This document shows positions 1 through 64,000 of a stretch of DNA of 64,000 nucleotides, piece by piece. Under the pieces are notes generated by a model. It saw nothing but the letters and a program-made list of their open reading frames with translations, had not been told where the DNA came from and ran no database searches. Every line of letters starts with the position of its first letter. Within the stretch, counting starts at the first letter, position 1. This DNA is from Nitrosomonadales bacterium (GTDB lineage Bacteria > Pseudomonadota > Gammaproteobacteria > Burkholderiales > Gallionellaceae). The stretch is taken from the NCBI GenBank assembly GCA_016214695.1, contig JACRNY010000001.1:930001-994000 (forward strand). Reading direction: 5' to 3'. Made by a program: the position numbers and the translations under genes.

Positions 1-677
1 TTGTCACGGTCGCGATACGCCGCACCAATCTCGGCCAGAACGCCAACGAGCCCAACCTGCTCGACGCCGTACCGCCGTCCAAGTTCACCTACCTGCCTAA
101 CACAGCGGGCTGCTACACCGCCGACGATGCGGTGCGCACGCTGCGTCTTGCGCGCGAACTGCTTGACGGCCACGGCTTGGTGAAACTGGAAGTGCTGGGC
201 GATCCACAATCGCTGTATCCCAACGTGATCGAGACTATCGCCGCCGCCAAGACGCTGGTCGCGGAAGGCTTCCAGGTCATGGTGTACACCTCGGACGACC
301 CCATCGTCGCGAAGCAACTGGAAGACATCGGCTGTGTCGCCATCATGCCACTGGCCTCGCTGATCGGCTCCGGCATGGGCATCCTCAACCCGTGGAACCT
401 GCAACTGGTGATGGAACGCGTGAAAGTGCCGGTGATCGTGGATGCGGGCGTGGGCACGGCTTCCGATGCGGCCATCGCGATGGAACTGGGTTGCCACGGC
501 GTGCTCATGAACACCGCTATCGCCGGAGCGAAAGACCCGGTACTCATGGCCTCGGCCATGAAAAAGGGTGTCGAAGCCGGACGCGAAGCATTCCTCGCCG
601 GGCGCATGCCGAAGAAACTCTACAGCGCCAGCCCGAGTTCGCCGACCGCAGGCATCATCTCCTCGACACGCAGCTGA
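1..677 (+). CDS. thiG: Thiazole synthase ThiG (5' end outside window)
   Basis: ThiG builds the thiazole phosphate moiety of thiamine from deoxyxylulose phosphate, dehydroglycine and ThiS thiocarboxylate in the cytoplasm. The frame is open from base 3 and reads straight into family sequence: [20 protein letters not shown], then VKLEVLGD, whose lysine is in the Schiff-base region, then the phosphate-binding GSGMGI and [12 protein letters not shown] stretches. About 225 residues are visible, so only a short N-terminal part is missing. The stop overlaps the trmB start (ATGA), which suggests translational coupling. No upstream thi gene or TPP riboswitch can be seen because the window begins inside the gene. 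Confidence 0.96.
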
Positions 678-1372
678 TGAGCGAAACGGAAGACCTCAGC
701 AAGCGGCATATCCGCAGTTTCGTGCTGCGCGCTGGCCGCGTCTCTGTCGCGCAGCAGCGCGCAATCGACACACTGCAGCCGCGCTACGGCATTCCTTATG
801 TCGCCCGTCCGCTCGACCTCGCGCAGGCCTTTGGCCGCACTGCGCCGGTCATCCTGGAAATCGGCTTCGGCATGGGCGACAGTACCGCCGTCATCGCGCA
901 GGCGCATCCCGAGAACGACTATCTCGCGCTGGAAGTGCACACGCCCGGCGTGGGCAATCTGCTCAAACTGATTGATTCGGAAAATCTGCAGAATGTCCGC
1001 ATCATGCAACACGATGCCGTGGAAGTACTGCGCGACATGATCGCGGACGGCACGCTGGACGGCGTACACATCTTTTTCCCCGACCCGTGGCACAAGGCGC
1101 GCCACAACAAACGCCGACTGATTCAGGCCCCGTTCATCGCCAAGCTGGTGCAGAAACTCAAGCCGGGCGGCTACATCCATGTCGCCACCGACTGGCAGGA
1201 TTATGCCGAGCAGGTGCTGCGTGTGCTGCGCGAGGAGCCTTTGCTGGAAAACACCGCCGCGGATTACGCGCCGCGCCCGGACTACCGCCCGCTGACCAAG
1301 TTCGAGCAGCGCGGACTACGCCTCGGGCATGGCGTTTGGGATCTGGTCTTCCGCCGCAAGAAAGATCTGTAG
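677..1372 (+). CDS. trmB: tRNA (guanine-N7-)-methyltransferase TrmB
   Basis: Methylates G46 of the tRNA variable loop with S-adenosylmethionine. The product is 231 residues, a normal length. The SAM-binding loop EIGFGMGDS lies at about residues 61-69 and the family signature [15 protein letters not shown] at about 133-147. The start chosen is the ATG that overlaps the thiG stop. A longer open frame upstream runs through thiG in another frame and is not coding. The last 57 bp overlap the 3' end of convergent hemW. Both reading frames there look genuine, so this is a true tail-to-tail overlap. Confidence 0.96.
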
Positions 1373-2566
1373 CAGATCGTTGAGGAAGCGCTGGCCCATC
1401 TCGGTCGGCGCGATGCGTTGTCCTTCACGCAGCAGCAGCCCGCGCTTCTCCGCTTCTTCCAGTTCCCGCCGTATCACCAGCAAGGGCAGGCTGGTGCGCT
1501 CCTGGAACAGCGCCTCGTCGAAACCGTCGTTCAGCCGCAATGCGTTCATCATGAATTCGAAGGCAAGATCGTCCTTGCCCAACATGCGCTCGTCTTGCAC
1601 CGGCACACCCTGTGCCACCGCATCCATGTACGCCTGCGGTTGCTTGTAACGGGCCTGCCTGATCACCTTGTCGTGGAGGCTCAACTTGCTGTGCGCGCCC
1701 GCCCCGATGCCGAGGTAATCGCCAAACTGCCAGTAATTGAGGTTGTGACGCGACCGTTTCTTCGGCTGCGAAAAGGCGGAAGTCTCGTAATGCTCGTAGC
1801 CGTGAACGGCCAGCATCTCCTCGATGCGCTGCTGCATCTCGCTGCTCGCGTCGTCGTCGGGCACTTCCGGCGGCTGGTGGGCGAACAGCGTGTTCGGCTC
1901 CAGCGTCAGGTGATAACAGGACAGGTGCTGCGGTTTGAATTGCAGTGCGGTCTGCACATCCTGCAATGCCTCATCCAATGATTGGTTTGGCAGCGCATAC
2001 ATCAGGTCGAGGTTGATGTTGTCGAAATGCTGCTGCGCGAACGCGATGGCCAGCTTTGCTTCCGCGCTGGAGTGGATGCGCCCCAACGCTTGCAGGTGCG
2101 CATCATTGAAACTCTGGATGCCCAGCGACAGCCGGTTCACCCCGGCCTCCCTGAACTGCGCGAACTTGTCCGCTTCCACAGTGCCGGGATTCGCCTCCAG
2201 CGTGATCTCGGCATTGAGATCGAGGGGCAACAACATGCGCACCTGGCGCAGTATCTCTTCGACCGCCTCGCCGCTCAGCAGGCTGGGCGTGCCGCCGCCG
2301 AAGAACACGGTATAGACTTTGCGCCCCCAGATCTGCGGCAGCGCCATCTCAAGGTCGCGCACCAGCGCGGCGACATATTCCTTTTCGGGGATAGCGCTTC
2401 CCTTCGACAAGCTCAGGACAGGCTTAGCCTCGTGCGAATTGAAATCGCAATACGGGCATTTGCGCACGCACCAGGGGATATGTATATATAAGGACAGCGG
2501 CAGCGGAACCTGAAAGTTCACCGCCTGCGACTTGAGACCGACGGGTTGCAGCGGATGGATAGACAT
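1316..2566 (-). CDS. hemW: Radical SAM heme chaperone HemW, with a short in-frame repeat insertion
   Basis: HemW (formerly annotated as oxygen-independent coproporphyrinogen oxidase-like) is a radical SAM protein that binds heme and delivers it to respiratory enzymes. The cluster motif CVRKCPYC places cysteines at residues 33, 37 and 40. GGGTPSLL, the SAM-binding glycine motif, follows. Soon after the cluster, residues 48-56 read KPVLSLSKG, which is not part of the family and is encoded by a copy of the dispersed palindromic repeat (2401-2426). The frame is kept, so the protein is probably functional. It is the last gene of the PP2C-rph-rdgB-hemW run. Confidence 0.94.
2401..2426 (-). repeat. 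Dispersed palindromic repeat core inside hemW
   Basis: The core TTCGACAAGCTCAGGAC is the same element seen intergenically at 34747-34780 and inside recG and the rubredoxin reductase gene. Here it lacks the terminal CCGTTCGT/ACGAACGG arms. It is read in frame as VLSLSKG. Confidence 0.8.
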
Positions 2567-2584
2567 GGGCGACCGCGCTGCGCC

Positions 2585-3178
2585 CTAGTGCTTCAGCTTC
2601 AGTTTTTCCAGCAACACCTTCATCGCCTTGCCCCTGTGACTGATGGCGTGTTTTTCTTCATGGGTCAGCTCGGAACTCATTTTGCCCAAGTCGGGCAGCC
2701 AGAACATCGGATCATAGCCGAAACCGCCGTCGCCACGCTCTTCGTGTGCGATCTCGCCCCACCACTCGCCTTCGGCAATGACTGGTTGCGGGTCGTCGGC
2801 ATGGCGCACCAGCACCAGCACGCAATAATAGTGCGCGCGCCTGTCCGTCACGCCCTGCATGTCATGCAAGAGCTTGTCGTTGTTGCGGCGGTCTGACTTG
2901 GGATTGTCTCCGGCATAGCGTGCCGAGATCACGCCCGGCGCACCCCCCAGCGCTTCGACACAGATGCCGGAATCGTCGGCCAGTGCGGGCAGACCGCTGG
3001 CGCGACTGACATGGCGCGCCTTGGCCAGTGCGTTCTCGACGAAGGTGCAATGCGGCTCTTCGGCCTCGGAGATGCCCAGCTGCGACTGGGTCAGCACCGC
3101 TATGCCGAGCGGCGCCAGCATGCGCTCGAATTCGCGCAGTTTGCCGGGATTGTTGGAGGCGATGACCAGCTTGTTCAT
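2585..3178 (-). CDS. rdgB: dITP/XTP pyrophosphatase RdgB (HAM1 family)
   Basis: Hydrolyses non-canonical purine nucleoside triphosphates (dITP, XTP) to monophosphates and so keeps them out of DNA. The product is 197 residues and begins with the family start [17 protein letters not shown]. It contains the substrate and metal loop [17 protein letters not shown] and the conserved ending HRGKAMKVL. The start overlaps the rph stop by 4 bp (ATGA), and hemW follows after about 18 bp. This order is very common in beta- and gammaproteobacteria. Confidence 0.97.
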
Positions 3179-3891
3179 TTTGCCAAAGCGTTGCGCTGCA
3201 TCTCGGTCAATTGTCCGATGCCGTGCTTGGCCAGTTCCAGTAGGGTATCCATCTCCTCGCGCGAAAACGGGTGGCCTTCGGCGGTACCTTGCACTTCGAC
3301 GAAGTGGCCGCTGCCCAGCATCACCACGTTCATGTCGGTATCGCAATCGGAGTCTTCGAGATAATCGAGGTCGAGCACTGGCGTGCCCTGATAGATACCG
3401 ACAGAGATGGCGGCAACCGCGTCCCTGAGCGGGCTCTCTTTGACAAGGCCTTTCTGCATGAGCGTCGTTACCGCATCGTGCAGCGCAACATAGGCGCCGG
3501 TGATGCTGGCGGTGCGCGTGCCGCCATCGGCCTGGATCACGTCGCAATCCAGCGTGATGGTGCGTTCGCCGAGTTTGCCGAGGTCGACCACAGCACGCAG
3601 GCTGCGACCGATCAGGCGCTGGATCTCCTGCGTGCGGCCGGATTGTTTGCCCTTGGCCGCTTCGCGACTCATGCGTTCGCCGGTGGAGCGTGGCAGCATG
3701 CCGTATTCCGCCGTCACCCAGCCCTCGCCGCTGCCTTTCTTGTGCGGCGGCACGCGTTCTTCCACGCTGGCGGTGCAGATGACTTTGGTGTCGCCGCACT
3801 CGATAAGCACGGAACCTTCGGCATGTTTGGTGTAATGGCGGGTGATGCGGATGACACGAAGCTGGTCTGGCTTACGCAGGCTGGGGCGCAT
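3175..3891 (-). CDS. rph: Ribonuclease PH
   Basis: Phosphorolytic 3'-to-5' exoribonuclease that trims tRNA 3' ends. The product is 238 residues, a normal length. It shows [12 protein letters not shown] at the start, the core [18 protein letters not shown], and [20 protein letters not shown], where the catalytic aspartates lie. ATG 3891 was chosen because homology begins exactly there. It overlaps rdgB by 4 bp and sits about 50 bp downstream of the PP2C gene. Confidence 0.97.
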
Positions 3892-3941
3892 AAAGGGAAC
3901 CTCAAATAGGATTGGAACAGCCGGGATTATAGCGGACTTGT

Positions 3942-4754
3942 TCAGAAGTCCTTGGGTGCAGGGCGCTCGTCCAGCACGATACACATCGGCGTCTCGGTCG
4001 CGTGTTCCTGTTCGCTCTCACCCAGACGGGCAACCACGGCAGTGGTGTTGTCGGCACGCACCGAATCGCGCAACACCGCCATCTCGGTCAGCTCTTCCAG
4101 CCTGTCCGGCAATGCGGCAACGGATGATAGCTTGGCGAGCTCTTCATCGCTCAGGGGACTCCAGAACCCGTCGCTGCACAGCAGCAGCGTATCTCCGGAT
4201 TGCACCGCGGTCGGCTGCGAAACATCGACATAGAAGATGTCCTCCACACCGCCCAGGCAGTTGGTGATCTTGTTGCGGTCGGGATGCGTCTTCATCTCGT
4301 CCGCACTGATGATGCCCCAGTCGGCCCACTGTTGCACCACCGAGTGATCATGCGTCACATCGACCACATGATCCCCGCGCAACAAATAACAGCGCGAATC
4401 TCCGGCATGGGCCCACCATATATGGCCATCTTGCACCAGAGCGGCGACGCAGGTCGTGCCGGGATTGCCTCCAAGCTGCTCCTGGCGCGCATAGTCAAAG
4501 ATGGCATCGTGTCCGGCGCGCATGGTCTCGCGCAGGAAGACTTCCGGCTCTTTCACCCGTCCTTCCTTCAGCCTGCCGAACGCGCGCATAAAGGTCAGCA
4601 CCGCGATCTGCGCCGCGATCTCTCCGTGCAGATGGCCGCCCATGCCGTCAGCCAGCACCAGCAACAATGCGTCGTTGGTATAGGCATATCCCACACGGTC
4701 CTGGTTGTACTTGCGGGCTCCGATATGATTGGTCTGGTGTACGGCGAACTTCAT
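3942..4754 (-). CDS. PP2C-family Ser/Thr protein phosphatase
   Basis: Metal-dependent phosphatase that removes phosphate from Ser/Thr residues. It has all the PP2C motifs in order: [42 protein letters not shown] and the final RADNTTAVV. It is a stand-alone soluble domain of 270 residues. ATG 4754 is preferred because an AGGGA box precedes it and the family begins there; an in-frame start at 4787 is possible. It heads the rph-rdgB-hemW run. Its partner kinase is not adjacent, although three Ser/Thr kinases lie elsewhere in the window. Confidence 0.93.
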
Positions 4755-4866
4755 CTTATCCCTGAATTGTTGCTCCCGTTGTTGCACGGGAAGCGGTCAT
4801 AAGCCTCAATCGTAATATAATGCGCCGCGTTCAGCCCATGTTTTTTCCATCTCACCGGAGTCCGCA

Positions 4867-5733
4867 ATGATCTACAGCATGACAGGCTTTGCCGCCGTCG
4901 CCGCCGAACTGGATACCGGCTCCCTCACGCTGGAGCTGCGCTCGGTCAATAGCCGCTATCTTGACCTGCAGTTGCGCATGCCGGACGAATTCCGTTCCCA
5001 TGAACCGGCCCTGCGCGAGGGGATCTCGGCACAGATGAGCCGCGGCAAGGTGGAATGCCGCATCAATTTTGCCGCCAGACAGGCGGTGCAAGCGACGACG
5101 CAACCCAATGCCGAACTGCTACAGCGTCTGGCCCAATGGAGCACGCTGATCCGCAAGGAACTGCCCAATGCGCGCGAACTCAGCGTCGCCGAAGTGCTGG
5201 GCTGGAAAGGCATGCTGGAAAGCACCGTGCTCACCGCCGACGCTTTGCATGCGACCCTGCAGGGGCTGCTGCAACAGGCCCTGGTCGATTTTGCCGCCGC
5301 CCGTCAGCGCGAGGGCGAAAAACTGAAGTCCTTCCTGCTGGAACGCGTGAGCCTGATCGAGGCGTTGCGTACTGCAGTCGCCCCGCGCATCCCGGGAGCC
5401 ATCGCCGCTTACGAGACCAAGTTGCGCGCCAAACTGCTTGAAGCGTTGGGCGTCGAGGATGATGAGCGTGTCCGTCAGGAGATCACGCTGTATGCCAGCA
5501 AGATCGACGTCGATGAGGAGCTTTCGCGCTTGCAGACCCATCTGGCCGAGATGCAGCGCGTGCTGGCCAAGGGCGGCGCCGTCGGCAAGCGACTGGATTT
5601 CCTGATGCAGGAATTGCATCGCGAGGCCAACACGCTGGGCTCGAAATCCGTGGATGCGGAAGTCTCGCGTACAGCGATGGAGATCAAGATCCTCATCGAA
5701 CAGATGCGCGAACAGATACAGAACATCGAATAG
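4867..5733 (+). CDS. yicC: YicC family endoribonuclease
   Basis: The 288-residue product starts MIYSMTGFA, the hallmark of the YicC family, and ends with MEIKILIEQMREQIQNIE. The domain between, with RLDFLMQELHREANTLGSK, is the DUF1732 part. E. coli YicC has been reported to be an RNase acting on small RNAs; this role is taken from the family. It is divergent from the PP2C gene (112 bp gap holding both promoters) and followed after 9 bp by gmk, a widely conserved pair. Confidence 0.95.
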   Translation: MIYSMTGFAAVAAELDTGSLTLELRSVNSRYLDLQLRMPDEFRSHEPALREGISAQMSRGKVECRINFAARQAVQATTQPNAELLQRLAQWSTLIRKELPNARELSVAEVLGWKGMLESTVLTADALHATLQGLLQQALVDFAAARQREGEKLKSFLLERVSLIEALRTAVAPRIPGAIAAYETKLRAKLLEALGVEDDERVRQEITLYASKIDVDEELSRLQTHLAEMQRVLAKGGAVGKRLDFLMQELHREANTLGSKSVDAEVSRTAMEIKILIEQMREQIQNIE

Positions 5734-5742
5734 GAGAACAAC

Positions 5743-6354
5743 ATGTCCGGCAACCTTTTCATCGTCAGCGCGCCTTCCGGAGCCGGCAAGACCAGCCTGG
5801 TCAGCGCGCTGCTGAACATCAACAGGCAGATCGCTCTTTCCATCTCCTACACCACGCGCGCACCGCGTCCTGGCGAGACCAACGGCAAGGAATACCACTT
5901 CGTCAGCCGCGAGATGTTCCTGGAAATGGCGAAGAACGGCGATTTCCTCGAAAGCGCCGAGGTCTATGGCAATTTCTACGGCACCTCGCAGCCCTGGATC
6001 GAGAAACAGCTCGCCGACGGGCACGACATCCTGCTCGAGATCGACTGGCAGGGTGCGGCGCAGGTGCGCAAGCTGATGCCGCACGCCATCTCCATCTTCA
6101 TCCTGCCGCCGTCGCTGGCCGCGCTGGAGACGCGCCTCAAGGGCCGCGGGCAGGACAGCGCCGAGGTCATCGCGCGCCGTCTGCAGGCCGCCCAGGAGGA
6201 CATCTCCCATGTGGCCGAGTTCGACTATGTTATTATCAACGACAAGCTGGACGAGGCTCTGCAGCAGCTCGCCGCGGTGATCACCGCCGCCGGGCTGCAT
6301 CGCGACAGTCAACTCTCACGTCACGCGCATCTCATCAATCAATTGCAGAAATAG
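5743..6354 (+). CDS. gmk: Guanylate kinase
   Basis: Phosphorylates GMP to GDP with ATP. The product is 203 residues. The P-loop APSGAGKTSL is at about residues 8-17, the GMP-binding segment SYTTRAPRPGETNGKEYHF follows, and IDWQGAAQVR carries the conserved Asp. It is preceded by the box AGGAGAA. It lies in the order yicC-gmk-rpoZ-spoT, linking GDP supply and ppGpp metabolism. Confidence 0.98.
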   Translation: MSGNLFIVSAPSGAGKTSLVSALLNINRQIALSISYTTRAPRPGETNGKEYHFVSREMFLEMAKNGDFLESAEVYGNFYGTSQPWIEKQLADGHDILLEIDWQGAAQVRKLMPHAISIFILPPSLAALETRLKGRGQDSAEVIARRLQAAQEDISHVAEFDYVIINDKLDEALQQLAAVITAAGLHRDSQLSRHAHLINQLQK

Positions 6355-6363
6355 GAGCACACC

Positions 6364-6570
6364 ATGGCACGTATCACCGTCGAAGATTGCATGAAGTTCA
6401 TCCCCAACCGTTTCGAATTGACGCTGTCCGCCGCTTATCGCGCACGCCAGCTGGCTAACGGTGCCGGCTACCTGGTCGAGAACACCAAGGACAAGGCTAC
6501 CGTCGTCGCCCTGCGCGAGATCAGCGAAGGCAAGGTCGGTATCGAGATCCTGAACCGCGGCATGGCCTGA
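6364..6570 (+). CDS. rpoZ: RNA polymerase omega subunit
   Basis: Small subunit that helps fold beta' and carries part of a ppGpp-binding site in proteobacterial polymerase. The product is 68 residues, starting [19 protein letters not shown] and containing the typical [11 protein letters not shown] segment. It is 9 bp behind gmk. A hairpin terminator lies immediately downstream, so part of the transcription probably ends here and spoT is reached by readthrough or its own promoter. Confidence 0.97.
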
Positions 6571-6576
6571 TTTAGT

Positions 6577-6600
6577 GCCGCCTGAGCTTTTTCAGGCGGC
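6577..6600 (+). terminator. Hairpin terminator between rpoZ and spoT
   Basis: A perfect 9-bp stem, GCCGCCTGA with TCAGGCGGC, around a T-rich loop, followed by TTATCTGTCT. It lies 6 bp after the rpoZ stop and 18 bp before the spoT start. The T-tract is imperfect, so termination may be partial. Confidence 0.7.
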
Positions 6601-6618
6601 TTATCTGTCTCATGTCCC

Positions 6619-8748
6619 ATGCCGCAGACCGATGCCGAAACGCTCGTTCAAGAGGTCTCCGCCTATCTGAAGCCTAAGGATGTGGCGCAGATCGAAGCTG
6701 CGCTCGCCTTCAGCAGTTCCGCACATCAGGGTCAGTTGCGCCAATCGGGCGCACCTTACGTCACCCACCCCATCGCCGTAGCACGCATCCTCACTCCCCT
6801 GCATCTTGACGCCCAGGCCATCTGCGCCGCGCTGCTGCATGATGTGGCCGAGGACACCAGCATCTCCATCGAACAGATCGCCGAGCAGTTTGGCAAACCT
6901 GTCGCCGAATTGGTCGACGGCCTCTCCAAACTGGACAAACTGCAGTTCGAAACCAAGGAGGATGCCCAGGCGGAGAACTTCCGCAAGATGCTGATGGCGA
7001 TGGCCCGCGACGTGCGCGTCATCCTCATCAAGCTTGCCGACCGCTTGCATAACATGCGCACCCTGGATTCAGTGTCCAAGGAAAAGAGCGAGCGCATCGC
7101 GCGCGAGACGATGGATATCTATGCGCCCATCGCCAACCGCCTCGGTCTGAATACGCTGTATCAGGAACTGGAAGACCTCAGCTTCAAATATCTGCATCCG
7201 AACCGTTATGCGGTTCTGTCAAAGGCCCTCAAAGTCGCGCGCGGCAACCGGCGCGAAGTGGTGAGCAAGATACTGGAGGCCATCCGCCAGCGGCTGGACG
7301 AGAACCTCATCAAGGCAGAGGTGCGCGGGCGCGAAAAACATCTGTTCGGCATCTACCAGAAGATGCAGTCCAAGTCGCTGGCCTTCTCGCAGGTGCTGGA
7401 CATCTACGGATTCCGCGTGCTGGTCGACGATGTGCCTTCCTGCTATCTCGCGCTGGGGCTGCTGCACGGTTTGTACAAACCCTTTCCCGGCAAGTTCAAG
7501 GATTACATCGCCATCCCCAAGGCGAACGGCTACCAATCGCTGCACACCACGCTGTTCGGCCCCTTCGGCACACCCATCGAAGTACAGATCCGCACGCATG
7601 AGATGAACAAGCTGGCCGAGAGTGGCGTGGCCTCGCACTGGTTGTACAAGTCTTCGGAAACCCAGATCAACGAGTTGCACCAGAAGACGCACCAGTGGCT
7701 GCAGAGCCTGCTCGAAAGCCTCGCGCAGAGCGGCGACTCGGTCGAGTTCCTCGAGCATCTGAAGATCGACCTCTTCCCCGACGAGGTCTACGTGTTCTCG
7801 CCCAAAGGCAAGATCTTCGCCCTGCCGCGCGGTGCGACAGCGGTGGATTTCGCCTACAACGTGCACACCGACATCGGCAACCGTTGTGTCGCTGCCAAGG
7901 TCAACGCCGAGCTGGTGCCGTTACGCACAGAGCTGCGCAACGGTGACCGCGTCGAGATCATCACCGCTCCGCTCGCCCATCCCAACCCGGCATGGTTGAG
8001 CTATGTGGTCACCAGCAAAGCCCGCGGCGAGATACGCCATGCTCTCAAGACCATGCACCTGGAAGAATCCGCCAAGCTCGGCGAACGCTTGCTCGGGCAA
8101 GCACTGAGTTCGCTGGGGATCAGGCTGCCAGATATCGAGGACGTATGCTGGGAGCGTGTGCTGAAAGAGACGGGCGCAAAATCACGCCAGGAGATCTTTG
8201 CCGATATCGGCCTGGGGCGCCGCCTGAACATGGTGATCGCACGGCAGCTCGCCAAACTGAGTGAAGGCGAGAATGCCCGGTCTGAAACCAGCCCCAGCGG
8301 CGTCATCACCCTGCTCGGCACCGAAGGCATGGCCGTGCAATACGCCAAGTGCTGCCGCCCCATCCCCGGCGACCCCATCATCGGCGTCATCAAGAGCGGT
8401 CAGGGGCTCATCGTTCACACCCACGATTGCCCTTCCTTGCGCAAAGGACGCGGCAGCAGCGAGGAGTGGCTGGACGTGGTGTGGGACAAGAGCATCAACA
8501 AACTGTTCGAAGTCAGCATCAAACTCATCGTCGCCAACCAGCGCGGCGTGTTGGCCAAGGTGGCCTCTTCCATCGCCGATGCCGAGTCCAACATCGAGAA
8601 CGTGCATTTCACCAGCGAGGGCGATTACACCGCGTTGTATTTCACCCTGCAGGTGAACAACCGCCTGCACCTGGCCACCGTCATGCGCGACCTGCGCAAG
8701 ATCCAGGAAGTCATCCGCATCACCCGGGTGAAAAGCATCCCGACCTGA
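6619..8748 (+). CDS. spoT: Bifunctional (p)ppGpp synthetase/hydrolase (Rel/Spo family)
   Basis: Makes and degrades the stringent-response alarmone. The 709-residue protein has the full long-RSH layout. First comes the HD hydrolase domain, with HDVAEDT at residues 74-80 and KLADRLHNMRTL. The synthetase domain follows with GFRVLVDD and PKANGYQSLHTT. Then come a TGS domain starting near YVFSPKGKIFALPRGATAVD and a C-terminal ACT domain ending in RDLRKIQEVIRITRV. Intact hydrolase residues argue for SpoT/Rel rather than a hydrolase-dead RelA. The start is ATG 6619, just after the rpoZ terminator. Confidence 0.97.
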   Translation: MPQTDAETLVQEVSAYLKPKDVAQIEAALAFSSSAHQGQLRQSGAPYVTHPIAVARILTPLHLDAQAICAALLHDVAEDTSISIEQIAEQFGKPVAELVDGLSKLDKLQFETKEDAQAENFRKMLMAMARDVRVILIKLADRLHNMRTLDSVSKEKSERIARETMDIYAPIANRLGLNTLYQELEDLSFKYLHPNRYAVLSKALKVARGNRREVVSKILEAIRQRLDENLIKAEVRGREKHLFGIYQKMQSKSLAFSQVLDIYGFRVLVDDVPSCYLALGLLHGLYKPFPGKFKDYIAIPKANGYQSLHTTLFGPFGTPIEVQIRTHEMNKLAESGVASHWLYKSSETQINELHQKTHQWLQSLLESLAQSGDSVEFLEHLKIDLFPDEVYVFSPKGKIFALPRGATAVDFAYNVHTDIGNRCVAAKVNAELVPLRTELRNGDRVEIITAPLAHPNPAWLSYVVTSKARGEIRHALKTMHLEESAKLGERLLGQALSSLGIRLPDIEDVCWERVLKETGAKSRQEIFADIGLGRRLNMVIARQLAKLSEGENARSETSPSGVITLLGTEGMAVQYAKCCRPIPGDPIIGVIKSGQGLIVHTHDCPSLRKGRGSSEEWLDVVWDKSINKLFEVSIKLIVANQRGVLAKVASSIADAESNIENVHFTSEGDYTALYFTLQVNNRLHLATVMRDLRKIQEVIRITRVKSIPT

Positions 8749-8767
8749 TTTTCGACAGGAGATTCCG

Positions 8768-9187
8768 ATGAAATCGAGCCTGAAACCCGGCATCAAGTAC
8801 GAACACAGATTCCTGCTGCCCGCGACCAAGACGGTGCCGGCACTTTATCCGGAGGCGGAAGAATTCCTCGCGATGCCGGAAGTCTTCGCCACCGGGTTCA
8901 TGGTCGGCTTTCTGGAATGGGCCTGCATCAAATGTATCAACCCGCATATCGACTGGCCGACCGAGATGACCCTGGGTACGCATATCGACGTGAGCCATCT
9001 GGCCGCCACTCCGCCCGGTATGGAGGTCACCGCGAACGTCGAACTGATCGAGGTGGATGGCAAGAGACTGGTCTTTCAGGTGGAGGCGCACGATGGCGTC
9101 GACCTGATCTCCAGAGGGCGGCATGAGCGCTACATCGTCAACAAGGAAAGGTTCGACGCCAAGGTCGGCGAGAAGCGAAAGCACTGA
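8768..9187 (+). CDS. FlK-like hotdog-fold thioesterase
   Basis: The 139-residue protein is a single hotdog domain resembling the fluoroacetyl-CoA thioesterase (FlK)-like family. Visible features are TVPALYPEAEEFLAMPEVFA, the helix FMVGFLEWACIKCINPHI and THIDVSHLAATPPGMEV. The physiological acyl-CoA substrate cannot be read from sequence, and fluoroacetate itself is unlikely. An AGGAGA box precedes ATG 8768. It follows spoT by 19 bp and converges on pabB. Confidence 0.8.
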   Translation: MKSSLKPGIKYEHRFLLPATKTVPALYPEAEEFLAMPEVFATGFMVGFLEWACIKCINPHIDWPTEMTLGTHIDVSHLAATPPGMEVTANVELIEVDGKRLVFQVEAHDGVDLISRGRHERYIVNKERFDAKVGEKRKH

Positions 9188-9208
9188 CCACTGACTACAT
9201 ATATATAG

Positions 9209-10591
9209 TCATTCCGGCGTGACCAAACTCCCGCCGAACTTTTCGAGCAGCGCCAGCATCGCGCTCGCCTTGTCCCTGATCTCCTGATATTCGGCCGCGC
9301 AGGTTGAATCGGCGACGATGCCGCCGCCCGCCCAGCAGCGGATCTCCCCGCCCGAGTAGACCAGCGTCCGGATGACAATGTTGGTGTCCATATCGCCATC
9401 GTGCCCGATATAGCCGATGACACCGCAATACACGCCGCGCCGGTGCGGTTCGAGTTGTTCGATGATCTCCATCGCGCGCTGCTTGGGGGCACCCGTGATG
9501 GAGCCGCCCGGAAAACAGTCGCGCAACAGATCGAGCGCACTTTTGCCGCTGCGCAATCTGCCTTCTATGGTGCTGACCAGATGATGCACGTTGGCATAGC
9601 TTTCCACCTCGAACAGCCTGGTCGTCCGTACCGAGCCCGGTTCGCAACTCTTGCCCAGATCGTTACGCAACAGGTCGACGATCATCAGGTTCTCGGCCCT
9701 GTCCTTGGGATGGTGGCGCAGGTCTTCCGCCAGCCGCGCATCCTCCGCGGCATCGGCACTGCGCCGGCGCGTTCCCTTGATCGGTCTGGTCTGCACCTCG
9801 CCCTGTTGCACGCACAGGAAGCGCTCGGGTGAAGCGCACAGGACCTGCGCCTGCGGCCAGTCGAGAAAGGCCGAATAAGGCGCCGGACTGATCGAGCGGA
9901 GCGCAAGGTAGGCCGGATAGGCATCGCCGGTCGCCGCTGCGGAATAGCGTTGCGCGAGATTGACCTGATAACAGTCGCCTTCATGCAGATACTTTTGCAC
10001 TGTCTCGAAGGCGCTGCGATAAGTAGCGGGAGTGAAGTTGGAAACGATCTCCCCTTGCACGCCCAGCGGTTCGATTTTTGAAAGGGCCGCTGGCACTGCC
10101 TGTAGCAGCGACAGGACTTGCGCCAATACCTGCGCCGTTTCCGCATACCGCAATCTCGATACCAGGCGCGCGCTTAGTTCCTGATGGTCTACGATGATGG
10201 ACCAGTCGTAGATGCCGACCGCCATCTCGGGCAGATGCTCCGCAGCATTGGCGCTGGCGGGAATGTGCGCGTATCTCCGCGCAAGGTCGTAGCCCCAGTA
10301 GCCCAGCACTCCGCCCGCGAACGGGATGTCCGCCATGGGCGCTATCGGCTCACCCAGAAGCTCACGCACGACCTCGAATGGATCACTGCTCTGCTGTCGC
10401 ACCCCTGACGCATCGCTGATTTCCGTGGCCCCGCCACGGGTAACCACTCTGACAACAGGCTCAGCCACGAGGATGTCGTAGCGCCCGCCGCCGGCGCTAT
10501 CCAGCCAGGCCGCCCAGGCAAGTCCGCGGATCGCGGAGAAGTAGGCGTCGGCATCGGCCCGATAGGGAAGAGGAGTGCTGTACAGCATCAA
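9209..10591 (-). CDS. pabB: Aminodeoxychorismate synthase component I
   Basis: Aminates chorismate to 4-amino-4-deoxychorismate for folate synthesis, using ammonia from a PabA/TrpG glutaminase. The 460-residue protein lacks the feedback LLES element found in TrpE of this window. It has the chorismate-binding core PIKGTRRRS, NLMIVDLLRNDLGK and GSITGAPKQRAMEIIEQLE. These features favour PabB over a second TrpE. Only 36 bp separate its start from the divergent BPH gene. Its glutaminase partner may be trpG, which is interrupted at the end of this window. Confidence 0.9.
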   Translation of the reverse strand: MMLYSTPLPYRADADAYFSAIRGLAWAAWLDSAGGGRYDILVAEPVVRVVTRGGATEISDASGVRQQSSDPFEVVRELLGEPIAPMADIPFAGGVLGYWGYDLARRYAHIPASANAAEHLPEMAVGIYDWSIIVDHQELSARLVSRLRYAETAQVLAQVLSLLQAVPAALSKIEPLGVQGEIVSNFTPATYRSAFETVQKYLHEGDCYQVNLAQRYSAAATGDAYPAYLALRSISPAPYSAFLDWPQAQVLCASPERFLCVQQGEVQTRPIKGTRRRSADAAEDARLAEDLRHHPKDRAENLMIVDLLRNDLGKSCEPGSVRTTRLFEVESYANVHHLVSTIEGRLRSGKSALDLLRDCFPGGSITGAPKQRAMEIIEQLEPHRRGVYCGVIGYIGHDGDMDTNIVIRTLVYSGGEIRCWAGGGIVADSTCAAEYQEIRDKASAMLALLEKFGGSLVTPE

Positions 10592-10627
10592 TGATAAAAT
10601 CGCGTTATCGCAAATTGGAAACTACGT

Positions 10628-11194
10628 ATGACCACCATCGTGGCTGTCAAAAAGAACGGTTACGCCGCCATCGCGGCCGATACGCTGACCACTTTCGGCA
10701 ACACCCGTCTGCATGCAAATCTGGATGCCTCGCACGACAAGATACTGCAAGTCGGCGACAGCTTCGTCGGCGTCTGCGGCAGTGCTGCGCACCATCTGGT
10801 ACTGACCAGCCTGCTGGCCAAGATGCCCGATGTGCAGCTTAACAGCAAGGCCGCGATCTTTGAAACATTCCGCAAACTGCACCCCATCCTCAAGGAAGAA
10901 TGCTTCCTGAATCCCAAGGAGGACGAGGAAGACCCGTACGAGTCGAGCCAGATCACCGCGCTGATCGCCAACAGCAGCGGCATCTATGCCATCTACTCGA
11001 TGCGCGAGGTATTCGAGTACACCCAATACTGGGCCATCGGCTCGGGACATGAGTTCGCTCTGGGCGCCATGCACCAGGCCTACTCGCGCTGCGACGATGC
11101 CGGCGATATCGCACGTGCCGGCGTAGAAACCGGGATCGCTTTCGACAAGAACAGCGACACACCCATCACCCTGTACAAGGTGAAGTTGGCTTAA
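10628..11194 (+). CDS. Beta-proteobacterial proteasome homolog (BPH), HslV-like peptidase
   Basis: Ntn-hydrolase of the proteasome superfamily. The 188-residue protein starts MTTIVAV, so removal of Met would expose a catalytic Thr1. Asp17 (numbered from that Thr) lies in IAADTL, and a lysine follows in SHDKI. No ATPase (hslU, clpX, mpa) is adjacent, unlike hslVU. The sequence looks closer to the BPH family described from Thiobacillus and Cupriavidus, which forms double heptameric rings, than to HslV or Anbu; this assignment is from memory of the family. Its substrate and unfoldase partner are unknown. Confidence 0.75.
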   Translation: MTTIVAVKKNGYAAIAADTLTTFGNTRLHANLDASHDKILQVGDSFVGVCGSAAHHLVLTSLLAKMPDVQLNSKAAIFETFRKLHPILKEECFLNPKEDEEDPYESSQITALIANSSGIYAIYSMREVFEYTQYWAIGSGHEFALGAMHQAYSRCDDAGDIARAGVETGIAFDKNSDTPITLYKVKLA

Positions 11195-11578
11195 TACCGG
11201 ATTTTCAGGCGGTTACAGATGGAAATTCGAAGCCAGGAGAGTTTCGTTTTTTCAGAGGGAGCAGAACCCCTCCAATATTTTGGATGCTTGACGACCATCC
11301 GATTCGACAGGAGGTACGAACCCCTCCATCGCTTCGTGGCCAAAATAAAATTCCGAACTTGCCGTTGTCAGACAGCGGTGCGAGCCTTTGCACTACGCAG
11401 ACCACCACGTTACGCCAAGTATTTCTACCTTACGCTTCCCAGAGGGGACAATGCCCCGCGCACTTTCTCAAGTGCGAAAAACATCTTTCCGAGCCTGTCC
11501 GGCCCGCTACCCGACAACCGTGAATCAGCCCCTCTCTAAACTAGCCGATCGGGGCTGTCTTCACAGCCTCCCACCACA
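11195..11578. other. 384-bp gene-free stretch with several hairpins
   Basis: No convincing gene was found. Short open frames on both strands lack homology and ribosome sites. Read on the minus strand it holds several stems: GGCTGT-GAAG-ACAGCC near 11552-11570, GCACTT/AAGTGC near 11460-11476, GGGG/CCCC near 11445, and two similar hairpins of the form GGAGG-loop-CCTCC near 11270 and 11315. It may hold the terminator of the H1-like gene and perhaps a small RNA. Confidence 0.4.
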
Positions 11579-12172
11579 TTAGTTCGGCTTGCTGATGCCG
11601 GGTGTGGGAAAAGGCCAGGTCGCAGCCGGACGCACAGGAGCCGGAGCAGAAGGAGCCAACGACGTTGCGGCCGGAGCTGCAACTGGCTTAGCGGCTGGCT
11701 TCTTTGCTACAGCCTTTTTGGCAGCGGGTTTCTTGGCTGCTGCTTTCTTGGCTGCCGGCTTCTTGGCTACTGCCTTTTTAGCGGCTGGCTTCTTTGCTAC
11801 GGCCTTTTTGGCAGCGGGCTTCTTGGCTGCTGCTTTCTTGGCTGCCGGCTTCTTGGCTACTGCCTTTTTAGCGGCCGGCTTCTTTGCTACGGCCTTTTTG
11901 GCAGCGGGCTTCTTGGCTGCTGCTTTCTTGGCTGCCGGCTTCTTGGCTACTGCCTTTTTAGCGGCTGGCTTCTTTGCTACGGCCTTTTTGGCAGCGGGCT
12001 TCTTCGCTACTGCTTTCTTGGCTGCCGGCTTCTTGGCTGCTACTTTTTTAGCAGCGGGTTTCTTGGCTGCTACTTTTTTAGCGGCCGGTTTCTTGGCTGC
12101 TACTTTTTTGGCTGCGGGCTTCTTTGCAGCCGCCTTTTTTGCTGCGGGTTTAGCTTTCTTAGCTGCTACCAT
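11579..12172 (-). CDS. Histone H1-like Ala/Lys/Pro repeat DNA-binding protein
   Basis: The 197-residue protein consists of about 30 residues of lead-in and tail around a long run of AAKKPAAKK units, ending in a Pro/Ala tail ([11 protein letters not shown]). Such proteins resemble the C-terminal domain of eukaryotic H1, bacterial Hc1/Hc2-type proteins and AlgP; they bind DNA non-specifically through lysines and are thought to compact the nucleoid. ATG 12172 was chosen because AAGGAGG lies 5 bp upstream. The gene is internally built from 90-bp tandem repeats, so copy number may differ between strains. Confidence 0.85.
11691..12050 (-). repeat. Four tandem 90-bp repeats within the H1-like gene
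   Basis: The marker GCGGCTGGCT (or GCGGCCGGCT) recurs at 11691, 11781, 11871 and 11961, exactly 90 bp apart. Each unit encodes 30 residues made of three [10 protein letters not shown]-like decamers, so there is a repeat within a repeat. Confidence 0.9.
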
Positions 12173-12949
12173 TTCAACCTCCTTAGTGGTGAAAGTTAAC
12201 AAAAAACAACACTACGACCAAACAACTACTACACCTCCAACACGCCGCAAGCGGCGTGACTGAAGCCCTTGCAACAAAGGCCGCCGAAGCAGCCTTTGAA
12301 AATTCTCATCTCAAGACAGAGACGCACCCGCTTGGTAAGCGAAAGATCGCTCCTTGACTGCCGCAACCCTCACACCACTCCCCGACAGAGGAACATGACT
12401 CAGCCCGAAGAATGCCCCGACTTGGATCGAACCTGTATTTGGAACCACCAGGGGGCCATGCCTCATAGCCAACTGCGGAATGGATAAGCAATAAAGACGG
12501 TCACCAAGCCAGTTTGGCGACTCTGCGGATGATCTGGAAATTTGGAGGGAGGGGAACCCCTGAGAAAGAATCTCGCTTTTGAATTGCGCCCTCGGCGCTA
12601 TGTAAGTTGAATCTCGAGCTTCAAGTTCGCGCAAGCGAAGTCCCCTTTTGCCTTTTTATGCCTCTTTTGAACACTACAGCTTGTGTCTGGCGTAGAAATT
12701 CTTTACTACATCTTGCGGTTGCAACTTTATCTTAAATATGTTTGCTGTCAATATATAAATTGAAGTTTATGCATTTTTTTGTTATGTCGCCGCGAAAATT
12801 TTTTCTGATCGCTCGCTCGCGCAGAAATTTTTCCAGCCCCGCTCTCATCCGACTCCAGCATCGACCCATTGCGAAAGTGATCCGGCGCATTTTCGTCGCA
12901 CGACATCAACACAAGCCGCCATCTCATGACGAGCTGCGACCGAAAAATA
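12173..12949. other. Long gene-free region upstream of the H1-like gene
   Basis: About 780 bp without a supportable protein gene. It must contain the promoter of the minus-strand H1-like gene. Structures seen: an 8-bp inverted repeat CACGCCGC/GCGGCGTG at 12241-12258; on the minus strand a 9-bp stem AAAGGCTGC-TTCG-GCGGCCTTT at 12277-12299; further up on the same strand GTCGCCAA...TTGGTGAC around 12497-12520, GCCCC...GGGGC around 12413-12455, and AGGGG-TT-CCCCT around 12548-12560. These would suit a structured small RNA or long leader. From 12660 to 12830 the DNA turns AT-rich. Confidence 0.4.
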
Positions 12950-12976
12950 AAAACGCTCCCTCAAGGGGAGCGTTTT
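12950..12976 (-). terminator. Rho-independent terminator of nrdAB
   Basis: Read on the minus strand, AAAACGCTCCCC is followed by a TTGA loop, then GGGAGCGTTTTTAT: a 9-bp stem and a T-tract, about 30 bp after the nrdB stop. Confidence 0.85.
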
Positions 12977-13007
12977 CGCAGACTTCAGCCCGGATGGGCT
13001 GTCCTGA

Positions 13008-14153
13008 TCAATCCCAGGACAGCGCACCGCCTGTTTGATATTCAGTCACGCGGGTCTCAAAGAAATTCTTTTCTTTCTTCAAATCGATCATCTCGGACAT
13101 CCAGGGGAACGGGTTGGTCGCTCCCGGGAAAATCACGTCGAGACCGATCTGTTGACAGCGGCGGTTCGCGATGAAGCGCATGTACTCCTTGAACATGGCG
13201 GCATTCAGGCCCAGGATGCCACGCGGCATGGTGTCGTCGGCATAGGCCGATTCCAGCTCGGCCGCCTTGCGGAACAGGCCGGAAAGCTCCGCCTTGAACT
13301 CGGGCGTCCACAGGTGGGGATTCTCCATCTTGATCTGGTTGGCCATATCCACGCCGAAGTTCAGGTGCAGCGACTCGTCGCGCAGGATGTACTGGAACTG
13401 CTCGGCAGCACCGGTCATCTTGTTCTGGCGACCCATGGCCAGGATCTGCACGAAACCGACGTAGAAGAACATGCCTTCCATGATGCAGGCGAACACGATC
13501 AGGCTCTTCAACAGCTTCTGGTCGTTCTCCGGAGTGCCGGTCTTGAATGCTGGGTTGGTCAGCGTATCGATGAACGGCAGCAGGAACTCGTCCTTGGCGC
13601 GGATGCTGTCCACCTCGTGGTACATATTGAAGACCTCGCCCTCGTCCATGCCGAGCGACTCGACGATGTACTGGTAAGCATGGGTATGGATACCTTCGTC
13701 ATAAGCCTGGCGCAGCAGATACTGGCGGCACTCCGGTGCCGTGATATGCCGGTAGGTGCCCAGCACGATGTTGTTTGCTGCCAGACTGTCGGCGGTGCTG
13801 AAGAAGCCCAGGTTGCGCATGACGATGCGGCGCTCGTCGGCGGTCAGACCGTTTGGGCTCTTCCACAGCGCGATGTCGGCCGACATGTTGATCTCCTGCG
13901 GCATCCAGTGGTTGGCGTTACCGGCCAGATATTTCTCCCATGCCCATTTGTACTTGAACGGCACCAGCTGGTTCACATCGCAGCTGCTGTTGATGATGCG
14001 CTTGTCTTCGGCGCGGATGCGTCCGATGGTCTTTGAGGCGATCGTGTAATCCTTATCGTCCTTCTTTTCGACCACCGGGGTGCCCATATCCATGGTTGCC
14101 ATGCGCAAGCCCGCCTGGGCGGACGGTGTCAGTTCTTCGTCAAAATTCAACAT
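13008..14153 (-). CDS. nrdB: Class Ia ribonucleotide reductase, small subunit
   Basis: Houses the di-iron centre and tyrosyl radical that start nucleotide reduction in NrdA. The product is 381 residues. The radical segment [10 protein letters not shown] gives a metal-ligand Glu153, His157 and radical Tyr160, matching the spacing of E. coli Glu115, His118 and Tyr122. A second ligand motif is DESLHLNFG. The C-terminus ends [10 protein letters not shown], typical for the tail that docks into the large subunit. Transcribed with nrdA, with a 223-bp structured gap between them. Confidence 0.96.
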
Positions 14154-14282
14154 ATCGTTCCTTTGCTACTTTGTGTTCGTCGCACGATGCGGCGAACATT
14201 ATTCTTATTGGAAGGTTTCGTTTTTCCGGTTGTGGCTCCGGCCGCCCCTTCGGGGTTTAACTTGCTTCGCAAGTTAGCCTTC

Positions 14283-14405
14283 ACCGCAACCACCCTGCCT
14301 CTCGGCAGGCTGCGGGGTTGTGGTTACGACATAACCTAAAGGTTAGTCTTCACCGCAACCCGGAATGCGAACCTGCCTACTGGCAGGCTTCGCACTCCGG
14401 GTTGT
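14283..14405. repeat. Two related inverted repeats between nrdA and nrdB
   Basis: Copy 1 (14283-14324) and copy 2 (14352-14405) share the plan ACCGCAACC ... CTGCCT, short loop, GGCAGG ... GGTTGT, so each folds into a long hairpin. Copy 2 overlaps the last codons of nrdA. A further hairpin AACTTGCTTCGCAAGTT is at 14259-14275 and CCCCTTCGGGG at 14245-14255. They could stabilise or attenuate the nrdAB message. Confidence 0.6.
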
Positions 14406-17259
14406 CAATCGAGCAGAACTTCGTTTCTTCTGCCGCCGGAGCCGCCAACATGCCTCCCGCACCCGCATCGCTGGAGACCGAGTTCAGCGAACCGGCACGC
14501 GAAGTGGACTTCTCGGCCGAGGTCGCGCCCATCGAACGCAGGTAATAGGTGGTCTTCAGACCGCGCAGCCACGCCAGCTTGTAGGTGTCATCCAGCTTGC
14601 GCCCCGAGACGCCGGCCATATAGATGTTGAGAGATTGCGACTGGTCGATCCACTTCTGGCGACGCGATGCCGCCTCGATCAGCCACTTTGGCTCCACCTC
14701 GAAGGCAGTGGCATACAGCTCGCGCAATTCAGCCGGAATGCGGTCGATCTTGGACAGGCTGCCATCGAAATACTTGAGGTCGGCGATCATCACCTCGTCC
14801 CACAGACCCAGCGCCTTCAGGTCGTTCACCAGATGATCGTTGATCACGGTGAACTCGCCGGACAGGTTCGATTTCACAAACAGGTTCTGGTAGGTCGGCT
14901 CTATGCTCTGCGACACCCCGATGATGTTGGAGATGGTCGCCGTGGGCGCGATGGCCACACAGTTCGAGTTGCGCATGCCGACCTGCTGGATGCGGCCGCG
15001 CAGGGCTTCCCAATCCAGGCTGACCGAGGTATCCACCTCGACAAAGCCGCCGCGCTGCTCGCGCAGCAGGTTCAGGCTGTCCTGCGGCAGGATGCCGCGA
15101 TCCCAAAGACTGCCGCGGAAAGTGGCATAACGGCCGCGCTCTTCCGCCAGCTCGGTGGATGCCCAGTAGGCGTAGTAGCACACCGCCTCCATGGAACGGT
15201 CCGCGAACTCGACCGCAGCCTCGGAGGAATAAGGGATGCGCAGTTCGTGCAGGCAATCCTGGAAGCCCATGACGCCGAGTCCGACCGGACGGTGCTTGAG
15301 GTTGGAATTGCGCGCCTTGGCCACCGCGTAATAGTTGATGTCCACCACGTTATCCAGCATGCGCATGGCGGTGCTGACGGTGCGCTTGAGCTTGTCATGG
15401 TCGATCTGGCCGGCCTTGGCATGCCCCTTGGGGAAGATGTGCGCTGTCAGGTTGACCGAGCCGAGGTTGCATACGGCGATTTCGGAGTCAGACGTATTCA
15501 GGGTGATCTCGGTGCACAGATTGGAACTGTGCACCACGCCCACATGCTGCTGCGGGCTGCGGATGTTGCACGGGTCCTTGAAGGTGATCCAGGGATGGCC
15601 GGTCTCGAACAACATGGTCAGCATCTTGCGCCACAGCGATTGAGCCGGCACCTTCTTGAACAGCTTCAGCTCGCCGCTGGCCGCCTTGGCCTCGTAGGCG
15701 GTATAGGCCTTCTCGAATTCGGTGCCGAACTTGTCATGCAGATCCGGGCAGTTCGAGGGCGAGAAGAGAGTCCATTCGCCGCCTTCCATCACGCGCTTCA
15801 TGAACAGATCGGGGATCCAGTTCGAGGTGTTCATGTCGTGCGTGCGGCGGCGGTCATCGCCGGTGTTCTTGCGCAGTTCCAGGAATTCTTCGATATCCAG
15901 ATGCCAAGTCTCCAGGTAGGCGCATACCGCGCCCTTGCGCTTGCCGCCCTGGTTCACGGCCACGGCCGTGTCGTTCACTACTTTCAGGAACGGCACCACG
16001 CCTTGCGACTTGCCGTTGGTGCCCTTGATGTGGCTGCCCAGCGCGCGCACGTTGGTCCAGTCATTGCCCAGGCCGCCGGCAAACTTGGACAGCAGAGCGT
16101 TCTCTTTCAATGCCTCGTAGATGCCGTCCAGGTCGTCCTGCACCGTCGTCAGGTAGCAGGAAGACAGCTGCGAGCGGCGCGTGCCCGAATTGAACAGGGT
16201 CGGCGTGGAGCTCATGAAATCGAAACTGGACAGCAGGCGGTAGAACTCGATGGCGCGCTCTTCGCGATTGATCTCGTTCAGGCTCAGACCCATCGCCACG
16301 CGCATGAAGAACGCCTGCGGCAGTTCGATGCGCTTGTCTTCGATATGCAGGAAATAGCGGTCATACAGTGTCTGCAGGCCGAGGTAATTGAATTGCAGGT
16401 CGCGGCTGGCATCCAGCGCCTGGGCCAGACGCTGCAGATCGAAATGCCCCAACTCCTCGTTCAGCAACTCGGCCTCGATGCCCTGCTTGATGTACTTGGG
16501 GAAATATTCGACATAGCGCGCCGCCATGTCGGCCTGCGGCACCTCTTCGCCCAGGATCTCGCAGAAGATGTTGTTCAGCAGCAGACGGGCCGTGACGAAA
16601 CTGTAGGCCGGATCCTGCTCGATCAGCGTACGCGCGGACAGGATTGAGCACTTGCGCACTTCTTCGATGGCGACGCCGTCGTACAGATCCTTCAGCGTCA
16701 GCTTGAAGACCTTCTGCGCATCGACAGCGGAACCCAGCCCGGCACAGGCGGCCTGGATCTGTCCCGCCAATTCCGCTTCATCCAGGGGACGAAGGGTGTC
16801 GCCCACCTTCACGTTCAGCGCATGCGCTGGCGCAACTTCCTTCTTGCTCTTGCTGCGTTCGCGGGTACGCTGCTCGCGATACAGCACATAAGAGCGCGCC
16901 ACATCGTGCTCGCCTGAGCGCATCAGGGACAGCTCGACCTGGTCCTGGATATCCTCGATATGCAAGGTCCCGCCATGCGGCTGGCGACGCAGCATTGCGT
17001 TCACCACATTCGCGGTCAATTGCTCGACCAGCTCGCGCACGCGCGCGGATGCAGCTCCCTGACCGCCATTGACAGCGATGAACGCCTTGGTCACGGCGAT
17101 CGATATCTTCGCCGGCTCGAACGGAACCACGGAACCGTTGCGGCGGATCACCTTGTATTGGTCTAGCGGCAGATTGCTGGAATGTGCGATCGATTCGGGA
17201 TTTTGATGTGCAAGCAAGGGTGAAACAGAAGAAGAAACACTATCAGAAGCAAGCAACAT
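14377..17259 (-). CDS. nrdA: Class Ia ribonucleotide reductase, large subunit
   Basis: Reduces ribonucleoside diphosphates to deoxyribonucleotides. The product is 960 residues: an N-terminal ATP-cone (about 35-125, beginning YKVIRRNGSVVPFEP), then a long catalytic domain with STPTLFNSGT, the region around NLCTEITLNT that carries active-site residues, and the redox tail CEAC at the extreme C-terminus that exchanges with thioredoxin or glutaredoxin. The ATP-cone implies dATP feedback. The start is preceded by AGGGGAG. Upstream DNA carries two NrdR-type boxes. Confidence 0.97.
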   Translation of the reverse strand: MLLASDSVSSSVSPLLAHQNPESIAHSSNLPLDQYKVIRRNGSVVPFEPAKISIAVTKAFIAVNGGQGAASARVRELVEQLTANVVNAMLRRQPHGGTLHIEDIQDQVELSLMRSGEHDVARSYVLYREQRTRERSKSKKEVAPAHALNVKVGDTLRPLDEAELAGQIQAACAGLGSAVDAQKVFKLTLKDLYDGVAIEEVRKCSILSARTLIEQDPAYSFVTARLLLNNIFCEILGEEVPQADMAARYVEYFPKYIKQGIEAELLNEELGHFDLQRLAQALDASRDLQFNYLGLQTLYDRYFLHIEDKRIELPQAFFMRVAMGLSLNEINREERAIEFYRLLSSFDFMSSTPTLFNSGTRRSQLSSCYLTTVQDDLDGIYEALKENALLSKFAGGLGNDWTNVRALGSHIKGTNGKSQGVVPFLKVVNDTAVAVNQGGKRKGAVCAYLETWHLDIEEFLELRKNTGDDRRRTHDMNTSNWIPDLFMKRVMEGGEWTLFSPSNCPDLHDKFGTEFEKAYTAYEAKAASGELKLFKKVPAQSLWRKMLTMLFETGHPWITFKDPCNIRSPQQHVGVVHSSNLCTEITLNTSDSEIAVCNLGSVNLTAHIFPKGHAKAGQIDHDKLKRTVSTAMRMLDNVVDINYYAVAKARNSNLKHRPVGLGVMGFQDCLHELRIPYSSEAAVEFADRSMEAVCYYAYWASTELAEERGRYATFRGSLWDRGILPQDSLNLLREQRGGFVEVDTSVSLDWEALRGRIQQVGMRNSNCVAIAPTATISNIIGVSQSIEPTYQNLFVKSNLSGEFTVINDHLVNDLKALGLWDEVMIADLKYFDGSLSKIDRIPAELRELYATAFEVEPKWLIEAASRRQKWIDQSQSLNIYMAGVSGRKLDDTYKLAWLRGLKTTYYLRSMGATSAEKSTSRAGSLNSVSSDAGAGGMLAAPAAEETKFCSIDNPECEACQ

Positions 17260-17330
17260 AAAACTCCCCTTTATTATTATTTGCCTGAGCCAGCTCGGAA
17301 AAACCCACTCAGCCCAGCGAAAATTAAAAA

Positions 17331-17377
17331 ACCACTACATCTAGTGGTCCAACCCCGAATTTTCACTAATTCTAGTG
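17331..17377 (-). promoter_or_regulatory. Two tandem NrdR-type boxes upstream of nrdA
   Basis: ACCACTA-CATC-TAGTGGT (17331-17348) and CACTA-ATTC-TAGTG (17364-17377) are both palindromes with the same core. Their centres are 31 bp apart, about three helical turns. Paired palindromes with this spacing and an A/T-rich centre upstream of ribonucleotide reductase genes are typical of binding sites for the repressor NrdR. The assignment is by pattern only; nrdR is not in this window. Confidence 0.75.
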
Positions 17378-17483
17378 CATGAATATTTTTATGCAAGATA
17401 TATTTTGGCCTATATCTTTTTTATCCTGCAGCGGGATTTTCTGACGGGAATCCGGCGGGGCGTTGTCGCCAGACCGACGGTTT

Positions 17484-18008
17484 TTAGCGGATCTTGTTCC
17501 AGTCGAAGAACGGCCCCGGATCGGTCTTGCGATCCGGGGCGATATCGGAATGACCCACGATGTCGCGGATCGGAAACATCCGCTTGAGACGGCGCGTCAA
17601 CCGGACCAATGTCAGGTACTGACGCTCGCTGAATGGCTCGAAGTCGCTGCCTTCCAGCTCGATGCCGATGGAAAAGTCGTTACAGCGCTGCCTCCCCCCC
17701 CAGCTTGAGACGCCGGCATGCCACGCCCTTTTGTTACAAGGCACGAACTGGATGAGGCGCCCGTCGCGGCGAATCAGGAAGTGGGAGGAGACCCGGACCC
17801 CCTTGAGTTGCTCGAAATAGGGATGCTCCGAATGGTCCAGCACGTTGGTGAAGAAGCGCTCGATCGCATTCCCGCCATACTCGTTTGGAGGCAGGCTGAT
17901 GTTATGGATGACCAGCAGGTCTATCGGCGTATAGGACGGACGTGCGTCATGATTGGGCGAAGCCACCCGCCTCACCCCGCTCAGCCAGCCGTGTGCATCC
18001 AGCTTCAA
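17484..18008 (-). CDS. ampD: 1,6-anhydro-N-acetylmuramyl-L-alanine amidase AmpD
   Basis: Cytoplasmic zinc amidase that cleaves the peptide from anhydromuropeptides during cell-wall recycling. The product is 174 residues with the family segments PIDLLVIHNISLPP (zinc His35), HFLIRRDGRLIQFV, RAWHAGVSSWGGR, NDFSIGIELEG and the final IVGHSDIAPDRKTDPGPFFDW with the remaining ligands. There is no signal peptide, as expected for AmpD rather than AmiD. It overlaps the pilR stop by 4 bp. Confidence 0.94.
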   Translation of the reverse strand: MKLDAHGWLSGVRRVASPNHDARPSYTPIDLLVIHNISLPPNEYGGNAIERFFTNVLDHSEHPYFEQLKGVRVSSHFLIRRDGRLIQFVPCNKRAWHAGVSSWGGRQRCNDFSIGIELEGSDFEPFSERQYLTLVRLTRRLKRMFPIRDIVGHSDIAPDRKTDPGPFFDWNKIR

Positions 18009-19366
18009 TCCGTATTGTCCTTGTCCGTGATGGACAAGCGCTCCATGCGATAGCGCAGGGCGCGGAACGTCACCCCGAGTATCTTGGCTGCAGCAGTGCG
18101 GTTGAAATGGGTCTGGTGCAGCGCCTCCAGGATGGCCTCGCGCTCGATCCGGTCAAGATAGTCCGTGAGCGGATACTTACCGGCGGTGCCATTCTTCGTC
18201 TCGTTTTGTGCCAGCTGCACCGGTATCAGTTGCAGATCATCCGGCGTGATGAGGCCGTCCTGACACAACGCCAGTGCGCGCTCGATGATGTTTTCCAGCT
18301 CGCGCACGTTCCCGGGAAAGTCGTATGCCGCAAGTTCGTGCAAAGCCTGCGGGGAAAATCGGGTAGCCGCATCACCGCGCAAGCGCTCCAGTATCCGTTC
18401 GGCAATCTCCGGCACATCCTCCCGCATCTCGCGCAAGGATGGCATCTGCAGGGAAATCACATTCAAACGGTAATAAAGGTCTTGCCTGAATGTCCCCTGC
18501 TGCACGCATTTGGCCAAATCATGGTGAGTTGCGCTGAGTATGCGTACATCGACCGCTTCCTCCTGCGTTGCCCCGACGCGGCGTATGCTTTTCTCCTGGA
18601 TGGCCCGCAACAGCTTGACCTGCATCGCCACCGGCAGATCAGCCACTTCATCAAGAAACAGGGTCCCCTGATTCGCCGCCTGGAAAAATCCCTCCCTATC
18701 CTTGTCTGCGCCGGTGAAAGCGCCCTTGCGGTAGCCGAAGAACTCGCTCTCCATCAGATTCTCGGGAATGGCGCCGCAGTTCACCGCAACAAAAGGCTGT
18801 TCACGCCGCGCACTTTTTTCCACGATCAGGCGCGCCGCCAGTTCCTTGCCGCTGCCGGACTCGCCGCTGATATGGACCGGTGCCTGACTGCGTGCCACGC
18901 GTCCGATCAGTTCGCGCGCCTGCGCCATGGCTGGGGAGCTACCCAACAGCATGCGCTCACCATCCCTGGGGGCAGCTGCCACTGCGGGCAGCCGGAGTGC
19001 CGAAGCGACCAATGTGCGCAACTGGTCCAGCGCCACCGGCTTGGAAAGATAATCGAAAGCGCCGGCCTTCAACACCGCCACGGCATTCTCGAGGTTGCCA
19101 TGCGCAGTGATCACCGCCACCGGCACATCCAGCCCGCGTTCTGCGATGTGGCGCACCACCTCCAGCCCATCGCCGTCCGGCATACGCATATCGGTCAGGC
19201 AAAGGTCGAAGTGATCGCTGTCCAGGCTTTGTCTGGCCTGCCGGACCCCCGCCGCACGCACCACCTCCAGCCCCATGCGTACCAGCGCCAGCTCCAGCAA
19301 CTCCAGGATGTCCGCCTCATCGTCCACCACCAGCACGCGCGGGACGGGCTTCGTTTCACGTTTCAT
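18005..19366 (-). CDS. pilR: NtrC-family sigma-54 response regulator, PilR-like
   Basis: The 453-residue protein has a receiver domain (phospho-acceptor Asp in LCLTDMRMPDGDG), a sigma-54-interacting AAA+ domain with Walker A GESGSGKE, the GAFTGA loop and Walker B TLFLDEVADLP, and a C-terminal Fis-type helix-turn-helix (NRTAAAKILGVTFRALRYRM). It activates promoters using RpoN. It overlaps the sensor gene by 11 bp and ampD by 4 bp. Similarity and gene order point to PilR; no pilin gene is in the window to confirm it. Confidence 0.8.
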   Translation of the reverse strand: MKRETKPVPRVLVVDDEADILELLELALVRMGLEVVRAAGVRQARQSLDSDHFDLCLTDMRMPDGDGLEVVRHIAERGLDVPVAVITAHGNLENAVAVLKAGAFDYLSKPVALDQLRTLVASALRLPAVAAAPRDGERMLLGSSPAMAQARELIGRVARSQAPVHISGESGSGKELAARLIVEKSARREQPFVAVNCGAIPENLMESEFFGYRKGAFTGADKDREGFFQAANQGTLFLDEVADLPVAMQVKLLRAIQEKSIRRVGATQEEAVDVRILSATHHDLAKCVQQGTFRQDLYYRLNVISLQMPSLREMREDVPEIAERILERLRGDAATRFSPQALHELAAYDFPGNVRELENIIERALALCQDGLITPDDLQLIPVQLAQNETKNGTAGKYPLTDYLDRIEREAILEALHQTHFNRTAAAKILGVTFRALRYRMERLSITDKDNTD

Positions 19367-20981
19367 TGTTGCTCCCAAACAAGATGCGGAAACAGGCGCC
19401 GCCATCCGGGGCCCGCCTGTATTCGATCGTTGCGCCATTCGCCTCGCATAGCTCGCGGGCGATATACAAGCCCAATCCGGTCCCGCCCGAATCCGTAGTG
19501 AAGAACGGCTCGAACAGTTTCTGCGCGGCATCGGCTGATACGCCAGGACCATCATCTTCGACCTCCAGCATCACCCGTCCTTCGTCGGAGGTGCTGGCGC
19601 GTATCCGCACGCTGCCGCTGCGGCGCTGACTATAACGCAAAGCGTTGCGGCACAGATTCCATAACACCTGTTCGAAATGCCCGTGATCGAAGCGCACCGA
19701 GCTCGATGGTTCGACACGCAGCTCGAACACCGCGCGCGACACCTGTTCGACCTGGCACAGGTTATCGATCAACTCTTCCAGCCGTACGGACAGATCCAGC
19801 TTCTCCGCCTGCACCCGGTCGCGGCGATTGACCTGCATCACGTCCTGCACGATACGGTTCAGACGCTTGGTATTGTCCAGAATGATCTGGAGCAAGCGCA
19901 CCTGCGCCGCATCGTGTTCCTGCTCCTTCAGCAATTCGGTTGCATAACTGATCGATGACAGCGGGTTGCGCACTTCGTGGGCGATGTTCGCGGTCAGGCG
20001 CCCCAATGCGGCGAGCTTGACCTGCTGTGCCTGTTCCTGCACCCGCTGCATATCCTCCAGCACCACCACCGCCCCCCAGAACCCATCACGCTGCACAGGC
20101 AGGAAACGGACCCGCACGGGGTGATTGGTCCCGGGCAGCCGCAAGACCTCGTGACCGAGCGCCTTGTTCTGGCGCCAGGCGGCGAACATCGCATCCAGCA
20201 AGGGAGAACTCTCGGCCAGGCTGACCCTGGCGTCCGCCGGAAAGACATAGCCCAGCAGTCTTCCCGCGCCCGGGTTCGATTGCCGCACGATCCCGCGCTC
20301 ATCCACCACCAGCACACCGTCCGGCATATCCTGGATCATCAGACGGTTGGCTTCGGCCATATTGGACAAGTCCACACCGCGCCGGAAGGCCAGCGTCTCG
20401 CTGGCAACGGCATACTTGGACATGGTGTGCGCCAGCCAGGCCACCGCAAAGTAGGATGTGCAGAGAATGCCCGTCTGGAAGAATTGCGCCAGCGTCCCGT
20501 CCCGGGTCAATACGCTATACCCATGCCCCAGCAGCATGGCGATACTGGCCAGCGCGGCAAAAAGCAGAGTGATGCGGCCGCGTCCTATCATCCCCGCCAG
20601 CGCCAACGATACCAGCAGCAGCATGCCCAGGTTGCCCTGGATACCGCCGCCGTAATAGGTCAGCAACGCCACCGCCGCAATGTCGGAACATATCTGGAAC
20701 GCCAACTGCAGCGTGGTGCGCGGTTTGCGCAGGCCGACCGCCAGCATCGATAGCAACACCAGTACCGTGTAGGCAACTGCAACCCAGAAGAAGAGCGACT
20801 GGTTGTGCTCGTTCGACGCGAACATCTCGCCGAACAGGCTCGGGACGAGCAGCAACACCCCGCCGAGTATCAGGCGATAGAGATTGAAGAAACTGATGGA
20901 CCGCCACAGACTCTCTTGCGACAACGGCGCGACCGTCTGCAAGACTGGGAAAAAACCGGTGAGGGATAGACTATCCCGCAT
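19356..20981 (-). CDS. pilS: Membrane sensor histidine kinase, PilS-like
   Basis: The protein of about 541 residues starts with several transmembrane helices (residues ~40-200), followed by a PAS domain (DMPDGVLVVDERGIVRQSNPG), the phosphorylated His box NIAHEVRNPLSS, the N box NLCRNALRYS and G boxes VEDDGPGVS and GGTGLGLYIA. The polytopic N-terminus and PAS match PilS. ATG 20981 was chosen; the open frame extends upstream through the next gene. It forms one transcript with the PP0621-like gene, pilR and ampD. Confidence 0.8.
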   Translation of the reverse strand: MRDSLSLTGFFPVLQTVAPLSQESLWRSISFFNLYRLILGGVLLLVPSLFGEMFASNEHNQSLFFWVAVAYTVLVLLSMLAVGLRKPRTTLQLAFQICSDIAAVALLTYYGGGIQGNLGMLLLVSLALAGMIGRGRITLLFAALASIAMLLGHGYSVLTRDGTLAQFFQTGILCTSYFAVAWLAHTMSKYAVASETLAFRRGVDLSNMAEANRLMIQDMPDGVLVVDERGIVRQSNPGAGRLLGYVFPADARVSLAESSPLLDAMFAAWRQNKALGHEVLRLPGTNHPVRVRFLPVQRDGFWGAVVVLEDMQRVQEQAQQVKLAALGRLTANIAHEVRNPLSSISYATELLKEQEHDAAQVRLLQIILDNTKRLNRIVQDVMQVNRRDRVQAEKLDLSVRLEELIDNLCQVEQVSRAVFELRVEPSSSVRFDHGHFEQVLWNLCRNALRYSQRRSGSVRIRASTSDEGRVMLEVEDDGPGVSADAAQKLFEPFFTTDSGGTGLGLYIARELCEANGATIEYRRAPDGGACFRILFGSNNET

Positions 20982-20986
20982 CGGGC

Positions 20987-21214
20987 CTACTTGGAGGTAT
21001 GTTCGCGCCGATGCGCATCGCTGCAATAGAAGTTGCCGCCGGCGAGGATGCTCTCGCTCTTGGGCAGATGCACACCGCATTTCGCGCAGCGCACCATCTC
21101 TTCAGCCTCGGCCTCTGCCGCCGCATCCTGCTGCCTGGGCGCCTTCCTGCGGTAAGCCCGCAACAGCAGGAAGACCACCACGATGACGGCCAGCAGAAAT
21201 AGTAAGCGACTCAT
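20987..21214 (-). CDS. PP0621-family small membrane zinc-ribbon-like protein
   Basis: The 75-residue protein has one N-terminal transmembrane helix (MSRLLFLLAVIVVVFLLL), a charged linker, then a treble-clef-like segment: CAKCGVHLPKSES and YCSDAHRREH provide three Cys and several His that could bind zinc. It resembles the PP0621 family commonly found next to pilS-type kinases. Function unknown. It ends 5 bp before the pilS start. Confidence 0.75.
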   Translation of the reverse strand: MSRLLFLLAVIVVVFLLLRAYRRKAPRQQDAAAEAEAEEMVRCAKCGVHLPKSESILAGGNFYCSDAHRREHTSK

Positions 21215-21249
21215 GCGGCTACTCCACAGAACGCCGCACACAGGCGGCT

Positions 21250-21300
21250 AACGGTCATGGCTAGTCGCCACCCCGGATGATGAAACTCACCATGACCGTT
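21250..21300. repeat. 11-bp perfect inverted repeat
   Basis: AACGGTCATGG (21250-21260) and CCATGACCGTT (21290-21300) flank a 29-bp loop between the PP0621-like gene and the tRNA. It could be a terminator stem for the upstream tRNA unit or an operator. There is no T-tract. Confidence 0.5.
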
Positions 21301-21374
21301 CCCCCTATCCAACTTTCCCCCGCACGCGGGAGAAAGGGCAAACGAATCGCTATGCGAGTTTCATGTTAACGAAT

Positions 21375-21451
<77 letters not shown>

Positions 21452-21462
21452 AATTGGTAAAA

Positions 21463-22425
21463 CTAAAATTGCCGCGTAGCGGCAAAGTTTGCTAATTCTA
21501 GCAGACACCGCTTGTATTTAGAATCGCCAAGTGCAGTTATCGCCGCACAAGCCGCCTCGGCCTCGCGCAAAGCCTGCTGGCGCGTGAATTCCAGCGCGCC
21601 CGTGGCATGGATGATCTCCAGCACTTCGGCGAACTTGCCCACATCACCCTGCTCGATCGCATCGCGCACCACTGCAGCCTGTGCCGGTGTGCCGTGCTGC
21701 ATGGCATGGATCAGCGGCAGCGTCGGCTTGCCCTCGGCCAGATCGTCGCCCAGATGCTTGCCGGTCTGCGCCTCGTCGGCGGAATAGTCCAGCACATCGT
21801 CGATCAGCTGGAACGCAGTACCCAGATGCATGCCGTATTTCGCGGCCGCCACTTCGTCCGCAGCCGATGTTTTGCCCAAGATAGCCCCCAGGCGCATCGC
21901 CGCCTCGAACAGCTTGGCCGTCTTGTAGTGGATGACGCGCATGTAGCTGGGCACATCCACATCGGCATCGTGGCAGTTGAGCAACTGCAGCACCTCGCCC
22001 TCGGCGATGACGTTGGTGGCGTCGGCCAGCGTCTGCATCACGCGCATCTCGCCCACATCCACCATCATCTGGAAGGCGCGCGAATAGAGGAAGTCGCCCA
22101 CCAGCACACTGGCGGCATTGCCGAACATCGCGTTCGCCGTCTCGCGCCCGCGGCGCAACTCGGACTCGTCCACCACATCGTCATGCAGCAGGGTCGCGGT
22201 ATGGATGAACTCCACCACCGCCGCCAGATCGTGATGATGCTTGCCCGAATAACCGAAAGCCTGCGCCGACAGCAGCACCAGCGCCGGACGCAAACGCTTG
22301 CCGCCGCTGTTGACGATGTATTCGCCGACCTGGTTGACCAGCGCCACCTCGGAATGCAGCCGCGCGCGGATCACCGCATCCACCGCCGCCATGTCCGCCG
22401 CGAGCAACTGTTTGAGATTGTTCAA
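21463..22425 (-). CDS. ispB: All-trans octaprenyl diphosphate synthase
   Basis: Makes the C40 polyprenyl side chain of ubiquinone from FPP and IPP. The 320-residue protein has the two Asp-rich motifs of trans-prenyltransferases: LLHDDVVDESE (first) and QLIDDVLDYS (second), plus GGKRLRPALV. The length of the product (octaprenyl versus another) is inferred from the family. It belongs functionally with ubiA and the UbiH-like hydroxylase elsewhere in the window. Confidence 0.93.
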   Translation of the reverse strand: MNNLKQLLAADMAAVDAVIRARLHSEVALVNQVGEYIVNSGGKRLRPALVLLSAQAFGYSGKHHHDLAAVVEFIHTATLLHDDVVDESELRRGRETANAMFGNAASVLVGDFLYSRAFQMMVDVGEMRVMQTLADATNVIAEGEVLQLLNCHDADVDVPSYMRVIHYKTAKLFEAAMRLGAILGKTSAADEVAAAKYGMHLGTAFQLIDDVLDYSADEAQTGKHLGDDLAEGKPTLPLIHAMQHGTPAQAAVVRDAIEQGDVGKFAEVLEIIHATGALEFTRQQALREAEAACAAITALGDSKYKRCLLELANFAATRQF

Positions 22426-22508
22426 AGATTTTCCTGTTCTGAAGCGTGACTGCCAGATGGCGCGTGTACGCGCTCTTTATTGCAAGAGCGGCATTGTCGC
22501 ACAAAGCA

Positions 22509-23777
22509 CTAGCGGCTGATAAGCACCTCGCGTCGCCGCAGGTACAGGCCCAGACCCACGCCCACCACGCAAAGTGCCGCCATGTAGTGCACTGGCGCCA
22601 TTGCATCCAGGGGCAACAGACGGCTGACCAGCACCGGAGTCAGGCCGCCAAAGATGGCGTAGGCCACGTTATACGAGAAGGACAGGCCGGAGAAACGCAC
22701 CACGGGCGGAAAGGCCTGCACCGCCGTGCTCGGAACCACGCCGATCACGCCGACGAAGAACCCACACAAGGCATACGCCCAGTAGATGTCATCCGGTGCC
22801 AAGCCCAGACGCTGGTAGAGCAGCCACGAGCTCGCCCCCAGCGCGATGCAGCCGAGCGCCAGCACGCGCCCCGCGCCGAACCTGTCCGCCAGCGCGCCGA
22901 ATACGATGCAGCCGATGCTCAGGAACAGTGTCGCGACACTGTTGGCCTGCAAGGCGGTCACCGCGGGGATGGCATACAGCTTCTGGATCAGCGTCGGCGT
23001 CATCAGGATCATCACCACCACGGCGGCCGAGAGCAGCCAGGTCATGAGCATGGTGAGTACGATGGCCGGCCGGTGCTCGCGCACCACCGTCTTCAGCGGC
23101 AACTCATTGGCCAGTTGCTGGCGCGCCTGCATCTCCCTGAACACTGGCGTCTCATGCAGGTACTGGCGCAGCCACACCGACACCAGACCGAACACGCCAC
23201 CGAGGATGAAGGGAATGCGCCAGCCTTCAGCCAGCAAGGCGGCAGGATCATAGGAACGGTTAATAGCGGTCGCCACCAGCGAGCCGAGCAGGATGCCGCC
23301 GGTCAATCCCGCGGTCAGCGTGCCGCAGGCGAAACCGACATGGCGTTGCGGCACATGCTCGGAGACGAACACCCATGCGCCCGGCACTTCGCCGCCGATG
23401 GCCGCACCCTGCATCACGCGCAGGGCCAGCAACAGCAAGGGCGCAGCAATGCCGATGCTGGCGTAGGTCGGCAGCAGGCCGATGGCCAGCGTCGGAATCG
23501 CCATCAGGAAAATGCTCAGCATGAACATCTTCTTGCGCCCGAGCAGGTCGCCGAAATGCGCCATGATGATGCCTCCCAATGGTCGCGCCAGATAACCGAC
23601 CGCGAAGATGCCGTAGGTCTGCGTCTGGCGCAGCCATTCCGGCATGTCGGGCGGGAAGAACAGTTGCGCGATGGTCGCGGCGAAGAATACGAAGATGATG
23701 AAGTCGTAGAACTCCAGCGTGCCGCCCAGGGCGGCCAGCGTCAGTGTGCGGTAGTCGCTGCGGTTCAAACTAGACAC
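22509..23777 (-). CDS. MFS transporter, metabolite:H+ symporter (ProP-like) type
   Basis: The 422-residue protein has twelve predicted membrane helices. The MHS subgroup is suggested by LGGTLEFYDFIIFVF at the first helix, the loop GDLLGRKKMFMLSI after helix 2 and RVMQGAAIGGEVPGAWVFV. Substrates of this subgroup include proline/betaine, citrate and other organic acids; none can be chosen here. The start is GTG 23777, with GGAGG about 6 bp upstream and an 8-bp overlap with the stop of the preceding gene, so it is translated with the glycan genes above it. Confidence 0.8.
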   Translation of the reverse strand: MSSLNRSDYRTLTLAALGGTLEFYDFIIFVFFAATIAQLFFPPDMPEWLRQTQTYGIFAVGYLARPLGGIIMAHFGDLLGRKKMFMLSIFLMAIPTLAIGLLPTYASIGIAAPLLLLALRVMQGAAIGGEVPGAWVFVSEHVPQRHVGFACGTLTAGLTGGILLGSLVATAINRSYDPAALLAEGWRIPFILGGVFGLVSVWLRQYLHETPVFREMQARQQLANELPLKTVVREHRPAIVLTMLMTWLLSAAVVVMILMTPTLIQKLYAIPAVTALQANSVATLFLSIGCIVFGALADRFGAGRVLALGCIALGASSWLLYQRLGLAPDDIYWAYALCGFFVGVIGVVPSTAVQAFPPVVRFSGLSFSYNVAYAIFGGLTPVLVSRLLPLDAMAPVHYMAALCVVGVGLGLYLRRREVLISR

Positions 23778-24378
23778 GGGAAGCCTCCCTCCATTGTTTC
23801 CACCATTGCCTGACCAGCGCCGATACGGCATAGATACCCAGCCACGGGTCGATCAGGTAATCCCACAGATTGGGCGACTCATACCAGCCGATGCTCCATG
23901 CCGCCACCGCCAGTGCGATGCCCAGAGCCAGCAGCATCGAATGACGCAGCGCCGACCAACCCGCGAAACCGAGCAGCGCCAGCATGAACCACAGGTTGCC
24001 GTAACCCAGCCGATAGGGATCGAACATACTGAAACCCAGCACAAAGGGATAGAACAAGGCCGCGGCAGTGGCGATCGCTCTCAGGGTCTGCAAGCGATCC
24101 GTGTCCTCCACCATGGCGCGACCGCTCAGGGTGCGCACCAGCGCCAGCAGCAAGAACACCAGCGTGAGTACGCTCAGGTCACCGGTGATGCCGCGCACCA
24201 CTCCGGCCAGCGACAATCCCCACACGGGGAGTGACAGCAGCGCCAGCGCTGCCGCCGATGCGGCCATGCGCTGCATCGGCGGCAGCGCTTGCACGCGCGG
24301 GATGCGCACGAGCAGGGCAAACACGGCCAGCGTGGCGCCGCACAGCCCGGTCAGGTCAGTGTCCAGCTGCATAGGCAT
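23770..24378 (-). CDS. Unknown polytopic membrane protein
   Basis: The 202-residue protein is almost entirely hydrophobic, with about six predicted helices (for example TLVFLLLALVRTL, LWFMLALLGFAGWSAL, SMLLALGIALAVAAW). No family was recognised. The open frame overlaps the sialidase-like gene upstream (23 bp) and the MFS gene downstream (8 bp), so it belongs to the same transcript and probably the same process. ATG 24378 is supported by GGAGA just upstream. Confidence 0.65.
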   Translation of the reverse strand: MPMQLDTDLTGLCGATLAVFALLVRIPRVQALPPMQRMAASAAALALLSLPVWGLSLAGVVRGITGDLSVLTLVFLLLALVRTLSGRAMVEDTDRLQTLRAIATAAALFYPFVLGFSMFDPYRLGYGNLWFMLALLGFAGWSALRHSMLLALGIALAVAAWSIGWYESPNLWDYLIDPWLGIYAVSALVRQWWKQWREASRV

Positions 24379-25768
24379 CTTTCTCCAGGCGCAGCTTCAG
24401 CCAGGTTTGATCGAACGTGACATGTTTGATGAAAACACGGTTCCAGGTATAGCTCAGATGGAAATCGCCGTTGTCCGCCCGGATCAGATAAGGATAGGAG
24501 AACTCGAAGCCGCAGCCGCCGTCGGCGCGCACCCGCGCCTTGGCCGACTCCACGTATTCGGTCAGCGTCGCCGCCGGCGCCTGGGCCAGACGCCGGTCGG
24601 AATTCTGCAACAGCCCCTGCACGATATTCAGGCATTGTTTCTCGTCCAGCTTCTTGTCACGCACCACGCGCATCTCTTCCAGACGATGCAGCTCCTTCCA
24701 GTTGCGCCCGCCATCCGCCGACGACATCAGAGACAGGCTGTCGCGCCCCTGCTCCTGATGGTTCAGCACGCCCAGCAGACGACCATCCGGCAGCACCGTG
24801 GCAGACAAGGCGGCGTCCGGATTGGGAAACGAGGACTTCTCCACCGCACCCCAATGCTCGCCGCCGTCCCGGGTGGCGATACTGCGTGCCAGGTGCGGAT
24901 TGTCCTTGCCTGAATAACGCGTGAGGACCAGCGCTTCGCGCGCGCTGCGCACCAGCACCACCGGCTGCAGGGTGCCCTGTCCGGCTCTTGCCAGCCGCTG
25001 CTTGTCGATCACGTTGCCTGCCGCATCCAGATGCAGCATCTCGGCGAACTTGCTGATGAACTCGTGATACACCGGCAGACCCATCGTCCCGTCGGCGTAA
25101 AGAAAGGGGGCACTTTTCACCAGCGTGCTGATGTTGATGAACGGCGAGGTGATCAGGCGGCGCGGTGCGCTCCAGCTCTCGCCTTCATCGAGCGACTTCA
25201 TCACGGTGATGGAACTGCCCGCCCAGCCGCCCAGCGACACGGTCACGTAGAACAGGTGCAGGCTGCCGTCCGCTGCGCGTCCCACCACAGGGTTGCCGAG
25301 TTTGGCGACATAGCGATGCAGTGCGCGTTGCGTGCTGTCGCGGCTGGCAACCACCTGCTCTGCACCCCACTGCCCCTGCGCCGGGTCGAACAGCGCAGTG
25401 TTGATAGTCACATCGGATGCGCCTTCGCGGCTGCCGGAGAACCAGAAAGCGCGGATGCGACCATCCTTCAGCTCGATGAGGGAAGAAGCATGCGTCTGCG
25501 CATGCAAGCGCGAGGATGCCAGGTGGCTGACATAACGGCCGCGTGCTGCGCGCTGTTTTTCGGCCAGGAGCTCGCGATATTGCCTGCGCGTCAACGGCTT
25601 CTTTTCCGTCACCACAGGCTGGGGAGCCACCTCGAAGACAGGCATGCGAAACCCGAACGCCGGTACCGGCTGCTGCCAGGCCTTGTTCAGGCCGAGGCCG
25701 AAGGCCAGCAACACCGCGGCCAGCGCCAGATAGCGCATCACCATGCCGCCCCCGTCATCGGCATTCAC
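24356..25768 (-). CDS. Sialidase-like (BNR/Asp-box) exported protein
   Basis: The 470-residue protein has an N-terminal hydrophobic segment (MRYLALAAVLLAFGLGL) that is a signal peptide or anchor, then a six-bladed propeller-type domain. Three Asp boxes are visible: SLDEGESW, TRDGGEHW and SADGGRNW. The family includes sialidases and other surface glycosidases; sialic acid need not be the substrate. GTG 25768 is chosen because AGGA lies 6 bp upstream; ATG 25744 is an alternative. It overlaps the GT39 gene by 14 bp, tying it to cell-surface glycan work. Confidence 0.8.
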   Translation of the reverse strand: MNADDGGGMVMRYLALAAVLLAFGLGLNKAWQQPVPAFGFRMPVFEVAPQPVVTEKKPLTRRQYRELLAEKQRAARGRYVSHLASSRLHAQTHASSLIELKDGRIRAFWFSGSREGASDVTINTALFDPAQGQWGAEQVVASRDSTQRALHRYVAKLGNPVVGRAADGSLHLFYVTVSLGGWAGSSITVMKSLDEGESWSAPRRLITSPFINISTLVKSAPFLYADGTMGLPVYHEFISKFAEMLHLDAAGNVIDKQRLARAGQGTLQPVVLVRSAREALVLTRYSGKDNPHLARSIATRDGGEHWGAVEKSSFPNPDAALSATVLPDGRLLGVLNHQEQGRDSLSLMSSADGGRNWKELHRLEEMRVVRDKKLDEKQCLNIVQGLLQNSDRRLAQAPAATLTEYVESAKARVRADGGCGFEFSYPYLIRADNGDFHLSYTWNRVFIKHVTFDQTWLKLRLEKDAYAAGH

Positions 25769-27476
25769 TCCTGATCCTGGCGGGCGGTGTCAGCGATTTG
25801 GCCGTGGATTCGATCAGCACTTCCTTGACGAAGAGATGCTCGAACACCTTGCCTTCCAGCAGCATCTGTTTGATCTCGGGCGCGTACTGGCGGCCATTGA
25901 TCTCCAGGCGCTCGCCGATCACCTTGCACTCGGCGCAGGGTTTCTCCTGCAAGCCCATGCGCGCGGCGAACACGCGGAAGCGTTTCGCCAGCGACTCGGC
26001 GTTCACGCCTTCCAGATGGTCGTAATAGCCCAGCACGTTCGCCCCCGGTAGCAGGAAGCGGTGGCCCTCGTCCTTGCCGATGAACTTGTTGCACGGCACC
26101 CACACGTCCTTGCCTGCCAGCGACTGCTGCACCTCGGCGCTGAAGTTACCGCGCGCACCGTCGAAGGGGTGCAGGAAAGAAGCCAGCGTGAGATAGGTCA
26201 GCAGCATCACCACGTTCACCAGCAGGCGCGTGTAGCGCGCGAAGAAAATTCCCGCCAGCAACAAAGCCGTAGTGACGACCAGCAATGTCCAGTAGGTCCA
26301 GTCGTAAAGCGCGCCACCGCTCTCGTCCTGCAGGCGCAGCGACATGCGCACCAGCAGCGCCAGCACCAGTCCCGCCATCAGCAGCGCGCCGACGAACCAC
26401 TTGCGGTCGATCCTGTCCCAGTAGAACGCCATCAACACCGCCAGCGCGGGCATCGCTTCGAGCAGATAGCGCGCCGAACGCTGGCTGGCCAGGCTGAACA
26501 TGAAGAACAGCGCCGCCATCCAGATCCACAGGTATTTCTCGGCATCGGTGGTCTGCTTGCGCTGGCGGAACGCTGTCCAGAACAGGCCGAGCACCGGCAG
26601 ACCCAACAGGCCCGCGTTCTGCGCATAGCCCAGCGACAGGCTCCAGATGCTGCTCGGCCCCCACAGCATGGTGCCGAGATAGTTTCCGCTCTGCACCTTG
26701 CCCATGTTCTCCTTCCAGAAGAACTCGTTCCATAGTCCGACCGTGTCCGGCTCCAGCAGGAACCACAGGCCGAACACCAGCAGGCCGATCACGCCGGTGA
26801 TGACGGGCTTCCAGGAATCGCGCAGCAGGAACTCGCGCCAGCGGTACTGGCGATGGTGCAGATACCACCAGCTCAGACCGAGACCGACCGGCAGCACGAA
26901 GAAGAAAGATTTATAGAGAAGCCCCACCCCGGTGAGCAGACCCATCGCCACAGGGATCCAGAAGCGCGACTCGAAGGTGAACGGCCGCCAATATATAAGA
27001 GTGAAGAACGGCAGGAACAGCCAGAACACGATACCGGGATCGGTCAGGTAAGGCCGCCCGAAACGGTAGGTGCTGAAGAAAGCGAGGAAGGTGAGCAACG
27101 CGACGAAACCGGTCTCGGTCTTGCCGGTCAGCCGCTTTGCCAGCAGGAACACCAGCAGCGAAGTGAGCAGGGTGTAGATCACGCTGGGATAGCGCAGATG
27201 CCACAGGTCCCACTGCTGGCCCCAGTCGGTCGCGGCGATGGCATGCCAGAACATCATGGGCGGCTTGAAGTTGCGGCCGTAGTCCAGCTCCGATTGCAGC
27301 GGCAACCAGTGGCCGCTCTCCGCGGTCATGCGCGCGACGTGGACGTACAGGTATTCGTCGCTGTTCTTGGGGATATGCTGGCTGCCCAGCCCGTAGAAAT
27401 AGACGAACACGGCGAGCAGGCTCGCCAGGATGAACCACGTCAGCCGCAAACGCGCATCGCGATTTGAATTGAGCAT
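25755..27476 (-). CDS. GT39/ArnT-like membrane glycosyltransferase
   Basis: The 573-residue protein has about a dozen membrane helices in the first 450 residues. The first periplasmic loop carries the acidic motif IPKNSDEYLYVHVARM, typical of GT39/GT83 enzymes that transfer a sugar from polyprenyl phosphate to lipid A or proteins. A soluble C-terminal domain (~residues 460-573) contains a CAEC pair. It heads the minus-strand run GT39, sialidase-like, membrane protein, MFS and is divergent from an epimerase and a GT2 that could supply the lipid-linked sugar. Confidence 0.82.
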   Translation of the reverse strand: MLNSNRDARLRLTWFILASLLAVFVYFYGLGSQHIPKNSDEYLYVHVARMTAESGHWLPLQSELDYGRNFKPPMMFWHAIAATDWGQQWDLWHLRYPSVIYTLLTSLLVFLLAKRLTGKTETGFVALLTFLAFFSTYRFGRPYLTDPGIVFWLFLPFFTLIYWRPFTFESRFWIPVAMGLLTGVGLLYKSFFFVLPVGLGLSWWYLHHRQYRWREFLLRDSWKPVITGVIGLLVFGLWFLLEPDTVGLWNEFFWKENMGKVQSGNYLGTMLWGPSSIWSLSLGYAQNAGLLGLPVLGLFWTAFRQRKQTTDAEKYLWIWMAALFFMFSLASQRSARYLLEAMPALAVLMAFYWDRIDRKWFVGALLMAGLVLALLVRMSLRLQDESGGALYDWTYWTLLVVTTALLLAGIFFARYTRLLVNVVMLLTYLTLASFLHPFDGARGNFSAEVQQSLAGKDVWVPCNKFIGKDEGHRFLLPGANVLGYYDHLEGVNAESLAKRFRVFAARMGLQEKPCAECKVIGERLEINGRQYAPEIKQMLLEGKVFEHLFVKEVLIESTAKSLTPPARIRSECR

Positions 27477-27640
27477 AGGACCAGACTTTTATCAAATGCG
27501 GGCGCCCAAAACGGCGGCCCTTGTTGACCGCGCCGACTCGCAAAATGGCCGGAGGCGCGGCGCGGCATGGTAGCATGGAAGCCTCGTTTCGAGCGATTCC
27601 CGCCCGGACGGACGACCCCGAACAGACAGAAAGGAACACC

Positions 27641-28558
27641 TTGAGAGCACTCGTTCTCGGCGGCGGCGGCTTCATCGGCTCGCATCTGGTCACGGCGCTG
27701 CTGGAGCAGGGCGCGCAAGTGCGCGTACTCGAACGTCCCTACCGTCAGCGCTCGCCCGTGCTGCCGGCTCATCCGGCCCTGCAATGGCAGGAGGGCGACT
27801 TCGGCAACATCCAGGATATCCATCGCGCCCTGGACGGCGTGGATGTCGTGTTCCATCTGGTCTCCACCACGCAGCCGCAATCGTCCAACGACGATCCCTC
27901 TTTCGACGTGAGCAGCAACCTGCTCGCCACGCTCAATCTGCTCGAGGAATTGCGCGCGAAAAAAGACACGAAGCTGATCTTCATCTCCTCCGGCGGCACG
28001 GTGTACGGCCGCCCGCAACAGACGCCCATCGCGGAGACGCATCCGACCGAGCCGACCTGTTCCTACGGCATCGTCAAACTCGCCATCGAGAAATATCTTG
28101 CGCTCTACCATCTGCTGCACGGGCTGGATTACCGCGTGTTGCGCCTGGCCAATCCCTATGGCCCGGGGCAGGAGGCGAACCGCGCACAAGGCGTGATCGG
28201 CACCTTCCTGCTGCGCGTGGTGCATGACGAACCCATCGAGGTATGGGGAGACGGTTCGGTGGTGCGCGATTACCTTTATATCGCGGACACCGTCTCCGCA
28301 TTGCTGCAGGCCGCCACCTACCAGGGGCGGGAGCGCATCTTCAACATCGGTTCGGGCAGCGGCCACAGCGTGCGCGAGATCATCGCCGCCGTGGAGCAGG
28401 CGACCGGAAAGACCGCCCGGGCCAGTTATACTGCCGCACGCAAATTCGACGTGCCGGTGAGCGTGCTCGACATCGGGCGCGCCAGGAGTGAACTTGGCTG
28501 GCAACCCAAGGTAAACTTGAACGAAGGATTGCGCCTGACCCTTGCGCGCATCAGATAA
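27641..28558 (+). CDS. NAD-dependent epimerase/dehydratase (SDR, UDP-glucose 4-epimerase-like)
   Basis: Interconverts or modifies nucleotide sugars. The 305-residue protein has the Rossmann motif GGGGFIGSH near its start, the catalytic serine region FISSGGTVYG, YGIVK (Tyr-x-x-x-Lys) and RLANPYGPGQ. The start chosen is TTG 27641, preceded by AAAGGA, because the Rossmann fold begins at that residue; the open frame runs 120 bp further upstream without homology. It overlaps the extended open frame of the GT2 gene, so the two are coupled. Confidence 0.85.
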   Translation: MRALVLGGGGFIGSHLVTALLEQGAQVRVLERPYRQRSPVLPAHPALQWQEGDFGNIQDIHRALDGVDVVFHLVSTTQPQSSNDDPSFDVSSNLLATLNLLEELRAKKDTKLIFISSGGTVYGRPQQTPIAETHPTEPTCSYGIVKLAIEKYLALYHLLHGLDYRVLRLANPYGPGQEANRAQGVIGTFLLRVVHDEPIEVWGDGSVVRDYLYIADTVSALLQAATYQGRERIFNIGSGSGHSVREIIAAVEQATGKTARASYTAARKFDVPVSVLDIGRARSELGWQPKVNLNEGLRLTLARIR

Positions 28559-28571
28559 CCAGACAGTCAAA

Positions 28572-29531
28572 ATGAGCAATTGCACCCTTTCCATCGTCAT
28601 CCCGGTCTACCGCAGCGCGCCCATCCTGCCCAGGCTGGTGGAGGCCATCGCCGACGAGATGCAGAAAGAAGACCTGAGCGGCCGTTTCGAGCTGATCCTG
28701 GTCAACGACTGCAGCCCGGACGACAGCTGGCAGGTCATCCGCAAGCTGGCGGAGAACCACGATTTCATCAGGGGCATCACCCTGCGCCGCAACGTCGGCC
28801 AGCACAATGCGATCATGGCCGGACTGCACCATGTCAACGGCGAATACGTCGTGCTGATGGACGACGACCTGCAGCACCCGCCCTCGGCCATCGCCGACAT
28901 CCTCAAGGCGCTCGCCGACGGTCACGATGTCTGCTACACCAACTATCTCAACCGCCAGCACGCGGCCTGGAAGAAACTCGGCAGCTGGTTCAACGATCGC
29001 ATGGCGACGCTGCTGCTGGGCAAGCCGAAAGGGCTGTATCTCTCCTCCTTCAAGGGGATGCACCGCGAGATCGCCGAGGAGATCGTCCATTACGACGGCC
29101 CTTACACCTATCTCGACGGACTCATCCTCGACGTGACACGCTCGATCACCACCGTGGACATCGAGCACCAGGCGCGCTTCGAGGGCGAGAGCAACTACAC
29201 CTTCACCCGTCTGTTCTCGCTGTGGATGAAGATGGCCACCAGCTTCTCGGTGTTCCCGCTACGTCTCGCCACCTATGCCGGTTTCGGATTGGCCGCGCTG
29301 AGCCTGGTCATGATCGTCGTGGTGATCGTGCAGAAGATCATGTTCCCCGAGCTGCCTCGCGGCTGGGCTTCGACCATCGCCACCATCCTGTTCATCGGCG
29401 GCATCCAGACCCTGTGTATCGGCCTGGTCGGCGAGTATCTCGGCCGCACCTACCTGAAACTCAACCGCAAGCGGCAGTTCGTCATCGGCAGCACGACCTG
29501 GCAGAAGCGCGGCGAAATCAGCGCGAAGTGA
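28572..29531 (+). CDS. GT2 polyprenyl-phosphate glycosyltransferase (ArnC/GtrB-like)
   Basis: Transfers a sugar from a nucleotide donor to polyprenyl phosphate at the inner membrane. The 319-residue protein has an N-terminal GT-A domain (LSIVIPVYRS, LVNDCSPDDSW, MDDDLQHPP) and two C-terminal helices (ATYAGFGLAALSLVMIVVVI and TIATILFIGGIQTLCIGLVG) before a short basic tail. This is the architecture of ArnC, GtrB and DPM-like enzymes. It sits 14 bp after the epimerase and opposite the GT39 enzyme that could use its product. Confidence 0.88.
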   Translation: MSNCTLSIVIPVYRSAPILPRLVEAIADEMQKEDLSGRFELILVNDCSPDDSWQVIRKLAENHDFIRGITLRRNVGQHNAIMAGLHHVNGEYVVLMDDDLQHPPSAIADILKALADGHDVCYTNYLNRQHAAWKKLGSWFNDRMATLLLGKPKGLYLSSFKGMHREIAEEIVHYDGPYTYLDGLILDVTRSITTVDIEHQARFEGESNYTFTRLFSLWMKMATSFSVFPLRLATYAGFGLAALSLVMIVVVIVQKIMFPELPRGWASTIATILFIGGIQTLCIGLVGEYLGRTYLKLNRKRQFVIGSTTWQKRGEISAK

Positions 29532-29541
29532 CCCTCGACCC

Positions 29542-30822
29542 ATGAAACTCCCCGAAGTCCTAGGCAAGTACACCCTGAGCAAGAAGCTCGGCCAGGGAGC
29601 GACCAGCACCGTATATCTGGGCTTTGACCCGTTCGCCAAGCGCGAGGTCGCCATCAAGGTGCTGAAGCAGGAGATCCTGAACGATCCCAGGATGGGCAAG
29701 CTGTACCAGCGCCAGCTGGACAACGAAGCCTCGCTGGCGGGCAAGCTGTCGCATCCGCATATCGTGGCGATCTATGACGCGCTGGTCAGCGATGACGCCA
29801 GCTATGTGGTGATGGAATACGTCAGCGGCGGCACGCTGGAAAAATATGCCGAGCCGAACAACCTGCTGCCCATGGACCGGGTGGTGGAATACATGTTCAA
29901 GTGCTGCCGCGCGCTCAACTACGCGCAGTTCAACGGCGTCATCCACCGCGACATCAAGCCCGCCAACATGCTGCTGACCGAGGACGGCGACATCAAGATC
30001 TCCGACATGGGCGCCGCCCTGCTGCTGGACATCGAGCAGACCCAGGTCAGCAACATCGGCTCGCCCGGCTACATGTCGCCGGAACAGGTGCGCGGCGAGG
30101 TGCTGACCCACCAGACCGACATCTATTCGCTCGGCGTGGTGATGTACCGCCTGCTCACCGGGCAAGCACCCTTCAAGGCGCAGAACCTGGCCAGCCTGTG
30201 CCAGCAGATCCTGCATGCCGAGCCGCCGCTACCGCACACGCTGCGCCCCGAGATCCCGCCGCAGCTCGAAAATGTGGTGCTGCGCGCCATGCACAAGGAC
30301 CTGAAGCAGCGCTACCAGGACTGGAAGGATTTCGGCAGCGACCTTTCGTCACTGGGTCGCTTCGAGCAGAGCGCCATCGAGGTGAACCAGACCGAGAAAT
30401 TCACCACCTTGCGGGGCATGTCGCTGTTCAAGGACTTCACCGACGTCGAACTGTGGGAGATCCTGCGCATCGGCGAATGGCAGAAGCAGCCCGCGCAGAC
30501 CGTGCTGATGCGCGAGGACGAGATGGGCGACTCCTTCTACATCATCATCCAGGGCAGCGTGAGCGTGACCAAGAACGGCCGCCTGCTCAACGTGATCCGC
30601 AGCGACGACTGCTTCGGCGAGATGGCCTACATCAGCGGCCGCGCCGTGGCGCGTTCGGCCACCGTGACGGCCGGCACCGAAGTCACCGTGCTGAAGATAT
30701 CGCCGCAGCGTCTCATGCAGCTGTCCGACCATTGCCAGTTACACTTCAACAAAGCATTCTTGCGCGTGATGGCCGACCGTCTCAGGATGGCGGACAATCG
30801 TTTCGCAAAACTCGCCAACTAG
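29542..30822 (+). CDS. Ser/Thr protein kinase with C-terminal cNMP-binding domain (copy A)
   Basis: The 426-residue soluble protein has an N-terminal eukaryotic-type kinase domain (residues ~8-270): glycine loop LGQGATSTVYLG, ATP lysine in VAIKVL, catalytic HRDIKPAN, metal-binding ISDMG (Met replaces Phe of DFG) and SPEQVRG. A cyclic-nucleotide-binding domain fills residues ~295-420, with FGEMAYISGR and RSATV as the phosphate cassette. This suggests a kinase gated by a cyclic nucleotide. A paralogue lies 415 bp downstream with ridA between. It starts 10 bp after the GT2 stop. Confidence 0.88.
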   Translation: MKLPEVLGKYTLSKKLGQGATSTVYLGFDPFAKREVAIKVLKQEILNDPRMGKLYQRQLDNEASLAGKLSHPHIVAIYDALVSDDASYVVMEYVSGGTLEKYAEPNNLLPMDRVVEYMFKCCRALNYAQFNGVIHRDIKPANMLLTEDGDIKISDMGAALLLDIEQTQVSNIGSPGYMSPEQVRGEVLTHQTDIYSLGVVMYRLLTGQAPFKAQNLASLCQQILHAEPPLPHTLRPEIPPQLENVVLRAMHKDLKQRYQDWKDFGSDLSSLGRFEQSAIEVNQTEKFTTLRGMSLFKDFTDVELWEILRIGEWQKQPAQTVLMREDEMGDSFYIIIQGSVSVTKNGRLLNVIRSDDCFGEMAYISGRAVARSATVTAGTEVTVLKISPQRLMQLSDHCQLHFNKAFLRVMADRLRMADNRFAKLAN

Positions 30823-30846
30823 AACAACTACAGGGAGAAGAACATC

Positions 30847-31233
30847 ATGTCGAACAAATTCGTCATCCAGACCCCGGACGCACCCGCCGCCATCGGCACC
30901 TATTCGCAGGCCGTGCGCGTCGACCACACCGTCTACCTCTCCGGCCAGATCGGCCTCGACCCCAACACCATGCAGATGGTCGAGGGCATCGATGCGCAGA
31001 TCCACCGCGTGTTCCAGAACCTGCGCGCGGTCGCCGATGCGGCCGGCGGCAGCCTCAACGATGTGGTGAAACTCAACATCTTCCTCACCGACCTGGCCCA
31101 TTTCGCCAAGGTCAACGAGATCATGGCGACCTATTTCCACCAGCCCTTCCCCGCGCGCGCCGCCGTCGGCGTCGCCTCCCTGCCGCGCAACGCCATGGTG
31201 GAAGCCGATGGCGTGATGTTCATCCAGGAATGA
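30847..31233 (+). CDS. ridA: RidA family enamine/imine deaminase
   Basis: Hydrolyses reactive 2-aminoacrylate and other enamines made by PLP enzymes. The 128-residue protein has the full family sequence: [12 protein letters not shown] at the substrate pocket, [12 protein letters not shown], and the substrate arginine in [15 protein letters not shown] with the final [11 protein letters not shown]. It is preceded by AGGGAGAAGA. It sits between two paralogous kinases with 24-bp and 4-bp gaps, so it is co-transcribed with them. Confidence 0.95.
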
Positions 31234-31237
31234 CGCG

Positions 31238-32536
31238 GTGGAGAACGGTCAGCAACCGATGAGCCATCCGACTCACATCGGTAAATACCACCTGCTCAGG
31301 AAACTGGGCCAGGGCGGCACCAGCGTGGTCTACCTGGCGCATGATCAGGAAGCCGACCGCGAGGTCGCGCTCAAGGTGATCAAGCCGGACTTCCTCGATG
31401 ACCCGCGCATGGGTAAGCAGAACCGCAAGCAACTGGAAGTCGAGGCGGCGCTCGCCGGCAAGCTGGTGCACCCCAACATCGTCAAGACCTACGAGGCCGT
31501 CATCAGCGACGAGCTCAGCTACATCGCAATGGAATATGTCTCCGGCGGCACGCTGGAGAAACACATCCGCCCCGACAATCTGCTGCCGCTCGACCGCGTG
31601 GTCGAGTACATGTTCAAGTGCTGCCGCGCGCTCAACTATGCGCAATTCAACGGCGTCATCCACCGCGACATCAAGCCCGCCAACCTGCTGTTGTGCAACC
31701 CGGACGAGATCAAGATCTCCGACCTTGGCGCCGCCATCCGCCTCGACCTGGAACGCACGCAGGGGTCGGTCGGTTCGCCCAACTACATGTCGCCGGAACA
31801 GGTGCGCGGCGACGAAGTCTCGCACCAGACCGACATCTATTCGCTGGGGGTGGTGATGTTCCGCCTGCTCACCGGACATTCGCCCTACACGCCGAAGAAC
31901 CTGGCGCATCTGTACCAGCAGATCATGCACGAACCGCCGCGGCAACCGACCTCCTTGCGCAGCGACCTGCCGCCGCAACTGGAGCGCATCGTCCTGCTCG
32001 CGCTGAAGAAGGACCCCAGGGATCGTTTCGCCACCTGGCGCGACTTCGGCAACGAACTTGCCGCGCTCGGCCATTTCGAGAAGAGCGACCTGGAGATCAA
32101 CGAGAACCAGAAATACAAGGCGCTGCGCAAGCTCGAACTGTTCGGGGACTTCACCGACCTGGAGCTCTGGGAGGTGCTGCGCGTGGCCGAATGGCAGAAG
32201 CAACCCGCCAGGACCGTGCTGTTCCGCGAAGACGAGATGGGCGATGCGTTCTACATCCTGATCGAAGGCGGCGTCAGCGTCACGCGGCGCAACCGCTTGC
32301 TCGGCACGCTGGGCAGCGGTGACTGTTTCGGCGAGATGTCCTACACCAACCGCAAGCACATGCCGCGCTCGGCCAGCATCACCTCCAACACCGAGATCAC
32401 GCTGATGAAGATCCAGCCGCAGCAGTTCGACCAGCTCTCCGACCGCTGCCAGCTGCACTTCATCCAGGCCTTCATGTATACGCTGGCCGACCGCCTGCGC
32501 ATCGCGGACGAGCGTGTCGTCAGCATGACAGGATAG
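31238..32536 (+). CDS. Ser/Thr protein kinase with C-terminal cNMP-binding domain (copy B)
   Basis: A close paralogue of the kinase at 29542, about 430 residues with the same plan: LGQGGTSVVYLAH, VALKVI, HRDIKPANLLL, ISDLG in place of DFG, SPNYMSPEQVRG, then a cNMP-binding domain with FGEMSYTNRK and RSASI. GTG 31238 has AGGA 8 bp upstream and follows the ridA stop by 4 bp; ATG 31259 is an alternative that matches the N-terminal length of copy A. The substitutions in the ligand pocket differ from copy A, so ligand or response may differ. Confidence 0.87.
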   Translation: MENGQQPMSHPTHIGKYHLLRKLGQGGTSVVYLAHDQEADREVALKVIKPDFLDDPRMGKQNRKQLEVEAALAGKLVHPNIVKTYEAVISDELSYIAMEYVSGGTLEKHIRPDNLLPLDRVVEYMFKCCRALNYAQFNGVIHRDIKPANLLLCNPDEIKISDLGAAIRLDLERTQGSVGSPNYMSPEQVRGDEVSHQTDIYSLGVVMFRLLTGHSPYTPKNLAHLYQQIMHEPPRQPTSLRSDLPPQLERIVLLALKKDPRDRFATWRDFGNELAALGHFEKSDLEINENQKYKALRKLELFGDFTDLELWEVLRVAEWQKQPARTVLFREDEMGDAFYILIEGGVSVTRRNRLLGTLGSGDCFGEMSYTNRKHMPRSASITSNTEITLMKIQPQQFDQLSDRCQLHFIQAFMYTLADRLRIADERVVSMTG

Positions 32537-32552
32537 CGACTCCGGGAACACC

Positions 32553-34676
32553 GTGCCGCTGAAGATCCCGCCCGCCACGCAGAGCAAACTCACCAAGCTC
32601 GGCATCCGCACCCCGTTCGACCTGGTGCTGCACCTGCCGCTGCGCTACGAGGACGAGACGAAGATCACGCGCATCGCCGACCTCGTGCCCGGCGAAAGCG
32701 CGCAGGTGGAAGGCGAGATCATCCACAGCGAAGTGATGTACCGCCCGCGCCGCAGCCTGGTGTGCCAGTTGCAGGACGTCAGCGGCGACATCCTCTACCT
32801 GCGCTTCCTCAACTTCTACCCCAGCCAGCAGAAACAGCTCGCCGTCGGCAAAAAGATCCGCGCGCTGGGCGAGCCGCGCATGGGCTTCTTCGGCGACGAG
32901 ATGGTGCATCCCAAGTGCCGCGTCGCGGGTGAGTCCGTCCCGCTCAAGCAGGCGCTCACTCCCGTCTACCCCACCACCGCCGGATTGCCGCAGCCGACGC
33001 TGAGCAAGTACATCCACGCCGCATTGAATGAACTCGCGCTCGACGACACACTGCCGGAGGCGCTCAAGAAACGCCTGCACCTGCCCGACTTCGACGCCAG
33101 CGTTAAACTGCTGCACCAGCCACCGCCGAACATCGACGAGAACGCCCTGCTCGAAAGAGCCCATCCCGCCTGGATGCGCATCAAGTTCGACGAACTGCTG
33201 GCGCAGCAACTCTCCATGCGCGTGCATTACCGCGAACGCAGCCTGCGTGTCGCACCCAAACTCAGCGCGCACAATCAGCTCACCGATGGCTTGCTGAAAG
33301 ACCTGCCCTTCGCACTCACCAACGCGCAGAAGAAAGTGTGGCAAGAGATCAGCCACGACCTCGCCCGCCCGCACCCGATGCAACGCCTGTTGCAGGGCGA
33401 CGTCGGCAGCGGCAAGACCGTGGTTGCCGCGCTCGCCGCATTGCAGGCCATCGAGAACGGCTATCAGGCTGCCTTCATGGCGCCGACCGAGATACTGGCC
33501 GAGCAGCATTTTCTGAAGTTGCGGGACTGGCTGGAACCGCTCGGCATCACACCGGTTTGGCTATCCGGCAGTTTGAAGAAGAAGGACAAGACCGCCGCCG
33601 CTGAACGCATCGCTTCCGGCGACACCCAGCTCGCCATCGGCACGCATGCGTTGTTCCAAAATTCCGTCGAGTTCAAGAAACTGGGGCTGGTCATCGTGGA
33701 CGAGCAGCACAAGTTCGGTGTGCAGCAGCGACTGGCATTGCGAGGAAAGGGCACAACTTCCAATTCCGTTCGTCCTGCCCCCTCCAACCCCGTTCGTCCT
33801 GAGCCTGTCGAAGGAACGAACGGCGGGCCAAACGAACGGTCTGGTGTGACTCAGGAACCCCACCAACTCATGATGAGCGCCACCCCCATCCCGCGCACAT
33901 TGGCCATGAGCTACTACGCCGACCTCGATGTCTCTGTCATCGACGAACTGCCCCCCGGCCGCACACCCATCGTCACCAAACTGGTCAGCGATGCGCGGCG
34001 CGAGGAAGTGTTCGAGCGCGTGCGTGCCGCCTGCCTGGAAGGGCGTCAGGCGTATTGGGTGTGCCCGCTGATCGATGAAAGTGAAGCGCTGCAATTGCAG
34101 ACCGCGCTGGAGACCCACGCCACGCTCACCCAGATATTCCCCGAACTGCGCATCGGCCTCGCGCATGGGAAATTAAGCAGCGCCGAGAAGGCAGAGACCA
34201 TGGCCGCATTCAAGGCGGGCGAACTGCAACTGCTGGTCGCCACCACCGTCATCGAGGTCGGCGTGGACGTGCCCAACGCCAGCCTGATGGTGATCGACCA
34301 CGCCGAACGCATGGGGCTGGCACAACTGCATCAGTTGCGCGGCCGCGTGGGACGGGGTGCAGCAGAGAGCATGTGCGTGCTGCTGTTCCAGCAACCGTTG
34401 TCTGAACTGGCGCGCGCAAGATTGAAGATCATCTACGAGAACACCGACGGCTTCGAGATTGCACAACAGGATCTGCGCTTGCGCGGCCCCGGCGAACTGC
34501 TGGGCGCAAGACAGAGCGGCGTGCCCATGCTGCGCTTCGCCGATCTGGGCGAGGATGACAAACTGCTGGACAAGGCGCGCGACATCGCCGACGAGATGCT
34601 GCGCGATTTCCCGCAAGAGGCGCAGGCGCATCTGCAGCGCTGGATGGCGAATGAGCCGGATTATCTGCGAACCTGA
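32553..34676 (+). CDS. recG: ATP-dependent DNA helicase RecG with an in-frame repeat insertion
   Basis: Remodels stalled replication forks and branched DNA. The 707-residue protein has the wedge domain at the N-terminus, Walker A GDVGSGKTVVA, Walker B variant VDEQHKFG, motif III SATPIPRTLAM, and the C-terminal helicase half with HQLRGRVGRG. Between VDEQHKFGVQQRLALRGKG and the motif III segment are about 30 extra residues, including VRPEPVEG, encoded by a palindromic repeat at 33790-33823 and flanking bases. The frame is intact. The start is GTG 32553, 16 bp after kinase B. Confidence 0.95.
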   Translation: MPLKIPPATQSKLTKLGIRTPFDLVLHLPLRYEDETKITRIADLVPGESAQVEGEIIHSEVMYRPRRSLVCQLQDVSGDILYLRFLNFYPSQQKQLAVGKKIRALGEPRMGFFGDEMVHPKCRVAGESVPLKQALTPVYPTTAGLPQPTLSKYIHAALNELALDDTLPEALKKRLHLPDFDASVKLLHQPPPNIDENALLERAHPAWMRIKFDELLAQQLSMRVHYRERSLRVAPKLSAHNQLTDGLLKDLPFALTNAQKKVWQEISHDLARPHPMQRLLQGDVGSGKTVVAALAALQAIENGYQAAFMAPTEILAEQHFLKLRDWLEPLGITPVWLSGSLKKKDKTAAAERIASGDTQLAIGTHALFQNSVEFKKLGLVIVDEQHKFGVQQRLALRGKGTTSNSVRPAPSNPVRPEPVEGTNGGPNERSGVTQEPHQLMMSATPIPRTLAMSYYADLDVSVIDELPPGRTPIVTKLVSDARREEVFERVRAACLEGRQAYWVCPLIDESEALQLQTALETHATLTQIFPELRIGLAHGKLSSAEKAETMAAFKAGELQLLVATTVIEVGVDVPNASLMVIDHAERMGLAQLHQLRGRVGRGAAESMCVLLFQQPLSELARARLKIIYENTDGFEIAQQDLRLRGPGELLGARQSGVPMLRFADLGEDDKLLDKARDIADEMLRDFPQEAQAHLQRWMANEPDYLRT
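33790..33823 (+). repeat. 34-bp palindromic repeat inside recG
   Basis: Terminal arms CCGTTCGT and ACGAACGG enclose the core CCTGAGCCTGTCGAAGG. It is the same length as, and inverted relative to, the intergenic copy at 34747-34780. It is read as NPVRPEPVEGTNG. Confidence 0.88.
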
Positions 34677-34684
34677 ACAAAAAA

Positions 34685-34780
34685 CCGTTCGTGCTGAGCC
34701 TGTCGAAACATGAATGACCAATGTTTACTATATTCCGGTCCGAGCGCCGTTCGTTCCTTCGACAGGCTCAGGACGAACGG
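34685..34780. repeat. Inverted pair of palindromic repeats after recG
   Basis: A partial copy, CCGTTCGT-GCTGAGCCTGTCGAA (34685-34707), and a full inverted copy (34747-34780) are separated by about 40 bp. Together they can form a stem of more than 20 bp between recG and ubiA, which may protect or terminate the recG message. Confidence 0.8.
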
Positions 34781-34823
34781 GTTGAAGTTATTCGCACCGA
34801 CTCAATAGCGTAAAATCCACCCC

Positions 34824-35687
34824 ATGAACCTCACCGAACGCCTCTCTTTATATATCCAGCTCACCCGCCTGCACCGCCCCATCGGCATCCTGCTGTTGCT
34901 GTGGCCGACGCTGTGGGCCGTGTGGATCGCAGCCGAAGGCCATCCGTCCTGGCTCATCCTTTTCATCTTCACCCTCGGCACCGTGCTGATGCGTTCATCC
35001 GGCTGCGCCGTGAATGACTATGCCGACCGCCATATCGACAAGCACGTGAAGCGCACACAGGATCGCCCGCTCACCTCCGGCAAGATCAGCGAGCGCGAAG
35101 CGCTGTGGGTCGCCGTGGTGCTGGCGCTGGTCTCGTTCACGCTCATCCTGCCGCTCAACCCGCTCACCTGGGTGATGGCCTTCCCCGCCGCCTTCCTCGC
35201 CGCGAGCTACCCCTTCACCAAACGCTTCTTCGCCATCCCGCAAGCCTATCTCGGCATCGCCTTCGGCTTCGGCATCCCCATGGCCTTCGCCGCCGTGCAG
35301 GGCACTGTGCCGATGGTGGCCTGGGTGCTGCTGCTCGCCAACGTGTTCTGGGCCGTCGCCTACGACACCGAATACGCCATGGTGGACCGCGACGACGACA
35401 TCCATCTCGGCATCCACTCCTCGGCGCTGTTCTTCGGCAAGTACGATGTGATGGCAGTGATGGCGTGCTATGCCGTCACACTGGGGCTGCTGGTGCTAGC
35501 GGGCATGATCGCAGAACTGGGGCTGGTGTATTTCGGCGGGCTACTGGTTGCGGCAGGCATCGCCGCTTATCACTACACCCTCATCAAGGACAGAAGCCGC
35601 GAGAAATGCTTCCAGGCTTTCCTGCACAACAACTGGTTCGGGGCGGCGGTGTTTGCGGGGGTGGTAGGGGATTATCTGCTGCGATGA
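34824..35687 (+). CDS. ubiA: 4-hydroxybenzoate octaprenyltransferase
   Basis: Integral membrane enzyme that prenylates 4-hydroxybenzoate in ubiquinone synthesis. The 287-residue protein has about eight helices and both Asp-rich motifs: [20 protein letters not shown] and [13 protein letters not shown]. The substrate chain would be supplied by IspB. It is an independent unit behind recG, separated by the repeat pair, with a strong hairpin after its stop. Confidence 0.95.
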
Positions 35688-35691
35688 ATTT

Positions 35692-35720
35692 GCAGGGTGG
35701 GCGCGCGGTACCCACCCTGC
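35692..35720 (+). terminator. Hairpin after ubiA
   Basis: A perfect 10-bp stem, GCAGGGTGGG with CCCACCCTGC, starting 5 bp after the ubiA stop. No T-tract follows, so it may be an mRNA 3' stabiliser rather than a classical terminator. A related GTGGGCAC/GTGCCCAC hairpin occurs at 54124-54145. Confidence 0.55.
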
Positions 35721-35748
35721 CTGGCAGCCAGTGCGGTTGCCAGCATGT

Positions 35749-35790
35749 TCACTCTTCCAGCAGACTCCTGAGCATCCACGCATTCTTTTG
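35749..35790 (-). pseudogene. Duplicated remnant of the dps 3' end
   Basis: Read on the minus strand this 42-bp stretch encodes KNAWMLRSLLEE followed by TGA. That is exactly the last twelve residues and stop of the intact dps gene whose 3' end lies about 125 bp away. The DNA differs from the intact gene at several synonymous positions, so it is an old partial duplication and not a recent copy. No further dps sequence can be followed upstream of it. Confidence 0.75.
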
Positions 35791-35872
35791 GTTCCGACAT
35801 CACGCGGCGATGACACCGCCGCATGAGTCTCCGCCGAAAGAACGCCAGATTGTAAGGGGCGCAATCATTCGC

Positions 35873-36355
35873 CTACTCTTCCAAGAGACTTCTCAGCATC
35901 CAGGCGTTCTTTTCATGCACCTCCATCCGCGCGGAGAGCAAATCCACTGTCGGCTGGTCGCCCGCCTTCTCTGCAATGGGCAACACTTCGCGCGCGGTAC
36001 GCACCACGGTCTCCTGGCCGGTGACGAGCTGCTTGATCATCTCTTTCGCACTCACGGTGCCACTGCTGTCCTTGATGCTGGTAAGCGAGGCGAATTCCTT
36101 GTAGCTGCCGGGTGCGGGATAGCCCAGTGCGCGGATGCGCTCGGCGACGAGATCCACGGCGTTCCAGGTCTCGGTGTACTGCGTCATGAACATGATGTGC
36201 AGCGTCTGGAACATGGGGCCGGTGACGTTCCAGTGGAAGTTGTGGGTCTTGAGATAGAGGGTGTAGGTATCGGCCAGCATGCGCGCGAGGCCGTCGGCGA
36301 TCTTCCTGCGGTCTTTCTCGTTGATGCCGATGTTGATGGGTGTGGTCTTGCTCAT
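35873..36355 (-). CDS. dps: Dps ferritin-like DNA-protection protein
   Basis: Stores iron as ferric oxide using hydrogen peroxide and shields DNA. The 160-residue protein has the ferroxidase segment HNFHWNVTGPMFQTLH and the second half WNAVDLVAERIRALG, with the usual helices to the end. AAAAGGAGA precedes ATG 36355. It is part of the peroxide locus with rubredoxin reductase, rubredoxin, rubrerythrin and oxyR. A short duplicate of its 3' end lies downstream. Confidence 0.94.
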   Translation of the reverse strand: MSKTTPINIGINEKDRRKIADGLARMLADTYTLYLKTHNFHWNVTGPMFQTLHIMFMTQYTETWNAVDLVAERIRALGYPAPGSYKEFASLTSIKDSSGTVSAKEMIKQLVTGQETVVRTAREVLPIAEKAGDQPTVDLLSARMEVHEKNAWMLRSLLEE

Positions 36356-36440
36356 GATCGTCTCCTTTTCAGTTGATGAAACAGGTAATGCCGTCATGCG
36401 ACTGTCCTTACCGCAGCAGCCATGGTATCACCCTTGCCGT

Positions 36441-37685
36441 TCACAGCGGCAGCGCGCGCTGCCCCACTTGCTTGCTCATCTCGTTGCGCTCGGCGGCATA
36501 GGGTCCGGTGAGCACGAAGCCACTGATGCGCTGTTCCGCGTCGAGGAACTCCATCTTCACGCCGTCGCTGTTGGCGCGCAGTTGCCAGCCGCCGACCGCA
36601 TCGCGCGCCACCGGCAGCACTGCCACGGGATGCGCGGGCGTCTTCACCACCACCGGCATGGCCGGGAACACGACTGCGGTCTCTTCGCCTGCCAGCGTCT
36701 TCGCCAGTGCGCGCGCCGCGTGCATGATGGGCAGCACGAAGGGTTGCACCTTGCCTTCGATCTCGGCACAGTCACCCAGCGCGAAGATGGCCGCATCGCT
36801 GCTGCGCAGGTGCGCATCCACCGCGATGCCGCGATTCACCGCCAGCCCGGCCTGTTGCGCCAGTGCGATGCGCGGACGCAGGCCGACGGCGGAGAGCACG
36901 AGGTCGGCGTGCAGTTGCGCGCCATCGGCCAGCGTAAGCAGGTAGCCGGTTGCTGCGTGATCCACGCGGCTGACCGAGGTGCCGAAGCGCCAATCGACGC
37001 CCAGCGCGGCCAGCGGTGCGAGCAGCTGCCTGCCCGCCTGTTCCGGCATCAGGCTGGCGATGGGCCAGGGGCCGGGGTCGATGACGCTGACGGCATGGCC
37101 GGCCGAGGCAAGGTCGTTGGCGAACTCGCAACCGATGAGTCCGCCACCCATGATCACAACTTCCGTTCGGGCTGAGCCTGTCGAAGCCCCTGCCGATGAG
37201 CGCATTTCGACGAAGCCTTCAGTCCTGAGCGAAGTCGAAGGGTCAATGCGAACGGTTTTTTTATTGCCAAGCAGACCACGGAAACGCGCGTAATCGGCGA
37301 TGTCGTTCACCGACAACACCGCCTCTGCGGCATCGCCCTGCACCGGGATGCGAATGGGATCGGCGCCCAGTGCGATCACCAGCCTGTCGTATGCGATCTC
37401 ACCCGAGGTGGTATCCAGTGTTTTGTTCGCACGGTCGATGGCACGGACTTCGGTCTCCACCAACAACTGGATGCCGAGTTGCGCGGCCATGTCGGCCGCC
37501 CGCGTCTGCACCAGTGCCGCGGCGTCCTTGCCCTGCGCCAGCGCGTTGGAGAGCATGGGCTTGGAGTAGTAATCGCCGCTGTCGCGCGTGACCAGCGTGA
37601 CCGGAATGTCACGGTCCAGTTTGCGCAGTTCGCGGATGACGGAGTAGCCCGCCAGGCCGCTACCAAGTACGACGATTGGTTTCAT
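36441..37685 (-). CDS. FAD-dependent rubredoxin-NAD+ reductase with an in-frame repeat insertion
   Basis: Passes electrons from NADH to rubredoxin. The protein is about 414 residues with the FAD-binding start IVVLGSGLAGYSVIREL, a second Rossmann motif VVIMGGGLIGCEFA for NADH, and the FAD signature IFALGDCAEI. Just before the second Rossmann motif is a 31-residue block (DPSTSLRTEG ... STGSARTE) encoded by a repeat at 37163-37255; it is absent from the family but in frame. ATG 37685 starts the Rossmann fold. Adjacent rubredoxin and rubrerythrin are the likely partners. Confidence 0.9.
   Translation of the reverse strand: MKPIVVLGSGLAGYSVIRELRKLDRDIPVTLVTRDSGDYYSKPMLSNALAQGKDAAALVQTRAADMAAQLGIQLLVETEVRAIDRANKTLDTTSGEIAYDRLVIALGADPIRIPVQGDAAEAVLSVNDIADYARFRGLLGNKKTVRIDPSTSLRTEGFVEMRSSAGASTGSARTEVVIMGGGLIGCEFANDLASAGHAVSVIDPGPWPIASLMPEQAGRQLLAPLAALGVDWRFGTSVSRVDHAATGYLLTLADGAQLHADLVLSAVGLRPRIALAQQAGLAVNRGIAVDAHLRSSDAAIFALGDCAEIEGKVQPFVLPIMHAARALAKTLAGEETAVVFPAMPVVVKTPAHPVAVLPVARDAVGGWQLRANSDGVKMEFLDAEQRISGFVLTGPYAAERNEMSKQVGQRALPL
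37163..37255. repeat. 93-bp composite palindromic repeat inside the reductase gene
   Basis: Outer arms CCGTTCG and CGAACGG enclose two copies of the dispersed core (GCTGAGCCTGTCGAAG and AGTCCTGAGCGAAGTCGAAG). Its length, 93 bp, is 31 codons, so the reading frame is kept. Confidence 0.85.
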
Positions 37686-37740
37686 TATTTTCTCCCTCAC
37701 CCTCTCCTGCTGGAGAGAACATCAATCCTTAAAACCATTA

Positions 37741-37868
37741 GCCACAGAGTTCACAGAGAACACAGAGAAAGTAGTGAGACTTCCCTGTTTTGCTGGGTCA
37801 CCCTAGCGATGATTCACTATTTCGCGATAGACCTCTGTCCGCTCTGTGACCTCTGTGTTCTCTGTGGC
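37741..37868. repeat. Inverted CACAGAG repeat between reductase and rubredoxin genes
   Basis: The left arm (37741-37770) carries three CACAGAG units about 10 bp apart; the right arm (37841-37868) carries the complementary CTCTGTG units. They can pair over about 25 bp. The same arrangement is found at 47405-47509. Confidence 0.8.
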
Positions 37869-37889
37869 AAATTCGGTTTGGCCCTTTGG

Positions 37890-38054
37890 CTAAACCTCGA
37901 TCATCTCGAAATCAGCCTTGGCCACCCCACAATCAGGACAAGCCCAACCCTCCGGTATGTCCGCCCACTTGGTGCCGGCCTTGATGCCTTCTTCCGGCAT
38001 CCCTTTGGTCTCGTCATAGATGAAACCGCATACCACGCATTGCCAAACTTTCAT
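37890..38054 (-). CDS. Rubredoxin
   Basis: Small electron carrier with one iron held by four cysteines. The 54-residue protein is a standard rubredoxin: [12 protein letters not shown] supplies the first Cys pair and [10 protein letters not shown] the second, and the ending FEMIEV is typical. It is preceded by AAGGAGAACGAC. It lies between rubrerythrin and the rubredoxin reductase, which would reduce it with NADH so that it can reduce rubrerythrin. Confidence 0.96.
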
Positions 38055-38081
38055 GTCGTTCTCCTTAATCTCTGGTTGATA

Positions 38082-38555
<474 letters not shown>

Positions 38556-38622
38556 GGCGTTCTCCTTGGTTGGTTGATCGGTGGCGCGTTGCCCACGGAC
38601 GCAATGTAGGCTTCCGCCATCC

Positions 38623-38637
38623 ATCAATCCAATTGAT
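38623..38637. promoter_or_regulatory. Palindrome in the oxyR-rubrerythrin divergent promoter
   Basis: ATCAAT-CCA-ATTGAT is a perfect inverted repeat in the AT-rich 129-bp gap between rubrerythrin and oxyR. A further ATTGAT follows at about 38650. Divergent LysR-type promoters usually carry such sites for autoregulation. OxyR binding is inferred from position only. Confidence 0.45.
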
Positions 38638-38684
38638 TGTTTCAACCAGATTGATTTATTATGCAAATCACTCAGGAGGACCCC

Positions 38685-39590
38685 ATGACCCTCAACGAAC
38701 TGCGCTTCATCGTCGCCGTGGCCCAGGAACGCAACTTCCGCCGCGCCGCGGAAAAGGCCTTCATCAGCCAGCCCGCGCTGTCGCTGGCGATACAGAAGCT
38801 GGAGGAAGAGCTGGGGCTGAAGATATTCGAGCGCGGCAAGAACGATGTCACCCTCACGCCGGTGGGCAGCGCCATCGTGGAGCAGGCGCAGCGCGTGCTG
38901 GAAGAGGCGGAACGCATCCGCGAGATCGCCGCGCAGGGCAGGAACCAGCTCACCACGCCGCTGCATGTCGGCGTCATCCACAGCGTCGGCCCCTATCTGC
39001 TGCCCGACCTCATCCCCGTGCTGAAGAAAGTCGCGCCGCAGATGGCGCTGGAGGTGGAGGAGAACATCACCGCGAATCTGGAGACGCTGCTGCGCAACGG
39101 CAAGCTGGACGTGATCATCATCGCGCTGCCCTTCGGCGATGCCAGCATCCTCACCCACCCCCTGTATGACGAACCGTTCGAGGTGGTGGTGAACAGCGAG
39201 CATCGCTGGTGCGACCGCCGCAGCATCAAGGCGCCGGAGCTGGCGGAAGAGAAAGTGCTGCTGCTGAATTCCGGCCACTGCTTCAGCAACCAGGTGGCCG
39301 AGGCCTGCCCCGATCTCAGCCGCAAGGGGGCGGAGATCCAGCGCGGCACTTCGCTGGAGACCATCCGCAACATGGTCGCCTCCGGCCTCGGCATCACCGT
39401 GCTGCCCGCCTCGGCCAACGGTGCGCGCTATCGCAGCAAGCTGCTGAACGTGATCCCGTTCGCCAAACCGGTGCCGTCACGGCGCATCGCGCTGGCCTGG
39501 CGCAAGAGCTTTGCGCGCACCCAGGCCATCGAAGCGCTGGCACAGGCGGTGGCGCAGGCTAAAATCACAGGCATCCGCCACCTGGAGTAA
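38685..39590 (+). CDS. oxyR: Peroxide-sensing LysR-type regulator OxyR
   Basis: The 301-residue protein has an N-terminal winged helix-turn-helix (NELRFIVAVAQERNFRRAAEKAFISQPALSLAIQ region) and a LysR substrate domain. The segment SGHCFSNQVAEACPDL contains two cysteines separated by eight residues, matching Cys199 and Cys208 of E. coli OxyR that form the regulatory disulfide. ATG 38685 has AGGAGGA 5 bp upstream. It faces rubrerythrin, rubredoxin and reductase, with dps beyond, all plausible targets. Confidence 0.93.
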   Translation: MTLNELRFIVAVAQERNFRRAAEKAFISQPALSLAIQKLEEELGLKIFERGKNDVTLTPVGSAIVEQAQRVLEEAERIREIAAQGRNQLTTPLHVGVIHSVGPYLLPDLIPVLKKVAPQMALEVEENITANLETLLRNGKLDVIIIALPFGDASILTHPLYDEPFEVVVNSEHRWCDRRSIKAPELAEEKVLLLNSGHCFSNQVAEACPDLSRKGAEIQRGTSLETIRNMVASGLGITVLPASANGARYRSKLLNVIPFAKPVPSRRIALAWRKSFARTQAIEALAQAVAQAKITGIRHLE

Positions 39591-39711
39591 CGCTCATGGC
39601 AACCTCATTAATGTATTCTCTGCGCCATGTGCGTTTCCCTCACCCCCGTCCCCCCTCTCCCATAGAGCGAGGGGTACGGTATGCCCTCGCTTCGCGAGAT
39701 TGATTTTAACC

Positions 39712-40335
39712 ATGAGCGAGCAACCCTACCGTCAGAACCCGCTGCTGCGCATGAGCTACAGCCTCATCGCACCGCTCTATGACCTGGCCATCGAGCGCCC
39801 GATGCGCGAGGCGCGCAAGGCATCTCTGGCCTCCTTGCCGGCGAGCGAACAGAGGCACGTGCTCATCAGCGGGGCCGGCACCGGACTGGATCTGCCGCTG
39901 TTGCCGGCATTGCACCGCTACACCGCGCTCGATTTCAATCCGCAGATGCTGGCGCATGCCGTTCCGCGCGGCAAACATCTGGAGGTGGATTTCGTGTTGG
40001 GCGACAGCATGGATCTGCCTTTCGCCGATGCGCAGTTCGACCATGTGGTGCTGCATCTCATCGTCGCCGTGGTGCCGGAGCCGCAAAGATGTCTCAGCGA
40101 AGCCGCGCGCGTACTCAAGCCGGGCGGCACCATCATCCTGTTCGACAAGTTCCTGCATCCCGGGCAGCGCGCCCCGCTGCGCCGCCTGTTCAACGGCCTT
40201 ACGCGCCGCTTCGCCACGCGCATGGATGTGGTGTTCGAGGATGTGCTGCGCGCCGCACCGGAACTGGCAGTGGAGAGCGATCAGCCGGTGCTGGCCAGCG
40301 GATGGTTCCGCGGCATCGTGTTGCGGAAATCCTGA
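39712..40335 (+). CDS. SAM-dependent methyltransferase (class I)
   Basis: The 207-residue protein has a class I SAM fold: LISGAGTGLDLPLLP (motif I), YTALDFNPQML (acidic loop), GDSMDLPFADAQFDHVVLHL and LKPGGTIILFDKFLHPG. Substrate unknown; it has the general look of UbiE/PhcB-like small-molecule methyltransferases. ATG 39712 was chosen because homology begins there. The 121-bp gap after oxyR holds low-complexity CCCTCTCCC-type sequence. Confidence 0.8.
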   Translation: MSEQPYRQNPLLRMSYSLIAPLYDLAIERPMREARKASLASLPASEQRHVLISGAGTGLDLPLLPALHRYTALDFNPQMLAHAVPRGKHLEVDFVLGDSMDLPFADAQFDHVVLHLIVAVVPEPQRCLSEAARVLKPGGTIILFDKFLHPGQRAPLRRLFNGLTRRFATRMDVVFEDVLRAAPELAVESDQPVLASGWFRGIVLRKS

Positions 40336-40399
40336 TGCGCGAGTGACCTGTTTCGGGTGAGAGAATCACCAGAATTTTCTGGTAGAGTCTGCCCCCGCC

Positions 40400-43300
40400 A
40401 TGTTCACCGCGCATAACCCTTCCACAGCAAGGTTTTTCCCCGCCCGCTTCGCTACGTGGCTGTGTGCCATGTCGCTTTCGCTGGCGGTACATGCCGCGCC
40501 GCTGGTGATCGACCCGGCGACCGACTCCTATCTGCTGACCCGCCATATCGATGTACTGGAAGATCCCGCCGGCAAGCTGACCATCGCCGACATGGCTGGG
40601 CACGACGGCGAATTCCGCCCCGCCGTGGCGCAGGGGGCCGGCAAGGCAAGCAATGCTCTCAACTTCGGCTATTCCTCTTCTGTCTGGTGGCTGCGCCTGA
40701 CCGTGGACAATCCCGGGGTGGTGCAGGACAGGATGCTGCTCGAGATCGCCTATCCCTCGCTGGATCGCGCCGAGTTCTATTCGCCCGTTGCGGGCGGCTG
40801 GTCGCAACTGCAGGCCGGCGACCTGATGCCCTTCGCTGCGCGTCCGGTCATCCACCGCAATCTGGTGTTCCCGCTGCAGCTCTCCGGCGGCTCGCAGCAG
40901 TTCTACCTGCGCGTGCAGTCGTTCGGTTCGGTGACCGTGCCGCTGCAGCTGTGGCAGCCCGCGGCCTTCGATCGCCATAGCCAGCGCAGCTACATGGTAC
41001 TCGCCGTCTATTTCGGCATGCTGCTGGCGCTGATGGCCTACAACCTGCTGCTGTATCTCTCGCTGCGCGAGCGTGCCTACCTGGTCTATGTCTTCTTCGT
41101 CACTTTCCTGGCGATCGGACTGCTGTCGCTGAGCGGGATGGGCAACCAGTTCCTGTGGCCGCAATGGCCGGGCTGGGGCAATGTCGCACTGCCGTTCGGC
41201 TTCTGCATGGCCGGTCTGTTCGGCACCCTGTTCACGCGCGTGTTCCTCGATACCGCCAAGACCGCACCGCGTCACCACACGGTGCTGGTGGCACTTGGCT
41301 GGCTATTCATCGTGACCGGTGTGGTGGCGCTCACGCTGCCCTACCAATACTCCGCCGCCGTAGTCTCGCTGCTCGGCATGGTCACCCCCATCGTGGTCAT
41401 CAGCAGCGGCATCATCGGATTGCGCCGCGGCCATCCCGGCGCCCGCTATTTCCTGATCGCATGGACGCTGCTGATGATCGGCGTCTCGACGCAGGGTGTG
41501 CGCAACATCGGCTGGCTGCCGACCAACCTGGTCACGCTGCATGCCATCCAGATCGGTTCGGCCCTGGAGATGCTGCTGCTTTCCTTCGCGCTGGCCGACC
41601 GCATCAACGTGGTGCGCCGCGAGCGCGACAGTGCGCAGGCGAAACTGATCCGCACGATAGGGCAGCGGCTCGACGTGATGATGAGCGTGATCCCGGACAT
41701 CATCTTCTACAAGGACAAGAACGGCATCTTCCAGGGCTGCAACAAGGCCTTCGAGGCACTGACCGGGCGCAACGAGAACGAGCTCATCGGCATGAGCGAT
41801 TTCGACCTGGCACCGGAAGAGAAGGCGATCGCGATCCGTGCCCAGGACGATCTGGTGCGCGCCAGCGGCAAGCCGCACCGGGACGAGGAATGGATCGAGT
41901 CCGCCAGCGGCGCGCGCCACCTGTTCGAGATGGTCAAGACCCCCCTGTACGGCGGGCAGGGCGAGCCGATCGGCCTGGTCTGTATCGGGCGCGATGTCAC
42001 CGAGCGTCACCACGGCCTCGAACTCGAGCGCGTGCGCAACCGCATCTTTGAACTGCTCGCCAGCGGCGCCGAGATGTCCGACATCCTCACCCAGATCATC
42101 GATTATGTAGAGCACTCGCGCAGCGGCATACTGTGCTGCATCCTGCAAATGGACAAGGACGGCAAACACCTGCTGCTGGGAGCGGCCCCGAACTTGTCCG
42201 AGGCCTACGCCCAGGCGGTGGATGGCATCCCGATCGGCGAGGGGATAGGCTCATGCGGCACCGCCGCTTTCCGCAACGAGCGGGTCGTCGTCGCGGATAT
42301 CCGCAAGCATCCCTATTGGACGCCCCACCCCGACCTGCTCGCACTGGCCGACCAGATCGGACTGGTCTCGTGCTGGTCGGAGCCGATACGCTCCAGCCGG
42401 GGTGAAGTGCTGGGCACGTTCGCCATCTACCGCCAGCAGCCGGGAGTGCCGGACGAATCCGACCTGAACCTGATCCAGCAGGCGAGCAACCTGGCCAGCA
42501 TCGCCATCGAGCGCAAGCGTGCTGAAGACATGATCTGGCGCCAGGCCAACTACGATGCGGTGACCGACCTGCCCAACCGCCGCCTGTTCCGCGACCGCCT
42601 CGAACAGGAGCTGCGCAAGACGCAGCGCGAGGGGTTGTCGCTGGCGCTGCTCTTCATCGATCTCGACCGCTTCAAGGAAGTGAACGACACGCTCGGCCAT
42701 GACATCGGCGACCTGTTGCTGATCGAGGCTGCGCAGCGCATCCGCGACTGCGTGCGCGGATCCGACACGGTGGCACGCATTGGCGGCGACGAGTTCACCG
42801 TCATCCTGCCGCAACTGGAAGACATCAATCACGTCGAGCAGGTGGCGGAAAAGATCATCGAGATCCTCGCGATGCCCTTCTCGCTCGGCAACGAGACCGC
42901 TTTCATCTCGGCCAGCATCGGCATCACGCTCTATCCCGATGATGCCGGCGACGCGGAAAGCCTGCTCAAGAACGCCGACCAGGCGATGTATGTCGCGAAG
43001 GGCAACGGCCGCAACTGTTTCAGCTATTTCACCGGCCAGATGCAGGAACACGCACAGCACCGCCTGCACCTGATCAGGGATCTGCGCAATGCGTTGCCGG
43101 AGAACCAGCTGCGGGTCTATTTCCAGCCCATCGTCGATCCGCGCGACGGGCGCATCGTCAAGGCCGAAGCGCTGATCCGCTGGCAGCACCCTGAACGCGG
43201 GATGGTGAGTCCGATGGAATTCATCCCCGTCGCCGAAGAGGTCGGCCTGATCAACGACATCGGCAACTGGGTGTTCCTGGAGGCGACGCGCTGGATGAAA

Positions 43301-43840
43301 CGCTGGCACGAGAAAGGCTACTCCTGCAGGCAGGTCAGCGTGAACGAATCACCCAGCCAGTTCATCGTCGACGGCAACCACGACATCTGGCTGGATCACC
43401 TGAACAGGATCGGCCTGCCCGGCGAATGCATCGTCATCGAGATCACCGAGGGGCTGCTGCTGGACGAACGCGCGGATGTGACCGCCAAGCTGTTGCAGTT
43501 CCGCGATGCCGGCGTGCAGGTGGCGATCGACGATTTCGGCACCGGCTACTCCGCGCTGTCCTACCTGAAGAAATTCGACATCGACTACCTGAAGATCGAC
43601 CGTTCCTTCGTGCGCGACCTCGCCACCGACCCGAACGATCTCGCGCTGTCCGAGGCGATCATCGTGATGGCGCACAAACTGGGATTGAAGGTGGTGGCGG
43701 AAGGCGTGGAGACTGCCGAGCAGCGCGACATCCTCAGCGCGGCCGGCTGCGACTATGCCCAGGGTTACCTGTATGCCAAGCCGATGCCGGCGGAAGAGTT
43801 CGATGCCCTGCTGGCGAGCGGCAGTGCCCTCAGGAACTGA
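40400..43840 (+). CDS. 7TMR-DISM / PAS / GAF / GGDEF / EAL c-di-GMP protein
   Basis: Membrane signalling protein of 1146 residues. Domains: signal peptide (to about 33, ...LAVHAA), periplasmic 7TMR-DISM extracellular domain (~35-190), seven membrane helices (~195-400), PAS (~430-550), GAF (~555-705), GGDEF (~715-885, RIGGDEFTVIL intact) and EAL (~890-1140, EALIRWQHP, DDFGTGYSAL, KIDRSFV, AEGVET). Both catalytic motifs are complete, so it could make and degrade c-di-GMP. In the EAL domain the usual VNLS is VNES; the metal-binding Asn is kept. It stands alone and its 3' end overlaps a convergent methyltransferase gene by 11 bp. Confidence 0.93.
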   Translation: MFTAHNPSTARFFPARFATWLCAMSLSLAVHAAPLVIDPATDSYLLTRHIDVLEDPAGKLTIADMAGHDGEFRPAVAQGAGKASNALNFGYSSSVWWLRLTVDNPGVVQDRMLLEIAYPSLDRAEFYSPVAGGWSQLQAGDLMPFAARPVIHRNLVFPLQLSGGSQQFYLRVQSFGSVTVPLQLWQPAAFDRHSQRSYMVLAVYFGMLLALMAYNLLLYLSLRERAYLVYVFFVTFLAIGLLSLSGMGNQFLWPQWPGWGNVALPFGFCMAGLFGTLFTRVFLDTAKTAPRHHTVLVALGWLFIVTGVVALTLPYQYSAAVVSLLGMVTPIVVISSGIIGLRRGHPGARYFLIAWTLLMIGVSTQGVRNIGWLPTNLVTLHAIQIGSALEMLLLSFALADRINVVRRERDSAQAKLIRTIGQRLDVMMSVIPDIIFYKDKNGIFQGCNKAFEALTGRNENELIGMSDFDLAPEEKAIAIRAQDDLVRASGKPHRDEEWIESASGARHLFEMVKTPLYGGQGEPIGLVCIGRDVTERHHGLELERVRNRIFELLASGAEMSDILTQIIDYVEHSRSGILCCILQMDKDGKHLLLGAAPNLSEAYAQAVDGIPIGEGIGSCGTAAFRNERVVVADIRKHPYWTPHPDLLALADQIGLVSCWSEPIRSSRGEVLGTFAIYRQQPGVPDESDLNLIQQASNLASIAIERKRAEDMIWRQANYDAVTDLPNRRLFRDRLEQELRKTQREGLSLALLFIDLDRFKEVNDTLGHDIGDLLLIEAAQRIRDCVRGSDTVARIGGDEFTVILPQLEDINHVEQVAEKIIEILAMPFSLGNETAFISASIGITLYPDDAGDAESLLKNADQAMYVAKGNGRNCFSYFTGQMQEHAQHRLHLIRDLRNALPENQLRVYFQPIVDPRDGRIVKAEALIRWQHPERGMVSPMEFIPVAEEVGLINDIGNWVFLEATRWMKRWHEKGYSCRQVSVNESPSQFIVDGNHDIWLDHLNRIGLPGECIVIEITEGLLLDERADVTAKLLQFRDAGVQVAIDDFGTGYSALSYLKKFDIDYLKIDRSFVRDLATDPNDLALSEAIIVMAHKLGLKVVAEGVETAEQRDILSAAGCDYAQGYLYAKPMPAEEFDALLASGSALRN

Positions 43841-44450
43841 TGCGGCGGCAGTAGCAATAGACGAACGGTTGCACCTTGCCCGCCGGCGTGCGGTGCAGTT
43901 CCTTGCAGTGGCTCAGCAATTCGAACGGCTCGCCGAACTGGTCGTGCAGCTCGCCCGGACTGTAGCGCATGACCGGCAGGCCGCTGCACTGCTCCGGACC
44001 GTCCTCGGCGAAAGAAGCGACGATGACATGGCCGCCCGGTTTCACCGCCCGCATCACGGTGCGCACATAGGCGGCACGGTCGGCCGGATCGGTGAGAAAG
44101 TGGAACACGGCGCGGTCGTGCCACACGTCGTAACGCTTGGCAGGCAGATCCACCTCGGTGATGTCCGCCTCGATCCAGCGCACATCGTCTTCCTGTTTCC
44201 CCAGCCGCTTGCGTGCCGCATTCAGCGCCGCACCCGAGAGATCGAGCACGGTAAGGTCGCTGTAGCCTTCGGCCACCAGGTCGTCGACCAGCCTGGAAGC
44301 GCCGCCGCCGACATCGATGATGCCCGCATCACGCGCCGCGCCGGTCGATTTGATGAGTTCGAGCGAGAGATCGGCACGCGGCTGGAACCAGCTCACCGAA
44401 TCGGCCGCCTTGGTCGAATAGACATTTTCCCAGTGTTCTTTCGAATGCAC
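43830..44450 (-). CDS. SAM-dependent methyltransferase (class I)
   Basis: The 206-residue protein begins HSKEHWENVYSTKAADSVSWFQ, a start typical of a common small methyltransferase group. It has motif I GIIDVGGGASRLVDDL, DLTVLDLSGAALN, and the later AVKPGGHVIVASFAEDGPEQCSGLPV. Substrate unknown. The start is GTG 44450, with GGAGG about 5 bp upstream; no ATG is suitably placed. It follows hemF by 20 bp and is the last gene of that run. Confidence 0.82.
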   Translation of the reverse strand: MHSKEHWENVYSTKAADSVSWFQPRADLSLELIKSTGAARDAGIIDVGGGASRLVDDLVAEGYSDLTVLDLSGAALNAARKRLGKQEDDVRWIEADITEVDLPAKRYDVWHDRAVFHFLTDPADRAAYVRTVMRAVKPGGHVIVASFAEDGPEQCSGLPVMRYSPGELHDQFGEPFELLSHCKELHRTPAGKVQPFVYCYCRRISS

Positions 44451-44470
44451 GTCAGCCTCCCTTGCCGATG

Positions 44471-45385
44471 TCACACCCAGTCTTTGGGTACCAGATATTT
44501 GTCGTACAGCTCGGCTTCCGGCGTGCCTTTCTCCGGGTGCCAATCATAGCGCCACTTCACCAGCGGCGGCATCGACAGCAGGATGGACTCGGTGCGGCCG
44601 TTCGATTGCAGACCGAAGATGGTACCGCGGTCGATGACCAGATTGAACTCGACGTAGCGGCCGCGACGATAGAGCTGGAAGTCGCGCTCGCGTTCGCCGT
44701 ACGGCGTGTCCTTGCGCTTCTCCAGGATGGGCACATAGGCGGACAGGTAATGGTCGCCCACGCTCTGCTGGATGGCGAAGCAGGAATCGAAATCCGGCTC
44801 GGAGAGGTCGTCGAAGAAGATGCCGCCGACTCCGCGCGGCTCGTTGCGATGCTTGAGGAAGAAATACTCGTCGCACCACTTCTTGTATTTCGCGTGCAGC
44901 GCGGGATCGAACGGCGCCAGCGAGTTCTTGCAGATCTGGTGGAAGTGTTGCGCGTCTTCCTCGAAGCCGTAATAGGGCGTGAGGTCCATGCCGCCGCCGA
45001 ACCAGAACACCTTTTCGCCGTTGGGTTTGTGCGCCATGAACATGCGCACGTTGGCGTGCGAAGTCGGCGCATAGGGGTTGCGCGGGTGCATCACCAGCGA
45101 CACCCCCATCGCCTCCCAGCTGCAACCGGCCAGCTCGGGGCGGTGCGCCGTGGCCGATGCCGGCATCTTGTCGCCCTGCACATGCGAGAACGCCACGCCG
45201 CCGCGCTCCAGCACGTTGCCTTCCTCGATGATGCAGCTGATGCCCTCGCCCTTGCCGATGCCGCCGCTGCCGGTGGCACGCGTCCATTTGTCGCGCAGGA
45301 ATTTCTTGCCGTCCACCTGCTCCAGACGATCGACGATGAGTTCCTGCAGTTCGAGCAGGTAGGTTTTGACGGTGGCGCTATCCAT
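44471..45385 (-). CDS. hemF: Oxygen-dependent coproporphyrinogen III oxidase
   Basis: Converts coproporphyrinogen III to protoporphyrinogen IX using oxygen in heme synthesis. The 304-residue protein shows [49 protein letters not shown] and the C-terminal [13 protein letters not shown], all hallmarks of HemF. It lies between tsaC and a methyltransferase. No oxygen-independent hemN is present here (hemW at 1316 is the chaperone). Confidence 0.97.
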
Positions 45386-45408
45386 TTTCTCTCCGGTGAT
45401 GTGCGTTG

Positions 45409-45966
45409 TTATTTGCGCACGATTCTACCATCCGCCCATGCGCGTATCGTCGAAGGTTGCCTGCGTTTACCCACACGCCCGCGCAATACCCATACTTTTT
45501 TTCCGAATAATCGCCGGCACTCGGCATGGGTTTTCGCGGGACGCATCCCGCTGCGGTTGGCGCTGGTGGAGACGAGCGCGCTGTCTGCGCTGCGGCAGAG
45601 TTGCCTGGCGAACGGAAAGGCTGTGAGTCGCACCGCCAGCGTTTCGTGCTTGCCGCGCAACCAGCGCGGACAGGAGGGAAGCACCGGCATCAGGTAAGTG
45701 ATGGCCTGCGTTTCATCGTTCACCATCCTGTCCTGATCGGCGGGTGTCAGCGGCTGCAGGTAACGCGCGACCTGCCGATAGTGCGCAGCGATGAGGATGA
45801 GGCCTTTATGTTGCGGACGCTGCTTGAGCTTGAGGATGCGCTGCACCGCGCGGCGATTGGCAGGATCGCAGCCGAGTCCGTAGCAGGATTCGGTGGGATA
45901 GGCGATCAGGCCACCGCGTTTGAGGTGGGCTTTGAGAAGACGGGAGGAGATGGAGGTGTGTGACAA
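45409..45966 (-). CDS. tsaC: Threonylcarbamoyl-AMP synthase TsaC (YrdC/Sua5 family)
   Basis: Makes threonylcarbamoyl-AMP from threonine, bicarbonate and ATP for the t6A37 modification of tRNA. The 185-residue protein is a single YrdC domain: [31 protein letters not shown] and [11 protein letters not shown]. It lacks the C-terminal Sua5 domain, so it is the TsaC type. The start is TTG 45966 with GGAG about 9 bp upstream; no ATG fits. Confidence 0.9.
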
Positions 45967-46002
45967 AACGCTTCTCTCCGATTAACGTCCCTCCCCCCCG
46001 GC

Positions 46003-46104
46003 CCCTCTCCCGCCTGCGGGATAACCAGCGACTTGTCCGCTTGCGGGCTTAGTCGAATGGCTAGATGGCTTCATCAGAGGGGTGCGCGTCAGCGCGGGAG
46101 AGGG
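46003..46104. repeat. Inverted repeat pair between purD and tsaC
   Basis: CCCTCTCCCGC (46003-46013) and GCGGGAGAGGG (46094-46104) are perfect complements flanking about 80 bp. Similar CCCTCTCCC-rich fragments occur at 21308-21338, 37692-37718 and 39645-39675, so this is another dispersed intergenic repeat family. Confidence 0.6.
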
Positions 46105-46109
46105 AAAGA

Positions 46110-47381
46110 TTATTTCCGGCCTATGGCGCGATAGCCGATATCGCGCCGCATCTGCTGTCCATCGAAATGGATCATGTCTGCAGCATCGTATGCACGTTTC
46201 TGCGCCTGCTTCACCGTATCGCCCAGCGCCACGACGCACAGCACGCGTCCGCCGCTGGTGACGACCTTGCCGTCCTGCATGGTCGTGCCGGCATGGAACA
46301 CATGCGCGTCTTCCAGTTTCTTCGGCAGGCCTTCGATGACATCACCCTTGCGCGGCGTGTCGGGATAGTTGGCAGCGGCCATCACCACGCCAAGCGCGGT
46401 GCGGCGGTCCCACTCGGCTTCCACCTTGTCGAGCGTGCCGTTGACGGCATGCTCGACGATGGCGGCGAGGTCGCTCTTCAGGCGCAGCATGATGGGTTGC
46501 GTTTCGGGGTCGCCCATGCGGCAGTTGAACTCCAGCACCTTGAGTCCGCCGTCCGGCGAGATCATCAGGCCGGCATAGAGGAAGCCGGTGTAGACGATGC
46601 CCTCGGATTCCATGCCGCGCACCACCGGCATGATGACCTCGCGCAGCACCTTGGCGTGGATGGTGGGCGTGACCACGGGCGCGGGCGAGTATGCGCCCAT
46701 GCCGCCGGTGTTGGGACCTTCGTCGTTGTCCTTGAGGCGTTTGTGGTCCTGGCTGGTGGCCATCGCCAGCACGTTCTTGCCGTCCACCATGACGATGAAG
46801 CTGGCTTCCTCGCCTGCGAGGAATTCTTCGATCACCACGCGCGCGCCGGCATCGCCAAGTTTGTTGTCGGACAGCATCATGTCGATGGCGTCGAACGCTT
46901 CCTGCTTGCTCATCGCCACGACCACGCCCTTGCCCGCGGCGAGGCCGTCGGCCTTGATGACGATGGGCGCGCCGTGCTTCTCGACGTAAGCCTTGGCCGG
47001 CACGATGTCGCTGAAGGTCTCGAAGAATGCAGTGGGGATGTTGTGGCGCGTCATGAAACGCTTGGCGAAATCCTTGGAGGATTCGAGTTGCGCCGCCGCC
47101 TTGGTCGGGCCGAATATCTTCAACCCCGCCGCGCGGAACGCATCCACCACGCCCGCCGCCAGCGGCGCTTCCGGACCGACCACGGTGAGTTCGATGTTCT
47201 CGCGTTTGACGAAATCGATGAGGTCCGGTATTGCGGTGATGGCGACGTTCTCCACGCCCTCTTCCAGCGCGGTACCTGCATTGCCAGGTGCGACGTACAC
47301 CTTCTGCACCTTGGCGCCCTGCGCCAGACGCCATGCCAGCGCGTGTTCGCGACCGCCGTTACCGATGACTAATATTTTCAT
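46110..47381 (-). CDS. purD: Phosphoribosylamine-glycine ligase
   Basis: Second step of purine synthesis, joining glycine to phosphoribosylamine with ATP. The 423-residue ATP-grasp protein starts MKILVIGNGGREHALAW and contains GPEAPLAAGVVDAF, KADGLAAGKGVVVA, DHKRLKDNDEGPNTGGMGAY and FNCRMGDPETQ. It lies downstream of purH, the last step of the pathway, with an inverted CACAGAG repeat between them. Confidence 0.97.
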   Translation of the reverse strand: MKILVIGNGGREHALAWRLAQGAKVQKVYVAPGNAGTALEEGVENVAITAIPDLIDFVKRENIELTVVGPEAPLAAGVVDAFRAAGLKIFGPTKAAAQLESSKDFAKRFMTRHNIPTAFFETFSDIVPAKAYVEKHGAPIVIKADGLAAGKGVVVAMSKQEAFDAIDMMLSDNKLGDAGARVVIEEFLAGEEASFIVMVDGKNVLAMATSQDHKRLKDNDEGPNTGGMGAYSPAPVVTPTIHAKVLREVIMPVVRGMESEGIVYTGFLYAGLMISPDGGLKVLEFNCRMGDPETQPIMLRLKSDLAAIVEHAVNGTLDKVEAEWDRRTALGVVMAAANYPDTPRKGDVIEGLPKKLEDAHVFHAGTTMQDGKVVTSGGRVLCVVALGDTVKQAQKRAYDAADMIHFDGQQMRRDIGYRAIGRK

Positions 47382-47404
47382 TTGAACCCTTTTTTGCCCC
47401 AGCG

Positions 47405-47509
47405 CACACAGAGATCACAGAGAAATGGTTTAAGCGGGGATGGGCGATTCTTTGCCCAACTCGCAAAACCTGCTTACCTCTCTGTGTACTCTGTGATCTC
47501 TGTGGCTAA
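47405..47509. repeat. Inverted CACAGAG repeat between purH and purD
   Basis: The left arm (47405-47424) has ACACAGAGATCACAGAGA and the right arm (47478-47509) has the complementary CTCTGTG units, ending 7 bp from the purH stop codon. It belongs to the same family as 37741-37868. The hairpin would lie in the purH-purD intergenic message. Confidence 0.8.
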
Positions 47510-47515
47510 ATGTTA

Positions 47516-49078
47516 TTAGTGTCTGAAGTGTCTGTAGCCTGTAAAGACCATCGCCAACCCATGCTCGTCTGCCGCAGCGATGACTTCTTCGTCGCGCATC
47601 GAGCCGCCCGGCTGGATGACGGCCTTCGCGCCCGCCGTCGCCAGCACGTCGATGCCGTCGCGGAAGGGGAAGAAGGCGTCGGAGGACACCACGGAATTCT
47701 CCAGGCTCAGCCCGGCGTTCTGCGCCTTGATGCTGGCGATGCGCGTGCTGTCCACGCGGCTCATCTGGCCCGCGCCGACGCCCAGCGTCATGCCGCCCTT
47801 GCAGAACACGATGGCGTTGGATTTCACATACTTCGCCACACGCCAGGCGAACAGCAGGTCGATCAGCTGCTCTTTGCTGGGTTGCAGCTTGGTCACGACC
47901 TTGAGTTGCGACAACTGCACATTGAGTGCGTCCGGTGTCTGCACCAGCAGGCCGCCGCTCACGCGCTTGAAGTCATACTGGTTGTGCGCGTTGGACAGCG
48001 GCACGGTGAGCACGCGCACGTTCTGCTTGGCAGCAGTGACTTTCAAGGCAGCCTCGGAAGCGCTCGGCGCGATGATGAGTTCGACGAACTGGTTGGCAGT
48101 GATCTGCGTGGCGCTCTCGGCATCCAGCTCGCGGTTGAAGGCGATGATGCCGCCGAACGCGGACGTGGTGTCGGTGGAGTAAGCCAGCTTGTAGGCATTC
48201 AGCGGAGTGTCGGCGATGGCCACGCCGCAGGGGTTGGCGTGCTTGACGATGACGCAGGCGGGCTGGTCGAAGGTCTTGACCAGCTCCCACGCCGCATCGG
48301 CGTCGCCGATGTTGTTGTAGCTGAGTTCCTTGCCCTGCAGCTGGGTGTAGCCGGAGATGCCGCCCGCCACCGGATTGAGGTCGCGGTAGAACGCGGCCTG
48401 CTGGTGCGGGTTCTCGCCGTAGCGCATCTCTTGCGCCTTGGCGAAGTTGAAGTTGATCTGTGCCGGGAACTCGCTCTTGCTGCCGTCGCTGTTGATGGCA
48501 GTGAGGTAGTTGCTGATCATGCTGTCGTAGGCGGCGGTGTGCGAGAACGCCTTCTTGGCCAGATCGAACTTCGTTGCCGCGGAGACTTCGCCCTTGTTGG
48601 TCTGCATCTCGGCCAGCACGTCGCTGTAGTCGGCCGGGTCGGTGACGATGGCGACATGCGCGTGGTTCTTGGCGGCGGAACGCACCATGGTCGGCCCGCC
48701 GATGTCGATGTTCTCGATGGCGTCCTCCAGCGTGCAGCCCGGTTTGGCGATGGTCGCCGCGAACGGGTACAGGTTGACGACAACCAGATCTATGGTGGGG
48801 ATGTCGTGCTTCTTCAAGGTTGCCACATGCTCGGGCAGGTCGCGGCGCGCCAGGATGCCGGCGTGCACTTTCGGCTGCAAGGTCTTCACGCGCCCGTCCA
48901 GCATCTCGGGGAAGCCGGTGTAGTCGGCGACTTCGGTGACGGGGATGCCGTTGTCCGCAAACAGCTTGGCGGTGCCGCCGGTGGAGAGGATCTTCACGCC
49001 GAGAGCATGCAGGCCTTGGGCGAATTCGAGGACGCCGGATTTATCCGAGACGCTGATGAGTGCTTGAGTGATGGCCAT
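47516..49078 (-). CDS. purH: Bifunctional AICAR formyltransferase / IMP cyclohydrolase
   Basis: Performs the last two steps of IMP synthesis. The 520-residue protein has the N-terminal MGS-like cyclohydrolase ([39 protein letters not shown]) and the C-terminal AICARFT domain ([35 protein letters not shown]). Length and motifs are normal. It follows fis by 27 bp and precedes purD. Confidence 0.98.
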
Positions 49079-49105
49079 TTGGTTTTCCCTGGAAGGTTCT
49101 TTGAA

Positions 49106-49360
49106 TTATTTGATGCGGTGGTCCTGCATCTTCTTGCGCAGCGTGTTGCGGTTGATACCGAGCAGTTCGGCGGCGCGCGTCTGGTTGCCGCCGGCGTGGT
49201 GCAACACGGTCTCGATCAGCGGCTTCTCCGCGCAACAGATCACCATGTCGTAGATCCCGCAGGAAGGCTCTTCGCCGTCGAGGTCCTTGAAGTAATCGTT
49301 GACCGCCTTGCGCACGTGCTTGGCGATGTCGTTCTCGTTGATACCGCAATCTTCAACCAT
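49106..49360 (-). CDS. fis: Fis-family nucleoid DNA-binding protein
   Basis: The 84-residue protein is a short Fis: N-terminal segment, then the helix-turn-helix ETVLHHAGGNQTRAAELLGINRNTLRKKMQDH at the C-terminus. Fis bends DNA and regulates stable-RNA promoters. Like E. coli dusB-fis, it follows dusB directly (41-bp gap with a hairpin). Here purH and purD follow it, linking growth-rate control and purine supply. Confidence 0.93.
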   Translation of the reverse strand: MVEDCGINENDIAKHVRKAVNDYFKDLDGEEPSCGIYDMVICCAEKPLIETVLHHAGGNQTRAAELLGINRNTLRKKMQDHRIK

Positions 49361-49392
49361 GCTGCTACCTCATTTATTGTTTTCTTGTCCCT

Positions 49393-49414
49393 GCTTGCTG
49401 CTTATGCAGCAAGC
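49393..49414 (-). other. Hairpin at the dusB stop, ahead of fis
   Basis: A perfect 9-bp stem, GCTTGCTGC with GCAGCAAGC around a 4-nt loop, overlaps the dusB stop codon and lies about 35 bp upstream of the fis start. With no T-tract it may act as an attenuator, an RNA-processing site or a block to the fis ribosome site. Confidence 0.5.
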
Positions 49415-50409
49415 TCGCCTACATAAAGCAGTCTTTCGCTGCTTGCTTTTTGCTCTTCAAAGAATTCCGTGGTGGCCTGCATCTGCTCTTCCACGGTCTC
49501 CAGCTGATTCATGCGATGACGGAACACCGCCGAGCCCGGCAATCCCCTGGTGTACCAGGAGATATGCTTGCGCGCGACGCGCAAGCCTGTGTATTCGCCG
49601 TAGAAGTCGTAGAGATCGGCCAGATGCTCGACCAGCACGCCGTGTATCTCGTCCACATGCGGCGACAGCAGGTGCGTGCCGGTATCGAGGAAATGAGAGA
49701 TCTCGCGGAACAGCCAGGGACGGCCCTGGGCGGCGCGGCCGATCATCACCGCATCGGCACCGGTGTGGTCCAGCACGAAGCGGGCTTTCTCCGGGGTGGT
49801 GATGTCGCCGTTGGCGATGATGGGGATCTTCACCTCCGCCTTCACGGCGGCGATGGTGTCGTACTCGGCATCGCCGGTGTAGGCGCAGGCGCGGGTGCGG
49901 CCGTGAATGGCCAGCGCCTGGATGCCGCAGCTTTCGGCGATGCGCGCGATGTTGATCGCATTGCGATTGGATTTGTCCCAGCCGGTGCGGGTCTTGAGCG
50001 TGACCGGCACATCCACGGCCTTGACCACGGCTTCGAGGATCTCGGCGACCAGCTTCTCGTTCTGCATCAGCGCGGAGCCAGCCATGACATTGCAGATCTT
50101 CTTGGCCGGACAGCCCATGTTGATGTCGATGATCTGCGCGCCGTTGTCCACGTTGTAGCGTGCGGCCTGCGCCAGCATCTTCGGATCGGCGCCGACGATC
50201 TGCACCGAGATGGGATCGACCTCGCCGGCGTGGTTGGCGCGGCGCTTGGTCTTCTCGGAGCCGTACAGCAGGGAATTGGACGCCACCATCTCGGACACCG
50301 CCATGCCGGCGCCCATGCGCTTGCACAGCATGCGGAACGGCCTGTCGGTCACGCCCGCCATGGGGGCGACGATGAGGTTGTTCTTCAATATGTAGCGTCC
50401 GATTTGCAT
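49402..50409 (-). CDS. dusB: tRNA-dihydrouridine synthase B
   Basis: FMN enzyme that reduces uridine in the tRNA D-loop. The 335-residue protein begins with LIVAPMAGVTDRPFR, has DINMGCPAKKI with the catalytic cysteine, the phosphate-binding NGDITTPEKA and MIGRAAQGRPWLFREI. It is the head of the dusB-fis-purH-purD-tsaC-hemF run. Confidence 0.96.
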   Translation of the reverse strand: MQIGRYILKNNLIVAPMAGVTDRPFRMLCKRMGAGMAVSEMVASNSLLYGSEKTKRRANHAGEVDPISVQIVGADPKMLAQAARYNVDNGAQIIDINMGCPAKKICNVMAGSALMQNEKLVAEILEAVVKAVDVPVTLKTRTGWDKSNRNAINIARIAESCGIQALAIHGRTRACAYTGDAEYDTIAAVKAEVKIPIIANGDITTPEKARFVLDHTGADAVMIGRAAQGRPWLFREISHFLDTGTHLLSPHVDEIHGVLVEHLADLYDFYGEYTGLRVARKHISWYTRGLPGSAVFRHRMNQLETVEEQMQATTEFFEEQKASSERLLYVGELAA

Positions 50410-50532
50410 GGTGATTTCCGAAGGGGGCGGCGATTATAAATTAATCAACCCACCCATGCTATGATGCCCGCGAATTTTTCGTGCGGCGGCCATGCGGCTT
50501 GCCTGCCCAACCCTTCTTGCGAGGAGTCCGAC

Positions 50533-51687
50533 ATGGAATTCGATATCGTCATCAACGGTGGCGGCCTGGTTGGCGCCAGTCTTGCAGCGGCGCTCAGCAG
50601 CAGCGGCTTGAAGATAGCCCTGGTCGAAGGTCAGGCTCTGCCCGGGCTTGATTCCGAGTGGGATAGTCGCATATACGCCTTCACCCCCGGCAATGTGGAT
50701 TTTCTCAAGCAGATCGGCGCCTGGCAGCGACTGGATTCGGCGCGCGTGCAACAGGTGGAAGAGATGCGCGTGTTCGGCGATACCGGTGCGGAACTCGACC
50801 TCAGCGCCTACCAGGCCGGCGCGCCCGAACTCGCTTTCATCCTGGAAAGCCGCCTGTTGCAGCATGCCCTGTGGCAGGGATTGCGCGAACAGCAGAACCT
50901 CACCATCCTGCAACCGGCACAATGTGCGGAACTCAACATAAACGATGAAGCCGCCCTTCTGAAGCTGAAAGACGGTCGCGAGATCAAGGCCAAACTCATC
51001 GTCGGCGCGGACGGACGCGACTCCTGGGTACGCAACCAGACCATCATGCCGGAAGTCCCCACACCCTACTTCCAGCACGGAGTGGTCGCCAACTTCAACA
51101 TCAGCAAGGCACATCGCGGCATCGCTTACCAGTGGTTCATGCCGGACGGTATCCTGGCACTGCTGCCCCTGCCGGGAAAACGCATCTCCATAGTATGGTC
51201 GGTCAGCCCCGAGAGATCGGCCGAACTGCTGGCGCTCACTCACGAGGAGCTCTGCGCGCAGGTCGCTGCCGCCTCGAACCACACGCTGGGCGAGTTGCAG
51301 GTCATCACCCCGCCCGCTTCCTTTGCGCTGCGCGTGCTGAATCTGGCCCATCTCACCAAACCGCGTCTGGCGCTGATCGGCGATGCCGCACACAACATCC
51401 ATCCGCTCTCCGGCCACGGCGTCAATCTCGGCCTGCGCGATGCACACGAACTGGCGCAGGTGCTGCTGCAGCGTGGCACGCAGGATTGCGGCGACCTGGC
51501 CCTGCTGCGCCGCTACGAAAGGGCGCGCCAGGGCGATATCATGTCCATGCAGCTCACCACCGACACGCTCAAGCACCTGTTCATCAACGACAACCCGGTT
51601 TTGCGCACCCTGCGCAACCTCGGGCTGGCCGCGACCAACAAGATGGTGCCGCTGAAGAACATGCTGGTGCGCCACGCGCTCCACTGA
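50533..51687 (+). CDS. UbiH/UbiF/UbiI-family FAD-dependent ubiquinone hydroxylase
   Basis: Flavin monooxygenase that hydroxylates the ubiquinone ring. The 384-residue protein has the FAD start FDIVINGGGLVGASLA, the middle motif VGADGRDSWVRN, and the second FAD motif LIGDAAHNIHPLSGHGVNLGLRD. Which ring carbon (C1, C5 or C6) it acts on cannot be told from sequence. GAGGAG precedes ATG 50533; upstream codons in the frame have no homology. It is followed by dsbC after 21 bp. Confidence 0.87.
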   Translation: MEFDIVINGGGLVGASLAAALSSSGLKIALVEGQALPGLDSEWDSRIYAFTPGNVDFLKQIGAWQRLDSARVQQVEEMRVFGDTGAELDLSAYQAGAPELAFILESRLLQHALWQGLREQQNLTILQPAQCAELNINDEAALLKLKDGREIKAKLIVGADGRDSWVRNQTIMPEVPTPYFQHGVVANFNISKAHRGIAYQWFMPDGILALLPLPGKRISIVWSVSPERSAELLALTHEELCAQVAAASNHTLGELQVITPPASFALRVLNLAHLTKPRLALIGDAAHNIHPLSGHGVNLGLRDAHELAQVLLQRGTQDCGDLALLRRYERARQGDIMSMQLTTDTLKHLFINDNPVLRTLRNLGLAATNKMVPLKNMLVRHALH

Positions 51688-51708
51688 ACCCGACCCAAGG
51701 ATCATCCA

Positions 51709-52419
51709 ATGTTAAGAAGTCTGCTGTTGCTGTTGCTCTCCGTCTCCTTCGCCCACGCCGCCGAGACCGACAAGGCCTCCGCCGCCGTCAAGGAGACGCT
51801 GCAAAAGAACTATGAGCAGCTCATCGGCCCGGTCGAACAGGTGAACAAGTCGCCCATCCCCGGCTTGTACGAGGTCGTCACCGGCGACCACATCTTCTAC
51901 ACCGACAAGAGCGCGCAATATCTGATCGACGGCAGCATGTTCGACCTGAAGGCACGCAAGAACATCACCTCCGCCCGCGCGCAGCAATTGTTCGCCATCG
52001 ATTTCAACCAGCTTCCGCTCGACCTCGCGATGAAGAAGGTGAAAGGCAACGGCAGCCGCAAGCTGGCCTATTTCACCGATCCGAACTGCAGTTATTGCAA
52101 GAAACTGGAACACGAACTGAAAAACATCGACGACGTCACGCTCTACCTGTTCCTCTATCCCATCTTCGACGGCTCCGCCGAGAAAGTGCGGGGAGTCTGG
52201 TGCAGCGCCGACAAGGCCAAGGCCTGGGACGAACTGATGCTGAACGGTGTGCAGCCAGCCGCAGGCAAGTGCGACGTGCCCACCGCGAAAGTGATGGAGC
52301 TGGGCCGCAAGCTCAAGGTGAACGGCACGCCTGCCCTGATCTTCGAAAATGGCGTCATCAATCCCGGCTATATGCCCGCCGCGGCCCTGAACAAGGCGCT
52401 GGACGACAACAGCAAATAA
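51709..52419 (+). CDS. dsbC: Periplasmic disulfide isomerase DsbC
   Basis: Rearranges wrong disulfides in the periplasm; kept reduced by DsbD. The 236-residue precursor has a signal peptide (MLRSLLLLLLSVSFAHA), a dimerisation domain starting near residue 40 and a thioredoxin domain with the active site DPNCSYCKKLE and the cis-Pro segment VNGTPALIF. Length and motif match DsbC. DsbD is not in the window. Confidence 0.93.
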   Translation: MLRSLLLLLLSVSFAHAAETDKASAAVKETLQKNYEQLIGPVEQVNKSPIPGLYEVVTGDHIFYTDKSAQYLIDGSMFDLKARKNITSARAQQLFAIDFNQLPLDLAMKKVKGNGSRKLAYFTDPNCSYCKKLEHELKNIDDVTLYLFLYPIFDGSAEKVRGVWCSADKAKAWDELMLNGVQPAAGKCDVPTAKVMELGRKLKVNGTPALIFENGVINPGYMPAAALNKALDDNSK

Positions 52420-52432
52420 GCTCAAACGGCCC

Positions 52433-52888
52433 ATGCGCAACCTGCCCCGCCACCTTGCCGACCTGAGCATCACCCTGTGGGTGGGCGGCATGTGGATGCT
52501 GGGTTATGTGGTCGTGCCCGCGCTGTTCAAGCTGCTACCGGATCGCCAATTGGCGGGCATGCTGGCAGGCCGGCTGTTCACCCTGCTGGCCTGGATCGGC
52601 ATCGCCTGCGCACTCTACCTGCTGCTGTATCGACTGCAACAGTCCGGTCGTGCGGCACTGCGGCACACATCCTTCCGTATCACCATGGCGCTGCTCCTGC
52701 TGGTCCTTGTCGGCCAGTTCGTCCTGCAGCCCATACTGGCCGACCTCAAGGTACAGGCATCACCGCTGGATGTGATGAACAGCGCCTTCGCTGCGCAGTT
52801 CAAGACCTGGCATGCCGTTTCCGGCATCCTGTTTCTGGTGCAAAGCCTGCTCGGCATCGCGCTGGTGCTTGACAGGAAAGCTTCGTAG
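52433..52888 (+). CDS. DUF4149-like four-helix membrane protein
   Basis: The 151-residue protein has four predicted membrane helices (for example LWVGGMWMLGYVVVPALF, LFTLLAWIGIACALYLLL, ALLLLVLVGQFVLQPIL, GILFLVQSLLGIALVL). The first helix, with GGMW, and the following VVPALF resemble the DUF4149 family, distantly similar to CopD-type proteins. Function unknown. It starts 13 bp after dsbC, so it is probably co-transcribed. Confidence 0.75.
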   Translation: MRNLPRHLADLSITLWVGGMWMLGYVVVPALFKLLPDRQLAGMLAGRLFTLLAWIGIACALYLLLYRLQQSGRAALRHTSFRITMALLLLVLVGQFVLQPILADLKVQASPLDVMNSAFAAQFKTWHAVSGILFLVQSLLGIALVLDRKAS

Positions 52889-52969
52889 CCGCGCCCGCGG
52901 CAAGCACGATTGCATATTGACGCAAGCAGCACGTAAAGATAGTTTGAGCATCTTGAACAGGGAGAGCAC

Positions 52970-54115
52970 GTGTTAAAGAACCTGCACCGCGAGATCTATC
53001 CGGCCGGCGAGATCATCTTCAAGGAAGGCGATCCCGGCAACACCGCCTATATCATCGAAGAAGGCAGCGTCGAAGTCAGCGTCAGCAGCACGCAGACCTC
53101 GCGCATCTACAAGGGCGAGCTGTTCGGCGAGATCGCACTGATCGACCAGCAGCCGCGCACCGCCACCGTGCGCGCAGTCGAGAACACCGTGCTCATCCCC
53201 ATCCCGCGCCAGCTGGTGAAGGAACTGCTGGAAAAGACCGACCCGGTGGTGCGCCATCTGTTGCTGACCATACTCGAGCGCTACCGCTCCACCCGCAGCC
53301 AGCCGGCCTTCAATCCGACGCGCTCCACCGTCTTCCGGCGCGACACGACGCGCGGCGTCGCCACGCATCAATTGCGCCTGGCACACGACATCGCCGAAGC
53401 ATTGCGGGAGGAGCAGTTCGAGATGTTCTACCAGCCCATCTGCGACCTTTCCAGCGCGCGCATCGCCGGATACGAGGCGCTGATCCGCTGGCATCATCCG
53501 CTCGAAGGCATGGTCTCGCCGATGGATTTCCTGTGGGTGGCGGAACAGACCGGACAGATACGCGAGATCGGACTGTGGACGCTGGACCGGGCCTGCCGTG
53601 ACTGGCCCACATTGCGCCAGCACATCAACCACCCCAAGCCCTTCGTCAGCGTCAACCTGTCGCCCTCGCAACTGACCGGCGACGGATTCGTGGGCGAAGT
53701 GCGCGCGCTGGTAGAGCGCCACCAGATGCCAGCTCATGAACTCAAGCTGGAACTGACCGAGACCGTCATCATCAACAACCCCGAGCTCGCGCTGCAGCTG
53801 CTCAGCAAACTCACCGAGGCCGGCAGCACCCTCGCGCTGGACGATTTCGGCACCGGACATTCCGGCCTGGAATCGCTGCACCGCTACCCCATCGGCACCA
53901 TGAAGATAGACCGCTCCTTCGTCAGCCAGATGCTCGCCTCACCGCACAGCACCAAGATCATCCAGGCCTCCATCGACCTCGCCCACTCGCTCAAGATGGA
54001 CGTGGTCGCGGAAGGCATAGAGACCGAGGAAGAGCGCCTCGCTCTGCTGGAGTGCGGCTGCGAATACGGGCAGGGGTGGCTGTTCGGGAAGCCGGCTTCG
54101 CTGCGGAGCATTTAG
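52970..54115 (+). CDS. cNMP-binding domain fused to an EAL c-di-GMP phosphodiesterase
   Basis: The 381-residue soluble protein has an N-terminal cyclic-nucleotide-binding domain (residues ~8-110, ending the phosphate cassette with LFGEIALIDQQPRTATV) and a C-terminal EAL domain (~135-378): EALIRWHHP, VSVNLSPSQL, KLELTETVI, DDFGTGHSGLE, KIDRSFV and AEGIETEEE. All usual metal ligands appear present. It would link cAMP or cGMP levels to c-di-GMP breakdown. The start is GTG 52970 preceded by AGGGAGAG. A strong terminator follows. Confidence 0.9.
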   Translation: MLKNLHREIYPAGEIIFKEGDPGNTAYIIEEGSVEVSVSSTQTSRIYKGELFGEIALIDQQPRTATVRAVENTVLIPIPRQLVKELLEKTDPVVRHLLLTILERYRSTRSQPAFNPTRSTVFRRDTTRGVATHQLRLAHDIAEALREEQFEMFYQPICDLSSARIAGYEALIRWHHPLEGMVSPMDFLWVAEQTGQIREIGLWTLDRACRDWPTLRQHINHPKPFVSVNLSPSQLTGDGFVGEVRALVERHQMPAHELKLELTETVIINNPELALQLLSKLTEAGSTLALDDFGTGHSGLESLHRYPIGTMKIDRSFVSQMLASPHSTKIIQASIDLAHSLKMDVVAEGIETEEERLALLECGCEYGQGWLFGKPASLRSI

Positions 54116-54123
54116 CATGTAGG

Positions 54124-54203
54124 GTGGGCACGGTTCTGTGCCCACGCGGATTCTTCAAATTCAAAAGCAACACCGTCGGGGGTAGCCCGACGGTGTTGTT
54201 TTT
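54124..54203 (+). terminator. Two hairpins, the second a rho-independent terminator
   Basis: GTGGGCAC/GTGCCCAC (54124-54145) is followed by ACACCGTCGGG/CCCGACGGTGT (54170-54196) with TGTTTTTG directly after. The second stem plus T-tract is a convincing terminator of the cNMP-EAL gene. Confidence 0.85.
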
Positions 54204-54233
54204 GATTAAACATGCAGCACGCCGCTTCGCGGC

Positions 54234-54288
54234 GACCCTTCGACAATGCCTTTAGTCCTGAGCAACGTCGAAGGGTCAGGGCGAACGG
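54234..54288. repeat. Dispersed palindromic repeat, diverged copy
   Basis: CCCTTCGAC ... AGTCCTGAGCAACGTCGAAGGG ... GCGAACGG matches the second half of the repeat inside the rubredoxin reductase gene. It lies between the cNMP-EAL gene and the rhodanese gene and does not touch a coding sequence. Confidence 0.7.
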
Positions 54289-54327
54289 TCTCAGGCGCTC
54301 AACACTAACGGCGCTAAATAACTGTAA

Positions 54328-54750
54328 TCAGAACGTTGCTTCGTGGATCTCCGGCATGCCGTCGGCCACCCATTTGGTGTACCCGCCCGCCATGTTGAGC
54401 ACGTTCTTGAAACCCATCATCTGCAGTACGGCAACGGCCATCGCGGAACGACCGCTGGTCGCGCAATACACGACGACCTGGCGGTCGCGGGCGGCGGCCA
54501 GCTCGGGCAGGTGCTTGGGGTAGGCCGGATCGGCTGCGGCTTCGAGGATGCCGCGCGGCACCAGATGCGCACCCTTGATGTGGCCGTTCTCGTATTCGCC
54601 GTGTTCGCGCACGTCGACCAGCAGCAGGTCTTCCTTCTTGTTGAGCTTGTCGAGCAGTTCCTGCGGGCTGATCTCCTTGACGCAGGCTTTGGCGGAACGG
54701 ACGAAGTCCATCAGGCCCATGGGTTGCTGGGGTTTGAATGTGTCATACAT
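54328..54750 (-). CDS. Single-domain rhodanese-like protein
   Basis: Likely sulfurtransferase or sulfur carrier. The 140-residue protein has one rhodanese domain: LLLVDVREHGEYENGHIKGA and the active loop VVYCATSGRSAMAVAVL with the catalytic Cys. It has no signal peptide. ATG 54750 has AGGAG about 8 bp upstream. Physiological acceptor unknown. Confidence 0.88.
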   Translation of the reverse strand: MYDTFKPQQPMGLMDFVRSAKACVKEISPQELLDKLNKKEDLLLVDVREHGEYENGHIKGAHLVPRGILEAAADPAYPKHLPELAAARDRQVVVYCATSGRSAMAVAVLQMMGFKNVLNMAGGYTKWVADGMPEIHEATF

Positions 54751-54843
54751 GAGTAGTGCTCCTATATCGGTCTTGAAACGGTTGAACCCCTGCACAGGGT
54801 CGGCTGATCCATCATGTCAGGGCGCTGCGAAAACGGACTGCCG

Positions 54844-56004
54844 TCAATTCAGTGCCGGTTCCCCGCCCTTGGGGAACAGCACCCACATCTTGCCCGACTG
54901 CTTCATGCTCCCCGCCCGAGCTGCGGCGATCTCGCCGAAGCCCCAGTAGAAGTCGGCGCGCACTGCGCCCTTGATGGCGCCGCCGGTGTCCTGCGCGAAC
55001 ATCAGCCGGTTGAGCGGCTCGGTGCTGTTGGGACGGGTGGTGGCGAGGAACACGGGCACACCGAGCGGGATGGTGCGCTGATCGACGGCGATACTGTATT
55101 CCTCGGTCAACGGTACGCCCAAGGCACCGAGCGGTGCGGAAAGGGTGTCCGGCAGTTCGCGGAAGAACACATAGCTGGGATTGTGCCCCAGCAGAGTGAA
55201 CAGCCGCTCAGGGTTCTTCTCCGCCCAGTTTTTGATGCCCTGCATGGAAGCCTCTTCAGGCTTGAGTTCGCCCATGTCGATGAGTTTCTTGCCGATGGAG
55301 GCATAGGGGTGTCCGTTCTGGTCGGCATAACCGATCTTCACGCGCTTGCCGTCTTCCAGTTCGACGCGGCCCGAGCCCTGTATCTGCAGGAAGAACAGTT
55401 CCACCTCGTTCTCCACCCAGAGCAGTTCGCGCCCCTCCAGGAGCTGGGCCTTGCCGGCATCGATCTCGGCGCGGTTGAAATAGGGCACGACGCGTTTGCC
55501 TTGCAGCCGCGCGCGCACGCGCTGGCCGCGGAACTGCGGATAGAGGTCGCCCATGTCCACTTCGAGCATGTCTTCGGGCGGCGCGTAGATGGGGTAGGGA
55601 CAGCGCTCGCTCTTCTTGCGGCAGCCCTTGAGCAGCGGCTCGTAGTAGCCGGTGATGAGTCCGCTGTCGCTGCCGTCCGGATTGAACACCTGGTAAGGCG
55701 TGAACCAGGTCTCGTAGAAGGTGCGCTGCGCCATCAGGTCGTCGCGGTCGACCTTCGCTGCCGCGGCGCAGATCGGCAGCCATACCGGTTTCAGCTTGAG
55801 GGCATTGCAGCTCTGCAGCAGCGCCGGCCAGGATGCATCCAGGTCCTGCGTCAGCCAGTCCGGCAAGCTTTCCCATTTGCTGATCATGAAATCGGGCGTG
55901 GGCTTGCCCACGGGCGGTTTGATCTCTACGGGGGGAGTCGGCTGGCAGGACACCAGCCACACGCTCGCCAACAGCACCAGCCAAATCGATCTGCTCTTGC
56001 TCAT
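54844..56004 (-). CDS. mltA: Membrane-bound lytic murein transglycosylase A
   Basis: Outer-membrane lipoprotein that cleaves peptidoglycan glycan strands and leaves 1,6-anhydromuramic ends, the type of product AmpD later processes. The 386-residue precursor has a lipobox (LASVWLVSC), then the MltA domain with YYEPLLKGC, IQGSGRVELEDG and a C-terminal 3D domain (FAQDTGGAIKGAVRADFYWG) carrying the catalytic Asp. ATG 56004 is preferred. It follows apaG closely (8-bp gap). Confidence 0.94.
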   Translation of the reverse strand: MSKSRSIWLVLLASVWLVSCQPTPPVEIKPPVGKPTPDFMISKWESLPDWLTQDLDASWPALLQSCNALKLKPVWLPICAAAAKVDRDDLMAQRTFYETWFTPYQVFNPDGSDSGLITGYYEPLLKGCRKKSERCPYPIYAPPEDMLEVDMGDLYPQFRGQRVRARLQGKRVVPYFNRAEIDAGKAQLLEGRELLWVENEVELFFLQIQGSGRVELEDGKRVKIGYADQNGHPYASIGKKLIDMGELKPEEASMQGIKNWAEKNPERLFTLLGHNPSYVFFRELPDTLSAPLGALGVPLTEEYSIAVDQRTIPLGVPVFLATTRPNSTEPLNRLMFAQDTGGAIKGAVRADFYWGFGEIAAARAGSMKQSGKMWVLFPKGGEPALN

Positions 56005-56011
56005 CTTCACC

Positions 56012-56395
56012 TTAATGCAATACGCGCGGCACGCTCAGAACGAATTGCGGGATAGCCACCGCGAACTCTTCGCCATCCAGCACCTGCATCTGGTAGCTGC
56101 CCGACATGGTACCCACCTGCGTCGCCAGCACGGTGCCGCTGGTGTATTCGAAACTCTGCCCCGGCTTGATCACCGGCTGTTCGCCGACCACGCCCTTGCC
56201 CTTCACTTCCTGCACATGGTTGTTGGCATCGGTGATGATCCAGTGACGGCTCAGCAGCTGCGCGGCGTGTTCGCCCTCGTTGGCGAGGGTGATGGTGTAC
56301 GCGAACACGTGGCGGTTGTCGGCTTCGTCGGACTGGTCGGCAAGGTAGCGCACTTGCACGGAGACCTTGATGCGATAAGGGGAGTTGTCTTCCAT
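56012..56395 (-). CDS. apaG: ApaG family protein
   Basis: The 127-residue protein is a single ApaG (DUF525) domain: FAYTITLANEGEHAAQLLSRHWIITDAN, GVVGEQPVIKPGQSFEYTSG and GTMSGSYQM. Related domains in eukaryotes bind protein partners; the bacterial role is linked to Co2+ resistance and Ap4A level but is unclear. It is upstream of mltA and 8 bp away, hence one transcript. Confidence 0.93.
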   Translation of the reverse strand: MEDNSPYRIKVSVQVRYLADQSDEADNRHVFAYTITLANEGEHAAQLLSRHWIITDANNHVQEVKGKGVVGEQPVIKPGQSFEYTSGTVLATQVGTMSGSYQMQVLDGEEFAVAIPQFVLSVPRVLH

Positions 56396-56462
56396 CGCCG
56401 CATTTCACCGTATTTTGCGCGGCGTGACAAGCTTTGTTTCCGGCGATGGAGGGAGCGTGCGG

Positions 56463-58355
56463 TCAGCCTCGCAGCAGCGCCAGACCCCGCAGGATGCTCG
56501 CGGCGAATCCGGACGTGCGGACCTTCTCCGGTATCTCGACCTTGTGGGCATGCACCAGCTCCGGTGCCTGCTGGTAGGTGAGATAGCGCTGCAGGGCGGA
56601 GTGGATCTGTTCCTTCATCGTCGAAACATTGAGCGGTTTGTGCAGGATGCGGAACACCTGCGCCTGATTGATGAGATCGATCACCAGTTCGGCATCCTTG
56701 GCCTTGGTGGCGATGATGGAAAGGATCTGCGGGTGTTCCTGTTTCAGCAGCTTCAGCATCGAGGCGACTTTCTCGTGGCTCGATTCCACGTCCGCGATGA
56801 CGACGGCGATCTCGTGCTTCCCCATCGTGTCCAGCGCCGCGTCGGCCCCGTTGGCATACAGCACGGGGCAGAGGCCTCCGATCAGCTCGCGGACGACGCG
56901 GAACACCTCCTCGTCCTCGTCGATCACCAGCACGCCGGCCTTCATCTTCTCCGGCAGTGCTATCGCCGTCGTCCTGGTATCGGCCAGTTCCAGCGCGATG
57001 GTGGAGGCCTCCGCCACGATGGTCTGCAGCGACTGGTTGTCCCAGGGTTTGCTGATGAAGCGATAGACCTCGCCATCGTTGATCGAGCCGACGATGGCGG
57101 CCAGATCGGAATAACCGGTGAGCAGGATGCGCACGCTGCGCGGCGATATCTCGCGCGAACGGCGCAACAGTTCCGAGCCCAGCATGATGGGCATGCGCTG
57201 GTCGCTGATGATGACGTGCATCTGGTAGCGGGTGATGAAATCGAGCGCCTTGTTGCCGTCCGTCGTGGTGAAGACGTGGTAGCGGTGGCGGAACAGCGAT
57301 TTCAACGCGGTGAGGATGCGCTCCTCGTCGTCGACGATCAGCAGGCGCGCTTTCTTGACGCCGGTATCGATGAAGATGGGACTGTCTTCGTCGATGTCGT
57401 CAGGCTCGCTTTCCGCGCTGCCGGCGAGCACGCCATCGGGCTGCTGGTTCTTGTTCAGCATGCGCGCGGCATCGAGCAGCATGCTGCCGTTCGGTGCGGC
57501 AACGGCGGGTTGCGGCGCGACCACACCGAGCGATGCGTCGATTGCCTTCCTGAAGGCTTCCGAGAATTCCGCGGCCGTCTGGTATCTGTCGGCCGGGTTC
57601 TTGGCCAGGACCTTGCCCAGCACTTCGTCCATTTCCGGCGCGAGCGCGGGGTTGAGCGTGGAAGGTTTTGGCGGGATCGCGTTGACCACCTGATGCATGA
57701 TGGCTGCCAGGCTGCCGACGAAAGGCCGCCTGCCGGTCAACAGTTCGTAGGCGATCACGCCGATGGAATACAGATCGGTCGTCGCGCCTATCTGCTCGCC
57801 GCGGAACTGCTCCGGAGACATGAATGAGGGCGTGCCGACCAGATCACCCACCCGGGTCAGCGTGGTGGAATCGACGCGGGCGATGCCGAAATCGTTGATC
57901 TTCACGCGCCCGTCATTGTTGATCATGATGTTCGCCGACTTCATGTCGCGATGTACCACGCCCTGCGCATGGGCATAACCGATGCCGTCCAGGGTCTGGG
58001 TGATGATCTGCGATATCTCGCGCAGGCCGAAGTTGTCCTTGCTCTCCAGATGGTGGGCAAGGGTCTTGCCGTGCACCAGCTCCATGATGATGTAAGCCGC
58101 GTTCTCGTCCTCGATGAAGTCGTAGATCTGCACGATGCGGGGATGCACCAGACGGCCGACCGCCTGCGCTTCACGACGGAAGCGGCTCAGCACGGTCTCG
58201 CGCTCGCCGTCCTGCAGGGCCTTCTTGTTGACGCCCTTGATCGCGACTTCGCGCGAGATGGCCGGATCCCAGCCTTTATAGACGACACCCATGCCGCCGG
58301 TGCCGAGCTCGCCCTGTATCTCGTATTTGCCGATCTTCTTCAGTGCTTCGCTCAT
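56463..58355 (-). CDS. Ser/Thr protein kinase fused to two response-regulator receivers
   Basis: The 630-residue protein has an N-terminal kinase (~8-270): GTGGMGVVYKG, VAIKGV, HRDMKSANIMI, INDFG (intact) and SPEQFRGE. A linker follows. Receiver 1 (~335-460) has LLIVDDEERIL and acceptor Asp in IISDQRMP. Receiver 2 (~488-605) has VLVIDEDEEVF and Asp in VVIADVESS. No membrane or DNA-binding part is seen. It lies 4 bp after a histidine kinase gene, so a two-component phosphorelay probably feeds a Ser/Thr kinase. Confidence 0.88.
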   Translation of the reverse strand: MSEALKKIGKYEIQGELGTGGMGVVYKGWDPAISREVAIKGVNKKALQDGERETVLSRFRREAQAVGRLVHPRIVQIYDFIEDENAAYIIMELVHGKTLAHHLESKDNFGLREISQIITQTLDGIGYAHAQGVVHRDMKSANIMINNDGRVKINDFGIARVDSTTLTRVGDLVGTPSFMSPEQFRGEQIGATTDLYSIGVIAYELLTGRRPFVGSLAAIMHQVVNAIPPKPSTLNPALAPEMDEVLGKVLAKNPADRYQTAAEFSEAFRKAIDASLGVVAPQPAVAAPNGSMLLDAARMLNKNQQPDGVLAGSAESEPDDIDEDSPIFIDTGVKKARLLIVDDEERILTALKSLFRHRYHVFTTTDGNKALDFITRYQMHVIISDQRMPIMLGSELLRRSREISPRSVRILLTGYSDLAAIVGSINDGEVYRFISKPWDNQSLQTIVAEASTIALELADTRTTAIALPEKMKAGVLVIDEDEEVFRVVRELIGGLCPVLYANGADAALDTMGKHEIAVVIADVESSHEKVASMLKLLKQEHPQILSIIATKAKDAELVIDLINQAQVFRILHKPLNVSTMKEQIHSALQRYLTYQQAPELVHAHKVEIPEKVRTSGFAASILRGLALLRG

Positions 58356-58358
58356 CTG

Positions 58359-60137
58359 TCAGACACCTTCCAGTTGCGCTTCCGCCGGCGGCGTCAACGG
58401 CAGCCACACGGTGAATTTCGTTCCTTCGCCCGGCTTCGACTCGACGCTGATCTTTCCGCCGTGCTGCTCGACGATCTTGTACGAGATCGACAACCCCAGG
58501 CCGGTGCCCTTGCCGATCTCCTTGGTGGTGAAGAAGGGGTCGAAGATCTTCGACATCACCTCCGGCGGGATGCCGGAACCGTTGTCCTGCACTTCGACCG
58601 CGACGCCCTCGCCTTCCTTGCGCGAAGTCAGGGTGATGACACCTTTTTCGCCCGGCATCGCCTGGACCGCGTTGGTGATCAGATTGAGGAAGACCTGGTT
58701 GATCTGCGATGGCGCACAGGTGATCTCCGGGATGTCGCCGAAGTTCTTGTTCACGGTCACCATCTTGAGCTGGTGTTTGGCCAGCAACAGGGTGCTGTTG
58801 AGGCTGTCGTTCAGATTGGAGTGGGCAACCTTGCTGCGGTCGAGACGGCTGAAGTTCTTCAGGTTGCCGACGATCTCCGACACCTGCCCGGTGCCGAACA
58901 AGCCATCCTTGACCAGGCTGCCCAGCTCTTCGATGACATGCTGCTGTTTGAGTGCTCCGACCTGCGCCGATGTCTGCTGGAACTCGCGTGACAACCCCTC
59001 CGGGTCATTGCCCGCGCCCAGCAGCTCCAGCAATTTTGCAGAATGCCCCAGCGCACTGTCGATCAGCGGAAGTTTTTCGGAGACCTGCCCCAGGCTGTTC
59101 TTCACATAGGCCAGCGGCGTGTTGATCTCGTGCGCGACCCCGGCCACCATCTGTCCCAGCGAAGACATCTTCTCCGACTGGATCAGTTGCGACTCTGATT
59201 CCTTGAGGTGCTTCAGCGCATCGGACAGTTCGCGGGTGCGCGCTTCGACGCGGTGCTCCAGGGTCTGGTTGGCGGTCTTCAGCTTGAGTCCGAAATACAT
59301 CAGCAGGACCAGCAGGGCCGACGCGTAATAGATCAGGTATATCCGGTAGCGCTCTTTCTCCTGCAGGCTTTCTTCCAGTTCGCTGTTGAATGTCAGCGTC
59401 AGGCTGATCAGGCGCGGGCCGGTACTCAGCCCTTCCAGTTCGGAATGATGCGCCAGTTCGACGGGGATCTGCGCCAGCAGGGTTTGCACCGCCTGGTCTA
59501 TGCGCTGCATCTGGTCGTGGGCGACGTTTGTCGCCGCCAATTGCGCAACCAGTTCCTGCAGCATCGCGCGCTGGGTTTCCTGCCCATGCAGGAAATATTG
59601 CGTCGCGGCTTCGTCCAGCTGACTCAACGTCTGCGCAAGGGCGACGGAAGGACGTTTCTGTGCGGCCGTCGCCGCAGCGAGCCCGGAGATCTCCTGCAGC
59701 AGCGCCTGCAAGGTCAGCTTGTTGTTCCTGTTCTCCTGCATGAATAGCTGGAACAGGTCGGATTTGTGCATCAGCGCATTGCGCAGTTCGGTGAGGCCGG
59801 ATCTGAGGGTATTGCTGGAAGTCAGTTGTGCGAAACGGGTGACATCACGCAGCGCCTTGTCACCCGCATCCTTGAGCGGTATCTCTTCCGGTCCGATATC
59901 GAGATCTATCCGGGCGCGCTGCACCTCGCGGTCCCAGCGACTGTCGATCTCCTTCACGCCATTCAGCAGGCCCATCACCTCGTTCTGCTCGCGCAGGTCG
60001 ACCGCCTCGGTCTTGTCGTAGAAGAATACCAGCGCACCCAGCATGATCGACACGATCAAACCGATCAGCACGGTTTGCTGCATCTCGGACCTGCTCATCT
60101 CAAGCTTGGTGTTGATTTTGCTGAATTTGATGTTCAC
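58359..60137 (-). CDS. Membrane sensor histidine kinase
   Basis: The 592-residue protein has a first membrane helix (VLIGLIVSIMLGALVFFY), a periplasmic helical domain of about 230 residues (DAHL-like), a second helix (IYLIYYASALLVLLMYFGL), a coiled coil, and a kinase core: SSLGQMVAGVAHEINTPLA with the phospho-His, NLITNAVQAM, DNGSGIPPEV and GTGLGLSISYKI. Its receivers are most likely those of the adjacent kinase-REC-REC protein encoded 4 bp downstream. Confidence 0.88.
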   Translation of the reverse strand: MNIKFSKINTKLEMSRSEMQQTVLIGLIVSIMLGALVFFYDKTEAVDLREQNEVMGLLNGVKEIDSRWDREVQRARIDLDIGPEEIPLKDAGDKALRDVTRFAQLTSSNTLRSGLTELRNALMHKSDLFQLFMQENRNNKLTLQALLQEISGLAAATAAQKRPSVALAQTLSQLDEAATQYFLHGQETQRAMLQELVAQLAATNVAHDQMQRIDQAVQTLLAQIPVELAHHSELEGLSTGPRLISLTLTFNSELEESLQEKERYRIYLIYYASALLVLLMYFGLKLKTANQTLEHRVEARTRELSDALKHLKESESQLIQSEKMSSLGQMVAGVAHEINTPLAYVKNSLGQVSEKLPLIDSALGHSAKLLELLGAGNDPEGLSREFQQTSAQVGALKQQHVIEELGSLVKDGLFGTGQVSEIVGNLKNFSRLDRSKVAHSNLNDSLNSTLLLAKHQLKMVTVNKNFGDIPEITCAPSQINQVFLNLITNAVQAMPGEKGVITLTSRKEGEGVAVEVQDNGSGIPPEVMSKIFDPFFTTKEIGKGTGLGLSISYKIVEQHGGKISVESKPGEGTKFTVWLPLTPPAEAQLEGV

Positions 60138-60681
60138 AACTCATCTTCCCTGACCGACGCCCATCCGATCGCTTGTTATTCTTGAAATGCCGCGGGTGAA
60201 TATTCTGCAGCGTCTTCCCCGCCTGCATTGTAGTGCCTGATTCCCTTGCATAACAATGCCATAGACACATGAACCCGATATGGCACCCGACTTTTCTGCA
60301 GACGCACGAATGCCGCTCCACAGGCTTCGCCCTCGCGGATCAGCGGCATCGCTCCCGACACCCTCATCGAATTCCCAAATTGGAGTACCCACCTGCGCCG
60401 ATGGGTCTGTTGCGCACTGGCATCCGGTCACAGCCCTGCGCCCTTGTGCGGCCGCAGTCCGTACCCGTTGCGACATATCATATACCGTAAGCATTCGGAA
60501 TCACATATGGCTGACGGTCTATATACTTGCCTATATACACCCCGCGATCGCCTGCAGCGGCCGACCGCAACCCATAGGTGAAGCCATCCCCGCGCCTTGC
60601 CCTTATCAACGTGCCAGCTTTATCCCGAGAAGTTTCGGTTAGAATGCCGGGTCAAGTCATCAACCGAATAAGGATAAAACC
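60138..60681. other. 544-bp gap between divergent histidine kinase and rpe
   Basis: No convincing gene. It must hold the promoters of both neighbours. A direct repeat TCTATATACTTGC / CCTATATACACC lies at about 60520-60540. Short open frames on both strands have no family similarity and no ribosome sites. Confidence 0.4.
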
Positions 60682-61371
60682 ATGGATTATCAGATCGCCC
60701 CTTCGATTCTTTCCGCCGATTTCGCCAAACTGGGACAGGAAGTCGACAACGTACTCGCCTCCGGCGCGGACATCGTCCACTTCGACGTGATGGACAACCA
60801 TTACGTGCCCAACCTGACCATAGGCCCGCTGGTGTGCGAAGCGTTGCGCAAGCACGGTGTGACCGCACCGATCGACGTGCATCTGATGGTCAAGCCGGTG
60901 GATCGCATCATCCCCGACTTCGCCAAGGCCGGCGCGACCTACATCACCTTCCACCCGGAGGCCTCCGAGCACATCGACCGCACCATCGGCCTGATCAAGG
61001 AAAGCGGCTGCAAGGCCGGTCTGGTGTTCAACCCCGCCACTCCGCTGGACGTGCTGGAATACACCCTGCCCAAGCTGGACATGGTGTTGCTGATGTCGGT
61101 GAACCCCGGCTTTGGCGGCCAGAAGTTCATCCCCTACGTGCTGGACAAGGCGCGTGCCGTACGCAAGATGATAGACGCCGGCAAATACAACTGCCGCCTG
61201 GAGATCGATGGCGGCGTCGGTCCGGCCAACATCAGGGAAGTGGCCGAGGCGGGCGTGGATACCTTCGTGGCCGGTTCCGCGGTGTTCGGCAAAAAGAACG
61301 ACAAGGACAAGAACCACTACAACACCATCATCGGCGAGCTGCGCGCAGAGTTGGCGAAGGTCGGCAAGTAA
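60682..61371 (+). CDS. rpe: Ribulose-phosphate 3-epimerase
   Basis: Interconverts ribulose 5-phosphate and xylulose 5-phosphate. The 229-residue TIM-barrel protein has [26 protein letters not shown] with metal-binding His/Asp, [23 protein letters not shown] and LEIDGGV. AAGGATAAAA precedes the start. Its stop overlaps the gph start (TAATG). Confidence 0.97.
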
Positions 61372-62057
61372 TGGCGTTCAGGGATTTTCCGCTCCCCGTC
61401 TCCGCCATCGTCATCGACCTGGACGGTACGCTGCTGCATACCGCGCCGGAGCTGGCAGAGTCGGCCAACCGCATGTTGCGCGACATGGGCCGTCCACCCG
61501 TGTCGCAAGACCTGCTGATGAGCTATATCGGCAACGGCATCCACTGGCTGGTCAAGCGTGCGCTCACCGGCGACATGCATGCCGAGCCGGATGGCGCACT
61601 GTTCGACCAGGCGCTGCCGGTATTCGAGAAGCACTACACCGGGCTCGCCTGCGACAGCAAACCGTTCCCCAACGTGGTGCAGGGACTGGATGCGATGAAA
61701 GCCGCCGGTTTCCGCCTGGGCTGCATCACCAACAAGGTGATGCGCTATACCGAGCCGATCCTGCAGGCTTCCGGCCTCGCACCGTATTTCGAGATCGTGC
61801 TGGCCGGCGACACCTTGCCGGAGAAGAAGCCGCACCCGCTGCCGCTGCTGCATTCAGCGCAGTTCTTCGGCGTACCGATAGAACGGTTGTTGCTGGTCGG
61901 CGATTCGCTCAGCGATGCGCAAGCCGCACGGGCTGCAGGTTGTCCCATCATTTGCGTGCCCTACGGTTACAATCACGGCGAGCCGGTCGAAGGCCTCGAC
62001 GTGGATGCAGTCATCCCCGACCTGACAGGCGTATTGCCGCTCATCCAACGAGCCTGA
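61371..62057 (+). CDS. gph: Phosphoglycolate phosphatase (HAD family)
   Basis: Removes phosphate from 2-phosphoglycolate, a product of Rubisco oxygenation or DNA repair. The 228-residue HAD protein has VIDLDGTLLHTAPEL (nucleophile Asp), GCITNKVM, and LLVGDSLSDAQAARAAG. The rpe-gph overlap and a following trpE are a common order in beta- and gammaproteobacteria. Confidence 0.93.
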   Translation: MAFRDFPLPVSAIVIDLDGTLLHTAPELAESANRMLRDMGRPPVSQDLLMSYIGNGIHWLVKRALTGDMHAEPDGALFDQALPVFEKHYTGLACDSKPFPNVVQGLDAMKAAGFRLGCITNKVMRYTEPILQASGLAPYFEIVLAGDTLPEKKPHPLPLLHSAQFFGVPIERLLLVGDSLSDAQAARAAGCPIICVPYGYNHGEPVEGLDVDAVIPDLTGVLPLIQRA

Positions 62058-62166
62058 AATGACAGATAACGACCTCTATTCGAAGACGATCGATTGGCGA
62101 TGGTGATGCGGCAACACCGGGCATCGCGTCCGCGCATCGTCATCGAACAAAGATAGAGAGGTCTTT

Positions 62167-63654
62167 ATGCTGTCCCCCATCACCGAACAGGAATTCCAGG
62201 CCCTTGCCAAACAGGGCTACAACCGCGTCCCGCTGGTCGCCGAAACCTTCGCCGACCTCGACACCCCGCTGTCGCTCTACCTCAAGCTGGCCAACCGCCC
62301 TTTTTCCTATTTGCTCGAATCGGTGCAGGGCGGCGAGCGCTTCGGTCGCTATTCCTTCATCGGCCTGCCCGCCGACACGCGCATCACCGTGCGCGGCGAC
62401 CAGGTCACGCTGACCCAGGACGGTCATGAGACGACAGAAGCCTGCGACGACCCGCTGGCTTGGATCAAGCGGTTCCAGTCGCGCTTCAAGGTCGCGCCGC
62501 TATCCGGCCTGCCGCGCTTCACCGGCGGCCTCGCGGGCTATTTCGGCTATGACACCGTGCGCTACATCGAGCCGCGCCTGGCAAAGACAGTGAAGAAGGA
62601 CACGCTCGGCACGCCCGACATCCTGCTGATGCTGACCGAACAACTGGCGGTGGTGGACAACCTCTCCGGCAAACTGACCTTCATCGTCTACGCCGACCCG
62701 GCGCACGACGATGCCTATGCCCTCGCCCGCGAACGCCTGCGCGAACTGATCGGCATGCTGCGCCTGCCCATCGACATCCCGTTCGCGCCGCCCGCCCCGC
62801 GCGAGGAAGCAAAGTCCGAATTCGGCGAGAGCGCCTTCAAGGCGGCCGTGGAAAGATCCAAGCGCTACATCTTCGACGGCGACATCATGCAGGTGGTGCT
62901 GGCGCAGCGCATGTCGCAACCCTTCCCGGCATCGCCGTTGTCGTTGTACCGCGCACTGCGCAGCATCAACCCGTCGCCCTACATGTTCTATTACGACATG
63001 GGAGACCACCATGTGGTCGGCGCCTCGCCGGAGATCCTGGCGCGCCTGGAAGGCGACACCGTCACCGTGCGTCCCATCGCGGGAACACGCCCGCGCGGCA
63101 AGACGCCCGATCAGGACAAGGCGCTGGAACAGGAACTGCTGGCCGACCCCAAGGAACTGGCCGAGCATCTGATGCTGATCGACCTCGGCCGCAACGACAT
63201 CGGCCGCGTGGCCGAGCGCGGCACGGTAAAACTCACCGACAAGATGGTGATCGAACGCTACTCGCATGTGATGCACATCGTCTCCAACGTCGAGGCCAGG
63301 CTGAAGCCGGGGCTGGATGCCATCGACGTGCTGAAAGCCACCTTTCCCGCCGGTACCGTGAGCGGCGCCGCCAAGGTGCGCGCGATGGAGATCATCGACG
63401 AACTGGAACCGAGCAAACGCGGCATCTATGCCGGCGCGGTCGGCTACCTCGGCTTCAACGGCGACATGGATGTCGCCATCGCGCTGCGCACCGCCGTGGT
63501 CAAGGACAAGATGCTTTACGTGCAGGCCGGCGCGGGCATCGTCGCCGACTCGGTGCCGGACAGCGAATGGATGGAGACGCAGAACAAGGCTCGCGCGGTG
63601 TTGCGCGCGGCGGAGATGGTGCTGGACGGGCTCGACGCCCAGTCGCACCGCTAG
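62167..63654 (+). CDS. trpE: Anthranilate synthase component I
   Basis: Converts chorismate to anthranilate, using ammonia from the TrpG glutaminase. The 495-residue protein has the tryptophan-feedback segment [20 protein letters not shown] near the N-terminus and the catalytic core [27 protein letters not shown] and [18 protein letters not shown]. The stop TAG is embedded in the AGGAGG ribosome site of the next gene, the usual trpE-trpG coupling, but trpG is interrupted (see next feature). Confidence 0.96.
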
Positions 63655-63663
63655 GAGGACACC

Positions 63664-63744
63664 ATGCTATTGATGATAGACAACTACCTTTCAAATCCAA
63701 CCCAATCTTGTTTTATCCTGCAATCATTGCAATTCCATTATTAA
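63664..63744 (+). pseudogene. trpG: trpG 5' end, cut off by an integrated element
   Basis: Nine bp after the trpE stop, with AGGAGG in front, ATG 63664 opens with MLLMIDNY, the standard first eight residues of TrpG. The family continues DSFTYNLVQYF; here it changes to LSNPTQSCFILQ and stops after 26 codons. The base composition turns AT-rich at the same point. The rest of trpG is not in the window. If the element recreates the target at its far end, an intact trpG may exist there but away from trpE. Confidence 0.88.
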
Positions 63745-63811
63745 ATAGTTAGATAAGTGCACTTTTCGGTCAAATTCGCAAAATAAATATCCTTTAGCAA
63801 CCCCTCAAATA

Positions 63812-63830
63812 GGTGGTAAATTGGTGGTAA
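63812..63830 (+). repeat. Direct repeats upstream of the integrase
   Basis: GGTGGTAA occurs at 63812-63819 and 63823-63830, 11 bp apart (one helical turn), about 22 bp before the integrase start. They may be arm-type binding sites for the integrase or an operator controlling it. Confidence 0.5.
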
Positions 63831-63852
63831 TTTAAGCCTTCTATACCGCCAA

Positions 63853-64000
63853 ATGAAGCCCTCCAAGTCGCTTACTCACTCGACAATTCTCGCTGCAAAA
63901 CCAAAGGACAAACCGTACAAGCTGTCCGATGCCGACCGCCTGTACGTGCTAATTACCGTGGCAGGAAAAAAGTATTGGAAGTGGAACTACAGATTAGACG
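63853..64000 (+). CDS. P4-type tyrosine integrase, N-terminal part (runs off the window)
   Basis: ATG 63853 starts MKPSKSLTHSTILAAKP, followed by YKLSDADRLYVLITVAGKKY and WKWNYRLD. This is the N-terminal arm-binding domain (DUF4102-like) of phage P4/CP4-57-type integrases that insert genomic islands and prophages, usually at conserved gene ends. The 49 residues visible are clear; the catalytic Arg/His/Tyr domain is beyond the window. It is transcribed in the same direction as trpE, reading away from the junction. Confidence 0.88.
   Translation, partial: MKPSKSLTHSTILAAKPKDKPYKLSDADRLYVLITVAGKKYWKWNYRLD

Follow-up and report, generated by a model that had tools for sequence, protein, structure and literature searches.

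A genomic island at the start of trpG in a Nitrosomonadales bacterium, and the related integrases that use the same site

The right-hand edge of the stretch of DNA analysed here (the window, 64,000 nucleotides, G000:C2:930001-994000 of a 2.66-Mb genome) raises the question of what has happened to trpG, which begins in its proper place behind trpE, keeps eight codons, and then gives way to DNA of lower G+C content that carries an integrase gene. A sequence-only reading of the window proposed that an integrated element has the first codons of trpG as its target. The answer depends on what lies past the window edge, which was followed in the 20-kb locus L002 (G000:C2:993001-1013000; window position = L002 position + 63000). 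The features of the two ends are as follows.

62167..63654, + strand: trpE, intact, the left flank of the island (open reading frame of 495 amino acids)
63653..63659, + strand: native trpG ribosome-binding site AGGAGGA, now stranded to the left of the island (from sequence)
63664..63687, + strand: attL, the native first 8 codons of trpG, ATGCTATTGATGATAGACAACTAC (MLLMIDNY), 24 bp; identical to the empty site of G024, with 1 difference from that of G071
63807..63828, + strand: 11-bp direct repeat AAAT(A/T)GGTGGT, present as a pair near the integrase; probably arm-type sites for that enzyme (from sequence)
63853..64000, + strand, continuing to L002:2121 (65121 in window numbering): tyrosine integrase gene (PF13356, PF22022 and PF00589 above their cut-offs)
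L002:13637-14206: full trpG at the far end of the island, open frame
L002:14203-15219: trpD, directly after the far-end trpG, open frame

At the left junction, the last 217 amino acids of trpE have 92-94% identity to trpE of G071 and G024, two genomes of the same genus in which the site is empty. AGGAGGACACC stands before the ATG of the trpG stub at 63664, and the G+C content falls from 0.66 to 0.42 after the stub ends at 63687. The gap between the stub and the integrase ATG at 63853 is 165 bp, and not the 109 bp first given for it. The integrase has 422 amino acids, in which Pfam finds arm-binding (DUF4102-type), core-binding and catalytic domains. The catalytic residues of tyrosine integrases are R, K, H, R and Y; R259, K286, H358, R361 and Y394 are invariant in 19 rows of the trpG group of integrases described below, and H384 is nearly invariant.

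The full trpG at the far end starts 12,973 bp from the start of the stub and begins ATGTTATTGATGATCGACAACTAC GACTCC. Its first 24 bp match the stub at 22 positions; the differences, at bases 4 and 15, are both synonymous. A direct repeat containing the 15-mer ATGATAGACAACTAC had been predicted; the exact 15-mer occurs once in the genome, and it is this imperfect repeat that is found at the far end. Of the full trpG with trpD and trpC that had been expected there, the trpG-trpD part is present, and trpC lies elsewhere in the genome. A degenerate pattern for the eight codons of the trpG start occurs twice in the genome (0 occurrences for a reversed control), and in an order-wide scan it was found in 264 of 399 genomes, with at most two occurrences per row of the scan; chance is no serious alternative for the two copies. 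Measured in 500-base steps, the G+C content is 0.66 to the left of the island and 0.42-0.62 within it; between the far junction and L002:19500 it is 0.61-0.66. Approximately 5 kb past trpG, at L002:19501-20000, it is 0.45, which may indicate a second foreign stretch.

In the same-genus genomes G071 and G024, which are the relatives lacking the island that had been proposed for comparison, trpE leads directly into trpG. This empty site and the two junctions confirm the integrated element, and the stub MLLMIDNY behind trpE, with its second copy at the far end, confirms the first codons of trpG as the target. We therefore hold with high confidence that the feature at the window edge is the attL of a 12.97-kb island which was inserted at the trpG start by its own P4-type tyrosine integrase, and at whose far end the reading frame is restored.

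That the case is an isolated one, as the sequence-only reading implied, is contradicted by the sites of related integrases. A related integrase was found at E <= 1e-30 in 190 of the 399 genomes of an order-wide search, and 110 loci, composed of 30 from a longer match list and the best 80 of 246, were labelled by their upstream DNA. The trpG label required a 24-base stretch with at least 17 positions matching the trpG start within 320 bp upstream, and the RNA label required a tRNA or tmRNA within 750 bp, with precedence given to the trpG label (which mattered for L018). By these definitions 56 of the 110 loci have a trpG-start fragment, 32 have an RNA gene (26 tRNA, 6 tmRNA) and 22 have neither. 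The threshold score of 17 is reached by 2 of 2200 mononucleotide-shuffled stretches, and it is the exact score of 6 of the 56 trpG loci. In 49 of the 56 the distance from the start of the fragment to the integrase is 160-190 bp, the overall range being 158-285 bp. Some of the 22 unlabelled loci can be recognised as trpG cases by eye (L134, L159, L163-L165), and two pairs (L167; L174 = L021) have just a TGATCGA core in common with trpG. The two nearest relatives of the window integrase, at 82% identity (Sulfuricella sp. T08, G014) and 69% identity (G277), belong to other families and each stand behind a trpG stub; the trpG fragment in G277 is not behind trpE. At oriented position 2866 of L127 (G265:C176), a trpG stub ending YD-stop is preceded by a right-end-like leader, an arrangement that resembles two tandem elements.

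A class-wide search of 369 genomes with a profile of the trpG group produced 54 matches at E <= 1e-120 in 42 genomes, from which 30 loci were fetched, one of them the window's own; two genomes of the further loci, G015 and G093, are also among the 399 order-wide genomes, and were not among the loci of that search. For the 29 further loci, the type of the nearest relative corresponds to the site in nearly every case: each of the four whose nearest relative is of the trpG type shows a trpG-like start (three score 19-20 and one scores 16, just below the threshold), and of the 25 whose nearest relative is of the RNA type, 24 are within 750 bp of a tRNA or tmRNA, none being recognised at the remaining one, and none of the 25 scoring 15 or more for trpG. 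On viral contigs, 36 of the 80 loci returned had some upstream DNA; 12 of these score at least 17 and 9 have a tRNA, which indicates that predicted viral contigs also use the trpG site. The best integrase matches in plasmid and phage collections were under 60% identity, the best listed being about 40%.

The integrases themselves divide according to target. The tree contains 105 of them (the 110 loci minus four present in both sets and one truncated), and the trees, which were quick ones computed without bootstrap, are unrooted and so do not give the direction of a target switch. All 32 rows with an RNA site lie on one side of a branch with 100% support, and all 53 trpG rows lie on the other side, together with 20 unlabelled rows. 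Because a single branch separates the two kinds of site, one target switch would suffice. When the integrases of P4, Sf6 and epsilon15 were added, P4 and Sf6 joined the RNA group (34 rows, support 100) and the trpG rows stayed separate; epsilon15 forms a very long branch whose placement is unsure. Within the non-RNA part of the trees the trpG rows do not make up a single clean clade, since unlabelled rows fall among them: the label changes 13 and 11 times in the two trees, compared with 35-36 times in shuffles.

Of the alternatives to a trpG-specific site, the one that survives best is that the integrase sees any TGATCGA-like core, and that trpG predominates only through its conservation. L167 (GTGATCGA) and L174/L021 (CTGATCGA) speak for it: within approximately 170 bp upstream of the integrase these loci have trpG-type element ends beside a flank which shares only TGATCGA with trpG, and their sequences look as if secondary sites had been used. 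A 7-bp core alone, however, should scatter the elements genome-wide, and at least 17 of the 24 bases of the trpG start are present in 53 of the 73 non-RNA tree rows, so we consider this explanation unlikely.

A second alternative accepts the insertion and supposes that trpG function was lost or replaced, the host being a tryptophan auxotroph or having another glutaminase. This was one of the two outcomes that the sequence-only reading allowed, and the window alone, which contains just the eight-codon stub, is compatible with it. It is refuted as to the gene by the open, full trpG and trpD at the far end, and the presence of trpC elsewhere also counts against it. The TrpG protein is 97% identical to the TrpG of same-genus G071, whereas the trpG-trpD DNA is 89.8% identical, as expected for a trpG kept under selection. 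A TrpG query on the host's own genome gave a single match at E <= 1e-50, a search for the glutamine-amidotransferase family gave six matches in the whole genome, and the far-end TrpG is the only TrpG-type glutaminase found. Loss or replacement of the function is therefore very improbable.

It could also be supposed that the copies of the trpG start arose by local duplication, or by target duplication of the transposon type, which likewise leaves short repeats at both ends, and that the integrase is a chance neighbour. At base 15 of the trpG start, G071, G024 and the left copy have A and the right copy has C. This pattern implies a native left copy and a right copy derived from the element at least through base 15, and a right copy that departs from the native sequence is not what duplication would produce. 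The recurrence of the same junction 158-285 bp from related integrases in 56 loci, and the matching repeat pairs at both ends of the element, reduce the probability of duplication to a negligible level. An assembly artefact deserves equally little credence, because the junction and the far end are on one 1.27-Mb contig of a genome that is 99.97% complete and 0.21% contaminated, and the same type of junction occurs in independently assembled genomes such as that of Sulfuricella sp. T08.

Island insertion by a dedicated integrase can be examined further in the complete elements, nine of which are bracketed on single contigs: seven of 5,992-12,973 bp, and two of 42,282 and 52,812 bp (G326, G249). 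In the window island, one 11-bp repeat pair, AAATNGGTGGT, lies beside the integrase and a pair of the same kind lies at the right end (L002:13549-13570). The repeat pairs vary between elements (GGTGGTAA, GCGGGTAT, CCGGGTAC, CCGTGTAA, CCGCACA) and agree from left to right within each; the right-end pair of G249 was only third best in the scan. In the nine elements measured at both ends, which are the seven small islands together with G014 and G277 (whose ends are on separate contigs), the members of a pair are spaced 11-12 bp, and the distance to the core is 113-137 bp for the pair on the integrase side and 63-79 bp for the other pair. The P4 attP record has six annotated arm repeats, four of which make up two pairs with a spacing of 12 bp, one on either side of the core at distances of about 112 and 53 bp. 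To judge from sequence, the attP of the trpG islands thus appears to be laid out like that of P4, in that pairs of arm repeats flank the core left and right at comparable distances; the P4 core is the end of a tRNA gene, whereas the core of the trpG islands is the start of a protein gene.

The sequences of the ends suggest how the insertion would proceed. The integrase would recognise the highly conserved trpG start as attB, and the attP of the circular element would carry a leader, a ribosome-binding site, an ATG and about the first five trpG codons. Crossover at about codon 5-6 (bases 15-18) would then exchange the gene starts, leaving the host trpG start behind trpE as a 24-bp stub and fusing the element's start to the remainder of trpG at the far end, where the frame would be re-created with synonymous changes only; excision would presumably reverse these steps and yield the circular form. 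In all seven small islands, codons 1-5 of the stub and the restored start are identical or differ synonymously, and the stub of G249 carries a non-synonymous change. The left stub of another element, at locus L157, leaves the trpG sequence at base 18; if one crossover point is common to all elements, it would be located at bases 15-18, within codons 5-6. The integrase is a member of a large group that stands apart from the tRNA- and tmRNA-site integrases, consists mostly of trpG users, and has retained a P4-like attP layout. An apparent co-occurrence of the occupied and the empty site within one population, in MAG G324, was rejected, because its two trpG regions (C353 and C194) are 77% identical and represent two organisms mixed.

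The exchange of gene starts bears on the expression of trpG, because the leader and ribosome-binding site of the restored gene come from the element. Anti-SD pairing is -10.2 kcal/mol at the native site, compared to -4.0 at the site supplied by the element, and when seven such pairs of sites are compared, it is the native one that pairs more strongly in six and the element's in one (L173). The other outcome allowed by the sequence-only reading, restoration of trpG with a new promoter, stands as to the restoration (full trpG-trpD). As to the promoter, a search for sigma-70-like sequences in the right end of the window island found none (0, as against 0.9 in shuffles), and in a scan of nine right ends the best scores were reached by 22-100% of shuffles. 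In the window island a restriction gene with the orientation of trpG stops about 200 bp short of it, with no terminator-like site between, so that read-through into trpG is possible. Four of the seven small islands (L133, L136, L156, L173) have a last ORF of at least 90 amino acids that is opposite to trpG, and a transcription start near the right end therefore seems to be needed there.

The concern that uncoupling trpE from trpG is costly is weakened by the other genomes of the family. Of 12 that were examined, 10 have no trpE in the 1.5 kb upstream of trpG, so the two genes are often apart in any case; the same-genus genome G217 also lacks a trpE at that distance from trpG. A related integrase or a stub was looked for in 20-kb stretches of eight of these genomes and in 12 stretches from other families, with none found, and separation elsewhere in the family has apparently come about by routes other than these islands. 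In G115, G251 and G190 (loci L122, L119 and L120) trpE is 2.6 to 10.4 kb from trpG. These were considered as island cases and rejected, there being no related integrase or trpG stub in the stretches looked at; they may represent an earlier insertion at this junction, or one of another kind.

The cargo of the window island includes, besides the integrase, a second tyrosine recombinase, a RadC-type protein, a zinc-ribbon protein, a SocA/Panacea-type protein, a match to the replication-initiator family Rep_trans that is below the family cut-off, and a type III restriction-modification pair whose mod and res genes are adjacent, open frames (MTase_III 9.6e-191, REase_III 1.9e-224). The Pfam scan covered 10 of the 12 island ORFs of 90 amino acids or more, the other two being of 115-154 amino acids. 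Among the 10 scanned there are no relaxase or conjugation genes, as an integrative and conjugative element would have, and no P4-type alpha primase/helicase, as a P4-like satellite would have; two related islands encode DUF3987 proteins, one with a primase domain. The Xer-like tyrosine recombinase overlaps the RadC-type gene (L002:5058-6029 / 5927-6598, or 68058-69598 in window numbering), which may mark a nested element. Any Pfam match at all was obtained for 6 of 30 proteins from other islands. Defence genes were rejected as a common cargo, because PADLOC matches were confined to the window island (two of five proteins tried) and were obtained for none of four proteins from three other islands.

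The closest known system is that of the islands and prophages at the 5' end of dusA, which according to the published account carry an integrase, have imperfect direct repeats (21-bp consensus), and replace the start of the gene, the product of which is probably still made (PMC4482086). The trpG islands are like those described there in that the 5' end of one conserved protein gene is replaced with the frame kept. The target differs, being dusA in the one case and trpG in the other, and the likeness is in the way of working. The same account reports putative promoters before and after insertion (PMC4482086), whereas none was found at the right ends of the trpG islands.

As regards the integrase, the IntSXT (DUF4102) subgroup is described as having target-specific clusters, namely P4 and Sf6 at tRNA genes, epsilon15 at the guaA 3' flank, and SXT at prfC (PMC8138268); trpG is absent from the main text of that paper. 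The integrase of the trpG islands resembles this subgroup in having the same kind of N-terminal arm domain and relatives that share one target gene. Its rows lie apart from P4 and Sf6 in the tree, from which the SXT integrase was left out, and no tRNA or tmRNA was found in the 20-kb locus L002; by target, it is not in the P4 tRNA cluster.

The trpE-trpG junction is also occupied in other bacteria. An R/F pyocin cluster lies between the two genes in Pseudomonas aeruginosa, and the junction is called a pyocin integration hotspot in two papers (PMC8609362, PMC13075995), the latter of which reports the cluster to be without an integrase; a predicted P. aeruginosa prophage includes trpG in a third (PMC12456005). 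The pyocin cluster is at the same gene junction as the trpG islands. The neighbour of trpG in Xanthomonas arboricola is reported to be a large cluster and, in a different strain, a type I restriction region of 8 kb, possibly at the same site (PMC4686621). The text on the TIGER/Islander database assigns 43.4% of about 1.75 million islands to protein genes and does not name trpG (PMC12424338); there may well be trpG cases in its island table. Full-text searches of one open-access library brought up no paper seen to name trpG as an integrase target.

The finding means that, among the best-known integrases of genomic islands, a large branch has the start of a biosynthetic gene and not tRNA genes as its site, the attachment-site design being otherwise kept, so that the trpG and RNA-site integrases form a natural sister-group pair for the study of site choice. 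The trpG stub behind trpE provides a ready marker for finding islands, and the trpG start might serve as a landing site at which genes can be inserted without loss of the target gene. More tentatively, and with considerable doubt on our part that it holds, the trpG start may be a standing, dedicated site for a group of islands and prophages which, through the leader, ribosome-binding site and first codons that they bring, take over the expression of the only TrpG-type glutaminase found here, serving tryptophan and probably folate synthesis, and which could then be lost only by precise excision. The same proposal may also explain the tailocin clusters at trpE-trpG in Pseudomonas, and it offers a testable idea for why this junction is a hotspot in other bacteria.
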